From positions 13,833,501-13,897,500 of the forward strand of contig NC_088310.1 in NCBI RefSeq assembly GCF_910592395.1: 64,000 nt of DNA, in the 5' to 3' direction. The translations under genes were made by a program, and so were the position numbers. The notes under the pieces were generated by a model. It worked only from the letters and a program-made list of their open reading frames with translations. It had not been told where the DNA came from and searched no databases. Source of the stretch: Lineus longissimus. Lineage: Eukaryota > Nemertea > Pilidiophora > Heteronemertea > Lineidae. Within the stretch, counting starts at the first letter, position 1. Every line of letters begins with the position of its first letter. Shown here piece after piece: positions 1 through 64,000 of the stretch.

Positions 1-264
1 CATTCATAAAGCCACTAAGTGATCAGCTAAGCAAAGTACCTCGAATAACTTTAAGTGACTTGCTTTACATTCTGCAAACGTGCCAATGTCGCATTTCATG
101 TCGATTTTTGCGGTTTGGACATGTGCCAAACCTCATCATGGACAGGAAGACAGCGTCATTATTGTGTAATACTTTCACAAGGCCTAGGATATAAGAAATA
201 GGGCCTATAGAAAGTGTGTCCCATACACTGTCTGATTCATGCAGCTTGGCAGATTGCATGAAAC

Positions 265-1313
265 ATGGATAAGAAAAAGAGGAAGCCAAATTTCTCTGAA
301 GCAGAGAAGGTGCGATTAATCGAAGAATACGAAAAGGTGATGTCCGTTATTTCCTCGAAGTTTTCACCAAATGTAACTACCAAGAAAAAGCATGATGCCT
401 GGGTGCAAATCGCAGACGCCATGAATAGCAGGAACCCAAACGTATTGCGCACGGTCGAAGAACTACAAAAAAAATGGCAAAATATGGCGTCCGGGATGAA
501 AGATGAATACAGGGCGTACAAGAAGGAGCTTTCAAAGACAGGTACAGGATTTATTCTAATCTAAGACATTTCATTAGTGTTGCTTCACATTCATCAACAG
601 CTGCAGTTCCTGATGATATCACTGACACACTTGTTGGATATTTATAGGTGGCGGACCCCGACCAGATGAACCATCAACCCTGTCGCAGAAGATCGCAGCT
701 GTGATAGGGGAGGATGATCCGACGGTTTATGGGATTGATGGCGGATATGACAGCATCGAACCTCGGCGGAGCAATATTTCCTTCAACTCACAACCTAGTT
801 CAAGGTAGGCTCCCTTTATTCACTTTAAACAGAGGTGGAGCTGCAGATTTCTGACAATTTTAACAGTTTGAAATGTTCACTGCTACATCAATTTAATTTC
901 ATAACTCTTTAGCCATTATTGGCAAATATTTCCAAATTAACATTGCTGAAAAGTCAAGGTTGGTGTTTCTTGAACCATATTTGGTGAAAAACTGTCATTG
1001 TTATTTCAGTACCATCACCGATGATGAGCAAACTCTACGTCTCAATTATACGTCCTGTACACAAGAGCACAGGCAAGTCTCGGCTGCCGTTGGTCCCCCA
1101 AGCAGATTACAACGAATTATGCAAAAACGTGCTCCTCCTTCAGCGTTGCCAAATCCATGTCCACCTGTGCCCGAATCGGAGAATGAAAAACAAAAAAAAG
1201 GAAAGAAGGAAGAAGATAAGTATGAATTAGTGAGCATGCAAAAGGAGCTATTGATCCTTGAGAAGGAAAGGGCTAACTTGGAGATTGAAAAACTGAAATT
1301 AGAAAAAAATTAA
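265..1313 (+). CDS. Harbinger Myb/SANT-like DNA-binding protein, three exons
   Basis: Proposed exons are 265-541, 648-804 and 1010-1313 (738 nt, 245 residues). Donors are G|GTACAG and AAG|GTAGGC; acceptors are TTATAG| and TTTCAG|. Phases agree (1, then 2), and splicing makes the GGGP stretch common after the Myb/SANT domain in this family. The first ~90 residues hold a tryptophan-containing trihelix (W near residues 51 and 71) preceded by a basic KKKRK tract. The C-terminus is a charged coiled coil rich in E/K/L. In Harbinger elements this protein binds the transposon ends and helps carry the transposase into the nucleus. No internal stop is seen in the spliced frame, so it looks intact. The exon model is inference from splice signals. 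Confidence 0.8.
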
Positions 1314-1544
1314 TTAAATTTAGAAATTGATGTTTTGAAGATAAAAAAGAATAAGTTGGAAAAACAGCCGGCTGAAATTTATTCATTTTCACACAGAAAT
1401 GATGGTCAATCATTTGGAAATTACGCATACACCTCTCTGTAGAAGTGCATGTACATCTAGGCCCCTAAAGGATGTTCTGTTTGATGGTCTCTTGAAATAA
1501 ATTTATCATTATAATCTCTCCTTTTTTCTTCGCTTTTACTCACC

Positions 1545-2597
1545 TTAGAAGTGTTGGTTGACTATTTGGTTCCTCGCAGCTGCTCGGTTAAGTCGACCAA
1601 AGGCAACAACATTTTCTACATCGTCATCATCGTCGTCAGGCTGTGGCTGTAGCTCGATTGGCTGTTCGTCAAAATCAGGGAGACCTCTGTCGATGGCAAT
1701 ATTATGCAACATTGCGCATGCAGAAATGATGCCGCAAGCTTTTAACGGTGTATAGCGGAGTTGTCCATGGAGGCAATGGAAACGCCTTTTCCACTGGCCT
1801 ATTCCCCTTTCTACCAAGCATCGAGTTCTTTTGTGGGAACGGTTGTATCGTCGCTGCTGCGGGGTGTTTGGGTTTAGGAAGGGTGTCATCAGCCATGGTC
1901 TTACCGGATACCCGCTGTCGCCTAGAAGGACTTCATTACCCTGCCAGACTTCCATCACTTCGGCTAGCCTACTTTCTATCAAAATGATCGAATCATGGGT
2001 GCTTCCAGGCCATCTCGCTACAACGTTTATGAATCGATAATGAGCATCCATGACCACCTGTACGTTGATAGAATAATAGTTTTTCCTGTTGACGTATCTC
2101 CATTCGTGATGAGTAGGGCCAATGATCCAAACATGCGTACCATCAATCAACCCTATAATGCCAGGGAAGTTCGCTATTTCATAAAATGCTGCAGAAATAC
2201 GTGGGATGTCTTGAAGCGCAGGGAATTTAATGATGTTGTGTAGCAAATGAATCAGTGCATCCGTCACTTGCGTTATAATGCGGCTCATGCTGGGTTGGGA
2301 AATGTGTACCGTATCCCCGGTGACTTCCTGGAATGAACCGGAGGCATAAAATCTTAATGTTGCAAGCACCTTTAGGTCGGCTGGCAAAGCATGGTTTCGG
2401 TCTGTTTGTGGCTCGATATAATTCCTAACAGCATCGACCAAGTCAAGAATCGTTTGCCTATCCAATCTGTAGCGTTGATATAATTGCAAGTCGTTGTAGA
2501 TCTCAAGTGGGTGGACTCTGTCTCGAAAAATTCTCTCACGACGCATAGCACGCCTCGCATCCAAATCCATTTGCACTGCCAACATTAACGCAGCCAT
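1545..2597 (-). CDS. HARBI1-like: HARBI1-like DDE transposase, intact
   Basis: A 350-residue uninterrupted frame of normal length for PIF/Harbinger nucleases. The visible catalytic motifs are GLIDGTHV (first D), LLGDSGYP (second D) and VERGIGQWKRRF (E). An N-terminal helix-turn-helix-like region around SQPSMSRII precedes the RNase H-like core, and the C-terminus has an acidic run (DDDDDD). The start at 2597 gives MAALMLAVQMDLDARRAMRRERIFRDR, an arrangement also seen in the second Harbinger transposase in this window (20081-21373), which supports it. It is convergent with the Myb/SANT gene, as is common in this superfamily. The transposase would cut at the terminal repeats with the Myb partner. 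It appears functional from sequence, but activity is not shown. Confidence 0.93.
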   Translation of the reverse strand: MAALMLAVQMDLDARRAMRRERIFRDRVHPLEIYNDLQLYQRYRLDRQTILDLVDAVRNYIEPQTDRNHALPADLKVLATLRFYASGSFQEVTGDTVHISQPSMSRIITQVTDALIHLLHNIIKFPALQDIPRISAAFYEIANFPGIIGLIDGTHVWIIGPTHHEWRYVNRKNYYSINVQVVMDAHYRFINVVARWPGSTHDSIILIESRLAEVMEVWQGNEVLLGDSGYPVRPWLMTPFLNPNTPQQRRYNRSHKRTRCLVERGIGQWKRRFHCLHGQLRYTPLKACGIISACAMLHNIAIDRGLPDFDEQPIELQPQPDDDDDDVENVVAFGRLNRAAARNQIVNQHF

Positions 2598-2818
2598 CTC
2601 TCACGGTGGTTTGCCGCAAAATGAACGTTGTGTTTTGTGACTTCTCCAAACAACTTAAAGTTAAGACAGACCCAGAGGTGTCTCAAATATAAGGGTATGT
2701 TTGAGCAAGTCACTAAGGTTAAGTATCATATAGAATTTCACTTAAGTATGTTGCTTAGATTAAGATGGCGTTTAAGTGCCTTACTTTGACTTAAGTACGT
2801 TTATGAATATGGACCCTG

Positions 2819-2994
2819 GAGCAATATCTGTTTGTCAAAAAAGGCATTCGTGGAGGTGTCGCTTCCATTTTCCAACGACGGGCCCACATATCTGTTGACG
2901 ATGATGATGATGTTGAAGAGAAGGGGGTATTTTCAGGAGAAGCAGACAAGAAGAGTGGCGCGCAGATATTTGCCTTCGACGCGACGAATCTCTA
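2819..2994 (+). pseudogene. Virus-like family B DNA polymerase, 5' fragment
   Basis: This short open stretch between Harbinger 1 and the 2995-4310 element reads as part of a protein-primed type family B DNA polymerase (DNA_pol_B_2 class). It has KKGIRGG and then FDATNLY, the start of polymerase motif A. The frame is cut exactly inside the NLYG motif. The upstream part of the gene would lie to the left of Harbinger 1, outside the window. This class is found in virus-like elements (Polinton/adintovirus-like) and linear plasmids. I can only say virus-like. Confidence 0.75.
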
Positions 2995-4310
2995 CACTGT
3001 AAAAAGTGAGAACACATGGAACATGTTCAGAACACACACGGAACACCGTTCCCTAGGCACGCAGAAAAAGAATTCTGAGATGACGTGTTCAGAACGTGTT
3101 CAGTGAAGGATCAGAACACATCTCATTTTCTGTGAACATGCGCAAGCTGAACAGGGAACACTGCGAACGCGTCCGCGGTGTTCTCCCCACACGGCGAACG
3201 CGTTCTGAGACCATCCCTCGGCCTCGCTTCCATTTTTCCGCCGCCATTGTGAACTTTCTCAAACTGAGCCGCGAACTGTTCTGCGAAAATGGTGAGTTTT
3301 TATAGATTTTGTATCGATTTCAATGCATGCAATTGGTCAAGTAATGCCAGTCGATGTTGTAGAACTGATATTAGCGTTAGAAGAAGAGCCAAGGCGTCGC
3401 CAGCAGCTGCTTGAAGAGACTGACTGACAGCGCGACCCTACAACAATCATCCGACTATTGAATGTACACATCAATGTATAGGCTGACACATGTATGGCTA
3501 CATGAATTGATGCATACATAATGTACGTGTCCAGGCGGATTGTCAAAACTGTATTTCTCAGTGCCTGTAGTTATCTTTTTTTACTTTCAGATCTACTAGT
3601 TTGTCCCCACAGCAGTCACTGGTAATTCCGTTAATCTGTTAACTTGCTGGGAGTGTTTCCATTTCCAAGGATTTGTTTTGCTGAACCGAGTGTTGTGTTC
3701 CGACTGTGTAATCTGTAGTACAATTACTTGTAGTACAATTTGACGTTTTGGTCCATGTGACAACCAAGGCGTTGACAGAGTGGAATTGTGTTAATTAGAG
3801 TTGATGATTGTTCTGTAGGGATGAGAATCATCAACGTGTTCAAAGACTTCTTGTGTTTTTGTCAGCCTCTCTGGGTCTTCCTGGTAGGTGCTGGTAGGGA
3901 CTAGTGAAAAATAGTACCTGTCTGGAAACCTATTAAAAGGGCCAGTATCCCAAATGTCAGGAAGCTTCCTGAGGCAAGATAACATGTACATGTCAGTTTA
4001 TTTTTGTATTTTGAAATAAAAATTGTAAAAAGAGAGATAATCTTTGTTTTTAAAATGTTCAGAAAACCCCATGTTTTCAGGAACAGGTTCTGAACTACTA
4101 GAAGATGTTCTTTTGACTGGAGAACGTGCTCTGGAACGTGTCCCATTGTAGAACGTGTTCCTTGGTAGAACACCTTGTATTGTGAACGTGTTCTAGGACT
4201 AGAACACCAGAAATATGAAGAACATGTTCTCAGAACGTGTTCAAAAAATGGGTTCAAATCGAGGTGTTCTGATTTTGAACATGTTCTAGGTGTTCTCACT
4301 TTTTACAGTG
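2995..4310. mobile_element. Non-autonomous TIR element with TA duplication, inside polymerase gene
   Basis: The terminal inverted repeats begin CACTGTAAAAAGTGAGAA at 2995 and end with the reverse complement at 4310. Flanking TA at 2993-2994 and 4311-4312 is the likely target duplication, typical of the Tc1/mariner group. Removing the element plus one TA rejoins the polymerase motif in frame, which confirms the boundaries. Both subterminal zones are packed with GAACGTGTTC and GAACATGTTC palindromes and half sites. No transposase-like ORF is seen in the 1316 bp. Confidence 0.85.
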
Positions 4311-5408
4311 TACGGCTACTCCCTCAGTCAAGATTTACCGCACGGAAACTATCGCTGGATCGAGGTTGACGACCCGAACGAATTTGATGTTTTGTCTTTG
4401 TCAGACGATAGCACTACAGGATACATACTAGAGGTGGACCTCGAATATCCTACTTGTCTACACGATTCGCACAATGACTTTCCTTTAGCGCCAGAGAAAC
4501 TGTGCATATGCCCTTCGCAGTGGAGTCCGCTAATGCATGTTTTGGCGGGAAAACTAATGGATCCCTCACAAATACGAAGTGCCGCCACCGAAGAAAAACT
4601 GATTCCTCATCTTGGACCGAGAACAAATTACATTGTCTATCTGAAAAACCTGCTATATTATCTTCAGCTGGGCATGACGCTGAGCAAAGTGCATAGGATT
4701 CTGGCTTTCGATCAGTCGCCTTGGATGAAAGTTTTCGTCAGCTTCTGCACGGAGCAGAGGAAGGCCGCGGCAAACAATCCCTTTGAATCTGACTTTTGGA
4801 AAAAAGCGATTAATTCTTGCTACGGGAAATTCCTCCAAGACAAAACAAAGCACATCAATATGAGTCTAGTGTCGGACAAGAGAAAATTCCTAACAAAAAC
4901 GAGCAAACCGAATTTCAAGTCGGTTACCATTTACAATAGGAAACTGGTAGGCATACAAATGAAACCCCGCAGTATACTTCTGGATCGTCCCATCACAGCG
5001 GGAATGGTCTGTCTCGAAACAAGCAAAATGAAATTGTACAAAATGCACTATGACTTCATTAAGCCATTGTACGGGGACCGGTGCCACCTGTTGATGACGG
5101 ACACGCATAGCCTGCTGTATTTCTTGGAAGAATATGAGGGGAACGTGGACGAGGACTTCTTCGCGAACCGACGCTATTTCGATCTGTCTAATTATCCGAA
5201 AGACTCGCCCTACTTCTGCGAAACGAACAAAAAAGTTCGAGGTACTTTCAAGCGAGAGGATGCGTGCGATCCCATTGTGGACTTTGTTGGTTTGCGTGCC
5301 AAAATGTACAGCACAAGACATCGGTCGGAGGCAGTCACCAGCAAGGCCAAGGGTTTGCCCAGATGCGTTATGCAAAGCATTGGCTTTGAGCAGTACTTGG
5401 GAGAATAA
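4311..5408 (+). pseudogene. Virus-like family B DNA polymerase, 3' fragment with altered motif C
   Basis: About 365 residues continue the polymerase from the 2819-2994 fragment. Landmarks in order: YILEVDLEYP, the conserved LHDSHNDFPLAPE region, KVHRILAFDQSPW, motif B KKAINSCYGK, and motif C reading TDTHS instead of the usual DTDS. The C-terminal VGLRAKMYS and KAKGLP blocks follow. The motif C change replaces a metal-binding aspartate by histidine (a GAT to CAT type change), which should impair catalysis. The gene ends after FEQYLGE at a TAA, somewhat short compared with relatives. With two insertions, no start and a damaged active site, it is a pseudogene. DNA_pol_B_2-type assignment is strong; the exact parent element is not. 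Confidence 0.85.
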
Positions 5409-5443
5409 GCTGTTTCTCAAGAGATTTCCTCATCGATTTTGCG

Positions 5444-5770
5444 ATGACAGAGGCGGAGAAGACAATGCAAATGCTAGCACTTCAGATGCACGGTATCTAC
5501 TTTGTGAACACGCCAACAGACATCTGTATGGCACGTCTCGCAATACGTGGTCGAGATTTCGAGTGCAGCGGACCAAATCCGGTAACGTATTCGTATCAAG
5601 AAGCCCTGAAAGCCGCTTACCAAAGGCACCTGGCCAAATGGAAAAATTACGAAATTTGCACAGGAGCATGGGGTGAGTGCAACATTGCCCTAAAGGAGAG
5701 TGCCAAGGCAAGCCCGAAAGAGCTGCTAGATTTCATACATAACAAAGATTACAAAATTTCATCTTGCTAA
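5444..5770 (+). CDS. Small ORF of unknown function, weakly like a nucleoside kinase C-terminus
   Basis: A 108-residue frame starting MTEAEKTMQ and ending NKDYKISSC. I do not recognise it with confidence. The stretch IYFVNTPTDICMARLAIRGR followed by a helix containing YQEALKAAYQRHLAKW resembles the LID/C-terminal part of deoxynucleoside kinases (a strand, T-P-x-x-C-x-x-R-L, then R-G-R, then Y-x-x-A-L). The N-terminal P-loop half of such an enzyme is absent. It lies just after the polymerase fragment and before Helentron 1, so it may belong to the same virus-like element. It could equally be a chance frame. Confidence 0.3.
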   Translation: MTEAEKTMQMLALQMHGIYFVNTPTDICMARLAIRGRDFECSGPNPVTYSYQEALKAAYQRHLAKWKNYEICTGAWGECNIALKESAKASPKELLDFIHNKDYKISSC

Positions 5771-5841
5771 AGACAAGCAAAGTACAACAATTTGAATAAC
5801 ATCTATCACACTGTCACAAATCGCTCTATTACCACAACATC

Positions 5842-7014
5842 ATGATCTCTCTTGAACAGTACCGGTCAGCTGTGGGTTGTTTCTTTTCAAGAGCAATAAC
5901 AAAAAAGGACAAGGACGCCCCTCAGTGTGGTTGCAAACATACGACTCCTCTCTTAAACAATGTTCAAGATTTTTACAGTGTCACAGAACTTTATGGGTAC
6001 AACATTTGGTTTGATGAAATGACTGTAAAGCACAAGTCCAGAAGTGCTGATTTGTCTGTTGAAGACATAATATTGAATACCTATTACTCTTCTGTACAAA
6101 GCACATGTGAATATTATTTTTCATTCTGGATCTTGGAAAATGTACTGCTTCATCATTCATTTGCTAACTTTGAAAGATTAAAGTTGGCTGGTGATGTAGA
6201 GAGTAATCCAGGACCTTGCCAGTTTACAATAATGAAAGCAGTTCAAGGTCATTTCCATCAGGGTGATGTGACAAGGTTTCGTGGCGAGTCGATTGGCAAA
6301 CAGTGTATTTGTAACTGTGTCAAAGCATTGGCCTTTTCATATGTTAAAGCACCTCTTTCGTGGACATCTAATGATCTAGATGATATTCTACTGCAAGGAG
6401 ATCAGTTGTATCAGAAATGGAATATCGCTGGCTATATAGCTATAGATCAGATTCACCCCTATATTGAATTCTCTAACAAACATTTCTTCAGTTTAAAACC
6501 ACTTGGTGCAACTAAAGGTGTGCTTTTACTTGAAAATAGTTTACTTCTTGATGATGACGGGACGCCATATACATGTATACAGTTACGGCATGCTGTTCAG
6601 AAACTTTTCCCAATGGGATTTTCCATTCTGATCATTCAAGGGAACGCTGTGGCCTTGATTTGTGTGTCCGGTCGTTATTTCTTGTTTGATTCCCATAGTA
6701 GAAATATAAATGGTGAAGTAACGCCAGATGGTACATCAGTATGCCTACAGTTTCAACAAGAATCTGACGCTGTGAATTTTGTTGCTAACTATGTCATTAA
6801 CCTTGGTTGTAGCATTTCTGACACAAACAACATTGAAATAACCTATTTCAGATTGAAATTAATGTCATCAAAAGCATTTGCCCTGGGAGAAAAGAGGTCA
6901 ACAATACAACATGGCATTTCTGATGAATCTTCCACAAGCCAACATGATCCCCAGCCAGCCACTTCTACATCACACAATTACCATTGCAATTTAACAACAT
7001 ACATAACGGATTAG
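5842..7014 (+). pseudogene. Helentron 1 polyprotein, N-terminal part: leader, 2A motif, cysteine-protease-like domain
   Basis: 390 codons from MISLEQYRSAVGCF to a TAG at 7012-7014. Residues 1-117 are a leader with several Cys and His residues and a hydrophobic aromatic stretch near 95-105. Residues 118-125 are DVESNPGP, a canonical 2A ribosome-skipping motif preceded by LKLAG. Downstream, GHFHQGD...GKQC...DLDDILLQGD and later YFLFDSHSR give a Gln/Cys and Asp-x-His arrangement like papain-fold deubiquitinase-type proteases (herpesvirus tegument C76 or OTU-like); Helentrons are known to carry OTU-like proteases. The reading frame is the same as the next segment, so the TAG looks like a nonsense mutation in one long polyprotein. 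The homologous junction in Helentron 2 is open. Confidence 0.8.
6193..6216 (+). other. 2A ribosome-skipping motif DVESNPGP
   Basis: Translates as LKLAGDVESNPGP, matching the D-[VI]-E-x-N-P-G-P consensus at every required position. In 2A peptides the ribosome skips the final Gly-Pro bond, so the ~124-residue leader would be released from the following polyprotein, which would begin with proline. Function here is inferred from the motif. Confidence 0.9.
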
Positions 7015-9882
7015 AAGGAGAAACTTACTAGACATGAGTACATGAAAACACTGATGCAACGAAAAAGAAAGGATGAGTTATACAAAGCAAATGAAAAATT
7101 GAATGATAGGACAAATAAACACTCTCTTCGTACTAACACTGAATATAAGAACAAGGAACTTTATCAGAAGCAAATGAAAAGGACTAATCCACTCTTCCAA
7201 GAAAAGGAACGAATACTAGGAACACCAAGTAAACAGAAACTTCGCAAAAATATAGACTATCAGGCAAAGGAACTTCTTCAGAAGCAAATGAAAAGGGCTG
7301 ATCCAGAAATAAAGGAAAAGGAGCTTCTAACTAAGCAAATGAAAAGAGCTGATCCAGCAATAAAGGAAAAGGAGCTTCTAACTAAGCGAATGAAAAGGGC
7401 TGATCCAGAAATAAAGGAAAAGGAGCTTCTAACCAAGCGAATGAAAAGGGCTTATCCAGAAATAGAGGAAAAGGAGCTTCGAACTAAGCGAATGAAAAGG
7501 GCTAATCCAGAAATAAAGGAAAAGGAGCTTCTAACTAAGCGATTGAAAAGGGCTGATCCAGAAATAAAGAAAAAGGAGCGTCTAACTAAGCGAATGAAAA
7601 GGGCTAATCCAGAAATAAAGGAAAAGGAGCTTCTAACTAAGCGAATGAAAAGGGCTAATCCAGAAATAAAGGAAAAGGAGCTTCTAAGTAAGCGAATGAA
7701 AAGGGCTGATCCTGAAATGAAGAAAAAGGAGCTTCTAACTAAGCAAATGAAAAGGGCTGATCCTGAAATAAAGAAGAAGGAGCTTCTAACTAAGCGAATG
7801 AAAAGGGCTGATCCTGAAATAAAGAAGAAGGAGCTTCGAACTAAGCGAATGAAAAGGGCTAATCCAGAAATAAAGAAAAAGGAGCTTCTAACTAAGCAAA
7901 TGAAAAGGACTGATCCAGAAATAAAGGAAAAGGAGCTTCTAACTAAGCGAATGAAAAGGGCTAATCCAGAAATAAAGGAAAAGGAGCTTCTAACTAAGCG
8001 AATGAAAAGGGCTAATCCAGAAATAAAGAAAAAGGAGCTTCTAACTAAGCAAATGAAAAGGACTGATCCAGAAATAAAGGAAAAGGAGCTTCTAAGTAAG
8101 CGAATGAAAAGGGCTGATCCTGAAATGAAGAAAAAGGAGCTTCTAACTAAGCAAATGAAAAGGGCTGATCCTGAAATAAAGAAGAAGGAGCTTCTAACTA
8201 AGCGAATGAAAAGGGCTGATCCTGAAATAAAGAAGAAGGAGCTTCTAACTAAGCGAATGAAAAGGGCTGATCCTGAAATAAAGGAAAAGGAGCTTCTAAC
8301 TAAGCGAATGAAAAGGGCTGATCCAGAAATAAAGGAAAAGGAGCTTCTAACTAAGCAAATGAAAAGGGCTCATCCAGAAATAAAGCAGAAGGAGCTTCTA
8401 ACTAAGCAAATGAAAAGGACTGATCCCGAATATAAATTTAAGGAACGAGTGATTAAAGAGCGTAGTCGAGCCAATGCACATGTATGTTCTATTGAGCAAA
8501 ATAAAGATGTTTCCCGTAAGAGAAAATTGAGATGTGATGAACAATATCAGTACATGGAGAGAGAAAACAAACGTTTCAAACGCAACATGAACAGGACGGA
8601 ATTTACATTAAAAGTCACCACGATAAATACATTGAAGAGAAAAGTGAGAAGAGAGTATCCTAGTGTTCGACAAAATGAAACAGCATCCAAAAGACAAAAG
8701 AGAGTAGGAGATAACCTACGAACGAGTATTGAGTTATTCCATGAAAATATAAGTAATGGACCACTGTATGTATGTAGTTCATGCCATCAAACATGGTTTA
8801 AGCATTCTGTTATTGATGCAAGTAAAGTCCATGTCCCATCAGATAGACAAGATCTCTTATCTGAATGTCTGACCAGCTATACTTCAGTCAGTAACATTGA
8901 ATGGATGTGTAGAACTTGCAGAGATTCCATTAATAAAGGAAAAGTCCCGAAGTTGTCTATAAAAAATAACATGGCGTTCAAAGTAAAAGACAAACCTCCA
9001 GAACTAGACTTGCACCAGTTGGAAGAAAGGCTAATATCACTGCGCATTCCATTCATGCAAATGAGGGAACTTCCTGTTGGTGGACAAAAAACGGTCCGAG
9101 GCAATGTAGTCAATGTTCCGATTGATGTGTCAAAAACAGTTCTATCTTTACCAAGAAATCTGTCAGATATAGAAACAGTGCCAGTAAAATTAAAAAGAAG
9201 AATGCAATACAAAACAAATGAATTCATTGAGAATATCAGACCAACAAAAGTACTCCATGCTTTAAAGTGGTTAAAAGATAACAGCCCATTCTACAAGGAC
9301 GTCAATGTCAGTAACGATGAGCAGTGGATAGAATCACTTCAGCCACAACTCTCTGGCAACATGTCTGAATTTCTTGATAGAAGGGAGGCTGACCCTGAAC
9401 CTGCCCCAAGCACATCAAAAGAACATGAACGGCAACCCAATAGTGCATTTAATACCACTTCGAAGAAAGTTCACCTTAATTCCCGTTCTGCTGATGAAAA
9501 AAATGGTGAAAGTTCTGAGGACGATGACAGTGATCATTTCAGTGAAGTAGATGATACTGAACTTAGGACATCTGCAAATATGGACACAATGCTGGATAAT
9601 GCTGAATTGCCAGAACCTGAGGAATTCATCTTTGCTCCCGGAGAAGGACAAACACCTTTAGGCTTATTTCATGACAGCAATGCTAAATATCTTTCATTTC
9701 CTACCATATTTTGTGGACAAGGCAGATCTGAACATCCAGTAAAAGTACATTACAGTGATATCAGCAAATATGAACTGAGAAGTGTAGACCGCAGAGTTGC
9801 CCAAAATGTTCCAAATGTATTCTTTAAACTGAAAAAGTTACAGATCAAACAAATATCTGATAAAGTTGGATTAGCTGTCTGA
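7015..9882 (+). pseudogene. Helentron 1 polyprotein, middle part: basic repeats, zinc-binding region, DUF6570-like
   Basis: It continues in the same frame after the TAG; the first ATG is at 7042. From 7267 to 8439 there are 23 tandem copies of a 17-residue unit (consensus KELLTKRMKRADPEIKE), very basic and probably helical. A CSSC...WMCRTC zinc-ribbon-like region follows near 8780-8925. Then comes LEERLISLRIPFMQMRELP...VNVPIDV, characteristic of the region before Helitron Rep (DUF6570-type). The segment ends at TGA 9880-9882. Helentron 2 has arginine (CGA) at the same place, so this is probably a single C-to-T nonsense change. After the stop the same frame continues into Rep. Confidence 0.82.
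7267..8439 (+). repeat. 23 x 51-bp in-frame tandem repeat
   Basis: Exactly 23 units of 51 bp (1173 bp) with no frame-disturbing indel. Variants such as ADPEMKK, TDPEIKE and ANPEIKK recur in blocks (for example units 9-12 resemble units 17-20), which suggests expansion by duplication of multi-unit blocks. The encoded repeats are lysine/arginine-rich. Confidence 0.95.
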
Positions 9883-12800
9883 CGTTGTAAAACAAAAGGA
9901 GAAACCTACACTGCCCATCAGATGCTAGATGATGACAGAAGACACAACATGGTACATTTAGATGAAGGCTATTATATCTTCAGAACAATACGAAATTCAC
10001 CACCCTACCTCGAAAACAAAAAGAAAGAGGTTTTTGCTATGATTCGACAGCTTGGTATACCTACATTATTTATGTCATTGTCAGCTGCTGATACAAGATG
10101 GTCACCTCTTCTGAAAACACTTGGGCTTTTGATTGACAAGGTTGAATATACTGACAATGAAATCCAAGACTTCAAGTGGCAAACTAGAAGTAGACTCCTC
10201 AGCGCTGACCCAGTTTCCTGTGCTAGATATTTTGACAACCGATTTCATGAATTCATGAAAACTGTTCTGAAAGGACCTCATAATCCATTGGGGGTAATCA
10301 CCGATAGTTTTCATAGAGTAGAATTTCAGCAAAGAGGATCTCCTCATGTTCACATGGCTTTATGGATTGAAAACGCACCTCAGTATGGATCGTCTTCTGA
10401 AGAAGAAGTAGTCAACTTTATTGACTCTATAATCAGTGTATCAGCTGATGTCATTGAAAGTGACATGCCCTTTCTTGCCTTGCAATACCATAAACATCCC
10501 AAAACATGCAGAAAAGGTAAATGTCCCATTTGTAGATTTGGGTTACCAATGCCTCCAATGAAAAGGACTAGAGTTTTAGAACCATTAGATTTGGATCCAG
10601 AAATCACTGATGAACAATTGAAGATCTACAAAGAAAACTATATGAAGATTCAGGCAACTTTGATTGCAATGGGTGACGGGAAAGATACGAAGTGCACATA
10701 CGATGATTTCCTTGCTGATCTCAAAATGACAGAGGACGAATATATCTACAGTATCCGTTCATCATTAAAAGCACCCAAAGTCTTCTTGAAAAGAAAACCA
10801 TCAGAAATTCGTATAAATCCATACATGAAAAATCTCCTGAGTTCCTGGCAAGCTAATCATGACATACAATTTATTCTTGATGGGTATGCTGTTGCTGTAT
10901 ACATTATTGCATACACTTGTAAATCTCAGAAAGGAATGAGTGCTCTCCTTGATACAGCTGCTAAACAGGCAAAGGCAGATAAGATGGAACTTCGACAAGC
11001 TGTACGTCACATGGGAAATAAGTTTCTAAATTCCGTCGAAACTGGAGCCCAAGAAGCAGCGTATCTGGTGCTACAATTACCAATGACACGATGCTCAAGA
11101 GATGTTGTTTTCATAAACACAAATATTCCTGAAGAAAGACCATTCATACTAAAGGACAAGTCCAAATTAGAAAAATTGAAACCAACATCAACTGACGTAC
11201 AAGTGGCAGGTATGATCACGTGGTATGCAAGGAGAACATTTCTGAAACAGTACTGTCTAGCTGATTATGTATCACAATTCACTATCACTTATCCAAAAAG
11301 TGAAACCCTTGATGATCCATTCGAAGAGAATTTAGATGATTACCCATTGGATGAATCCAATGATACTAATGACAATGACAACTCGGCTGATCATAGTGAA
11401 ATGAATAGATATGATGAAAATGATGAACACGACTTCACTGTTGAAGCTACATATGTTACTCGAACTGGTGTGAAAATTACTAGAAGGAAAACCCCAAAGG
11501 TAATACGATACGTGAATTTCAGCAAAGAAAAGGATTCAGAAGCATACTACAGAGAGCGTATCTTACTATTCCACCCTTGGTCCAATGAAAATCTCTTAAA
11601 AGGACACCATGAGACCTATGAAGAGCAATACAACTTTTTAAAGGCAACTACAAATATTGACACGAAAAGAAAAGAATATGAAAATTTCAATGAGGAATTG
11701 ATGGAAGCTATTGCTGAAGCTGAAAATGATGATCCTGTTGAGCAGGATGAAATTGAAGGGACTATCCAAACCAATGAATGTTTATTCTTTGATCCAGACC
11801 GTTCAAACAATCAGAAACATTACGACATTGCACAAGACATAGGAATTGCTGTTAGACCATCAGATCAACAAGTTGAATTGATGAACCACAAACTGCCCGA
11901 CAATCAATACAAGGAACTTCTCAGATCACTCAACTTGAAGCAAAGAGAAATATTTACACATGTAGTGCTGACAATAAAATCAAGTGCCACGAATAATGAG
12001 CAAATTTACATGTTCATAACTGGCGGTGCTGGTGTAGGCAAATCACAAGTTGTGAAAGCACTTTATCAAGTACTGCTACGACGCTTGTGTTCTGAAGAGG
12101 GGCAAAATCCAGAGGATGTCAGAATCCAAATAGTTGCTCCAAGTGGCTTTGCTGCATATGTTGTCCAAGGTTCCACAATTCACTCTGCCTTTGCAATACC
12201 CTTTCAAAAAGATCTAAAATCATACAAACCGCTCACACAAGAGAAACGGAATACAATGCGAGCTAAGTATCGAAACCTTCAAGTACTATTCATTGATGAA
12301 ATATCAATGGTTGGCTGTGAGATGCTGCTTTTCATCCACCAGAGATTACAAGAAATTATGGGTATAAAAAAACCATTTGGCGGTGTGCATATCATCACAA
12401 TTGGAGATATGTTTCAGCTTAGACCATGTTTCGGCGGCTATGTATTCGAAGACTCTAAATCCCCGAATGCCCAACTTGAAGCTGAGTTATGGAACATTTG
12501 GAGAGAACACTTCGTTGTTTATGAGCTTGATGAGATAATGAGACAACAAGACGACATGGCTTTTGCCAATACCCTTGGTAGACTCAGAACCGGAAACCAA
12601 ACCCAAGAAGACATAACACTTTTGAAAACCAGGCAGATCAGTTTTAGTGACCCAACCTTTCCACGAGAAGTGCCTCATATTTTCGTACTCAATAAGCAAG
12701 TTGATGAGCATAACCAAAAGATGTTTAATGAGACAACTGAAACAAAAGCTATTATACATGCACAAGACATTGTCACCACATCTTGCACAAAAGATATGCA

Positions 12801-14868
12801 AAACAAGATTTCACAAAGTCTTAAGACAGTTGCAACATACAACAACTGTGCAAACCTGCAAAGAACTCTAAATGTCGCAGTTTCCCTAACATACATAATC
12901 TCCATCAATCTGGACGTTGATGATGGCCTTGTCAATGGCTCAACATGCATTATCAAACATATACAGTATCATGCAGAGCTGAAGAATCCATCTATTATAT
13001 GGGTCGAATTTGAACAAAAAAGAATAGGACAAGAACAGCGATCATCTAACAGATCTTCATACTCATCAGCCATCGATAAATCATGGACACCAATATTTGC
13101 AGTCAAAAGACAGTTTCAATGGGGAAACCATCATTATGTATTAAGGACACAGTTCCCCCTGAAACAAAGCAATGCAAGAACAGTGCACTCATCACAAGGC
13201 GGAACATTTCAGAAACTTGCCATAAATATGAACTCAATGCTCAAAAATACACCCCCTGGTCTTAAAAACCACTCACATTATGTAGCATTAAGCCGAGTAC
13301 GCTCTCTCAATGATTTATACATAATTGACCTCAATGAAAAAGATATCTCTCAATCATCTAAAGTGCAAGACTACATGAGATTAATGAAACAAGCACAGCA
13401 ACTTGTCTTATGTTATACTCCAGTGTACTATGGCAAAGAATTTAATATTGCTTTCATGAATGTTGGATCCCTCAAAGATTATGTCAACACGTTACCACAA
13501 ATTGAATCATTAGCAAATGCTTCCCTCATTGCATTTACCAATCCCAAAGTTGTCAAATCTTGCCTGTACAAGTTGCCAAATTATCAACCAATATGCAATG
13601 ATCAGCTATCATCAAAAACTATCGATGACACTACAACAGAACTTCTGCTATACATTAAGAATGAAGTCACAATTTTGGAAAGAACTTTTTTTAAAACAGA
13701 CTGTTTTCAGGCAATCTATGTCTGTGTTCATCCACCACAGTGCCATGAGATATATCACATCATTGTCATTAATGTGTACCCACAATGTATTTGGACAGAT
13801 CTTACTAAGTGTTTAGATGAATGTCTTTTACGATACAAAAAAATGGACAAATTCCTGCTTCTTGGGAATTTCAATAACATTGACATACCTGTACTTATTG
13901 ACAATCCTGACAAAACTGTAGGTGACAGTCAACCCAAAAAGATAATGGACAACAAATACAAAATGCAGTTGGAAACATTCATGTCACAAACCTACAACTT
14001 TCATCAATTCCTCATACAACCAACCACAAAAAATGCCCCCAGACCAACAAAAAAGGACTGTACACATACCAAGTTGGACATGATCTTTGCACACAAGTCA
14101 AACTCTGATTACATTCACTCTGTTAGCCTCATAAACCACCCCTTCTCGACCCATCACATGGTAAAAACTGCTCTTGCCTATCAACCAAATAATCTACTAA
14201 AAATTGTTTTCCACAATGCAAGATCAGTCCATGGAAATTTCAAAGATCTGAAACTTGACCCAAACATCAAAGCCGCCTCTATTATTGCATTTGCAGAATC
14301 CAGATTAAAAGCATCTGATCCAGACATAAGCTACTCATTACCAAACCACCAACTGCTGCGTAATGACCAAACAACTACAAAAGACCTAAGACCTCCACAT
14401 GGACTGATGATGTACATTAGTACAAATTACAAAATAATGGAAGTAAAAAATCATAACCATGGAAATTCCTTTGAAGCGCTTTCAGTTTGCATTCATCCCC
14501 CAAATCATCACCCAGTCATCCATATCATTGCAATATATGCAGCGCCATCATCTACGTTCCGAAATCTTGTGTATGGTCTACAAGACTGCCTTTCATCTTA
14601 TGAACCGAATGAACAATACATTGTTATGGGTGATTTTAACATGAAATCAATAGGTGAAGGTGAAAACTATAATGCAAAGTTAGAAACCCTTATGTTTCAA
14701 GCATATAACTTCAGACAAAACGTGTCCAAAAACACCACCAGCTATCAGTCCAAATTGGACCTTGTATTCACCAATCCTACTCCATCTGCCACTATTGACT
14801 TGGTCGATATAATAGACAATTACTGGTCAGATCACAAAATTGTCTACTCTGCTTTGTCATACCTGTAG
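9883..14868 (+). pseudogene. Helentron 1 polyprotein, C-terminal part: HUH Rep, PIF1-like helicase, two EEP domains
   Basis: The frame continues unbroken to TAG 14866-14868; the first ATG is at 9922 (1648 residues, numbering from there). Rep: RGSPHVHMALW with the HUH pair at residues 142-144, and the two-tyrosine motif YIIAY at 327-331. Helicase: Walker A GGAGVGKS near 701-708, LFIDEISMVG (Walker B), motif VI HYVALSRVRS. The C-terminus holds two endonuclease/exonuclease/phosphatase domains. The second is complete: N1432 in FHNARS, E1459 in AESRL, D1571 in GDFN, D1637 in SDH. The first (about 1176-1400) has FTNPKV for AESRL, GNFN for GDFN and THH for SDH, so it looks inactive. The Rep nicks and joins, the helicase unwinds, and the endonuclease may cut the target. 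The N-terminal end is cut off by the upstream TGA. Confidence 0.88.
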
Positions 14869-15003
14869 TCACCTCAATTAAATTCAACTTACGCATTATT
14901 TTATCTCTCATGTAATTTCATTGTAAAACATTACTTCATTTCTTTCTTATATTTAAAACCATGCTAATGCTTCATCCATCTTCTCTTCACAAGAGGTGAG
15001 CAC

Positions 15004-15019
15004 AATGGCCCTGGCCATT
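15004..15019 (+). other. Helentron 3' terminal hairpin
   Basis: AATGGCC-ct-GGCCATT, a perfect 7-bp stem with a 2-nt loop, followed by TCATT. It is preceded by AAGAGGTGAGCAC. The same hairpin and flank occur at 54275-54290. Helitron 3' ends carry such hairpins as transposition terminators. Confidence 0.75.
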
Positions 15020-15029
15020 TCATTTTTAA

Positions 15030-15440
15030 ATGGCTGGAATGGTGATTAGTGCCGTAGTAAACGCCGTTGCCTTTACCGGAGCGCAATATCTTTTCAAAGC
15101 CATAGACAAAAATGGTTATCAGGATGAAATGAAAAGACATAATTTAGCTGCTGAAAAATTACAAAGGGAATCTAAGGCTTGGGATGAACATCGAAAAGAA
15201 GCCATTGATTTCGTTAACCTTCAATTGAAACGAGAAAATGAAAGTGCAATTGATTTCCGAAATGTTGATGCTTCTTTTGTTCTCTACAACGAACTTCATC
15301 CAGATAATAAAGTACAACTTCGTAAAATGCCTGAATTAAAAGATTTCTACCAACCGAGTGAAGAAATGAAAAACTATGAATATCTTTTTATTGTCGGTGG
15401 TGTGATCGGAACAGGGCTTTTGGTGAAATATCTGATGTGA
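15030..15440 (+). CDS. Small protein with two membrane segments, possibly from the virus-like polymerase element
   Basis: 136 residues. An N-terminal hydrophobic segment (MVISAVVNAVAFTGAQYLF) is followed by a charged helical middle (KRHNLAAEKLQRE...). Then comes DFYQPSEEMKN and a C-terminal hydrophobic segment (YLFIVGGVIGTGLLVKYLM). From memory of the family, short proteins with this layout (basic coiled middle, DFY-x-PS, terminal membrane helix) sit beside virus-like polB genes in invertebrate genomes; I cannot confirm that here. The ATG lies six bases after the inferred Helentron 1 end, so Helentron 1 would have landed immediately upstream of this gene. No disruption is visible. Confidence 0.6.
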   Translation: MAGMVISAVVNAVAFTGAQYLFKAIDKNGYQDEMKRHNLAAEKLQRESKAWDEHRKEAIDFVNLQLKRENESAIDFRNVDASFVLYNELHPDNKVQLRKMPELKDFYQPSEEMKNYEYLFIVGGVIGTGLLVKYLM

Positions 15441-15633
15441 GGGAGGGGTGTTTTTTGATTTTTCGATTTATTTTGATGTGTGTGTAACCTGGAAATGTTT
15501 GAAATGTTGGATATCGTTTATAGTGACTCTGGGGATTGACGTTTTTGAGTGGGAGGTTGATTTTAACCCTTTATTAGGTAGGTTTTTAAGAAAATTAGTG
15601 TTAAGGAAGGTTAGTGTTTTTTTGGAGGGTGTA

Positions 15634-15813
15634 GAGTATATATAAAACTGGTTGTTGGGTGCCCAAATCAACAGTTTTAGAGTTGGAATGGGGTGCGGTG
15701 GGTTTTGAAATCACAAAAATTTGAAATTTTGAATTTGGAGCAGCCGATTTTGCCGTTTTTCACTGGCTAGGGGTGTTAAAACAGGGGTGGAACAACCAGT
15801 TTTATATATACTC
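15634..15813. repeat. Perfect 23-bp inverted repeat around 134 bp
   Basis: Positions 15634-15656 (GAGTATATATAAAACTGG...) are the exact reverse complement of 15791-15813. Each arm contains a TATATATAAAA box facing inwards. It may be a very short TIR element or an inverted promoter pair; no target duplication is clear. Confidence 0.7.
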
Positions 15814-16660
15814 ATCGCGACTCGGTATAACCAAAATGAGCGCGATCAGTCACTACAAGCGCTAAGGTCGCCCGACTATCATCGCCAGTGGCGTATATCA
15901 CAAGTCGAATGACAACTTATCTTTGCGTAATCTCAAAATGTTGGTCTCAATTTGTCCGAACGGTCATCTCGACTCTATATAACCAAAATGACCGCGATCA
16001 GTCGCTATGAGGGCCATCGCTGACCGACTGTCATCGTCATCAGGCTATATCGCAAGTCGAATGACAACTTATCGTCACGGAATCTCGAAATTTTCGTCAC
16101 AATTTGTCAGAACGGTCATCTCGACTCTGTATAACCAAAATGAACACAATCGGTTGCAACAAGCGCCATTGCTGACCGACTATCATCGCCATCAGGCTAT
16201 ATCGCTTGTGAAATGACAACTTATCATCGCGGAATCTCGAAATATTGGTCTCAAATTTTAAGAACGGTCATCCCGACTATGTTTAATCGAAAAAAGTGCC
16301 ATCGGTCGCGACGAGCGCCACATCTGAATGACTATCATCATCAGTAGGCTACATCGCAAGTCGAATGACAATTAATCTTCGTCGAATCTCGACATTTCGG
16401 TCTCAATTTGTCCGAACGGGCATCGCGATTTTGTATAACCGAAATGAACGCGATAAGTCACGACGAGCGCCATCGTCGACCAACTATCATCACCAGTAGA
16501 CTATATCGCTTGTCAAATTGCAACTTATCGTCTCGGAATCTTTAAAGTTCATTCTTCATTGTCTGAACAGTCATCTCGACTCTGTATAACCAAAATGAAT
16601 GCGATCGATTGCAACGAGCGCCATGGCCGACCGACTATCATCTTATTCAGGCCGAATTAG
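15810..16660. repeat. 152-bp satellite, about 5.5 diverged copies
   Basis: The anchor GACTCTGTATAACCAAAATGA recurs at about 15817, 15969, 16121, 16274, 16426 and 16576 (spacing 150-153 bp). Units contain CATCGCCGACCGACTATCATC and CGAATGACAACTTATC. Units differ by many substitutions. Confidence 0.85.
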
Positions 16661-16732
16661 TGCACCTATTTCTCATAAAAACGTTTTATTTTATCAATTA
16701 ATAACAAAACATCATGATCTTTATAAATAAAA

Positions 16733-16828
16733 GCTAACACTTTCTGGGGCATGGTGATTTTATTGAGAACTATAAATGCAGCTAACACTTTCTGGGGCAT
16801 GGTGATTTTATTGAGAACTATAAATGCA
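16733..16828. repeat. 48-bp exact tandem duplication
   Basis: Two identical 48-bp units starting GCTAACACTTTCTGGGGC at 16733 and 16781. Confidence 0.95.
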
Positions 16829-17479
16829 GCGTAGGGCAGCAATCATTTTCGCGGCCTTAGTGGTGATGCGTTAGCCTTTTTACAAATGGAAAAACTCTTT
16901 CCTTTTCTATATCTGCGGTACTGCTTTTTTCTTTTAATACTGCCAACTGGTGACATAAATCGAAACTAATATATTTTATATCGAAACCTGAATATTATGT
17001 AGACCTTTTCAACTTTGTTTCAAACATCTATCTACTTGGCATATAAGGCGGTTGCCAGGGGAGCGCGTGGAGGCTGAGAGTGCGAGGTGCATATTGATCT
17101 AGCGTCACCTGAAGTCGAGGCTAGCCATTTTGGGAGAATAAACTCGAGATCGCTCGAAATTGCTTCTGAAATTTCTTCCCTATTCTTGAGAGTAAGATGG
17201 AAACCCTCTTCTCAAATCATATAGATAAATGCATATGAAAGTTGACGGACATCAGTTGTTAAGGGTCAATTTTAGGTTCAAACCGGCCGGTCGGCGAGGC
17301 GTGAATTTTGGCTGCAAGCCTGATTCGCGCCACGAGGTCGGATCGGAGTTGTAGGCCTATTCCTTTTTCGGTGCTCTGCGTGGGTCAATAGAAGTACATG
17401 TATTTTGACAACAGTCGGGTGTAAGGTTCTGTCTGACTCAATGTAGTAATACTGTGGTGTGTGTAAACTGGTATTATTA
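16829..17479. other. Mixed repeat fragments, no gene
   Basis: About 16920-17035 is the reverse complement of part of the 36163 repeat (compare 36430-36530). About 17110-17200 (CTAGCCATTTTGGGAGAATAAACTCGAG...) matches 29645-29730 upstream of the BEL integrase fragment. No coding signal is seen. Confidence 0.6.
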
Positions 17480-17480
17480 T

Positions 17481-17512
17481 GCCCCCGCTAAAGTGGGGGC
17501 ATTATGTTCTTA
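17481..17512. repeat. Hairpin head of a dispersed repeat
   Basis: TATGCCCCCGCT-aaag-TGGGGGCATTA forms a strong stem. It is followed by GGCCGCCGCCGCCGC and by a sentence-like block (ATAACTCAAGAACC). The layout matches the hairpin heads at 26242, 36163 and 53187. Confidence 0.6.
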
Positions 17513-18006
17513 GGTGGTTTCCGGCCGCCGCCGCCGCCGCCGCACTGAATTCCAGACTATAACTCAAGAACCCCTTGCTCGGCTGACTTGAAATTTTTAG
17601 GGGGTGTAGGCCTAGTGTGTCAAAGGGTCCCTATTGTTTTTTGGCGCGTTCCAAAATCCAATATGGCCGCCAGCCGCCATCTTAGATTTTCGCATTCCGC
17701 TCGTTTACTAGAGAACCAGGGGCCTTATTCATGAAGCCTTCGTAAAATTGTTACTAATAACGATTTACGTGGCTCGTAGTAAGACTTTAGTAACTGCCAA
17801 GTAAGACACTACGTCTTATTCACAAAGCATTATCATCGATTTATTACCGTATTACTTATTAAACCCTTCGTAGGGAAATATTATCAGGTACGCACTTGAG
17901 GTGATCTGTATAGAATTGTTACGTAATCCACTTGAGCTCACCTCATTGACTGTTTGTAATAGGGGCATCGAGTATTTATACAGTAATTGGACGTGCTTAC
18001 CATCAT

Positions 18007-19675
18007 TTGATGGATATTCGCCACCCTGACAACATCATGGAGAAAACCAATAAGAAGAGGAAGACCATTGTCCCACCACCCGAGGAAGGAAAGAAGACCG
18101 TTGTCCCACCACCCGAGGAAGGAAAGAGGAAACGGGGTGTGAATTTTTCCCCAAATGAAATTATAAAGTTAGTTGATCTCGTGGAATCGAAGTGGTCCGT
18201 GATCAGCAGCAAGTTTTCGGATGTCATTACGCTGAAGCGGAAGTCCGACACGTGGAAAGAAATAACCCTTAAGATCAACAGTGTGGCAAGCGTCCGGAGA
18301 ACGACCGAAGCAGTTCACCATAAATGGCATGACCTGAAATAGAAGGCAAAACAGAAGGCTGCAAAAATCAATGTACTGACCAAGCGGACCGGGAACAAAC
18401 CCCTTGGCGATGATGTGTCCGAGTTGACGCAACTCGAGCAAAGGATCGTAGGCCTAATCGGTGTCGAAATGATACAAGGAATCGCTACTGGTATGGACAC
18501 AGAAGAGCTGGACCTACCTGAAGATGACATGAACCAGCAATACCCGTTTTCCCCGTCTGTCACAGAAGCCGATGATGACGAAATTTCTTATTTCGATCAG
18601 AATGCGTCACTCTCACTTCAAAAATCGAAGGTAGGTTGGTAGTCTGCGGGCGCTCCAGTTTCCTGCATTACATTTCGCCCGATTTGTCTACAGATTCAAA
18701 AGTGCCATCTTAGGCGCTTGGCTCTTGACGAGATATTTCATCCTTACATAGCATTCAATACTTAATTCTATCAAATGTATTTTCCAGAGAATTCGTAAGG
18801 TTACAGCAACCGTCACGCGCCCGAACGATAGCAGCTCAGAAGATGACACCCGATCCCCTTCGCCGCCGCCAAGTCCTGTCCGACAACCCAAGAGCTGTCG
18901 TCCCACTGCTGGCTCTTCCAAGGCGTCTTCAACTGGTTTGTCTGTCGCAGCAAAGAAGTCATTGCATACATTCCATACCGTTGAATTGCGGAAATCACCC
19001 GAGGGAAATAGGTTTTTGATTACTGGAGGCATAAGCAGTGATAAGGGAAGATCGCAACTTTCCAGGTGGCTGCACAACGATCTGTGCAATGCTTTTTCTC
19101 ATTTGCTTGTGTCGTTATTAGGAAAGAAAACGTATCTCCTGACGTGCCCGTTTCAGTACTGGCCTTCTATATGAGAAGGAAGTAAATAACAACTAAAGAC
19201 ATACTAAGACCTCACTCATGTTTAATGGCTTTTTGCATTTAAGTCTATCAAATGTATTTTCCAGAGAATTCGTAAGGTTACAGCAACCATCACGCGCCCG
19301 AACGATAGCAGCTCAGAAGATGACACCCGATCCCCTTCACCGCCGCCAAGTCCTGCCCGACAACCCAAGAGCTGTCGTCCCACTGCTGGCTCTTCCAAGG
19401 CGTCTTCAACTGGTTTGTCTCTCGCAGATAAGAAGCTTTCACATGCCGTTGAACTAATTGATGTGGAGAAGGAACGGGTCAAAATCGAGAGCAAGCGACT
19501 TGACGTGGAAGAACAACGGCTTCATCTGGAAGAAACAAAGGTTCATCTCGCAAAAAAAGGCAGTATGGCTATTGGAGGTACTAGTGGATGCTGTTACGGA
19601 AACCAGCGAATCCCAGAAAACTGGCTCAAAACCAAAGGAGTACAAGTCCAGGTCATCGGCATTCTCTGTACTTGA
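18007..19675 (+). pseudogene. Harbinger 2 Myb/SANT-like protein, premature stop and duplicated exon
   Basis: Exon 1 runs 18007-18630 in one frame and begins with two copies of IVPPPEEGKK/R. The trihelix domain follows (W near residues 61 and 76 and in HKWHDLK). An in-frame TAG at 18340-18342 interrupts the basic helix just after HKWHDLK; the frame is otherwise open to the donor AAG|GTAGGT. The next exon (AGAATTCGTAAGG..., acceptor TTTCCAG|) is present twice, at 18788 and about 19264, nearly identical for some 180 bp and in phase 0. Only the second copy leads into the coiled-coil C-terminus (VEKERVKIESKRLDVEEQR) and a stop at 19673-19675. The first copy runs into unrelated sequence. It is probably a decayed gene unless another start or splice form is used. 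Confidence 0.72.
18766..19440. repeat. Direct duplication of a Harbinger exon
   Basis: The block TATCAAATGTATTTTCCAG...GGTTTGTCT at about 18769-18953 recurs at about 19245-19429 with a few substitutions. The sequence between them is different. Confidence 0.9.
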
Positions 19676-20080
19676 AAAAATGGCCAAAGGAGAGTGACCT
19701 ACATATATCACGCAATTTTAAAGTGATGTTGTTGCTGTATAACTGCTACATTGTTTGTTAGATAGATAGTGAAGTAAGGAATAACTGATAAGATTGTGCT
19801 TTCATCAAAATCGTGTTGGTTGTTGGTATGAATTTATACCTTGATCACAGTACATTGTTCTGTACAAACATGATGTTTATTTGTTGATGAAAGAAGATCG
19901 TTGGAATTGTAGTTTGGCAGTCTCGCCAGTAATCAAATGCTCTACAACCTTACTGTTTATCGTTGTTGATTGTAACATGATGTTGAAAACGTCTCTTGTT
20001 ACATGTACCACCATTTTGGTTGTACACATCAATTAAAATGTTTGGGTTAATTGGAAATAAAGTTCTGTTTTAAATACATA

Positions 20081-21373
20081 CTACATATTCCTGAAATGCT
20101 GATCTATCAAGCGTGCCCTTTCTCCAACACCTCTTTCTTCGACATCGACATCGAGGATTGGTCTATTGTTGACGTCATCATCGGGATTATCCACATTGGC
20201 TGGTGGGTCGTTTGGGACAGGGAGGCCGTGGTTTTCACAGATGTTATGTAGCACAGATGTTGCAATGATCACCGAGCAACACTTCTCGGGGCTTAATCGA
20301 AGAGTTCCACCTGCAAAAAAGGCATCTTATTAAAGAAATGAGAATGGGGAAAGTCAGTCGAAATCGAAATGGAACTTGTACTGCAAAGCAGTCTATGCAG
20401 CAATGTTATGGGGTGAAATGCTGCAGCACTGTCTGAGAATGGCTATAATAGCCATTTGCAGACAGGTGCTGTCGGTGTCTAGAAACTGGCGATCTCTCCT
20501 GATTCACCAATAAGGACATAATTTACCTTCTTTGTGCAAGCACCTCCATCGGTTTTTCCATCTTCCAAAGGTTCGTTCAATGATGTTTCGTACTCGCCTG
20601 TGGTGAACGTTGTATTGTCTGTCCGCTGCATCTGCTGGGCGGGAGACTGGGGTCATGAGACAGGGTCTAAGTGGGTAGGCACTGTCACCGAGCAAGTATC
20701 CTCCATCATTCAGGCCGCGTTCCATCTTCACCTTTAAATTGCAGTTGGACCAGATAAACGCATCATGGGTGGCACCTGGCCATCGGGCTACTATATTTGA
20801 AAATTTCAAATCATAAGTACAAATCCCCTGCACATTAATGGCATGCCACTGTTTCCTGCACACGTATGCATTCTCGTTTACGGATGGACATTTGATCGGA
20901 ATAAGGGATCCATCTACGCAGCCAATAACGTTCGGAATCCGATGGCGTTCTGTATAAAATCCTTCCTTCTGACGTTCTTGCTCAGCAGCTGTTCGAGGAA
21001 ATGTTATGAAATGTTTTGCTTTACCCTGCAAAGCAGTTGCAACTCTGGTAATAATCCTTGATATCGTAGGTTGACTCAAGCCATTTGACATGTCTCCATT
21101 GTCCAACTGCAAACTGCCAGTAGCAAAATATCTAAGCGCAACGCAAACTTGGAGAGTTGCTGGAACGGCGTGCGAGCGCAGCGTATACGGGGCAATGTCA
21201 TCCTGCAACAGGTCGATAACTTCGAGAAGGACCGGCCGAGTCATCCGGTATCGTCTGTACAAATCTACGTCATCATAGACGTCAAGCGGTTGTAGACGAT
21301 CTCTAAACACACGCTGCCGTCGTAAAGCCCGCCTTGCTTCCAAATTTTCCAACACAATCAACGCCGCAGCCAT
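20081..21373 (-). CDS. HARBI1-like: HARBI1-like DDE transposase, two exons
   Basis: Exon 1 is 21373-20527 and exon 2 is 20310-20081 on the minus strand, joined by GAAG|GTAAAT and TTTGCAG|GTGG (1077 nt, 358 residues). Motifs: GCVDGSLIPI (first D), LLGDSAYP (second D) and IIERTFGRWKNRW (E). The spliced exon adds SVIIATSVLHNICENHG, matching the ACAMLHNIA helix of transposase 1. Without splicing the frame stops soon after the ERTFGRWK motif. The N-terminus MAAALIVLENLEARRALRRQR parallels transposase 1. The two transposases are clearly diverged in sequence, so they belong to different Harbinger families. Confidence 0.88.
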
Positions 21374-22489
21374 GCTCCTTGTGTAAAAATGTGTCCAACT
21401 ATCTAAGCATGGACTGATAACACGCTAAGAAGCCCGAACACCTCACGTAACACTAGTAACGACTTGCGAAATAGATTGAAGTTACGGGTGCTTCGTGAAT
21501 ACCGCGTAATTCGCTAATAACGACCTAGTAATACGTAAGTGCTTACTAGGCCCTAAGAAGGCTTCATGAATAAGGCCCCAGAGGTCCAACAGTCTTCAAA
21601 CTTTTGTGGCGTAATGGTCTATGGTAGGGGAGGTTCCCTATCGATTTTGGGCTCAACCCGAAATCAAAGATGGCCCCCAGCCACCATCTTAGATTTTCGC
21701 ATTCCGCTCGTTTACTGGAGAACCGGAGGTCTAACAGTCTTCAAACTTTTGTGGCGTAATGGTCTATGGTAGGGGAGGTTCCCTATCGATTTTGGGCCCA
21801 ACCCAAAATCAAAGATGGCCGCCAGCCACCATCTTAGATTTTCACATTCCGCTCGTTTACTAGAGAACCGGAGGTCCAACAGTCTTCAAACTTTTGTGGC
21901 GTAATGGTCTATGGTAGGGGAGGTTCCCTATCGATTTTGGGCCCGACCCGAAATCAAAGATGGCCACCAGCCACCATCTTAGATTTTCGCATTCCGCTCG
22001 TTAACTGGAGAACCGTAGGTCCAACAGTCTTCAAACTTTTGTGGCGTAATGGTCTATGGTAGGGGAGGTTTCCTATCGATTTTGGGCCCGACCCGAAATC
22101 AAAGATGGCCGCCAGCCACCATCTTAGATTTTCGCATTCCGCTCGTTTACTAGAGAACCGGAGGTCCAACAGTCTTCAAACTTTTGTGGCGTAATGGTCT
22201 ATGGTAGGGGAGGTTCCCTATCGATTTTGGGCCCGACCCGAAATCAAAGATGGCCACCAGGTCCCCGACTTGGTGATTTGTATTCCGCCCCGTAAATTAA
22301 GAACCGAGTGAGTGACAGACCTGAAACTTATGTGGTGTTATTACCTAGTGTAGGGGAGGTTCCCTATCCATTTTGGGCCCGATCTGAAATCCAAGATGGC
22401 TGCCAGGCCCGACTTGGTTTTTGGGTTTTTGGTTTTTGGGCACATTCCAGAATCCAAAATGGCATCCAGCCGCCATCTTAGATTTTTGC

Positions 22490-22664
22490 TGAGATGAGAT
22501 AAGATAAGAGATGAGATAAATTAAATAGCCACGCAGTTGCTATTCATTGATATCCGAGCATTGAATATTCTGTGACAGACATCAGGAGATGAGATAAATA
22601 GCTAGGCAATTCCTATTCATTGATATCCGAGCATTGGATATTCTGTGACTGACACCAGGAGAAT
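22490..22664. repeat. Tandem GAGATAAATAGC repeat, target of the LINE
   Basis: Two copies, period about 78 bp, of GAGATGAGATAAAT...TTCATTGATATCCGAGCATTG...TTCTGTGAC. Related copies resume at 26079-26235 on the other side of the LINE, so the LINE inserted into this array. Confidence 0.8.
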
Positions 22665-25600
22665 AATAATAATAATACGAGTCTTATATAGCGCAGTATC
22701 CAACCATTAACGGGCCGCTCAAAGCGCTTGATAGGCCTCTTTAAAAAGCAAATGTTTCAGTTGTCCCTTGAAAGATAACAGAGAGCTGCAGTTCCTAACA
22801 GTTGAAGGAAGTTTGTTCCACAGCTGAGGGGCTCCAATTGAAAATGCTCTACCACCGACTGACATGACATTGGTCTTTGGGATAGACAGAAGAACGGCCG
22901 ATGAAGAGCGCAGAGTTCGAGAAACGGTATGAACGGAGAGAAGTTCTGAAAGGTATTGGGGAGCAAGTTGGTGAAGACACTTGTAAGTAAGAAGGAGAAC
23001 CTTGTACTTGATGCGCTGTTGCACAGGAAGCCAATGTAGAGACCTGAGTACTGGGGAAATGGAAGATCGTTTCTTGGTCTTGGTAATTAGGCGAGCGGCA
23101 GAATTTTGTACCTTCTGTATAGGGGTATAATTGTTGAATTGGGACAACCAAGGAAAAGGGAATTACAGAAATCCAGGCGAGATATTACAAGAGCCTGGAC
23201 ATATAACCTGGTGGTATTTGGAGTTAGATATTTTCTGATTTTCCCGATGTTACGAATGTGAAAATTGGTGGCCCGTACACATGTGTTAATGTGTTCTTTG
23301 AAATTGAAATCACGGTCCAAGATCACACCCAAATCTCTTGCAGAAACAGAAGAATATACATTTGCATCAATGATACGGATGGCGGGGAGATTAATAGTGC
23401 TGCTGAACCTGCGGGAACAGATTAGCAGAATCTCGGTCTTGTCGCCATTACAGCTAAGAAAGTTGTCGACCAACCAGAGATTTAAATCGTGGACAGCATT
23501 AGAGATCTTGGAGCAGGTGGTAGTAATCTCAGTTATAGTGAAGGCCACATACAATTGACTGTCATCAGCATATAAGTGGTACATAATGGCATGCTTACGG
23601 ATGATTCCACCAACTGGGGTAGTGTAGACAGTAAAAAGTACTGGTCCCAGTATAGAACCCTGGGGAACACCGAACTTGATAGGACTAGGTCTTGACAATT
23701 TGCCGTCAATGCATACCTCTTGTGATCTGTTATCAAGATAAGACGAAACCCATGCCAGTGCTGTGCCAGTAACACCCATAGCAGCAAGTCTCTGAAGTAG
23801 TCTGGAATGGTCCACAGTGTCAAATGCGGCGCTCATATCGAGTAATACAAGGATTACACACTTCTTTTCATCAAGTGCATGAATTATGTCATTGTGTACT
23901 CGCAATAGTGCCGTTTCAACACTGTGAAGTGGTTTGTAAGCAGATTGAAACTTGTCAAGAGCACCGTTTTCAGCAATATGGCTTGATGACTGATTGCAAA
24001 CCACCCTCTCCAAAACCTTTGAAAGGAAGGACAGGTTAGAGACAGGCCTGTAGTTTTTGAGTGTGTCAGCATCTAAGGATGGCTTCTTAATCAAGGGATT
24101 AAGAATAGCTCGTTTGAAAGAGCTTGGCACCATGCCACTTTCCAATGAGGAATTGACTATCTTGCAAATCAGGCGCATAATGTCTCCTGGTAGGCACTTC
24201 CTAAGCAAAGATGTTGGGAGTGGGTCTAATGCACACTGTATTGGTTTCATGTCACTAATGAGTTTGAGTAGCCCGTGTTCAGTTACAGGCTTAAATACAT
24301 CAAGGTATGAAGTCTGTGAATAATGTTCATCTAATGATTCATTCGAAACTGACGCTGGAAACTTGTCTCTGATGAGTTGCACCTTCTCACTGAAAAATGA
24401 ACTGAACCGTTCAGCAAGTTCAGAAGAACACTCATGACTAGGCAGAGTAACAGACCCCCTTCCATACAGAAGTGATTTAACAGTCTTGAAAGTCTCTGTA
24501 GTTGGTGAATTGAGAAGACGAGCTGAAAAATGTTCCACCTTGGCAGCTTCGATCATTTTGTCAACATTACGAGCTTGACTCTTCCATACCTGCCGATCAA
24601 CGGTGAGTTTACTCCGGCGGTATTTTCTCTCGAGCTTGCGCTCCAGCTTCCTGGCAAGAATGATATCATCGTTGAACCAGGGAACGTTGGGTCGCACATG
24701 CACAAGTTTCGACTTGGCAGGTGCATGCTTGTCTAGAAGGGAACCAAGCAATCGATCATAGCTATCAACGAGTGACTCGAGATCGGAAGACAAATCTAGG
24801 CCTTGAACACCATCAGAAACATCAGAAGCAAAAGATTTGATGTCAATTGATTTGACCTTCCGGTATCTAATAGTTTTAACAGGCAATGGCGGCTTGGCCA
24901 TGTTGACCGTGAACGACACTGCATAGTGATCGGAGATGCTGGCATCTGATACATGAATGTTGGACACAGATGCATCACCGACCCTTGAAATAACAGCACC
25001 TAACAAGTGGCCCTTGTCATGGGTTGATTTGTCAACGTGCTGTAGAAGATGATGATGTGCAAGAATGTCAGTGAATCTCAACATGTCTGGGTGGTCAGTT
25101 TTTTCAAGATGAAAGTTAAAGTCTCCAGTGAGAATCAACTTGTCATGTGGCGTCTTTAAGGATATAACACTAATTAACGTATCGAACTCCTCAAAGAAAA
25201 TTCCACGGTTTGAGTCGGCACTTGGTCCTTTCTCCGGCCTATAAACCAAGAGAAGCGAATACACACGAGTGTTCCAAGTAATCCTTGCTTGAAGACATTC
25301 AAAACTTTTCGGCCACGACACGGATTTCACAGTGCACTCCAGAGATGACCTGAACATTATACCAACTCCGCCTCCTCGTCTCCCAGGCCGTGGAACATGT
25401 CTAAAAGTATATCCATCAATGTTAATGGCAGCAACTGAAGCCGTATCAGTATTGGTAAGCCATGTTTCTGTTATCAACAGAATGTCAATGTCATTATCAA
25501 TGACAGAGCATGTCAGTCTACCAGCCTTGTTCCCAATAGACCTTGCATTGACTAAGGCACATTTCAGAAATCGAACACCTTGTAATGACAGAGTAGACTT

Positions 25601-26046
25601 ATTCACTGACGCTTGAGTGTTTGTTGGATCAACACTAATAAGTCCATGAGTCTTTCTTCCACTTCTCTTTGATCGTCTAGTCTTCTTTCTTAACAAGTGT
25701 GATCTACTCAGGCAAGTCGACAGATTAGGCGAAATTGACCTGCTGAGATCACATTTCCTAAGCTCATGAAGTTCACCAGGTGAATACATTTTGACAGCAC
25801 CAATGTACACAGTGTGTTGTATGTACAATGTACAGGGCTTGTGAATCCCTAGAAAGGGCAAAAAGTTGCCAACAAGGAACACAAACACTGCAAATGTTAT
25901 CACCACACAAACCATCTCAGAATAATCCCATGATATTCATGAAACCGTGGAAACAATCCTGGAGCACAGTTCTCAAAGTATCCAAGTGAAAAACTGAAAC
26001 TTTGTAGGAGACCTTTGGAGGAGCAGCTACCAAGCGCTCACATACA

Positions 26047-26078
<32 letters not shown>
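22663..26078 (-). mobile_element. CR1/L2-group non-LTR retrotransposon
   Basis: The element reads on the minus strand, with APE endonuclease and reverse transcriptase in one frame. The 3' tail is (ATT)n (AATAATAATAAT at 22663-22678 on the plus strand), next to the GCGCTATATAAGAC-like 3' UTR seen in L2/CR1-type elements. Its 5' side carries a run of 30 A at 26049-26078 (plus strand). It is flanked by halves of the same tandem repeat. No ORF1 is seen upstream. Confidence 0.85.
22719..25915 (-). pseudogene. LINE endonuclease-reverse transcriptase with one frameshift
   Basis: The main frame is 25915-23087 (942 residues), and the C-terminus continues in another frame at 23147-22719. Residues 1-25 are strongly hydrophobic (MVCVVITFAVFVFLVGNFLPFL), an unusual signal-anchor-like start. 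APE domain: LVNARSIGNK, ITETWLT, TGDFNF, SDHYAV. Reverse transcriptase: NYRPVSNLSFLSKVLERVV, LLDMSAAFDTVDH, FGVPQGSILGP, and the catalytic YADD near residue 781. The C-terminal block KVQNSAARLI...LHWLPVQQRI...LLTYKCLHQLAPQYL is typical of the CR1/L2 group. A single-base indel near 23115 separates the parts. The element copies itself by target-primed reverse transcription; this copy is nearly intact. Confidence 0.9.
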
Positions 26079-26081
<3 letters not shown>

Positions 26082-26241
26082 AGAAGGGATAAATAGCCTG
26101 ACAGTTGTTATTCATTAGCATGTAAGCAATGGATATTCTGTGACTGATTCTAGCAGATTGCACTAGCTACCCGGCAGTGACTAGTCTTTAACTTCCTGAG
26201 TACCAGTTATTCTGTGACTGATTCCAGGCGATCGCATAATT

Positions 26242-27240
26242 AGGTTTTCGTTTTTCTCAAAAAACGAAAACCTATTGCTTTGCTTGTGTTTTTTCTTTCT
26301 TTCTTTCTTTTTTCTACGGATTTTTGTGCAGAGCAAATCTCAGAGATGTTGATAGCTGTAGATGTGGAACTTATTTCATATGATAGGCCCAAGTCTGAAG
26401 TTGATCCTCCTTGCCCTAATTACGAAATTCATTGAGGGGGTCGGCCGCTAGGGGGCGCTAAGTGAAAATCTAATAATGGCTTTTTCTCCATATTGCGCAC
26501 TCCGACTTGAACGAAACTACTTTCAACTGATGCAGAATCTTGTTGCGCATAAAATATTTAGGGTGGCGACCCAAAATTTGTCAACAGTTTTGACGATAGA
26601 TGGCGCTGACTGAAAAAAGGGGGCAAACACCAAAATGGTAAAATATCGGCACTGCGAGCCTTTGAGTTTATTCTAGTGGCATAGAACAATGCCTCCCTAT
26701 GATGCCCAGGGAATATATAGGTTTTGGTTGCGATCGGATATTCAATATGGCCTCCAGACCAGCCATCTTGTTTTTCTTACAAGAGCTATAACTTCCGAAT
26801 GCGAACTCCGAATTGAATCAGATTAATTTCATCTGATGCAGAATCTCATTACCCACCAGATGTTACGAACGAAGTCACGTTATAGTTACAGGTTTTGATA
26901 ATAGGTGGCATTTAATGCATTTTTTTACTTTTTTTCACTAACCGCCCTCTATCGTCGAAACCGTTGACAAAATCGGGGTGACGTGTCTCCTGATGTTTTG
27001 TGCGTATTAGAGTTCCGCTTCGGATAAAGAAAGTTTCATGCAAATCGGGGTTGGCGTAAGGGAGAAAATGCAATTTTAGCATGAAACAATATATATTAAG
27101 TGGCAACGCAAAATTTGTCAGTAGTTTTGACGATAGATGGCGCTGACTGAAAAAGCGACAAACACCAAAAGGGTAAAATAACGGCACTGCGAGCGTTTGT
27201 GGAGCTTACTCCTTTAACACCAGGTGGCGTTTGGTTTCGG
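26242..27240 (+). repeat. Hairpin-headed dispersed repeat
   Basis: It begins with the stem AGGTTTTCGTTTTT (26242-26255) pairing with AAAAACGAAAACCT (26260-26273), then TATTGCTTTGCTTG and a (TTTC)n tract. Blocks such as CGATAGATGGCGCTGACTGAAAAA occur twice (26594 and 27132), as do CAGAATCTTGTTGCG/CAGAATCTCATTACC. It is non-coding and its 3' end is uncertain. Confidence 0.55.
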
Positions 27241-28156
27241 CGAATGGTAGATCCTGAGCAAGCCTAGATACCTACCCTTCTAGCCCTAGCGGTGGGTTCT
27301 GAAACCAAACTAATGACGCGAATCACATTGGGTCTTACTAATTTGCGACCCTATTCGACACTCTAAGACAACTTTCCACAACAGTTTTTTATTGCAACGG
27401 GTAATCCTTATTAATTTTTTAATAATCTACAAACTGGATTTTAATAAATTGTATACATTTTGTGGCATTTATTGATAGTTTAGATAGTGATTTGAATCGA
27501 GAGCCATGTTGTCGGTTACTGTCGCAATTTAGTAGGCTGTCATTAACAATTCGCCATTTTGCATTCGACATTCGATTTCGACTGGGTCGGTAGGTAATTA
27601 AGTTTTTTCTCGAAAGAAATCAGCAATTGTGGAAGTGCAAAGAGGCACAGGCTACTGATTTTACTTTTGTAGTATTGACCAGCAAAGTTAACTTCGTTGC
27701 TTTTTTAGCGGTTACCCTAGGTTAGGTAGGTAAACCGCAGGCTGTCCAACGATGTCGCGTGGCCGGGCAGCGTCGGACAGCGTCTTCGTCACTCGTGCAC
27801 GTGGTCGTGTGTGTGTGTGTGTTGTGGCGCCGTGCTGCGTGCATTGCACTGCACTGTGCGGGATCATACAGTCAAACCTACTGTATTAAACCAGAATTGA
27901 TGAATGCACCAAGAACATCTTCTTCAAAATAAAAAGTCAACAAGTCAAATCGAAAGCATCAAGAGATTCATGGTTTTATTCATGAGATAATTACACATAA
28001 ATACTGTGGGTATGTGACAGTTGCCTTTTTAGACGTAATACATTAGACGCATCATCCCAACTGTTCTTTGGCCAACTTTTTACTCTTAGCACAGTCAGAA
28101 TTCACTCTGCTCATTCGAAATCCTGTTAATTGACCTCAAGAACACAAAATGACGGT
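27241..28156. other. No gene recognised
   Basis: AT-rich DNA with a (GT)n tract near 27805-27822. No long open frame or recognisable repeat was seen. Confidence 0.5.
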
Positions 28157-28160
28157 TTAA

Positions 28161-28476
28161 AGGGGCACTGCATTCAATCGCGAATCGGTTTCAGCACGAC
28201 CACCATAGAGGGAGGCGCCTATCGGCTAGGAATGAAACTAAGAAACACGTTATCTAAATTGCCATTGTTACCTGTATTAAGTCTATTAAACTTTCTTCAG
28301 GAAAGCATAATATCCCATTAGAATGTTTGAAGAAGCTGTGTGGAAGCTTTGACGGCAATACATCACTGAACAAACTGCATTGCTGGGTATTTTAGATACG
28401 TTTCCTGTAGTTCCATGGGCACCTCCCTCTACGGTGGTCGTGCTGAAACCGATTCGCGATTGAATACAGTGCCCCT
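28161..28476. mobile_element. 316-bp TIR element with TTAA duplication (Kolobok- or piggyBac-like MITE)
   Basis: The long inverted repeats start AGGGGCACTGCATTCAATCG on the left and AGGGGCACTGTATTCAATCG (reverse complement) on the right, and extend about 55 bp. TTAA flanks both ends (28157-28160, 28477-28480). No coding sequence. Confidence 0.85.
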
Positions 28477-28480
28477 TTAA

Positions 28481-29644
28481 ATGACATTTCATATTTTGAC
28501 ATGCAGACAAAACGCACGTGTTTACAACACTACGTAGATCGCTTTTTCTCCTATATGCTACATCCGAATGAAATGGGATTGGTTTCATCATGGAGGATGC
28601 AGAAATAAGAAGGCGCACAAAACATACTGGTCTGTGTCGCACTGAGCTCCGAAAGCCAAATTTATTGAGCAATAGCCCACTGGGTTCTGGTGTGAACATC
28701 AATCTCTCCATTCTCCTCTGACATGTTACATCATGTGACCTCCAGGTGCCAATACCAGTTTCCCCAAACGAAAACCGTCGATCTGGCTTTGCCAGTTCTA
28801 GTTGATGCTGTTCCAGTAACAGGGTCAACAGCTTGCCCACTGATCTTCTGTGTAATTTGCTAGCAGGCAATCGCCTTGGAAACGGCAAAAACTTAAAAGA
28901 TCAAGGAGATGACAACGGCGAAAATAGTATAGACCACGCTTCACCTCTGTAGTGAGTAAATGGGAAAACCAACCTCTGCTGTTCACGTGCATGTCTATTG
29001 TCAGACCAACTAGCCCAGTCAACAGCCATATTATTGTGGATGTTATTTGAGAGCCTCCACAAAATTTCATAAACAGCCACAGAGAAGATATTTTCGTATT
29101 TATGCGCTAAAAAGCGCACTGCGCTTATATTCGAGGTGCGCTTATAGCCACAATTTCATATTTATAGGCTAAATAACGCGCGCAATGAACATATTAACAC
29201 ACCGAACACACCAGAGCGGGGGCATACATTCGCAATTTGCCCCAATTGCGTTATATATTTTTTTGGTAGTATTTGAGACAAACCCACTTTGACACACTGG
29301 CAGTTTAGTTCGTATCTTGCATGGATAGGTGGCAGGAGCGCATGGGCATTTTGTGGGGAATCCCCTAATGTTTGGTTGGAGAAAACTTGTTGATTGTTTT
29401 GTGAGCTCCCTGAAATCTGTATTTGTGATGTAATGGCCATTTATGTAAGTTAACCCATAGTGGCTTAGTGCATAGTCAGGGTGGAATAGGCCTAGGTTGG
29501 TAAAGGTGATTTTAACCCTTTGTGGTAACAATGACACCATATGTAACTTTTTTTTATCACTTTTGCATTGTTTTGTGAGGAACTCCTGCTATTATGCTAA
29601 TCATTGTACTAATATGAATATTGTATATATGTTTCCTCCTTCCC
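28481..29644. other. No gene recognised
   Basis: Only short frames without recognisable domains. A TGCGCTTATA motif recurs near 29110-29145 (GCGCTAAAAAGCGCACTGCGC). Nothing else is supported. Confidence 0.45.
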
Positions 29645-29730
29645 GGAGGCTAGCAATTTTGGGGGAATAAACTCGAGATCGCTTGAAATGTGCTGTTGTC
29701 AATTTCACTCATTTCTTCCCTATTCTTGCA
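29645..29730. repeat. Repeat block shared with 17110-17200
   Basis: GGGGGAATAAACTCGAGATCGC...ATTTCTTCCCTATTCTTG matches the block at 17110. It sits directly before the BEL integrase fragment. Confidence 0.7.
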
Positions 29731-29748
29731 GGTTTAACCCTAACCCTG

Positions 29749-30230
29749 GGTTACACATGCCACATGGGTGGCTCCTGGGAAAGAATGATTGGAACCGCTT
29801 GTAATGTGCTATCGGCATTACTGATAAACCACGGACAACAACTGGATGATGAGCTGCTGAGGAAGCTCGTTACTGAAGTCCAGCGCATCATGAACAGCTG
29901 TCCACTAAGCTATGTCGACACAAAGTACCATGATGCTTTGGAGTCACTCTCCCCAATCCAATTGCTCACCTTGAAGACCAAGATAGTCAAGCCACCTCCC
30001 AGTAAATTCGTTCGCCAGGATATCTACTGTAGACGCCGATGGAGACGCGTACAGTTCCCGTCCAATCAATTTTTGACCCGTTGGAGAGATAAATTTGTCC
30101 CAACCCTTTAAGAGAGAAAAAAGTGGAACAAGCCCCAACAAAATCTACAGCAGGATGATGTAGTTCTGATGCTAGACGACAGCCTACCGAGGTGTCAGTG
30201 CCATTGGCTCATGTCCTAGAAACAACTGCG
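29749..30230 (+). pseudogene. BEL/Pao integrase C-terminus and DUF5641-like tail
   Basis: The open frame contains HMGGSWERMIGTACNVLSALL, then NSCPLSYV and LSPIQLLTL, and ends QFLTRWRDKFVPTL at a TAA (30110-30112). In frame after that stop it continues ERKKWNKPQQNLQQDDVVLML, as expected for the DUF5641 tail, so the TAA replaces a Gln codon. A further TAG follows at about 30217. The upstream integrase core, RT, protease and gag are missing. This is a 5'-truncated remnant ending in an LTR. Confidence 0.85.
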
Positions 30231-30254
30231 GGTCAGGATAGTCTGGTTAAAACT

Positions 30255-30540
30255 TAAGTTGAGGGTGGATATCGGCAATGGAACATGCGGGTAGGTTACG
30301 GGCGTCTTATTAAACCATGAGGATTGGTAATTTGCAGCGTAACTTTATATACATGTACATATGATATCATATGTATATAAAGAAAATAAATCTTTTGAAG
30401 TAAGAGTCGATCATCAAGTGCCGAAGAAGTAGTTTGTCGTTTTGTCAGCACGAACCCGTGCCCAACCGCGTGGAAGGAGACACCCTGTGGCCGAAAGTGG
30501 TCCTTCGAACCGGAGAGTTGGATTCGACCGTGGTCTGGCC
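30255..30540 (+). repeat. BEL/Pao LTR
   Basis: It begins near TTGAGGGTGGATATCGGC just after the integrase tail. It has TATATAAAG (TATA-like, ~30373), AATAAA (~30386) and a U5-like GC-rich part. The segment CGGCAATGGAACATGCGGG...GCGTAACTTT recurs at 63033-63066 plus 63964-64000, which confirms it as an interspersed LTR. The right end is approximate. Confidence 0.75.
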
Positions 30541-30588
30541 GTGATAGTTATGGCGGAGGCAGAGATATGAGCGATATTAAGCCAACGT

Positions 30589-30813
30589 TAGGTGGCTAAG
30601 GGTTCGATTACCAGAAACATTCGTACACTTGAAAAACTTGTCGACAGCCAGTCGAGACCAGGCACCGTAGCACAGTACGTAGACGAAATTATTTGTAACC
30701 ACGATAAAGCTGTAGCCTTGTGCGAGCGATTGGTCGAGCTCGATCCGGATCGAGCGGAGGACGTTCAATTGTGGCTCAATGTCGAACACGCATTGTCGCG
30801 TATCGCTGTGTGA
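30589..30813 (+). pseudogene. BEL/Pao gag-like N-terminus
   Basis: About 74 residues: GSITRNIRTLEKLVDSQSRP...KAVALCERLVELDPDRAEDVQLWLNVEHALSRIAV. This helical, charged sequence resembles the start of BEL/Pao Gag proteins. It follows the LTR, so the order is integrase, LTR, gag. No capsid or zinc knuckle follows. Family placement is tentative. Confidence 0.5.
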
Positions 30814-32809
30814 TTTTGGAGTTTGTGGGTTTTTTGGGACAGTTTGTACATCAGGTCCCAAGAAAGTTCTGTAGGTTTTCTCTTACACATGTTTTTTAGC
30901 AGTAATTTGTACAACTTCCGCCCAGGACTATGTTGGAAAGCTTGAATCTTGTGAAGTTTCTTCAATTATATCAATGTTATGATGATTTATAAACAATGTA
31001 ATCATCACTTGTGGGAGGAGAGGGTCATCACAGTGTTCGGTAAGTTATTTACTGTGAAATATGTATTAATTCAGTGTAAAAGGGATTTCTAAACAGAGCA
31101 CATCTTCCTTGTGCATTTCATCATCATGTTTACGGTTCATTTTGGACATCCTCAACTTTGGCAAGGTTTTGCTGCCGTTCTGTACGGGTTTCAGTTAAGT
31201 AGATTATTTCTCTACTTCTTAAATATGTTTTAAACCATGTGTAAATTGGTCAGTTATCTATGTTCTGTTCTAAAGACTAAACAAGGGTGAATTGTCACAC
31301 CAGTCGTGCCAAAAAATTTGCTGTCTTAGTTTGCATGGTTAACACCAGGTGGCGACATCTTACAGGATGTCATTTCGTTTGTAGTTTATTTGATTCACTG
31401 AGATCTTTATTCTGTTAACTCTTTCACTGCCAGCCCTATTATTCACAATGTGATCTTATTTCTGTTCCTGAAAAGTTGTTTTCAGTGTATTTTCTCCTTA
31501 AAATCGATCACTTCAGGTACTATTACTGTGCATACCTAGCTAAATTAGTGTCTAGTTTCGTCTCTGATGACATTTATTTCGTAAAAATCGCTGTTTTTTT
31601 CTAAAAAGGTGTTTTTGTGGTCATTTTGGCTGTTTATTTCGAGGGTACGGTAGGAGGTCATCGTTCACTCGATAACTCTTTTTAAAATGAAATAAAAGCG
31701 TTTTAAGATACATGATATGAATTGATATTAATATTCGTTAAGTGGGATTGTCGGTGGACGTTCATTGTTGAACAGTTGTGCTGGAATTACGAAAATATAT
31801 CGATATCGTTGAGAGTTCATTCATTAGGGGCCTGCTCTCAATTTTCCTTAATGCCTCTAGCACTGGGCAATTGCCACCATCTTGAAAAGCAGTGCCGCGG
31901 ATGGCTATCGCATCGCCACTACGCATGAGAACACGATGGCTGCCCTGCGCTGCATTGATAGTTCGTAATAAATTCACATAAAAACACACCAGAAGATCTC
32001 CGATTTTATTTACAAAGATCATATTTTGTTATTTATTGATAAAACAAGCCATTTTACCACAGCAGGTGACACATATTAGGCCTGAATAAGACTTTAGAAT
32101 TTGAAGTGGTGGTGACGATGCCGATATCCAAGATGGCGGAATTATACCAGTGGTCAAATCTCATCTAGTTTGGGTAATTGCATCATTATTTCTTTTTGTG
32201 ATTGGTGATTTGTAAAATTGAGAATGATTGAAAAATCAGTATTTTTTCACCCAAAGGCATGAGTGAACATTTGATAAGTTTATTGTGATTTAATTGGTAA
32301 TTTGGTCGACATTTTGACAATTATATTTAGCAATATTTCGATAAATGCGGACCTGCTTCTTCCTCTTTTCGCAGTAACGGTGTTTCGATAACTCAGGTCA
32401 GTTTCACGGCAAAAATAAGTGGTAGTTTTGAAATTCGAATGTGCATTTATTAATGTAACGATAAAGTACATTTCCGAGAATAATTAGTGAAAGTTTCAGT
32501 AGGTGTCGATTTTTGTAAAGTAGTGTATAGGCGATGGATTGGCTCAGCCATGTGCACGTCGTGTAAGCCGTCATGGGATGGGGGATGTACACTACAATGC
32601 ACGTGATTGATGGTTGAACATTCACTCTCGTTGACAGTGTATTATTGAAATATTTGATTGTGATGATGGTGTATTGTACTAGGCCTTGCATGCTCCCAAC
32701 GTGTGGCATATTTCACATTGATACTACCAGTATCAATTACAAAAAAATAGATTGTGAGTAACAATACTGATAGGCCTACAAACAATGCTACATGTCATGA
32801 GGGTGGGAA
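30814..32809. other. No gene recognised
   Basis: AT-rich non-coding DNA. It contains GTTAACTCTTTCACTGCCAG at 31417, the reverse complement of a motif near 55785-55803, suggesting a dispersed repeat end. Nothing else is supported. Confidence 0.45.
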
Positions 32810-33025
32810 CGGGGAAGGGGGGGGGTAACTGTTTCGACGTCCCGTTAGGAAAAAAGGCTTATCCCGTTTCCCAATACGCAATTTTAGCCAAATCGTGACG
32901 CAAAACACGGCTTGTCTCGAATCCCGCTAAAATAAGGGTGTCTATCGTATCCCGAATCCCGACAGTTATTTTCGGCCCATCCCAGTGTCCCGAAAATACC
33001 CGTTCTCCCCCTCATACATAGTAGA
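32810..33025. repeat. TCCCG-rich dispersed repeat
   Basis: A cluster of CCCGTTTCCC, AATCCCGCTAAAAT, TATCCCGAATCCCG and CAGTGTCCCGAAAAT phrases after a poly-G run. Confidence 0.5.
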
Positions 33026-33049
33026 CCATATTGTCACATTGATGTTTTC

Positions 33050-33832
33050 TTTCATTACAGTTAGACTTCGAGATCTACATTTTCGACAAAGGCCTGGTGT
33101 AATATTACAATACATTGATGAAGGTAATATCAATTTCTTCAAATTTGAAGCATGACGTTAATGGGGTACCAGCACAACTTCATTGACTGCTACGTGGCGC
33201 TGGTGGTAACTAAGGTATTGCATCGCTCATATCACTTGAAAAAAACATTTACCCTAGTTACGACCAAAGCTGCTTAGCAGAGGGCGATACCTCATCAGGA
33301 GCGCCACAATCATATCATTGGTGTGAAAGCATTTGTATGAAGTTTTTCAGTTCTCAATGTGTTCAAAACCTTAATTGTGAAATTGTGCACTTCGAATTCA
33401 AATTTACGTCACTACGTTAGTTTGACATCCATTGATGTCACGGTAATTTCACTGTTATGCTGTGCTGCTTTCAGGTTTAATGACACGAATGAGTACAAGT
33501 ACATTACATTTTTCGACGAAGGCCTTCTGTAATTTCATACACTTCTTACGGTTAGTATTGTCGATTGATAATTTCGAGTAAAAAAGTTAATTTTGAAAGT
33601 GAAAAATATGTTACAATACAATAGACCTGCAAATACCATATACGCAAGTTTTGAACAAATATCACACATATTCCCCAGTTGACTTGTGATGATGTTGATA
33701 ATGGTGGTGGTGGTGTTATCATGTACATGGCTTCTAACGTAGTAAATGTTTTCTTTTCAGCAACATTCAATAGATTTATTTACTGTATTATCATTTCGAC
33801 CAAGGCGAATTCGACACTTCAGTTACACAAGG
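33050..33832 (+). other. Three similar exon-like modules
   Basis: Each is bounded by an acceptor-like (A/T)TTTNAG and a donor-like GGTAAT/GGTTAG, and contains ACATTTTCGACAAAGGCCT or a close variant: about 33061-33122, 33475-33550 and 33762-33831. Modules 1 and 2 can encode IYIFDKGLV* and YITFFDEGLL*, ending in TAA. They may be duplicated terminal or non-coding exons. Unproven. Confidence 0.35.
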
Positions 33833-33877
33833 TTAGTAACTTTTGTTCACAAAATCCAAATGGAGGCAAATACAGAA

Positions 33878-34130
33878 CAATCAAACTTAGTCATTCCAGT
33901 CAGTTACTGAAGCACAGTGAAAACTGTCGGGAGCAATGCAACTGATGGCATGTCAAACTTCCAGTGACTGTCCCTGTCCATATATTTCAAGACAGTACAA
34001 ATCTTGTAATCATTTTGTTTATGCAATGTACGTTATTATGTATTATTTCAGCACAATCAAACTTAGTCATTCCAGTCAGTTACTGAAGCACAGCGAAAAC
34101 TGTCTGAATTAGTGCTGCTGATGGCATGTA
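33878..34130. repeat. ~80-bp direct repeat
   Basis: CAATCAAACTTAGTCATTCC...CTGAAGCACAG...GAAAACTGTC at about 33878 recurs at about 34045, nearly identical. Confidence 0.9.
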
Positions 34131-34839
34131 ATCATCCTGTTTTTTGTGTTCTATTCATGCAATAAATAAATTCAGTATTTTCAAATCATTGGTGCTACAA
34201 AACTATTCTCATTATATATTATTCATATTTTATAAAATGCTGTCATGTCAAATTTTGTGTCCTATAAATCATTATGAAGTCGGCATTTTATATACAACTT
34301 TTGTACTCCTCCTAAATAAACATACAAATCTTGTTTTATGTAAACTTTGTATATGTGACCCGTCACAGCAAAACCAGGCGCATGTCGCTCTGAGCTTGGC
34401 AGGTTGAGACGGACTGTTCTAATCTTTCATTAGCGACACCATTTCTTACCCGAGTGCCTCCTTCATTCATACATCTTGTACTTTAACTCAAGATACCCAT
34501 CTTTGAATATTTTTAGTATACCAAGTACTACAATGTCAATGTATTGAAGTCATGTTCTTGTAGTGTTATTGGCTTTCTATTATCTTGTCAAAATACCACT
34601 TGGTTCTCGCAAAATCTCAATAAAAACAAATGCTATTGCATGTATTGCATATTCTAACTGCTATCCACTGTATCGATTTATCCATCATCTGTACTATTTG
34701 TCACAAAAATGTTATATTATGTAAATCATATTTCATTACATAATGCACACTGCCAATTACTGCTGAACCATTCATATGTCATTTAAATAAAAAATTTTCA
34801 ACTTTTTAAAACCGTCTTATAGTACTGTTCTTGTCACTT
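34131..34839. other. AT-rich, no gene
   Basis: GTGACCCGTCACAGCAAAACC near 34355 followed by CAGGCGCATGTCGCTCTGAGC looks like a piece of a dispersed repeat. No coding signal. Confidence 0.4.
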
Positions 34840-34929
34840 AGCTGAACCAATTGCTCTATAGCATGAAATTTCCAGAAATGCCCCAGGGACTGAAAAGTGC
34901 TGTTTTAACAGAGAGGTGTCCTAAACTGA

Positions 34930-35470
34930 GAAGTCGAGTTGAATGGAAACAACCAATTTGGAACCAAAAACTACTGTCCTTATTAAAGAGGTTGTCCTCA
35001 ATAGAAAGGTGTCCACAAAAAGTAGGTCCACTGTATATGAAAGTACAAACCCTGGTACATGTAGTGACATCATCTCCTCCTCGATGTGGACACCTGCAAA
35101 TGCAGCGACAATGTCACATCAGTTATTTAATTCATCGTCCTTTGTGCAGATGGCACCACCCATCAAGCATGTTGGTGACGAATAGTGTCGCAGCATTTCG
35201 TCACCGAGCTCACACGAAAATGCACTGTCATTCATTCAGCCATAAGTGTAAGACTGTAGGGTTGTTTCCAACCAAAACATGTTCGAAATGTGTCAAGCAT
35301 TCGGAACACCCAAAGACTGATTAGAGAAGTCAAAATTGAATGGAAACAACCAATTTGGGACCAAAACTAGTGTCCTTATTGGAAAGGTTGTCTTTAATAG
35401 AGAGGTGTCTTCTAACGGAGGTTCCACTGTATATAATGTAGGAACCCTGGTTGTGACATTGTCCACTCCT
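34930..35470. repeat. Two partial copies of a TIR-element end
   Basis: GTTGAATGGAAACAACCAATTTGG...GTCCACTGTATAT at ~34937-35038 recurs at ~35334-35433 as TTGAATGGAAACAACC...GTTCCACTGTATAT. The reverse complement of the end (CAGTGGAACCTCCG) resembles pogo/Tc1-type termini and the CAGTGGAACCCC element at 42741. Confidence 0.65.
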
Positions 35471-35559
35471 CCAGCTGCACACCACCAAATCCACAACAAT
35501 GTCACACCAGTTATTTAATTCATCATGCTTATGGTCATTGTACTTTCATCTTATGTAAA

Positions 35560-35620
35560 ATGTAACTTTTTACACGGTTTCAATAAACGATTTGTAATTT
35601 GTAATTTGTAAATTATAAAT
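35560..35620. repeat. (ATTTGTA)n tail
   Basis: CAATAAACGATTTGTAATTTGTAATTTG, resembling a LINE/SINE 3' tail. Confidence 0.5.
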
Positions 35621-35954
35621 TTCACTAATAATTTGACGCCGCCAATTCCACTGGTCTTCGAAATACGTAAGCTACACTGTTGACGACTATGACACTCCTC
35701 ACAAACCACATTGTGAATCAGACGCCGATAGGCTTGTTTTAAAGTTATTCCCCCATCTTGCCAGCATTTTTGCCATTTTTACCACTTTTTCGTAGCAGGT
35801 GATGGGGGCCCTCTTTGGCGCCCTCGGCCACGTGCAGCTTGATTCCCACCTGCAGCAGACTGCGCCCCCTGCCCACCATCACCTGAGTCATTGTCCCTTC
35901 TACTTATAGCATTACCCCCAACCCCCTGGTCATTATCACCATCAGAATAAGGAA

Positions 35955-36060
35955 GAGACTAGAGAAGCAGGTCCAGGACAGATTGCCGCGAAAATTTATA
36001 AATAGCTTGGAAAACACCATGTTGACGTCTTCACGGAATTACCATATCTCCCGCCTTTTC
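35955..36060. repeat. Dispersed repeat, inverted copy at 55440-55540
   Basis: AGAGAAGCAGGTCCAGGACAG then ATTGCCGCGAAAATTTATAAATAGC is the reverse complement of sequence at about 55451-55520. Confidence 0.75.
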
Positions 36061-36162
36061 AGTTGCAATATTCTTCGAAGTTCGAAAGTTGTGCTACTCT
36101 ATACCGAGCATTATTTGCGCATTTTACTGGAAAATGCTTGGAATAAAAAAACTTTATTTTTA

Positions 36163-36600
36163 GCTCAGCTGACAAAGTCAGCGGAGCTATAGTCAAATAG
36201 CTATTCGATTGGTGTCCGTCCTTCCACCCATCCTTCCATCATGCCATCTGTAGACAAAGTTGGGCATTTTGTAATCATACAACCGAGGCACTTCAAATCT
36301 AGTCTTGCTTATAAACACCGCAGAAAATGTTGCTTACGGAAACAAATTTGGGCGATTCGACTCAAATTCAGCTCCCCAGGGGGCAAAATGCGTAAATGAA
36401 AAACGATTTTTTGACGCTCTATTCCAGCAGATAAAAGCTTGAAATAAAGTTGAAAAGGTCTTCATAATACAGAAGTTTTGATATAAAATAGATTAGTGTC
36501 GATTTATATCACCAGTTGGCGGTAGTGAGCAAAACTGTTGTTTGACCCCGGATGACCCCGCTTTAAATTTCCCGCCGTGGTTACCTGGAGTACTATCGTC
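36163..36600 (+). repeat. Helitron-like 5' end / hairpin-headed repeat
   Basis: Starts TTTAGCTCAGCTGACAAAG then TCAGCGGAGCTATAG, a partial hairpin, and (CTTCC)-rich DNA. Part of it (36430-36530) recurs inverted at 16920-17035. The AGCTCAGCTG start is nearly the inverse of CAACTGAGC at ~55155, as in Helentron subterminal inverted repeats. It may be the left end of Helentron 2 or an independent copy. Confidence 0.5.
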
Positions 36601-37370
36601 AAGAAAATGGCGGTGACATTTTTATTTCTACCGGAGCGATGATTTTGTAAGTGACGAATTTTCTTTTTTTAGCCTTTACGGAAACGTATTTTGGTACGAA
36701 ACTTCACACGTTTATAGAAAAGATCAACGAGAATGTGTTCAAATGCCCTCATAACGATGAGTTCAACATAATTTGGTCAAAACAACCTTCGAATGGAGTC
36801 AACTTTCTTTGCGAAATTGAAGCGACGACCTCATTATTTATCGTAATTTATGCAGATCTGAGTCCAGCTGATGGGTGATGTTCTGATTTGTGTTCAAACT
36901 ATTGGAAACTTCGGAAATTAGTTCTATTAGTTCTACTATTCTGCAGGAGTATATTATAGCCATTGATGTTGACAGCTAAAAGCACGAAAACTTTGTTTAT
37001 TTATAAAACTGTATCGAGTGTTATCGAATCGAATGGATATGTCGATCGTCGGGGCGGATTGATATGTGGTTGTGCGTCCAATGCGATTAGGTCATTGAGT
37101 TAGTTTGAGAAAGATCATGATCATGAAGATGCGTGTTGTGTTATCATAACCGGAATATAATTTGAAGTTATTATTGGTGTTGTCATTGCCATTTTTTGCA
37201 TGGAATGATAGTTCGAGAGCTCTCATCGACGTATTCAGCATTGACGGAAAGTAGGTCCGGATTTGGCAACACGCCAGCTGTCGCACATGTTCAACATGTT
37301 CACGAATTTGCGCAGGTAAGAGTGATGTTAGAAGATTTTATCTCGATGTAACTTTGATTTTCTGCCAGCC
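36601..37370. other. No gene recognised
   Basis: Only short frames and no recognisable repeat. Confidence 0.4.
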
Positions 37371-37968
37371 ATTGGCCATAAGAACTCTTATGTGACGAAG
37401 TAGATTGTAGTATGAATCCCATAGTATTGTAACGTAGCGATGTGGTGCCGTTTGAGGCCTAATATATCCCGTAAATTTAGGTCGCCGAGGACGATGTTGA
37501 CAACGAAACGATCATCTTGGCAATGCCTAAAAATGGGGTGGCCGATTTTTCTGCACGTCTCGGCAATTTTGGAACGAATCTTGCCTTTTACGTTTATTTT
37601 TTTCCCTGTCATTGGCCGTGACTTCTGTTAGTTTAAAAGTCACATCGTAGTATGAATTCCACAGTTGCGTTACGCAGCAGGTGCAGCAATATGCTCCATC
37701 TAATAGTGGCTTGCAACTTGGGCCTATTTTGTGTAGAAAATTTGGGCTGTCATAGTCATGTCAGTGGCTGTGGCTGTGCTCAGCTGTTAGTATTGGCCGT
37801 GACTTCTGTTATTTTAAAAGTCACATCGTAGTATGAATTCCACAGTTGCGTTACGCAGCAGGTGCAGCAATATGCTCCATCTTAGTGGCTTGCAACTTGG
37901 GCCTATTTTGTGTAGAACATTTCAGCTGTCGTAGTCATGTCAGTGGCTGTGGCTGTGCTCAGCTGTAA
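37371..37968. repeat. 181-bp tandem duplication plus older copy
   Basis: ATTGGCCGTGACTTCTGTTA begins at 37611 and again at 37792 (period 181). The copies differ by a few bases. A diverged third start (CATTGGCCATAAGAACTC...GTAGTATGAATCCCATAG) lies at 37371. Confidence 0.9.
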
Positions 37969-39155
37969 GCGTTACCATTTGGAGTCGCTGTGCCATAGTG
38001 AATTAAAATCTGTAGTTATTTATTAGAATGTTTAAGTAAGTGATGAAACTCCCAAGGTAATAATCGAGGACTAGAGATATAAAGTGCATGCCTCCTACAG
38101 TACGGTAAGCAATGAATGATTGAAGTGTCGTCGATTAATTTGGAATATGCTGAATAAGTGCAAGGATTCCTGTCCGGCATTCCATTTGTGAAGCCATTTA
38201 CTGATTTAGGTCTCGATGTTTACCTTTCTCTGGTTGGGAGTTTCATCACTACCTTCACTATGGTTGTGCAGTACACAAATTTTCGAATGGAATAGAATGC
38301 TGGGACTAGCTGGGAAGATTCAAGGACACCCCACACCCTATTTGATAGTACCTCATCATCAAGTCTACATTGACATTTAGGACATCCAGTGTTGTCAATA
38401 ATGGACCAGTTACAGCCACTCTGGGTTTGTTGATTATAAACAAATTCTTTGTCCCCAGGTAAACATTGATCATGGACTAAATGTCCTACATGACTTTGAT
38501 TCCAGGCCTGGTCATGTAACATGCTGGTTATTAATTTCAAACAGGCCTTGTGTCCAGGTAGGAAATGAAATTCAACCATTCCAGCATTGTACATGTTGTT
38601 GTTACACTTCTACCTGAAGACAAGGCTTTGTAAACAAGAGGTCCATTTTCAGGAGGTTACTTCTACACCACTCACTCATCTTTAAGCCCAGCTCTTGGCT
38701 CGCATCATGTGGGCACGGTTGGCTGTTGAGTGTTATGGTTCAGTTTGTGAGATGGCCTAATTTAATGAGGTTGCACTATTTTTTGGTAAATCAGCCCACA
38801 TGACTGACCTTTTAGGAAATTAAGTGTGCCCTTCGAAGGTTACATCTCTTTGTGGATTTGCTTCCATAGATGCCTTGTTCAGCATATCACCTGATGAAGC
38901 ACAGACTGTATCCGGTGGTGTACCTAGCTAAGTCCTGAATAGGGGAAAATCTATAGTCTGTTTGATAATACTATTTCACCCATCGATGTCGGCCTTCTTT
39001 ATTTGGTGTTAATTTCCCTGCTCTTTCTTTACAGATTTACTGTTGTTGGCAAGAGAAGTTCTCGGCACATTTCAAGTCCAGTAAAGCACTTGCTGTTCCC
39101 ACATCAGAGAGAGTAAGGTGTGCTTACTCATCTTGCTGCTTTCCATTCCCGGAGA
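37969..39155. other. No gene recognised
   Basis: Non-coding by inspection. An acceptor-like TTTCTTTACAG at ~39034 precedes AGATTTACTG; this could be an untranslated exon before Helentron 2, but nothing proves it. Confidence 0.4.
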
Positions 39156-39159
39156 GCAT

Positions 39160-39690
39160 TATCAAATATCTGCCGCAAGGCACCAAATATCTGCCGCAAG
39201 GCACCAAATACCTGCCGCAAGGCACCGAATACCTGCCGCAAGGCACCGAATACCTGCCGCAAGGCACCGAATACCTGCCGCAAGGCACCGAATATCTGCC
39301 GCAAGGCACCGAATATCTGCCGCAAGGCATCGAATATCTGCCGCAAGGCACCGAATATCTGCCGCAAGGCACAGAATACCTGTCGCAAGGCACCGAATAC
39401 CTGCCGCAAGGCACCGAATACCTGCCGCAAGGCACCGAATACCTGCCGCAAGGCACCGAATACCTGCCGCAAGGCACCGAATACCTGCCGCAAGGCACCG
39501 AATACCTGCCGCAAGGCACCGAATACCTGCCGCAAGGCACCAAATACCTGCCGCAAGGCACAAAATACCTGCCGCAAGGCACAAAATACCTGCCGCAAGG
39601 CACCGAATTATTGCCGCAAGGCAACGAATTGCTGCCGCAAGGCATCGAATACCTGCTGCATAGCAACAAATACCTGCATTGAAGTACCAA
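39160..39690. repeat. 21-bp minisatellite, about 24 copies
   Basis: The unit AATACCTGCCGCAAGGCACCG recurs with few changes from about 39160 to 39690, ending about 120 bp before the Helentron 2 start codon. Because 21 is divisible by 3 and the unit has no stop, several frames on both strands stay open. I do not treat these as genes. Confidence 0.95.
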
Positions 39691-39808
39691 ATACGTGCCT
39701 CAAGGTATATTGCTGCACAAATAGACCAGCTGCAAGGCAGGCAACAAATACTTCCCACAGAACTTCATTTGCTTTACTGGACTTCGAAAACTTGCTGTAT
39801 TGAAAATA

Positions 39809-40054
39809 ATGGGTAACGATCTTGTTCAATATAGGTCAGTGGTTGGCCAGTTTTCTCCAACTGCTAATGCATTGAGTCAGCCAGTGCAAACAACTGCATG
39901 TAGATCTTGTCCATTTCGCCGAAATCATTGTAATTTTGATGTTTTTACATGTAGTTCATGGAAAGACGATTGTTCAGAAAAATATTGGATTAAAAAACAA
40001 GATGAAGATGACTTCAGAACTGTATGGTACTTCAACTCAATCTGGCTAGTTTAG
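39809..40054 (+). pseudogene. Helentron 2 polyprotein leader, first part
   Basis: MGNDLVQYRSVVGQFSP aligns with MISLEQYRSAVGCFFSR of Helentron 1, which fixes the start. It is followed by a Cys/His-rich stretch (CRSCPFRRNHCNF...CSSWKDDC). It ends at TAG 40052-40054 in the same frame as the next segment, so this is a likely nonsense change. Confidence 0.7.
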
Positions 40055-40060
40055 ATCTAT

Positions 40061-41975
40061 ATGCATAATACGAAAATGTTCTTTCAAAAAGATCATCAGC
40101 TAAATAACAAAAATAATTTAGATGTTTTAAATCAGGAAATTGATTCTAAGTCTGAAAAATGGTTTGCCAAAATAATGAAAACTTATGAAGCCAAAAAGAA
40201 CCAGAACACTTGTCATGTAATGAACACTCACACAAGTTCATCACTTGACCCTTCCATGGAAAGTAATTGCATAACGTCATTCTGGCATTACAACCATGTC
40301 ATTTTTGAATTGTCATTAGTGTTATTCTTTGTCTTGACTATGGGGTATGAAGTGTACACCTCCAATGTTCTGAAATTGAGTAATGATATTGAAACAAATC
40401 CTGGCCCAGTTGATCATGTTGTTGACTCTCTTATAAGAAAAGTTGTCCAAGGTTCATATCACCAAGGTAATGAACGATACTCTGAAACTTCCATGGGTAG
40501 ACAGTGTGTCACTAATGCTGCATCATCTCTTTTATATTCTGTCATTATTTCACCAGCACACTGGCAATCACAAGACCTTGATGACATTTTAAATGAAGGA
40601 GATTTATGGTACAGAGAAGTAAAATTGACCAAACCGTCCTTGAATTACTTGGCCATTGATGAACTGCCAGCTTACCATTCATGTTTTAATGAAAATTTCA
40701 GAATCAAACGAGTTGGAGTATCATATAATTATTCTTATTGTGATGCAAATTCCCAAGCTCTACCTGCTGAACAATTCCTTGCAAACATGTTGTCTGAATA
40801 TGGTGCTATTGTGATAGTAGCATCTCAAGCAGCAGCCTTTACTGTTATCCATATTGATGAGAGATATTATTTATTCGATTCACATAGTAGAGATAAACAT
40901 GGTAAGCCATCACCTGATGGGTTTTCTCTTCTACTCTCATTCTCAGATTTGAACAAGTTAGGTGCCTATTTAAAACAGTATATTGGAATTATTATTGATT
41001 GCATATTTGAAGCAACATTTTTCGAAGTATGTATAGTATCAAAGAGAACTTTGAAACGTGGCCTAGAGAAGTCAACAACAACAAAATCAACAACAAATGC
41101 GTTAATTGATGATTATTTAGATGATCAGGCTAAACAACAAAAACGAAAGCATGATAAAAAAGTGTGTATACAGTTCAAAAGAAGAATAGAACAATTTCGG
41201 CAAAATGAGTGTGAACAACAAAAGTTGTTTAAAAAGAAGGCAAGGTTGATTAAAAGTAAGCAAAATCAAATTTTAGAAATTGAAAGTAGGTCTAAGCAAA
41301 AAAGCAAACTCGATGATTCTAAAAGACAAAAGATTCAAGAAATTAAGAGGCTATCAAAACAGAAAGCCAGACTTGATGATTCTAAAAGACAGAAAATTCA
41401 AGAAATTGAAAGAAAATCAAAAGAAAAAGCGGGACTTATTGATTCTAAAAGAGAGAAGGTTCAAGAAATTGAAAGAAAATTGAAACAGAAAGCCAGACTT
41501 GATGATTCTAAAAGACAGAAGGTTCTAGCAATTGAAAAAAGGTCAAAACAGAAAGCCAGACTTGATGATTCTAAAAGACAGAAGGTTCAAGAAATTGAAA
41601 AGAGAAGAAAGCATAAAGCCAGGCTTGATAGTTGTAAAAGAGGACATGTTCAAAACCTTGAGAAGAAATTAAAACGAAAGGCACGCCTTGATCAACCTAC
41701 AAAAAATTCTGAAAATGAAAGAGATGTGCTTCGCAAGAAGAGAAAGCGTGACAGTGTGTCTTACAGAGAAATCGAACATCTGCAAAAACGTGTCAGATAC
41801 ATAAAAAACAAATCTAATGAACAAAATGTCCAAACCCTACAAAATTGTCAACTTGTTCCTGAATTAAGTAATGATCTCTCTTCCTATCAAAAGAAGAAAT
41901 ATGGCGCAACATTAAAAGACAATATTGATCTATTTTTTGAATCGACTGCCAGTGGTCCTATTTACATCTGCAGCT
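40061..41975 (+). pseudogene. Helentron 2 polyprotein: 2A motif, cysteine-protease-like domain, basic repeats
   Basis: Residues are numbered from the ATG at 40061. A hydrophobic segment (VIFELSLVLFFVLTMGYEVY) lies just before VLKLSNDIETNPGP; the 2A motif is at residues 109-116. The protease-like domain follows: GSYHQGNERY...GRQCVTNAASSLLYS (candidate Cys), DLDDILNEGD, and YYLFDSHSRD (Asp-x-His). Then come six to seven copies of a 21-residue unit (consensus KQKARLDDSKRQKVQEIEKRS), unrelated in sequence to the 17-residue unit of Helentron 1 but in the same place and equally basic. A one-base insertion near 41975 shifts the frame at the CCHQTWF zinc region. Confidence 0.82.
40385..40408 (+). other. 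2A ribosome-skipping motif DIETNPGP
   Basis: Encodes LKLSNDIETNPGP, matching D-[VI]-E-x-N-P-G-P. Position and context (hydrophobic leader before, protease-like domain after) equal those in Helentron 1, although surrounding residues have diverged, so the motif has been conserved between two families. Confidence 0.88.
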
Positions 41976-42740
41976 TGCTGTCACCAAACATGGTTTCGAC
42001 ATTCAGTAAAATCCTCTGAATCCTGGCCTAAGCACTTTGACTCTGATTTCATTGAAAGTCTTTTGACAGAAAAAACATCTGTAGATGGGAAACGGTGGCT
42101 TTGTAATACATGCATAGATTCTTTAAAATCTGGTAAAGTCCCAAAACTAGCTGTTGCAAATGGAATGAAATTTCCAGCCACACCACCTGAATTACATAAT
42201 CTATTTCAACTTGAAGAGCGATTGATTGCTTTGAGAATACCATTCATGCAAATACGACAGTTACCAAGAGGCTCACAATTATCCATGAAAGGATCAGTAG
42301 TCAACGTTCCAACAGATGTGGAAACTACAGTCAATTCACTTCCAAGAACATTTGATAAAACATGCACAATTCCAATAAAATTAAAACGAAAGCTATCCTA
42401 TACACATGCGGTGACTACACAGAATGTACGTCCCGCTGTAATCATAACTGCACTGCATTATCTGATGAACAATAGTGAATTATATAAAAATGCCAATTTG
42501 ACAGTGAATGATGGGTGGCTTCAAAGTTTCCCTGCTGAAGTTGTAGAACTTGAAGTTGAGAGTCCAGTTTTTGACACTAACGATAATCCAGACAGTTTCA
42601 TTGATGTTGACACGCTTGTTAAAGAATTTGAAGAAGCTGAACAATATAACCCTGATGATCATTTTGAAGAAATCCAAGATGATCCAGCAGGCAATCTTGA
42701 TACTTTACTAGATGAACCTGAAATATCCAATACCTATGTA
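41976..42740 (+). pseudogene. Helentron 2 polyprotein: zinc region and DUF6570-like part
   Basis: CCHQTWFRHS...WLCNTCIDSL (zinc-ribbon-like), LEERLIALRIPFMQIRQLP and VNVPTDV parallel Helentron 1. The frame runs to EISNTYV, where it is split by the TA element at 42741. Removing that element restores the following frame exactly. Confidence 0.82.
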
Positions 42741-43768
42741 CAGTGGAACCCCGGTAACACGACCACTCATGGGACCGTGGTCGTGTTACCGGGGTGGTCG
42801 CGTTACCGGGGTTGGGAATCCCCAGACGAAATACATGATTATTTTTCCCGCCAAAATTGCCGACTGCATGGCGTGTGTACGCTGTACTACCATAGCAACG
42901 CTGCCTGATTGAGATGATGCACGCTCCAAAGTTTTGTTATCATGCCTCGCAAGAACAGTTCGTCAATAAAATTACATGTTACATTCTCAGAATGAGTTAG
43001 AAAAGGTAATTTTGTAACTCATTTTATCCACAAAGTTTCATTATCTGCCCGACGTGACGCATTTGCGGGCAATTTGGTGAATCATCCTCCATGTACCCGA
43101 CTGTTTGTGACGATTGAAGTAAACTTGTCGTATGATTCCACGTGAATGATGAGTTGAGTAATGCTACAGTTTTAATCAAATCTATTTTCAGTCAAAATAT
43201 TTAAAGAAATATAAAATGATACTGTAGTAAATCAACCAAGTTCTCCATATCATAAAACAGTGTGGTCTTCAAACTACCCGCCGTTTATTATACGTTCATA
43301 TGCAAATCACGCAAATCACATGATTTTGCTGCTGCTGAGTGCGCATGTCTGGTACTGAACTGGCTCAGTGATGAAAACAAACCATGAAAACGTTAGAAAA
43401 AGAAAGTTTATTTATTCATTTACACTTATACAATTGATCATACCTGCAAAATCACATTGTATTTTTTGTTTTCATATGTATTCCCATGGCCATTGTCCCC
43501 GTCTCAACAAAGCTTGGCAGCGAGGTGCTAATTACTATGCCGCGGTCGCGACCGATTACGGTAATTAGGCCTGGTGGTCGGGTTAGCGGGGTTGATTTTC
43601 AGTTTGGGACCGGCCAAGCCAGTGGTCGCGGTCGGGGTACCGGGGTGGTCGTCTTAGCGGGGGTCTCTTAATGGTAATTAGAGAGGAAACCATTCGGGAC
43701 CGGAGAATCGTGGTCGCGTTAGCGGGGTGGTCGCGTTACCGGGGTGGTCGCCAACCGGGGTTCCACTG
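42741..43768. mobile_element. 1028-bp TIR element with TA duplication inside Helentron 2
   Basis: TIRs CAGTGGAACCCCGGT... and ...ACCGGGGTTCCACTG, flanked by TA (42739-42740, 43769-43770). Excision plus one TA rejoins the Helentron frame (TYV then YSFAPGE). Both ends carry tandem GGTGGTCGCGTTACCGGG-like phrases. The terminal sequence resembles pogo/Tc1-mariner elements. No transposase. Confidence 0.92.
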
Positions 43769-43770
43769 TA

Positions 43771-45500
43771 TATTCATTTGCACCAGGTGAAAATCAGAGG
43801 CCACTTGGCTTGTTCCAAGATAAAGATTCTGAATACCTCTGCTTTCCATGTATATTTATTGGACAGAGACGCCCAGATAGTAAAGAACGTAAAGTTCCTG
43901 TTCATTATAGTGACATATGTAAATGGGAACTCAGAGCTGCATATAGAAGAGTGGCTAAATCAGTGCCAAACCTTTTCTACAAAATGAAAAAGCTGCAAAT
44001 CAAGCAAATTTCAGATAAAGTTCAACTGGCTATGCGACGATGTAAAACACAAGGTAAAACTTATCACGCTAGTGATTTACTGAATGCTACTGTTGTAAAT
44101 GAAATAACCAGATTAGATGAAGGATACCGAATCTTCAGAACTATAAGAAGTTCGCCACCATATTTTGAAGCTAAAAAAAAGGAACTCTTTGCACTGATAA
44201 GACAATTGGGTTTACCCACTTGGTTTATATCACTATCTGCTGCTGAAACAAGATGGATTGACCTTCTTCGTACTCTGGGGAATTTGTTGGATAACAAAAC
44301 CTATTCAGACAATGAAATACTTGATTTCAATTGGACCAAAAAGTGCGACTTGGTTAAATCAGATCCTGTTACTTGTGTGAGATTCTTTGATCATCGAATC
44401 CATAGTTTTCTTCACACTGTATTGTTAAGTCCTCATATTCCCATTGGCAAATTAACAGATTACTTCTACCGTGTAGAAATGCAACAAAGAGGAAGCCCAC
44501 ACATTCATATGCTAATGTGGATTGCAAATGCACCGCAATTTGATATAGACTCTGATGAAGATCTAGTCAAATTCATAGACCAATACGTAACGTGTTCACT
44601 TTCTCATACATCTGATGTAGCCTTCATTCAACTCCAACTACATAAGCACAGTATGACATGTCGAAAAAATGGAAAAGCAATTTGTCGCTTCAACTTTCCT
44701 CTGCCACCAATGCCTGCCACAAAAATCTTGCGCCCATTTGAAATAGAACCAGAGGACATTGCTAAACACAAATCAAATTACACCAAAATAACCGCTGAAT
44801 TAAACGCAATGGGAGATGGTTCAGATATATCCTTCAATGAATTTCTAGAGAAATTAGAATTATCCGAGGATGAATATTATTCTGCTCTCAGGACATCAAT
44901 CAATGGACCCAAAGTCTTTTTGAAACGAGAGCCATCAGAAATCCGAGTAAATGCCTACATGAAATCATTAGTAAATGTTTGGAAAGCCAATCATGATATC
45001 CAGTTTGTTTTGGATGCATTTGCTTGTGCAACATATATAGTGTCCTATGTCAGCAAATCAGCTCGTGGCATGAGTAATTTATTACACAACGCTTGTACAG
45101 AAGCAAGAAATGGAAACAACAATTTACGCCAGCAAGTTCGACAAATTGGAAACAAATTTCTGAATGCGTGTGAAATATCTGCTCAAGAATCTGCTTATCT
45201 CGTCATGCAGTTACCCCTAACTAAAGCAACACGTGATGTTATATTCCTTCCAACAGCACAACCTGATGATCGTACTTTTTTAATCAAGAGTACCGCTGAA
45301 TTAGAAAAACTTCCTCCAAATTCAACTGATATCAAAGTGGGTAATATAATATCAAGATATAGTACTCGACCAAAACAGTTGGAAAATTGGTGTTTAGCAG
45401 ATTATGCCTCAAAACTCAATATTACTTATCCAAAACAAAATTATGACCCATTCGAAGATAATTTAGACGATATTGATGAAGACTTGATTAACCCGACACT
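43771..45500 (+). pseudogene. Helentron 2 HUH Rep
   Basis: Continues the frame from 42740 after the TA element. YSFAPGENQRPLGLFQDKDSEY parallels FIFAPGEGQTPLGLFHDSNAKY. The HUH motif is RGSPHIHMLMW and the tyrosine motif is YIVSYVSKSARG. RRCKTQGKTYHASD covers the position where Helentron 1 has its TGA, with CGA here. Near 45500 a single-base shift moves the frame to the helicase part. Confidence 0.87.
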
Positions 45501-47590
45501 GAAAATTTGCAAGCTGATAATGATCAAAATGAAGTAAACTTCACTACAAACAGTGGTGTAGTCTATAAATTGAAAAAGAACCCAAAAGTCATTAGATATG
45601 TGCGATACAATGTAAACACTGATCCTGAAAACTGTTACCGAGAAAGAATTCTTCTCTTCATGCCGTGGAGAAATGAAACCTCAGATTTACTTGGTGGCCA
45701 TAGCACACATTATGCCCATTATAATGCCAATAAATCCATAATCGATATCAAAAGAAAGCAATATGAACACATGGCTGACATCCTTGATGAAGCTGCAAAA
45801 AGAGCTGAAACTGAATCACAATTGTTTGATGGCATTGCACCAGGCAACATGCACACAGAAACTCAAGATGCTGATCAAACAGTTCATGATTGTCCAGAAT
45901 TAGCTTTCTTCAATCCTGCAAACAGTGAACAAATGAGAACTTACGATATAGGGGTTGACATTGGACTTCATCCTCAAAAAGAATCACACCACTTTGATAA
46001 ACTACCAGGTAGAATATCTGATGAAGAATACCACAAATTGGTGAGAGATTTAAATAGGAAACAGCGTGACATCTTCAAACATGTATTGAAACATATTAAA
46101 ACGTCATCTAAACAATTACACTTATTTGTCACAGGTGGTGCTGGTGTAGGCAAAAGTGTTACTATTAAAGCTATTCATCAAAGTCTACTCCGTTGTTTAT
46201 CTACGAATGCAGGCGATGACCCTGAACATTGTCGTGTTCTACTAACTGCTCCAACTAGAACGGCAGCATACAATATTCGTGGCACCACCCTGCACACAGC
46301 TTTCCATATTTTACCAAACCAAGGCTTGAAATACACTAAGTTACCAAATAATCAGAGTGAAAAATACATAACATATTACAGAAATCTATCTGTTCTCATC
46401 ATTGATGAAATCAGTATGGTCGGGCGAAATATGTTCCAATTCCTATCTCTTAGATTACAAGAACTAAAAGGTAATAAAGAGCAATTTGGTGGCATTCATG
46501 TCATTACTTTCGGAGATCTGTACCAACTGCAACCAGTTATGGACAAGTGGATTTTCTCAGATCAAGCCAAAAGAGAAAAGGTTGATTATAGAGATTTAGC
46601 AACCAATTTGTGGACTGGTGAACAATTCGATACTAGTAATGATAATGAACCAAATCAGACCTATTCTAATAACGCTGAAAATGAAAGTGAATGCCATTTC
46701 GAGATGTTTGAACTAACCGAAATTATGCGCCAAAAAACTGACATGGATTTTGCACAACTGCTCAATCGTTTAAGAGAAGGCAAACACACAAAAGATGACA
46801 TTGAAACATTAAACTCGAGAGTAATTTCCAAAGATGATCCTAATTATCCGAAAAATGCATTACACTTGTACTGTACAAGAGCTAATGTATCAACACACAA
46901 CCAATTCATCTTTGATCACGTATCATCTGAAAAAATCATTGTCAAACCTGTTGACACAGTAATAAGTGATTTTAGTGATCAAGTCAAACAAACCATTATT
47001 GAACGTATTCCTGATGACCCTTCTGTAACAGCTGGCCTAGTAAATGAACTGTCAGTAGCAGTTGGCTTGCCTTACATGATCACATGCAATGTAAATATTA
47101 GTGATGGGTTGACTAATGGAACCATGTGTGAAATGAAAAGAATCCAATATATGAATAATTTTGAGCGACCTGCAATTCTTTGGGTATTGTTCCAAGATCC
47201 AGAAGTTGGAAAAACTATACGATCTACTTACAAATCATTCTTTTCAACTGATACCCCAAGAGACTGGACTCCCATTTTCGCCGTAAAACGCACATTTTAC
47301 CGTGGCAAGAGCTACACACCGGTTACAAGGACTCAATTTCCATTAACAATTGGAGCCTCAAAAACTATCTGGAAAGCACAAGGTTATTCCCTAAAAGAAG
47401 TCATTGTTGACATGACTTCACGTAGAAAAATCAACCATGTACACTATGTTGCGTTGAGCAGAGTTACAAATATCAATGGCTTATTCATTTTGAATTTACA
47501 AGAAGACAAAATAGGTACTGACTCAGTTGTTACCGAAGAAATGGATAGACTCGGACACGAATCTCACTTAAAGTTCAATTACACCATACC
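45501..47590 (+). pseudogene. Helentron 2 PIF1-like helicase
   Basis: Walker A GGAGVGKSVTIKA, Walker B VLIIDEISMVG, LTEIMRQ, and motif VI HYVALSRVTNINGLFIL. The preceding linker (KVIRYVRYN...CYRERILLFMPWRNE) aligns with Helentron 1. Another shift near 47590 separates it from the endonuclease. Confidence 0.88.
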
Positions 47591-48264
47591 GTCAGTACTT
47601 GGAACAAGACTATCTGAAATTAATATTCCACAATACAAGATCCTTAAATCTTCATATGAATGATATATCTGCTGATCACCATATGATGGCTGCAGACATA
47701 CTACTTGTAGCAGAATCTCGTCTTGTTGCCACAGACACCAATGATACTTTTGACATCCCAAACTTTCATCTCTTTCAAAATGATCAACTTAATACAACTA
47801 CTGCAAGAAGACCACCACATGGTTTGGCTATATATATATCAGCTCCTCTTTCTCAGTTCTGTACAGTTCAACATGTATCAACTCCAAACTTCAAAGCCAC
47901 CTGCATTTCTTTGTCAAAATCCATGCTCTTCCTCCAAATCATCTGCTTGTACAAGTCGCCTTCATGTTCACTTACAGAATTGTGTGCAAAGCTTCAAACA
48001 ATTGCATCAGAAATAGATCTTACAAAACCTTTACTTGTCGTTGGTGATTTCAACTTTGACATTTGGAATGGCAAAAATAAATCACATTTGCAAAAAGTTT
48101 CTAATATATTAGGATGTAAACAATTCATCAACGAAATTACAACTGATTATGATTCACAAATTGACATGGTCTTTTACAATCAAACCAATCTTATTACATC
48201 AACAATAGAATCAACATGGTCAGACCATAAAATAGTACTTATAGGCCTTCCAAATATTCAATAG
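47591..48264 (+). pseudogene. Helentron 2 EEP endonuclease (single domain)
   Basis: LKLIFHNTRSLN (N), LLVAESRLVA (E), VVGDFNFDI (D, N), QIDMVFYN and STWSDHKIV (SDH): all expected catalytic positions of the endonuclease/exonuclease/phosphatase fold. Only one copy is present, unlike the tandem pair in Helentron 1. Confidence 0.87.
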
Positions 48265-49493
48265 TAATATAATAATTTACAAGAAAATAATAATTCAGAA
48301 GAGGAAGGTGGACTGGGAGGATGGGGGGGGGGGAAGGTGGACCAAATTAGGACAGGTCAACAGTGACTGCCTTTTAAAAAATCAGGCGAGTGTTTTTTTG
48401 CACACCTGAAATTGTTTAGGTGGACTCCAAGAAGCTTGTAACTCACTGGTATTACATGTTTTTAAGTGCTCAGTTGTTGATGTCAGGTAGACAATTTTTT
48501 CCCTCCTCAATTGATTTTAGCCTCTTAATGGTGGACAAACTCAAATGAGTGCCTGAAAACAAAGTCACTGCAGTCTGGATCACTCATGTTCCATCAGAAC
48601 AGACTACTGTACTAATGTAATTTTCAAACCTAACCTTGAGTCTCTACAGTTAAAATACAATGTATAAATATTATAACAGAAAAATGTATAAATATTATAA
48701 CCGATCTATAATGAGTGGGGAAGAACCGAAAAAAAAACCTCATGGACCAAAATCAAATTATTAAAACAATACTCCTTATCCTCCATCCACCAGCTGTAAA
48801 AAAAAAACATTTCAATACAATAATACAAAATCCATGATAAACATTCCAAATAAAATTATCAAGTACCATAATTATCCAGTACCATAGTTGTCCACCGCCT
48901 GCAGCTACAACAAAATTACTACTGGAGCTGCAACTTGAACATAATGGCAAAATAGAAGGGGGGGGGGTGGGTAGAGGGGTTGGGCGTGACAAAATTCAAT
49001 TAAACACTTGGACATTTAATTCTTATGAATACAACACTAATGGATATCAATTCAGAATAAGGCACTATCAGGATTCAAAGGATCTACTACAAAAACATTA
49101 GAATTTAATTTTTGCGAGTGATGGACATCAATTCAAATCATGGGATATCAGGATTCAAAACGATGAACTACAAAAACATTAACATTATCAATCTCGTGGA
49201 CTTATTGACACAATATCATGGACTTATGGACACAATACTTTCATAGCAGGCATTGGTGGCAGAGAAAAGTTTACTGGAACAAAGAATAACGTGAAAGTGC
49301 AAAAATCATGTAATTATTGAAAATGTTCAAGACCTTTCCTTTTCAGCCATTAGACTTTATAACTTCTTCCTTCAGGTTTAATCAACTATCTTACAAAGAA
49401 GCTTTGTTGCACAACTTAAACTCCACACAAAGAGAATTTCCTGTTTCTTACAACATTATTTCCTCTCATTTTAGATATCTCCAAATCTTCATC
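48265..49493. other. No gene recognised
   Basis: Poly-G tracts near 48324-48335 and 48958-48967, and a tandem AAATATTATAAC phrase near 48663-48700. A near-duplicate phrase (GGACATCAATTCAAATCATGG / GGATATCAATTCAGAATAAGG) is at 49042 and 49122. No Helitron-type terminus is found here. Confidence 0.4.
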
Positions 49494-52401
49494 ATGGCAT
49501 CATCTAATGATGGTAAACGAAAACGATACGATGACCATCCCAAAGTAAACGAAGAAGTTTTCATTCATAATACAAGCCCCATAAAGACTAGTCGTTCAAA
49601 TAAAGACTATTTCAATGCTGTGGCACAAACCAATAAGAATTCTTATATGGACATTGTCTGTTTCCAACCAAAACTACATAACCAATTCCGGAAAGCAGAA
49701 GAACAAAAGTAAGTTTCTACTCCACTCCTAAAATTGCCATCTTGCTAGTTGATCTATCACAAATCCAACTAAGTGATTGCATCTCTCTTTCAACGTGCAC
49801 AATCTCATACTATTAGAAACTACATGTGCAGTAAAACCTACACCTAAATTGTCAAAATGTCTGTTAAACAACTGTCATGACACAAATCAGTCAGGGTCCG
49901 AGTAAATTGCTGCCATCATTTAGTACATGAAACACCCAAGGGCCATTGTGCTCAAACTATGCACATTTGGTGCTTAGGAATTCATCCTGCAATAAGAAAC
50001 ATGGCATTCTGGACTGTGCAATGCAGTAAGAAAAAGCTTAACATGAACTGCCTTCCAAACAAAAGTCCAAGCAAAACTTGGAAACAAACAATTTAACATT
50101 GTCATGACTAGATAACTTATACAGTCTCTCCTTTTCGTTTCAGAAGCCCAGTAAAGCTCACGAATGCAAGTCTCACAAAGAGTCTGAAAGACGATTCCCT
50201 AAAGAATCTAAGGCCATTCAACATAAATTACTTGTTTATCATCACCGCCCGCCCCGACATTTAGGTCCCGTGCCGATTATTTTGATATTCGATATATCAA
50301 ATATCAAGGTACCGTCCGCTCCAAGTTGTGCCCTCAACTTCCAACTCAGATTCAAACAACCTACTGCCCTAATTTTACCTGACCCGGTGGCCTGTTGATA
50401 ATTGATATCCATTTCCCCGTTCTGGCCATCACACATGTGGTATTAGCTACGACTAAACAAATCCAGAGACGCAGCATGCAGCCAGCCGATGCTGAAAAAA
50501 TGTCTCAATACCTCAGTACAGGTGACACCAGTCTCGCTCAACGGCAATGAATTATTTTCATTCAAAGTGAATTGTCAGCACACAAAAGAATTATTGACTC
50601 AGTGAGACTACACTCGGGGAGATTTTGGAACCAATACTTTCTCAACCTCATACCTGCGTGGGCAAATGCGTATAGGCCTACCAGTTATTTTTATATTGCC
50701 GATGAGCCTGGAATCGAGATGAATAAACGCATGTGTTTTTATTTCTTGTTCAACGCATGAATGTTTGACCAAAGCTTACACACTATGTGGTGTATGAGGA
50801 GAATGTTTTCAATGGGCGAGACTTGGGGCCATGCTGCTTGCTGTCACTTTGCATGCTTGTGTCAGATATACATGGATTTGTACGGTACATACATGTAAAA
50901 TGTCAGGGGAATAAATTATCAGCAGATCATGGTGACCAGGATATAAAAAAGAAACAGCTGTTGATGTCCATACAAGTTTTGTAATTAAACTTTAATTTGT
51001 ATTCTCCTGTCCTTATTTTATCTATCCATTTTGGAATTTGATCACTGTATACATTTTTAGGCCTCCCTGACACATCTGTTGTACTGATTATAACTTGACA
51101 TGGCTTATACATACATTTGTAATATGTCAGTCCAAAAATTATCAAATATCGAATATCAAAGCCCCTACCAATGGAATACATTGCCAAGTTCATGACCGAA
51201 AAATATCAAATACCAAATATCAAAGGCCCTCCCCATCAAACATTGGCGCCAAACAAAATATCAAATATCAATATCAAAGGGCCTCCCCTCCAAATATCGT
51301 GAGGTGGAGTGATGATAAACAAGTAATTTATTTTGAATGGCCTAATGATTACATACGATACCCGAATGTCAATCGAAAACCACACCCTAAACTTCAAACC
51401 AAAGCGTCCAAAATTACAAACTACGCCATCCATCCAACTGAACGAATTGAGTGACCAGAAGATTTCTAGCAAAGTAAGTGCTGGATGTCTGTATCATTAT
51501 CAAGTAAAATAAAAAAATAAACACTAATTGTGACCACAATTACACATGTACTGTAAAGTCCTTCATCATGTAAAAGCAGGTAAAATTGCTAAATCAGTGA
51601 ATTATTAAAAACAAGGAATTCCAGCTGCAACACTAATATGACACTCCATATTCAGACTTGACCATAAAACTATTCAAAAATCAACATGTAAATGCTCGAA
51701 ACTAACATCCTTTATATGATATATTTCAGGTGAATGTCACAGCCACCACAGTACAAGTCATTAAGGAAACCTTCCCTAAAGAAGTTCGGGGACAAGAACT
51801 GGACCTGAAAGTTATCCAAATTGCAGATGCCACAGATTCAGCTCACCTCAGCTTGTGGGAACAGTTAATCCCACTCACTGAACTGAACAAAACCTATGAA
51901 TTCAAGGAATTGAGAGTGTGGGAATTTGAAAATCAAAAAGTACTTTCAACCACAACTGACACAACAATTGAGGAACGCCCTCCAATCACAGGCATTGTTG
52001 ATAGTAAAGACAAATAGGAACAAAACAGCGATTTGCAAACAATAACAAGGCCGTCGATTGATCAAGTCTGCGTCACATTGAAAAAAACCTGTATGACGTG
52101 CAAGCACGTTGTACCATCTGCAATGGCGGAACATCACACAGTAAAATGCACTAATTGCAATATGCGTCAACTGACAACAAAATTGCGCCAAAATATAAGG
52201 GCTAAATTGCTCTTGACAACTGAAGACAAAGTTCGCATAACAGTTACTGCCACTGATCACCTCATGATCGAATTCTTGGAAAAAGAAGGACTTGCCATAA
52301 CAAAAGACATCAAATCAGATGACATCGAGGAATATATTTTGAATTTGGAATCAATCGCGTCGGTCACCTACAACACTGATAAGGTTGTTGTCAAATTCTG
52401 A
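49494..52401 (+). pseudogene. RPA-like single-strand DNA-binding gene, multi-exon, one in-frame stop
   Basis: Exon 49494-49708 (MASSNDGKRKRYDDHP, donor AAAA|GTAAGT) joins in phase to 50144 (TTTCAG|AAGCCC; SPVKLTNASLTKSL). An exon ending 51473 (IQLNELSDQKISSK|GTAAGT) joins in phase 0 to 51730 (TTTCAG|GTGAAT). The 51730 exon encodes VNVTATTVQVIKE...IQIADATDSAHLSLWEQLIPLTELNKTYEF...STTTDTTIEE, an OB fold of replication protein A type. After TAG 52015-52017 the same frame continues with CMTCKHV...VKCTNCN (zinc ribbon) and another OB-like region to TGA 52399-52401, as in the RPA1 C-terminal domain. Exons between 50260 and 51470 are not resolved. RPA-like genes are known accessory genes of some Helitrons. 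It could also be a host-derived copy. Confidence 0.65.
50265..51300. repeat. ATATCAAATATCAAA motif clusters
   Basis: ATATATCAAATATCAAGG near 50289, and TATCAAATATCGAATATC, ATATCAAATACCAAATATC and AATATCAAATATCAATATC between 51138 and 51290. They may be ends of an insertion that obscures the RPA-like exons. Confidence 0.45.
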
Positions 52402-53186
52402 ATACAAGTAATGTATTGGAAGTAATCTACGACATTTTATTGTCCTCAACACATCGTAATAGTATAGTGTAACATCTTGTACTCAATTTTATCACATATT
52501 GTGCCGCATCAACAATCTCATCCTCTTAGTAATATGAATCGCATTTCTGTTACCCTTTTTGTAAATGTATTGTGTTTGTTCCTACCATCTCCATTCAGTC
52601 CTAATCTTCATTTCTACATTTTGTTAACTTTCAAATACCAGTCAAGTGTTCAAATAATCATAAACATTTCATCATCATGAAGCCATTGAATATTGTAATT
52701 CGTATATTGTGTCAAATGAGTAACCTTGCATCATGGCTACTATGCATTACATTCTGTTATCATATATGTTTATACGTCTCTTTTGTCTGTTCTCGCCATC
52801 TTTACTTAGTCATAATCATTAAGATATTGTAATTCGTATATTACAATCATCACCAATGTGATGTAATTCTTGTGATCATTTCTTGTCATATTATTTCATG
52901 TTGGACAACTAGAATTTCATTCATATTATTCATATTATTTCATGGCCAAAAAACAGTAGTTTGCTTACATTTATCTTCAAAATAAAAATATTGTAATCAT
53001 TGTTTTAACGTTTTACGCTCAAAATCTTGGATAAATGTTGTAATCAGGTTTTGTAACATTTTATGCTCTATTAATCAGCATTCCATGAATATCAGAATAC
53101 TTCCCTGTATGTTTGTACTTTTTTGAATATTTTTCTAGTCTGTTCATTCATTTGTGTTGGTAACAAGTGATTTCAATTTCATATTT
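52402..53186. other. AT-rich, no gene
   Basis: The phrase AAGATATTGTAATTCGTATAT and close variants repeat near 52690 and 52825. No coding signal. Confidence 0.45.
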
Positions 53187-54295
53187 AGCTCACCTCTTAG
53201 CTGAGGTGAGCTTATCCCATACCGTGGGGTCCGTCGTCGTCGTCGTCCGTCGTCATCCGTCGTCCGTTAGCAGGGCACGTTTCGTAACTGTTAGAGCTAT
53301 TGAGTTGAAACTTGGTACACATGTACCCTTATGTAATGACACCTTGGAGACCAAGTTTCGGTCCGATTCGCTTCATGGTTTGGCCACCAGGGGGCCAAAC
53401 GTTAAAAGTGAAAATATGCAATATCTCCCTTAATAGTAGTCGGGAAATTTTGAAAAAAATATGGTAGGTACTTCTAGCAAAGGTGCATCATATATCCTCC
53501 GGGTTTTTGATTTGCCCTCCTTTTCAAGGTCACAGAGGTCAAATAGTGTAAATTGGCTGTTAGGATGTAACGATGGCATGTTCTAAACTGCAATGACTAT
53601 TGATCCCAAATTTGGTACACATTTACCCCTTAGTCAGGTAATCCCAGGGACCGAAGTTTGGTCCAATATGATTCACCACTTGACCACCAGGGGGCAAAAT
53701 CCAAAAACCTTAAAAATGTGATTATTCCTTAACTTCTTGCCCGATTGCCACCAATTTGATATCATGGATACATCTAACCACCATACAGCATATGTCACAC
53801 AGGTTTTTAATTTGACCTTCTTGTCAAGGTCACAGAGGTCAAATGGCGTAAATTGGCCGTCAGGCCGTAACTATGGCACGTTTCTTAACTGCAATGACTA
53901 TTGATCACAAATTAAGTACACATGTACCCCTTGGTCAGGTGGTCTCAGGTACCGAAGTTTGGTGCGATCTTATTTGCCGTTTGGCCTCCAGGGAGGGGGC
54001 CAAATCCTAAATTCTTCAAAATGCCATTATTCCTAGTATTACTTGCCCGATTGGCACCAATTTTATATCATAGGTACATCTAATTCTAACAACCATTCAA
54101 TGTGTCACCCGGGTCTTCTTTGATTTGACCTACTTTTCAAGGTCACAGAGGTCGAATGTACTGTAAATTGGCCATTTTGGGGAAATTGTAATTGCTTGGA
54201 CCTACATCAAACCTAACACTACATGACACAATACCATGCTCTTTATCCATCTTTCCTCCACATGAGGTGAGCACAATGGCCCTGGCCATTTCATT
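53187..54295 (+). mobile_element. Non-autonomous Helentron-related element (HINE-like)
   Basis: 5' end: TTTAGCTCACCTC-ttagct-GAGGTGAGCTTATCC, a hairpin, then (GTC)n. 3' end: GAGGTGAGCACAATGGCCCT then GGCCATTTCATT, identical to the 3' end of Helentron 1 (about 14990-15024). The 5' AGCTCACCTC is the inverse of the 3' GAGGTGAGC (subterminal inverted repeat). The interior has three or four copies of a ~300-bp phrase (CAAGGTCACAGAGGTCAAAT..., CCACCAGGGGGC...). No coding. Confidence 0.75.
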
Positions 54296-55149
54296 ACATT
54301 AAAATCACTTGTGACCAAGCCAAACAAACCACATGTATAGAAAGTTTATGCAGATTGTTTTCTGCAGCACCATCTCAATTCCCTTGCTTGGTGATTCCAG
54401 GAAATGTGCAACAGAAGTTAGACCATGAAAATGTTAAAAAGGATCTTGAAAGCAAAACTTCCATCTCATTCATGATTGTTTATCTTCGTCAATAGTAGGT
54501 CTGTTCCTAATGCAATAGGTCTTAGATTTTAATAATTTCATAATAATGCATATTCATAATTTCCTCCTGGAGTCACCAGGCAACTGACTTAACATGGTGC
54601 TACAGCCAACACTGTACAATCACTTTCCATTTTGACATCTTGTAATAATCTTTGCCAAATCAGTGATTCTTATATAATTTACTCCATGATTGCAATCAGC
54701 CTTTGTTAAATTCCAATCGCCTGCAGGTCAGGTCAATCTTTTACCAATAAAGTTAATTTTCTTAAGCACCTCTTTATCTTACTTCTTCACATACAGGGCA
54801 TCCCAAACACTTTGCTAAATCCACTAACCCCCCATTTCAAGTTGGTATTGCACCAGACCCAAGCTCAACGGTACAACGATCATGTAAGTGTCCAAATACC
54901 TTTTCCGGACATACTAGTATGAGGACTTCAACTTTGATACCAGAAGGAAAACCAATCCTGTCTGTGTGTCACTGTGACATAGATCCTGGCTCTATTGGAA
55001 ATGTTGCACTCCACTGCATTACTTCATGTGATGTCATTTACATCTTTCACAGATGACAAATTGAAACATCCATGGTTATTGTAACTATATAGTCCTTACC
55101 AAATCTATCTAAAAGTATCAGTAAAACTGCTAAACTATGAATTGTATCT
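54296..55149. other. No gene recognised
   Basis: Non-coding sequence before the 55150 hairpin. It may be the 3' part of a Helitron-like element. Confidence 0.4.
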
Positions 55150-55185
55150 GCTTACTCAACTGAGCGCCAGGCCCTTGGGCCTCTT
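55150..55185 (+). other. Second Helitron-like 3' terminus
   Basis: CTCAACTGAGCGCC followed by the hairpin AGGCCC-tt-GGGCCT and CTTGTT. The CAACTGAGC before the hairpin is nearly the inverse of AGCTCAGCTG at 36165. From memory, repeats with GGCCC...GGGCC-TCTTGTT ends are common in marine invertebrate genomes. Confidence 0.55.
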
Positions 55186-55439
55186 GTTGTATTCTTGATA
55201 TAATATTCGCGTAGAATATCTTTCGTTACGAAAGAAGGGAAATAGCATGCATTTGTATTCAATGTATCAAGGAATTCTGAATTTCTTTATCTGATACTTG
55301 TTTGTTGTTACAAAACAAAACTTTTTTACTCCAAAAGTTTTTCCGTAAATATGACCATTACGGCTGCATGGGCACATACTAGCACCACTGTCGGACTTCA
55401 AAATTCCAGCACTGCACTTGCTTGTGACGTCATCACAGT

Positions 55440-55540
55440 GTTTCCAAAGCTATTTATAAGTTTCCCGAAGTATTTTAAAATTTTCGCGGCAATCTGTCCT
55501 GGACCTGCTTCTCTAGTGTCTTCCCAGAATCAGGCTGATC
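55440..55540. repeat. Inverted copy of the 35955-36060 repeat
   Basis: GCTATTTATAAGTTTCCC...ATTTTCGCGGCAATCTGTCC then TGGACCTGCTTCTC. Confidence 0.75.
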
Positions 55541-56399
55541 ACGCAAATTGATCTCAAATTGGTCTATCTTCACCAATTCACCTGACTCGAAATACCCACT
55601 TCCTGGGGACGAGACTGAACCGAATGCTTCCGAGAACACTTCCGAAGACATAGAGGGAGGTTTAAATCAATGTAGAATCAATAGTTTGGTTTACTTTTTG
55701 ATGGGTAGATGGAAACACCGAGATAACGTTTTGAAACGTTATTGGCAATTTAGCGACCTATTTTCAATAACGTTTTAAAACATTATTGGCAGTGAAGGAG
55801 TTAAACAGTCAGTTGGCTGCGCCCCCATTTCCGCGTAATTCTCTCTGCGCTATGACGTCACTGCATATAATTACGAGCTCATTATCGCGTACATTTAGGC
55901 GTGAAAAATATGAAGTCGGAAATCGATCCTAAACTTGCCAAAATCTTTCTGAATGACATGTAAACTGAAGATATTATTCTAGATGAAACATTAATTAGTA
56001 GTTTCATTAGGAAAAAAGTGTAAAAAGTCCTGAGGTTTGCTGTTTACGTGACTTTGAACAGCGGTCGTCGCCCGAAAATTTGCAATTTTTTCACGTAATT
56101 TTGTTGAATAAATGCACGTAACTCATCAAAAACATCACGCGTGCTCGGAAGTAACGACTGATATTTATTGTTATATGTATCTTTTACTGAATAAAACGAT
56201 AGTAAAAATGATTATTTCCGTCGCACGGCTGGAAAATACGTTTAAATTGCCTCTGATTTTTGTCAGAAAATGTTGCAGCCGGATTTAGGTTCCGACCACA
56301 CCCGAAGTTGAGCCGAAGAGGCCCGAACACTAGGATCGCCACCATCGCTACAAAACGTGTTCTAGAATACTGATTATGAAAACTTGTCCAATAGCCCAT

Positions 56400-57308
56400 C
56401 CTGCCGTCCCATCCCTCCTTTCATGAGACCACAATTGCCCAAATTTAATGACAAAATGATGCAAAGAAGAAACTTAACATTAAAGACTAATCCTCTCTTC
56501 TGCATCTTGAAACTCTTTAACAGTGAAACGCTAACATTGAAACAAGAACACCAATAACAAACAGACAGTCAATTGTTGAAGGGTGTAAAACACAATGCCA
56601 AATTCAAATTCTTGCAAGTGGTGCTGTTGAACTTTTCAAGTGGGAGGAATCAAACTTATTTTCATTCGTGACGTTATTTGCTAATGATTGTTTACACCAT
56701 TCAACAGCTTAACATGTTCATCAAACCCGATTGACTGGAGAAGTGAAAGTATTAGGTAGCTGAAAGATAAAGCAGATTTTTCCTGAATGACAACAGCATG
56801 GATGTACAATTACAACATACAAATTGATGACAAACTTCAAGTTAAACCAATCACAATCTTGCAGGAAGATGTCCTGTAATAGGTCAAGTTTACACCTTTA
56901 ACACTGGCATTGGTCATGCTGCTCAAATTACATACCTTATCAGCTTTTTGGTATTATCTTTTACTGATACAGCAACTCTAAAAATGAGATGATGGCAAGT
57001 TCTGTGCGCGATGTCTGGCACAAAATAACTCTTGTGGGGGTACTGATGAGGCTATTCCCGGCTTTATAAGCATCATTGATGGCTTGGAAGCCCGTTCAGA
57101 CCCAGGCCAGGGTCAGGGAAAATAAACTATCCATCCAAAGGTCGTCCAAAATTACCAGACAATGCCTATTATTGAGCCATGTCACGTAGTAGGCCCTGGT
57201 GTTTTGGACCGTGAAGATCCACATTGTAATGTGTATATGATTTCTTTTCCTGAACTATGGCAGCCTTTTACAGGCAAATCTGGCAAAAAAGTGCCTAAAC
57301 ATAGGGGT
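56400..57308. other. No gene recognised
   Basis: AT-rich DNA without coding signal or recognised repeat. Confidence 0.4.
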
Positions 57309-58892
57309 GTATACAAAACCAAGACCTAAGACATAAGACCTAAGACCTAAGATCCCCGAAGTACAAAACTAAGACCCAGGTACAAAACTAAGATCCCCCG
57401 AGGTACAAAACTAAGACCCGGGGAGCCAATTCCAAACTAAAATTTTGAAGAAAAATATCAGAGTCTTAGTTTGTACATCAGGGGATCTTCGTTTTGTACG
57501 TACAAAACTAAGATCCCCCGAGGTACAAAACTAAGACCCAATTCCAAACTAAAATTTTGAAGAAAAATATCAGAGTCTTAGTTTTGTACATCAGGGGATC
57601 TTAGTTTTGTACGTACAAAACTAAGATCCCCCAAGGTACAAAACTAAGACCCAATTCCAAACTAAAATTTTGAAGAAAAATATCAGAGTCTTAGTTTTGT
57701 ACATCAGGGGATCTTAGTTTTGTACGTACAAAACTAAGATCCCCCGAGGTACAAAACTAAGACCCAATTCCAAACTAAAATTTTAAAGAAAAATATCAGA
57801 GTCTTAGTTTTGTACATCAGGGATCTTAGTCTTGTACGTACAAAACTAAGACCCCTCGAGGTACAAAACTAAGACCCATGATTTCTTTCCAAATTCTGCC
57901 CCTCTTTCGAATTCATTTTGATGTAGTAATATCACCTTTGAGATGCATGCAGTTGCTCCATCTGAATAATACCTCCATATGCACTATGCAGGCACGACCG
58001 GTCATCACTCTAGCATATACTCGAGCATATACGGCCTCCATCCAGCTCCACAAAAAGTGGCGAAACCGGTGCAATACTCCTTTGAGTCATTCGGAGGAGC
58101 GCCGTCATCGGAAGAGTTGGAACGAGTAAAATATGAACGTTTTCTTATCCATCAATTACATACTAACCGAGTCAAACAACGTTATTGCAATATAGGCCGT
58201 TATTTAATGAATTTACATAAATCGATCAGAATATTTTGAGAATTGTGTACAAAATATTTGTGGGAGACTTAACTGAAAATATACCAAGAAGCAAAATGAA
58301 AATGTTCCTTTGGCATTTAAGTGTACAGAGTCGTCAAACACAGCTTTTACAACGAAATGAACATGGGTTGTATCAAACATCCATGCGTATGTACATGTTG
58401 CATATAACAATACATTATACACAACAGAGACTCCCTTCTTACCTCAACACACTACTAAGCTATTTCATTTATGACTTGTAAAATGGGAAATTATTACTAC
58501 ATCAAAATGAATTCGAAAGAGGGGCAGAATTTGGAAAGAAATCATGGGTCTTAGTTTTGTACCTCGAGGGGTCTTAGTTTTGTATGTACAAAACTAAGAT
58601 CCCATGATGTACAAAACTAAGACTCTGATATTTTTCTTCAAAATTTTAGTTTGGAATTGGGTCTTAGTTTTGTACCTCGGGGGATCTTAGTTTTGTACGT
58701 ACAAAACTAAGATCCCCTGATGTACAAAACTAAGACTCTGATATTTTTCTTCAAAATTTTAGTTTGGAATTGGCCTCCCCGGGTCTTAGTTTTGTACCTC
58801 GGGGGATCTTAGTTTTGTACCTGGGTCTTAGTTTTGTACTTCGGGGGATCTTAGGTCTTAGGTCTTATGTCTTAGGTCTTGGTTTTGTATAC
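57309..58892. mobile_element. Foldback-like element with palindromic tandem arms
   Basis: The outer ends GTATACAAAACCAAGACC / GGTCTTGGTTTTGTATAC are inverted. The left arm (57309-57930) has about four ~118-bp units, and the right arm (58491-58892) has about two, in inverse orientation. Units contain ACAAAACTAAGATCCCCC, AATTCCAAACTAAAATTTTG and the palindrome TTTTGTACGTACAAAA. The innermost inverted segment (CAAATTCTGCCCCTCTTTCG...) is also shared by both arms. The central 560 bp is unique. Superfamily unknown. Confidence 0.8.
57979..58239 (+). CDS. Unrecognised small frame in the core of the foldback element
   Basis: 86 codons including YGLHPAPQKVAKPVQYSFESFGG and SSEELERVKYERFLIHQLHTNRV. 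I do not recognise it. The sequence is not low-complexity and contains a plausible helix, so it may be a captured exon, but chance is possible. Start codon is uncertain. Confidence 0.2.
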   Translation: MHYAGTTGHHSSIYSSIYGLHPAPQKVAKPVQYSFESFGGAPSSEELERVKYERFLIHQLHTNRVKQRYCNIGRYLMNLHKSIRIF

Positions 58893-59715
58893 AACTAAAA
58901 TTACCAAACAAACAAGAGATATAGTTTATTTTCACAGAGGATATACAGAGAAATTTCTGAATTAAGAATCAGCCGGATTGCCCAACAGTAGTAGTAGACA
59001 TCTCAGTCACCTGGATCTCTTCGAAAATGAAGCATTATGGCTCATGCTTTACTATTTGAGCACATCCACACAAATCGATAGTATTCCTGGTCAATATCAA
59101 TGACGATATGGTGCAACACATGACATACCTCCAGTCTCATAACATTAGATAACACTCACTCAGTCACTGTCACTCAGACATGTCTGATGACTATTCTACC
59201 AGTAGCTTTATCGAAAGGCTCAAAATCATCTGGTCATTTGGCCACAAGTTGTAGAAATTATAGTCAGACTAAGCATATTCATCAACAGAACTCAAACAGG
59301 CTACCATCATGCCATTCTCACTTTTAACCACAATTTTTTTGAGACACGCTGTGCATTAAAATATTTTTACAATATCGCGTCGTGCACGCAATTGCCGCGA
59401 AAAACGGCTTGATTAACATCACGTGATCCAAAACGTCATAAATATTAATGAGATTTCTTCGAAAAATCACCAAATTAAGTGCCAAAAAAGAAATATTTAG
59501 GAAACCGGGTGCTCAAATGTTTTTAAAGATACGAATTCATTTAGGATTGGTCAACCACTTCGCAAAAAATCCATTTACCAAATATCGTCGCAAAGTGGGA
59601 AAATATCTTTGAGTGAGGTATGTTCAGCGAAGATTGCGAAAATATCATCTTTCGAAAAATTGATCAAACTCGGTTGATAATTTTGCTTGGAATTTGATGA
59701 AATAAACACCAATTT
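58893..59715. other. No gene recognised
   Basis: AT-rich DNA without coding signal. Confidence 0.4.
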
Positions 59716-60157
59716 GAGACAAGACCACAATTGATTTTTTAAGCCTTTTAGCAGTTAAATTGTCAATGTTTGACCGCGACGCATCAAAGAATGCGTCAAG
59801 TAGTGAAACTGAAATTCGGATATGATATACGGGTTAGTCTTGCGAGTAACTGGTGCGATTTAAATTGGTGATTGACCGCGAAATTTTTTTTTTAATCGAC
59901 AAATTAGACAGACTTTGATATTTCCACTCTTTTCAGCCAACTGGCAGAAAAAACTCAAAACACGCCCCCTATTACCCAATTAGCAAAATTCGAATTAATT
60001 TTTTCATCAAATAATTTCTTTATATCTGTAGACCTTCCACAGCAAATATGTTTTCAATACCTCTCCAAATATGTACTTGAGAGTAAAAAACATGCACTCG
60101 TCTAATTGATAGGGCTTGACCCTCCAACCTATGAATATTCATTAGTGGTCTTGTCTC
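59716..60157. mobile_element. 442-bp TIR element, copy A
   Basis: Ends GAGACAAGACCAC...GTGGTCTTGTCTC (13-bp TIR). The interior contains GACCGCGACGCATCAAAGAA. Nearly identical to copy B at 60708. Confidence 0.8.
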
Positions 60158-60707
60158 AATGAAGGTACATTTCAGGGGTTAACATTTTGAGAATTTTTTC
60201 AAACCAATGTACATGACATCCCACAACTCTACAACAAAGGAAAGTCATATCTGGACATTTTGGGAGAAATGAGAGACATTTCAAAGAGTGGTACAACTGT
60301 GCCAAAGCGACGAAAGAGGACAAAATGGACAAAAAGTCATGATTTTGCAGCCAACAGCACCAAATTCAAAGACCAGCCCTGGCCAGAATAAGCAAGCTAT
60401 GGAGCTGAACATTTAGGATGTGATTTAGGAATATCTTTGCTGCGTAGGGAACAACTTTCAGAATCAAGGCCTAAGAAGTTTCAAAGAAATTACAAAATGA
60501 ATGGCAACACAACAAGACTTGTAAAAATGAAACCGAACTTAGACCGGGGTTAGGTTGACTCTTATTTGGGTCAAATTAAGTTTTTTCTCTCATTATTTTA
60601 GCTTGTTTTGACTTTAAATCATCAGCAATACAATATTCTAAATGAATTAGAGTGATTTGAGCGCATTCAAATTTTTCACTAAATTGACCCAAAATGTAGT
60701 GTAAATG
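60158..60707. other. Spacer between the two 442-bp copies
   Basis: Non-coding, not repeated within the window. Confidence 0.5.
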
Positions 60708-61149
60708 GAGACAAGACCACAATTGATTTGTTAAGCCTTTTAGCAGTTAAATTGTCAATGTTTGACCGCGACGCATCAAAGAATGCGTCAAGTAGTGAAA
60801 CTGAAATTCGGATATGATATACGGGTTAGTCTTGCGAGTAACTGGTGCGATTTAAATTGGTGATTGACCACGAAATTTTTTTTTTAATCGACAAATTAGA
60901 CAGACTTTGATATTTCCACTCTTTTCAGCCAACTGGCAGAAAAAACTCAAAACACGCCCCCTATTACCCAATTAGCAAAATTCGAAATTAATTTTTTCAT
61001 CAAATAATTTCTTTATATCTGTACTTGCCACAGCAAATATTTTTTCAATACCTCTCCAAATATGTACTTGAGAGTAAAAAAACATGCACTCGTCTAATTG
61101 ATAGGCCTCGACCCTCCAACCTATGAATATTCATTAGTGGTCTTGTCTC
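60708..61149. mobile_element. 442-bp TIR element, copy B
   Basis: Same orientation and exactly the same length as copy A, with about ten differences including compensating small indels. No target duplication is clear for either copy. Confidence 0.8.
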
Positions 61150-61639
61150 ATTTTTTCTTTCAATAACTAACAATTTCGCCATCTTTGATCAATCGCTCTC
61201 CCCGAACAGTCGTGCATGCTACAGAGGTTTTAGTCTCTGCCACAAATATGGCGCGAGTTAGTACCAATTTTCTACCGATAGGTGACAGTAGCAGCGCAAC
61301 GCAGAGAAACGCTTTTTGAGCGCTGCGAACGGGGGCGCGGCCAACTGACTGTCAACAAGTTGGTCTGATGTACCATCACTGATTGTTCAGGTTAATCAAA
61401 GTTTGTACCCTTTTGTATTTGCAGAAAACAGTATTGTTCTTATCAATGAGATCAAGATAACATGACTACCATGCGAAATTTGGCATCATCGGTACTCGCA
61501 GTCGTTGTGACATTTGAAAATCTCGGGTATGAAGGTGATTTGTGCGCGGTCAGTAATTGCGAGCTCGTGGTCAGAAATTCAGATGGGCGAGGCATTCGGG
61601 TAAAAGAGGAATAGATCAGCCCAACTTCTGCGACATAGA

Positions 61640-62087
61640 TAAGTGGCTTCAAGACCAAGTCAAGGCCTACGAATTAGTTTCCTACAAGCCTGGTCATTAA
61701 AGTCAATGTCTGAATCTTCAAATAGCTATGTTTCAGAATCGTCCAACAAGCCAATTTCAGCTCAAACTAATGACACCAGCTACAGATCTACACCACCAAA
61801 ATGTCCGCTAGGGGACGGCATAGTTCCGCGCTTTGACAATTCAAAAGCGAGTTGAAATGGTTAATCTGCATAAACTTTGTTTTGTGTGTCTAAAACGAGG
61901 TTGTTGGATTCGGAAATGTAGGGCAAATAGATGTGATGAGTGCAGGTTGAATCATCATCAATTGTTGCATCAGGAAGGCTCTCAATCCTCTGGAACAGAA
62001 CATGCATCTCAACATGCACCTACGCCTCAACTTGTATCCGAAATTTCTACTAGCGTCACTATCACCAGTAGAAAACCCATTGCTTAA
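61640..62087 (+). pseudogene. BEL/Pao gag C-terminus with zinc knuckles
   Basis: A partly frameshifted gag region. From about 61833: KRVEMVNLHKLCFVCLKRGCWIRKCRANRCDECRLNHHQLLHQEGS, the Cys/His knuckle pattern of BEL/Pao Gag (CFxCL...C...C..C...HHxLLH). The His of the first knuckle is replaced (RGCW for the usual GHxxxxC). The sequence before 61833 is in another frame. Confidence 0.75.
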
Positions 62088-62099
62088 CAAGTCGTTTGG

Positions 62100-62624
62100 T
62101 TGCTTTTGTCAGGGGAACCGAGTGATTTAAAGCTCAGTGGTATAAATGGTCATGATGTGAAGCCTTCCCAAAAAGTAGATCTCAAGCTCAGTGGTGTTCA
62201 TGATACTAATGTGATTCATGAAATTTCATGTGTCTGGGTTGTTGACGTTTTGAATCTTCCCGCCACCAAGATCAATATGTCCATAGAAAGCAGGCGGTGG
62301 CCTCATCTGATGAATCTGGAACTTCACTCTGTCCAAGGTAAGGAAATCAATCGTTTAATAGGCGCCAATGCAATTCATCTCATCAAATCAATTGAGATGA
62401 GAACTGGTCCTCCTGGATCACCATTGGCGATCGATACCTTGCTTGGATGGAGAGTGGTAGGTCCCGTTTCAGGAATCAAAGCATTTTCTGAAAATTGCAT
62501 GCATGTTCATGTGAAAAGTGAAGATGATCTATTGTCTGAACTCGTTCAAGAATGGTGGAAAACTGAATCATCTGGTTGTAGTCATGATAAGTCCGTAGTT
62601 CACTCAGCTGAAGATAAGAGATAG
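62100..62624 (+). pseudogene. BEL/Pao protease-to-RT linker region
   Basis: VVDVLNLPA...RRWPHLMNLELHSVQGKEINRLIGANAIHLIKS...GSPLAIDTLLGWRVVGP matches the DUF1758/protease C-terminal and RT-proximal part of BEL/Pao Pol (WPHL, LIGxN, LGWxVxGP). A duplicated DLKLSG phrase lies near residues 9-13 and 27-31. The aspartic protease active site is not seen, so sequence is missing between gag and this part. Confidence 0.8.
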
Positions 62625-62625
62625 C

Positions 62626-62750
62626 TCAAGGTTTGGAAACCGATTCGTTCATACTTGCACTTCGTCGCTTCATCGCTCGGCGAGGTTGCCCAAAAATAAT
62701 TTACTCTGATAACGGTACAAACTTCGTTGGAGCCGACGCGAACTCCGAAG
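62626..62750 (+). pseudogene. BEL/Pao integrase core fragment
   Basis: [18 protein letters not shown] then [14 protein letters not shown]: the second catalytic aspartate region of the integrase core. Reverse transcriptase and RNase H are deleted between 62624 and here. The frame is lost soon after. Confidence 0.8.
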
Positions 62751-63020
62751 ACGGAGTACTGAACTGAACATTTGTGGCTTTTTATTAATTAACTCTATTA
62801 AGTAGTGTGACTGGACTATAAAGTGAAACTTGAATGTCATGGAAGTGCGTGGACTTGGATACATTTATACTCATATTATAATCATTGGCATTAATTAAGC
62901 GGCACAGTTCGTTTAAAAAAATATTTTCCCTTTGTATAATTTCAGGATTACTCTATAGCTTATTTGCAGTACCTAACCATTGCCTGGACTGAATGTAACA
63001 TAGCTCTATGTTTCATGGGC
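62751..63020. other. Decayed DNA between integrase fragment and LTR
   Basis: No coding signal. Confidence 0.4.
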
Positions 63021-63066
63021 CGGCTGTGTCGGCAATGGAACATGCGGGTAGGTTACGGGTGTCTTA

Positions 63067-63960
63067 TGCAGTGGTCAATTACAACTCTGAACCCCCCCCC
63101 CCCCCCCCCATCAGACATTCGACATTTATTCGACACCTGGGAAAAAAGGGGTCGTCCAGGAATTGACAGTTTCTCACCCAGAGCACAAGATCCTTGCTCC
63201 AGGAATTCACTGCTTCTTCTTTTTTGGAGCTTCAGAGCATCACCTGTTTTTCATTTGTCAGAACAGTGAACGTCAGGAATGCCACACAAATTCAAATTTT
63301 TGGGTACGAAATCTATTATGAATAGACTTGTTCCCATATCTGGGTAAGGGCTGGCTGGTTTGTGCAAATCAACTGAACAGTGGGTCGTTTTAAAACAGGG
63401 TCGTTTTAAAACTGCACTAAAAACTCATATTTTTAAGAAATTCTTTTGAATCCTTTGCACGTTTTTTTTTTTTAGTAATGACTTTTATTCTATCATGTAT
63501 TAATGTTATGTTTTATTATAAATTGTAAAGCGCTTAGAAGTTTTAACAACGTTAAGCGCTATAAAAATGTTTTTAATAATAATAATAATAATAACAGTGC
63601 CTCCTTTAATTCTCAACCCTCTTCCCCCACAATGATGGCTGCAGATGTCAGAAAATTGACGGAAAGAACCAACTGGATAATAGTAACAAGCTGTTCTCTC
63701 CTAAATTCACGGTCGCAAGACATGCAACGGTCTTTCGGCATGTTCGGCGGTCCCATATGCAGGAATTCACCAAAGATCATCTTTGTTATTTTCAGACATT
63801 CGACGAAATTCGACGCTGATTTTTACTCAGTTTGTCAGGAATTCAACGCTAGGGATTTTTTGGAAACCTCAGGATGCGACCCAGATGCGGCGTCGCATCA
63901 GTTTGACCCCTGATGGGGGGGGGGGGGGGGGGTGGTTCAGAGTTGTAATTGACCGCTGCA
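63067..63960. mobile_element. 894-bp TIR element with TTA duplication and poly-C/poly-G arms
   Basis: Ends TGCAGTGGTCAATTACAACT and its inverse with one mismatch, then CTGAACC and runs of about 18 C (left) and 18 G (right). TTA at 63064-63066 and 63961-63963; the LTR at 30299 shows the empty site. A 3-bp TTA duplication fits PIF/Harbinger-type non-autonomous elements. Confidence 0.85.
63395..63595 (+). repeat. 3' end of an L2/CR1-type LINE inside the TTA element
   Basis: RFKTALKTHIFKKFF-like coding remnant (63402-63450), then GTAAAGCGCTTAGAAG...GCGCTATAAAAATG and (AAT)n, as in L2/CR1 3' tails; compare the LINE tail at 22663-22735. Confidence 0.7.
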
Positions 63961-64000
63961 TTATTAAACCCCGAGGATTGGTAATTTGCAGCGTAACTTT

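Follow-up and report, generated by a model that had tools for sequence, protein, structure and literature searches.

Does a DNA transposon encode a 2A (StopGo) peptide, and would this peptide split its protein in two? The question is raised by the window analysed here, a stretch of 64,000 nucleotides from Lineus longissimus. The original prediction placed a canonical 2A motif at residues ~113-125 of a Helentron polyprotein, in a position to free a leader from the protease-Rep-helicase-endonuclease chain.

The 2A motif stands between a leader and a protease-type domain

In the translation of 5842-7014 the predicted motif is indeed present and occupies residues 113-125. The span first given for it, 6160-6216, contains the motif but begins too early, as it takes in an extra FANFER in front; the exact coordinates are 6178-6216. 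The core, DVESNPGP (6193-6216), fits (D/G/C/N)(V/I)ExNPGP, and the predicted skip falls between G124 (6211-6213) and P125 (6214-6216). The motif is in frame between two coding segments, an open leader before it and a VTD domain after it, and its upstream context (ERLKLAG) fits the rule for 2As with D at p12, being L-rich with G at p11. When NPGP was sought in six frames of the whole window, it occurred only twice, each time as a full 2A core (6178-6216 and 40370-40408). The second occurrence belongs to another Helentron, in which p11 is Asn, outside the Gly-at-p11 context. The features of both elements are as follows.

Helentron 1
5731-15026, plus strand: 5'-truncated copy, ~9.3 kb, 99.3% identical over exactly this span to locus L051 on the same contig
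5842-5883, plus strand: N-terminal leader motif MISLEQYRSAVGCF, common to Helentron leaders, foreign relatives and 6/20 non-LTR 2A loci, with varied synonymous codons
5842-6192, plus strand: leader, an open frame with 117 codons ahead of the 2A core
6178-6216, plus strand: 2A motif LKLAGDVESNPGP, residues 113-125, in frame, directly before the VTD domain
6226-6900, plus strand: VTD deubiquitinase-type protease domain, end approximate (Pfam PF04843, E 2.8e-10)
7012-7014, plus strand: in-frame TAG of the window copy; L051 is open at that point
7282-8436, plus strand: 51-bp tandem repeat, 22.6 copies, 17-residue Lys/Arg-rich units
8935-9318, plus strand: DUF6570 (PF20209, E 3.4e-24)
9880-9882, plus strand: in-frame TGA of the window copy; Arg in L051 and Helentron 2
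9925-10356, plus strand: Rep (Helitron_like_N; PF14214, E 1.2e-24)
11929-12600, plus strand: PIF1 helicase (PF05970, E 4.3e-23)
14518-14847, plus strand: AP-type endonuclease (PF14529, E 1.4e-9)
15004-15019, plus strand: 3' palindrome AATGGCCCTGGCCATT, then TCATTTT at the element end; shared with L051

Helentron 2
~39.8-48.3 kb: second, diverged Helentron, with its 2A at the same place as in Helentron 1
39809-40384, plus strand: leader, MGNDLVQYRSVVGQF..., with an in-frame TAG at 40052-40054
40370-40408, plus strand: 2A motif LKLSNDIETNPGP
40454-40900, plus strand: VTD domain (PF04843, E 1.6e-9)

Shortly upstream of the Helentron 2 leader there is also a 21-bp tandem repeat of 24 copies (39165-39677), open in several frames.

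The window copy of Helentron 1 is truncated and decayed

The hallmarks of Helentrons were assessed in the window copy, in L051 and in L052, a member of a second family. Rep (PF14214) and PIF1 (PF05970) are parts of one protein in L051 and L052, and in the window copy both lie within 9883-14868; a C-terminal AP-type endonuclease (PF14529) ends all three, and the 3' stem-loop AATGGCCCTGGCCATT with a terminal T run is present at the end common to two copies. By eye, the C-terminal parts of L051 and L052 appear to hold two endonuclease-like stretches in tandem after the helicase, the last of which is Pfam's best. The three long frames of Helentron 1 in the window share one phase, interrupted by the TAG at 7012 and the TGA at 9880. 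With these two stops the term polyprotein does not apply to the window copy; it does apply elsewhere, as L051 (3,020 codons) and L052 (3,034 codons) each have a single uninterrupted frame with all domains, in the order leader-2A-VTD-DUF6570-Rep-PIF1-endonuclease.

Upstream of 5731, the five loci compared (L002-L005 and L007) go on in common sequence, but the window copy does not. Past 15026, after the palindrome and the T run, the flanks of the window copy and L051 diverge. Since it begins inside sequence that other copies share, and carries two stops, the window copy is truncated and decayed and cannot produce the full chain. As regards this copy only, it is probably a dead relic that inherited the 2A motif and no longer uses it, a reading favoured by the 5' truncation at 5731 and by the stops at 7012 and 9880. 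However, leader, 2A and VTD (5842-7011) are still open, and a host-driven transcript could give leader plus VTD. Elsewhere in the window, at 54230-54295, we noted a ~70-base copy of the Helentron 1 3' end (86%), which may be the terminus of a non-autonomous relative.

The domain behind the 2A belongs to the VTD deubiquitinase class

A VTD deubiquitinase class in Helentrons has reportedly been described by Erven et al. In Helentron 1, the VTD residues C155 (6304-6306), D283 (6688-6690) and H285 (6694-6696) are invariant in the 11 proteins aligned. The best PDB match of the domain is 8add, the zebrafish Helitron VTD (sequence profile E 3.9e-24), which the AlphaFold model also matches by fold (E 1.2e-12, TM 0.78 by target length). 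The model has a mean pLDDT of 61.9 overall and is confident in the VTD only (averages over ten residues are 71-96 for residues 131-220 and 70-92 for 251-320); its first VTD strand starts four residues past the predicted skip, at residue 129. What had been called a protease is thus of protease type, and its kind can be specified as a VTD deubiquitinase, predicted to cleave ubiquitin. VTD deubiquitinases are found in Helentrons, and ubiquitin cleavage is reported for zebrafish relatives (PMC9741609, excerpt). Because the VTD is of deubiquitinase type, a role for it in cutting the chain would be a guess.

The 2A core is conserved in Helentrons of this genome

Exact matches to D-[VIM]-E-x-N-P-G-P number 92 across the 391 Mb genome, where 0.34 are expected from the window's base composition and the backward-pattern control gives 0, so that a chance origin of the 2A core is rejected. 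We examined 74 of the 92 sites: 53 are in Helentrons (47 assigned by script, 6 by eye from VTD-like sequence downstream), 20 are in non-LTR-like elements, and one, L072 (DMESNPGP amid stops), resembles a chance match. The non-LTR label refers to Pfam matches above cut-off in four loci (RVT_1 in L036; endonuclease in L040, L059 and L087), to weaker ones in L031, L046 and L056, and to assignment by eye in the remaining loci; L056 has a PHD finger above its Pfam cut-off, and the sole Pfam match of L081 is sub-threshold and irrelevant. Among the other 18 sites, 17 have a 23-base core identical to a non-LTR one and one differs by a single base. The presence of the motif in 53 Helentron loci rejects both a retrotransposon inserted in a single Helentron and an assembly chimera.

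Absence of the motif from other Helentron copies had been named as the result that would speak against the prediction, and we found the reverse. In a homology search with protein P0001, which did not require the motif although P0001 itself contains it, the exact core was present in 49 of the 52 places spanning query residues 118-125, among the 89 matches listed; seven more matches, starting at residues 120-126, are left out of the 52. The three spanning exceptions are L016 (NPCP), L006 (a rearranged core) and L099 (NNIETNPGP). For ten matches, 111-281 bases at the match or upstream of it were inspected; one of the ten is L099, and no 2A was present in the 211-281 bases inspected at each of the other nine (L091-L098 and L100). 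At L091, L093, L094, L097 and L098, a frame upstream of the VTD-type match has a Met and a basic stretch (MAKRKRF..., MPPAKKQ..., MPRSLKS...), as if these lineages started their protein without leader and 2A.

When the 53 Helentron sites were clustered at 70%, 21 families resulted; their representatives do not vary at D, E, N, P, G and P and have V or I at the second place, an invariance that is built in, because the sites were chosen by the core pattern. It is the free flanks, the varied codons and the homology search that are informative for conservation. The columns directly after the proline have entropies of 2.1-3.7 bits, and codon choice at D, E, N, P and G varies among the families. Upstream, 19 of the 21 families retain Leu at -12 and 14 retain Tyr at -17, and some constraint therefore extends into the ribosome-tunnel stretch. 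The 49 spanning places and the varied codons together indicate that the core is kept by selection.

Relatives from elsewhere carry the motif as well

Two protein searches gave 31 related proteins from elsewhere, several of them near-copies. The pattern (D/G/C/N)(V/I)ExNPGP is present in 25 of the 31, with D at the first place in 19 and G in 6. Of those devoid of a 2A, P0016, P0024, P0025 and P0032 start within ~20 residues of the VTD domain, P0033 does not fit the VTD pattern used, and P0019 has ~70 residues upstream of the VTD with no 2A therein. A tree of 45 VTD domains, rooted at its midpoint, places rows with a 2A in both branches of the deepest split (support 100/99), which means that the association of 2A and VTD is old or has arisen more than once; the label changes at least 4 times, and long branches make finer points of the tree unsafe. 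P0031, a single predicted protein, carries a pair of 2As; directly behind the first lies the Helentron leader motif (NPGP|NSLEQYRVTVGSF), so that here the predicted skip site stands in for the start codon as the border of the leader. A viral carrier was also considered and dismissed: when viral contigs were scanned with the VTD alignment, none of the 22 pattern matches proved to be a relative.

Skipping is predicted to release the leader from the second chain

On an intact Helentron transcript, the ribosome would make the leader (~85-185 codons) first, reach NPG|P at its end and release it, and would then resume at the proline to make a second chain of VTD, Lys/Arg-rich region, DUF6570, Rep, PIF1 helicase and endonuclease. 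The original reading, in which the 2A would detach the leader from the chain, agrees with position, conservation and context. We thus consider it very probable that Helentrons here encode a 2A peptide which ends the leader and splits it from the second chain, with the window copy as a decayed member; the skipping, its efficiency and the leader's job are what we infer from sequence. The conserved site is most likely active. It would give Helentrons two proteins per transcript and mark the end of the leader.

The E2A used in the comparison that follows is presumably the ERAV one. FMDV and ERAV 2A (F2A and E2A; Picornaviridae) have ends identical to the 13 residues in the window (PMC4063965) and share with them an L-rich upstream stretch, D at p12 and S at p15; over the last 17 residues of the Helentron 1 2A, 15 match the F2A printed there. 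The viral peptides split capsid from replication proteins, whereas the Helentron 2A, on a DNA transposon, would split a leader from a deubiquitinase-Rep-helicase chain. Letter for letter, the 13 residues are the shortest active FMDV 2A, versions under 13 residues being inactive in vitro (PMC3765190, excerpt). Helentron 1 also fits the motif 2/6 type, defined by an L-rich run ending (A/S/C)G, D at p12 and S at p15 (PMC12846837, excerpt), its own run ending AG. Identity over 13-17 residues is nevertheless no proof of efficiency, because the residues that matter number more than 14, the FMDV 2A reaches full activity only with more than 30, and chimeric contexts are often inactive (PMC12846837, excerpt).

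The residue before the core deserves separate attention. 2As with D at p12 strongly favour Gly at p11 (PMC12846837, excerpt), and the review canon for this place is G or H (PMC8623073, excerpt). At p11, Asn is present in 17/21 Helentron families and Gly in 4/21, while the 20 non-LTR loci have Gly in 18 cases, Asn in L069 and Trp in L063. The word canonical therefore suits Helentron 1, but not the 17 families with Asn where 2As usually have Gly or His. None of NDIETNPGP, NDVETNPGP, NDIESNPGP and NDVESNPGP is printed in the literature searched. As we found no assay of the p11 residue of most families, these families offer a natural test of the upstream rules. That Asn at p11 was found nowhere described as a 2A context could be taken to mean that the peptide is conserved for another reason, e.g., as a protein-binding motif or a VTD linker, and does not skip. 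We regard this as very improbable: the conserved residues are those of a 2A and little else, the sequence varies directly after the proline, and Helentron 1 carries the shortest active FMDV 2A exactly.

Known 2A systems and the Helentron 2A

RNA viruses commonly use 2A skipping, and among cellular genes it is described as rare (PMC12846837, excerpt). 2A-like sequences are known in non-LTR retrotransposons (L1Tc; Odon 2013), as cited in excerpts of PMC4981915 and PMC12846837. Such elements are mobile too, and 20 non-LTR-like loci with a 2A were examined here, 6 of them with a similar leader start; unlike Helentrons, they are RNA-copied, have endonuclease and reverse transcriptase, and carry mostly Gly at p11. 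The 2A signal sequences of sea-urchin NLRs (PMC4981915, excerpt) are likewise near the N-terminus and resemble the hydrophobic leader of part of the Helentron families, but belong to cellular immune genes and form a 26-residue 2A at the very N-terminus. The VTD-bearing Helentrons of PMC9741609 (excerpt; PDB 8ADD, zebrafish) have the same VTD fold by sequence and structure and an AP endonuclease too, and the available text of that paper mentions neither NPGP nor skipping.

No description of a 2A in Helitrons was present among the literature matches listed, a scope that leaves outside most subscription papers, Rao 2025 and Odon 2013. Rao et al. 2025 searched viral and cellular proteomes for 2As, according to PMC12846837 (excerpt), and theirs is the place where an earlier report of a Helentron 2A is likeliest. 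What we describe would be an established mechanism whose occurrence in this carrier class we found described nowhere among those matches; most of the families also have an unusual p11, and some retrotransposons share the leader start. Of the 2A sites examined in this one genome, DNA transposons account for the largest group (53/74), and sites of this kind are seen again in proteins from elsewhere.

The leader is under purifying selection

The dN/dS of the leader was 0.25-0.75 in the 30 non-independent pairs of related copies listed, and that of the VTD was 0.19-0.35 in the 28 of those pairs where it was computable. The Helentron leader is under purifying selection. In the AlphaFold model, pLDDT is below 50 at residues 1-87 and 109-125 of Helentron 1.

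We also assessed the hydrophobicity of the leader as the best 19-residue Kyte-Doolittle mean. This value is 0.66 for Helentron 1, reached by 75% of shuffles, and goes up to 2.5 in other families; it exceeds 1.5 in 8/21. A universal membrane leader thus finds no support from Helentron 1. In the 11 foreign relatives with a full leader (the P0004-P0017 and P0020 group), a hydrophobic stretch of 1.96-2.44 ends 8-23 residues before the skip. This stretch, like the 8 families above 1.5, would suit a 2A that skips partly, mainly for dual targeting: skipped products would be a free VTD-Rep chain, and in unskipped ones the hydrophobic leader would bring the chain to a membrane, a scheme that has been proposed for sea-urchin NLR leaders. 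N-terminal 2As that double as signal sequences are reported (PMC4981915, excerpt). Still, dual targeting seems unlikely to us, as the Helentron 1 leader is not membrane-like, fewer than 5% of shuffles reach the family's value in only 8/21 families, and hydrophobic residues near the core may be just the 2A context in the ribosome tunnel.

The leader start resembles that of some non-LTR retrotransposons

The QYRxxVGxF part of the Helentron leader is present in 33/53 loci (within the available upstream stretch), and the strict motif with Met in 22/53 (within 150 codons). In the six frames of the window (127,996 residues) the strict motif marks the starts of the two Helentrons only, and it was found 0 times in 5.1 million shuffled residues. 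Similar starts are seen in non-LTR L046, MGISVEQYRFSIGNF, and Helentron L074, MGISLTQYRLCIGLY. The Helentron-derived pattern matched only 1/21 non-Helentron loci, namely L046; a widened pattern, written after the non-LTR leaders had been inspected, matched 4/20 non-LTR loci strictly and 6/20 loosely. Profile comparison of the two leader sets gave a probability of 91.5 over 19 columns with E 8.7e-7, a value that is too good because five non-LTR rows were picked for having the motif.

For a fair test, the training set of the profile (M..QYRxxIGxF) was confined to Helentron leaders and foreign VTD leaders, with Met required. Six of the 20 non-LTR loci (L031, L033, L046, L063, L081 and L087) scored 8.2-26.5, all above the background of 2,998 segments, whose maximum was 3.6; the other 14 do not stand out in this test. 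Without the Met condition, L033 and L046 still top all 2,998 segments, and 3 to 14 segments reach the other four. As L033 and L046 are near-copies, the six loci represent about five families. All six Arg codons are used for the Arg of the motif among the 19 rows compared, which indicates conservation at the protein level, and the stretch from the leader Met to the 2A is free of stops in 17 of these rows.

A leader-2A cassette may accordingly be common to two transposon classes. Tentatively, we suggest that it could have been passed between Helentrons and a subset of the non-LTR retrotransposons that share their genome, with a homologous M..[ILV]xx[YW]RxxIGxF start, a variable middle and the 2A, and been kept for a common purpose, e.g., the release of a small accessory protein helping both elements in the host; this is possible, if somewhat short of probable. 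Such exchange with the non-LTR class has a precedent, since the Helentron endonuclease is thought to have been taken from CR1-like retrotransposons (PMC4067079, excerpt). The alternative is that the likeness of the leader starts reflects convergence on a host-binding motif. Passage of the cassette, if it took place, would be a concrete case of transposon classes exchanging a translational-control module. Two foreign ORF1-like proteins, P0036 and P0038, are related to non-LTR L031 and have a 2A after a short leader; the start of P0036, MPANQLDFRAACGSF, is a possible variant of the leader motif.

Other features of the window

Two transposase frames with DDE_Tnp_4 (PF13359) lie on the minus strand, at 1548-2597 and 20507-21373; we take them to be perhaps Harbinger-like. 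A non-LTR retrotransposon frame with endonuclease and reverse transcriptase occupies 23090-25915 on the same strand, and NPGP is absent from the minus strand of the window, this frame included. At 57426-57878 and 58545-58820 there are 113-bp tandem repeats with a long palindrome around TACGTA, which by eye look related, in opposite orientation.
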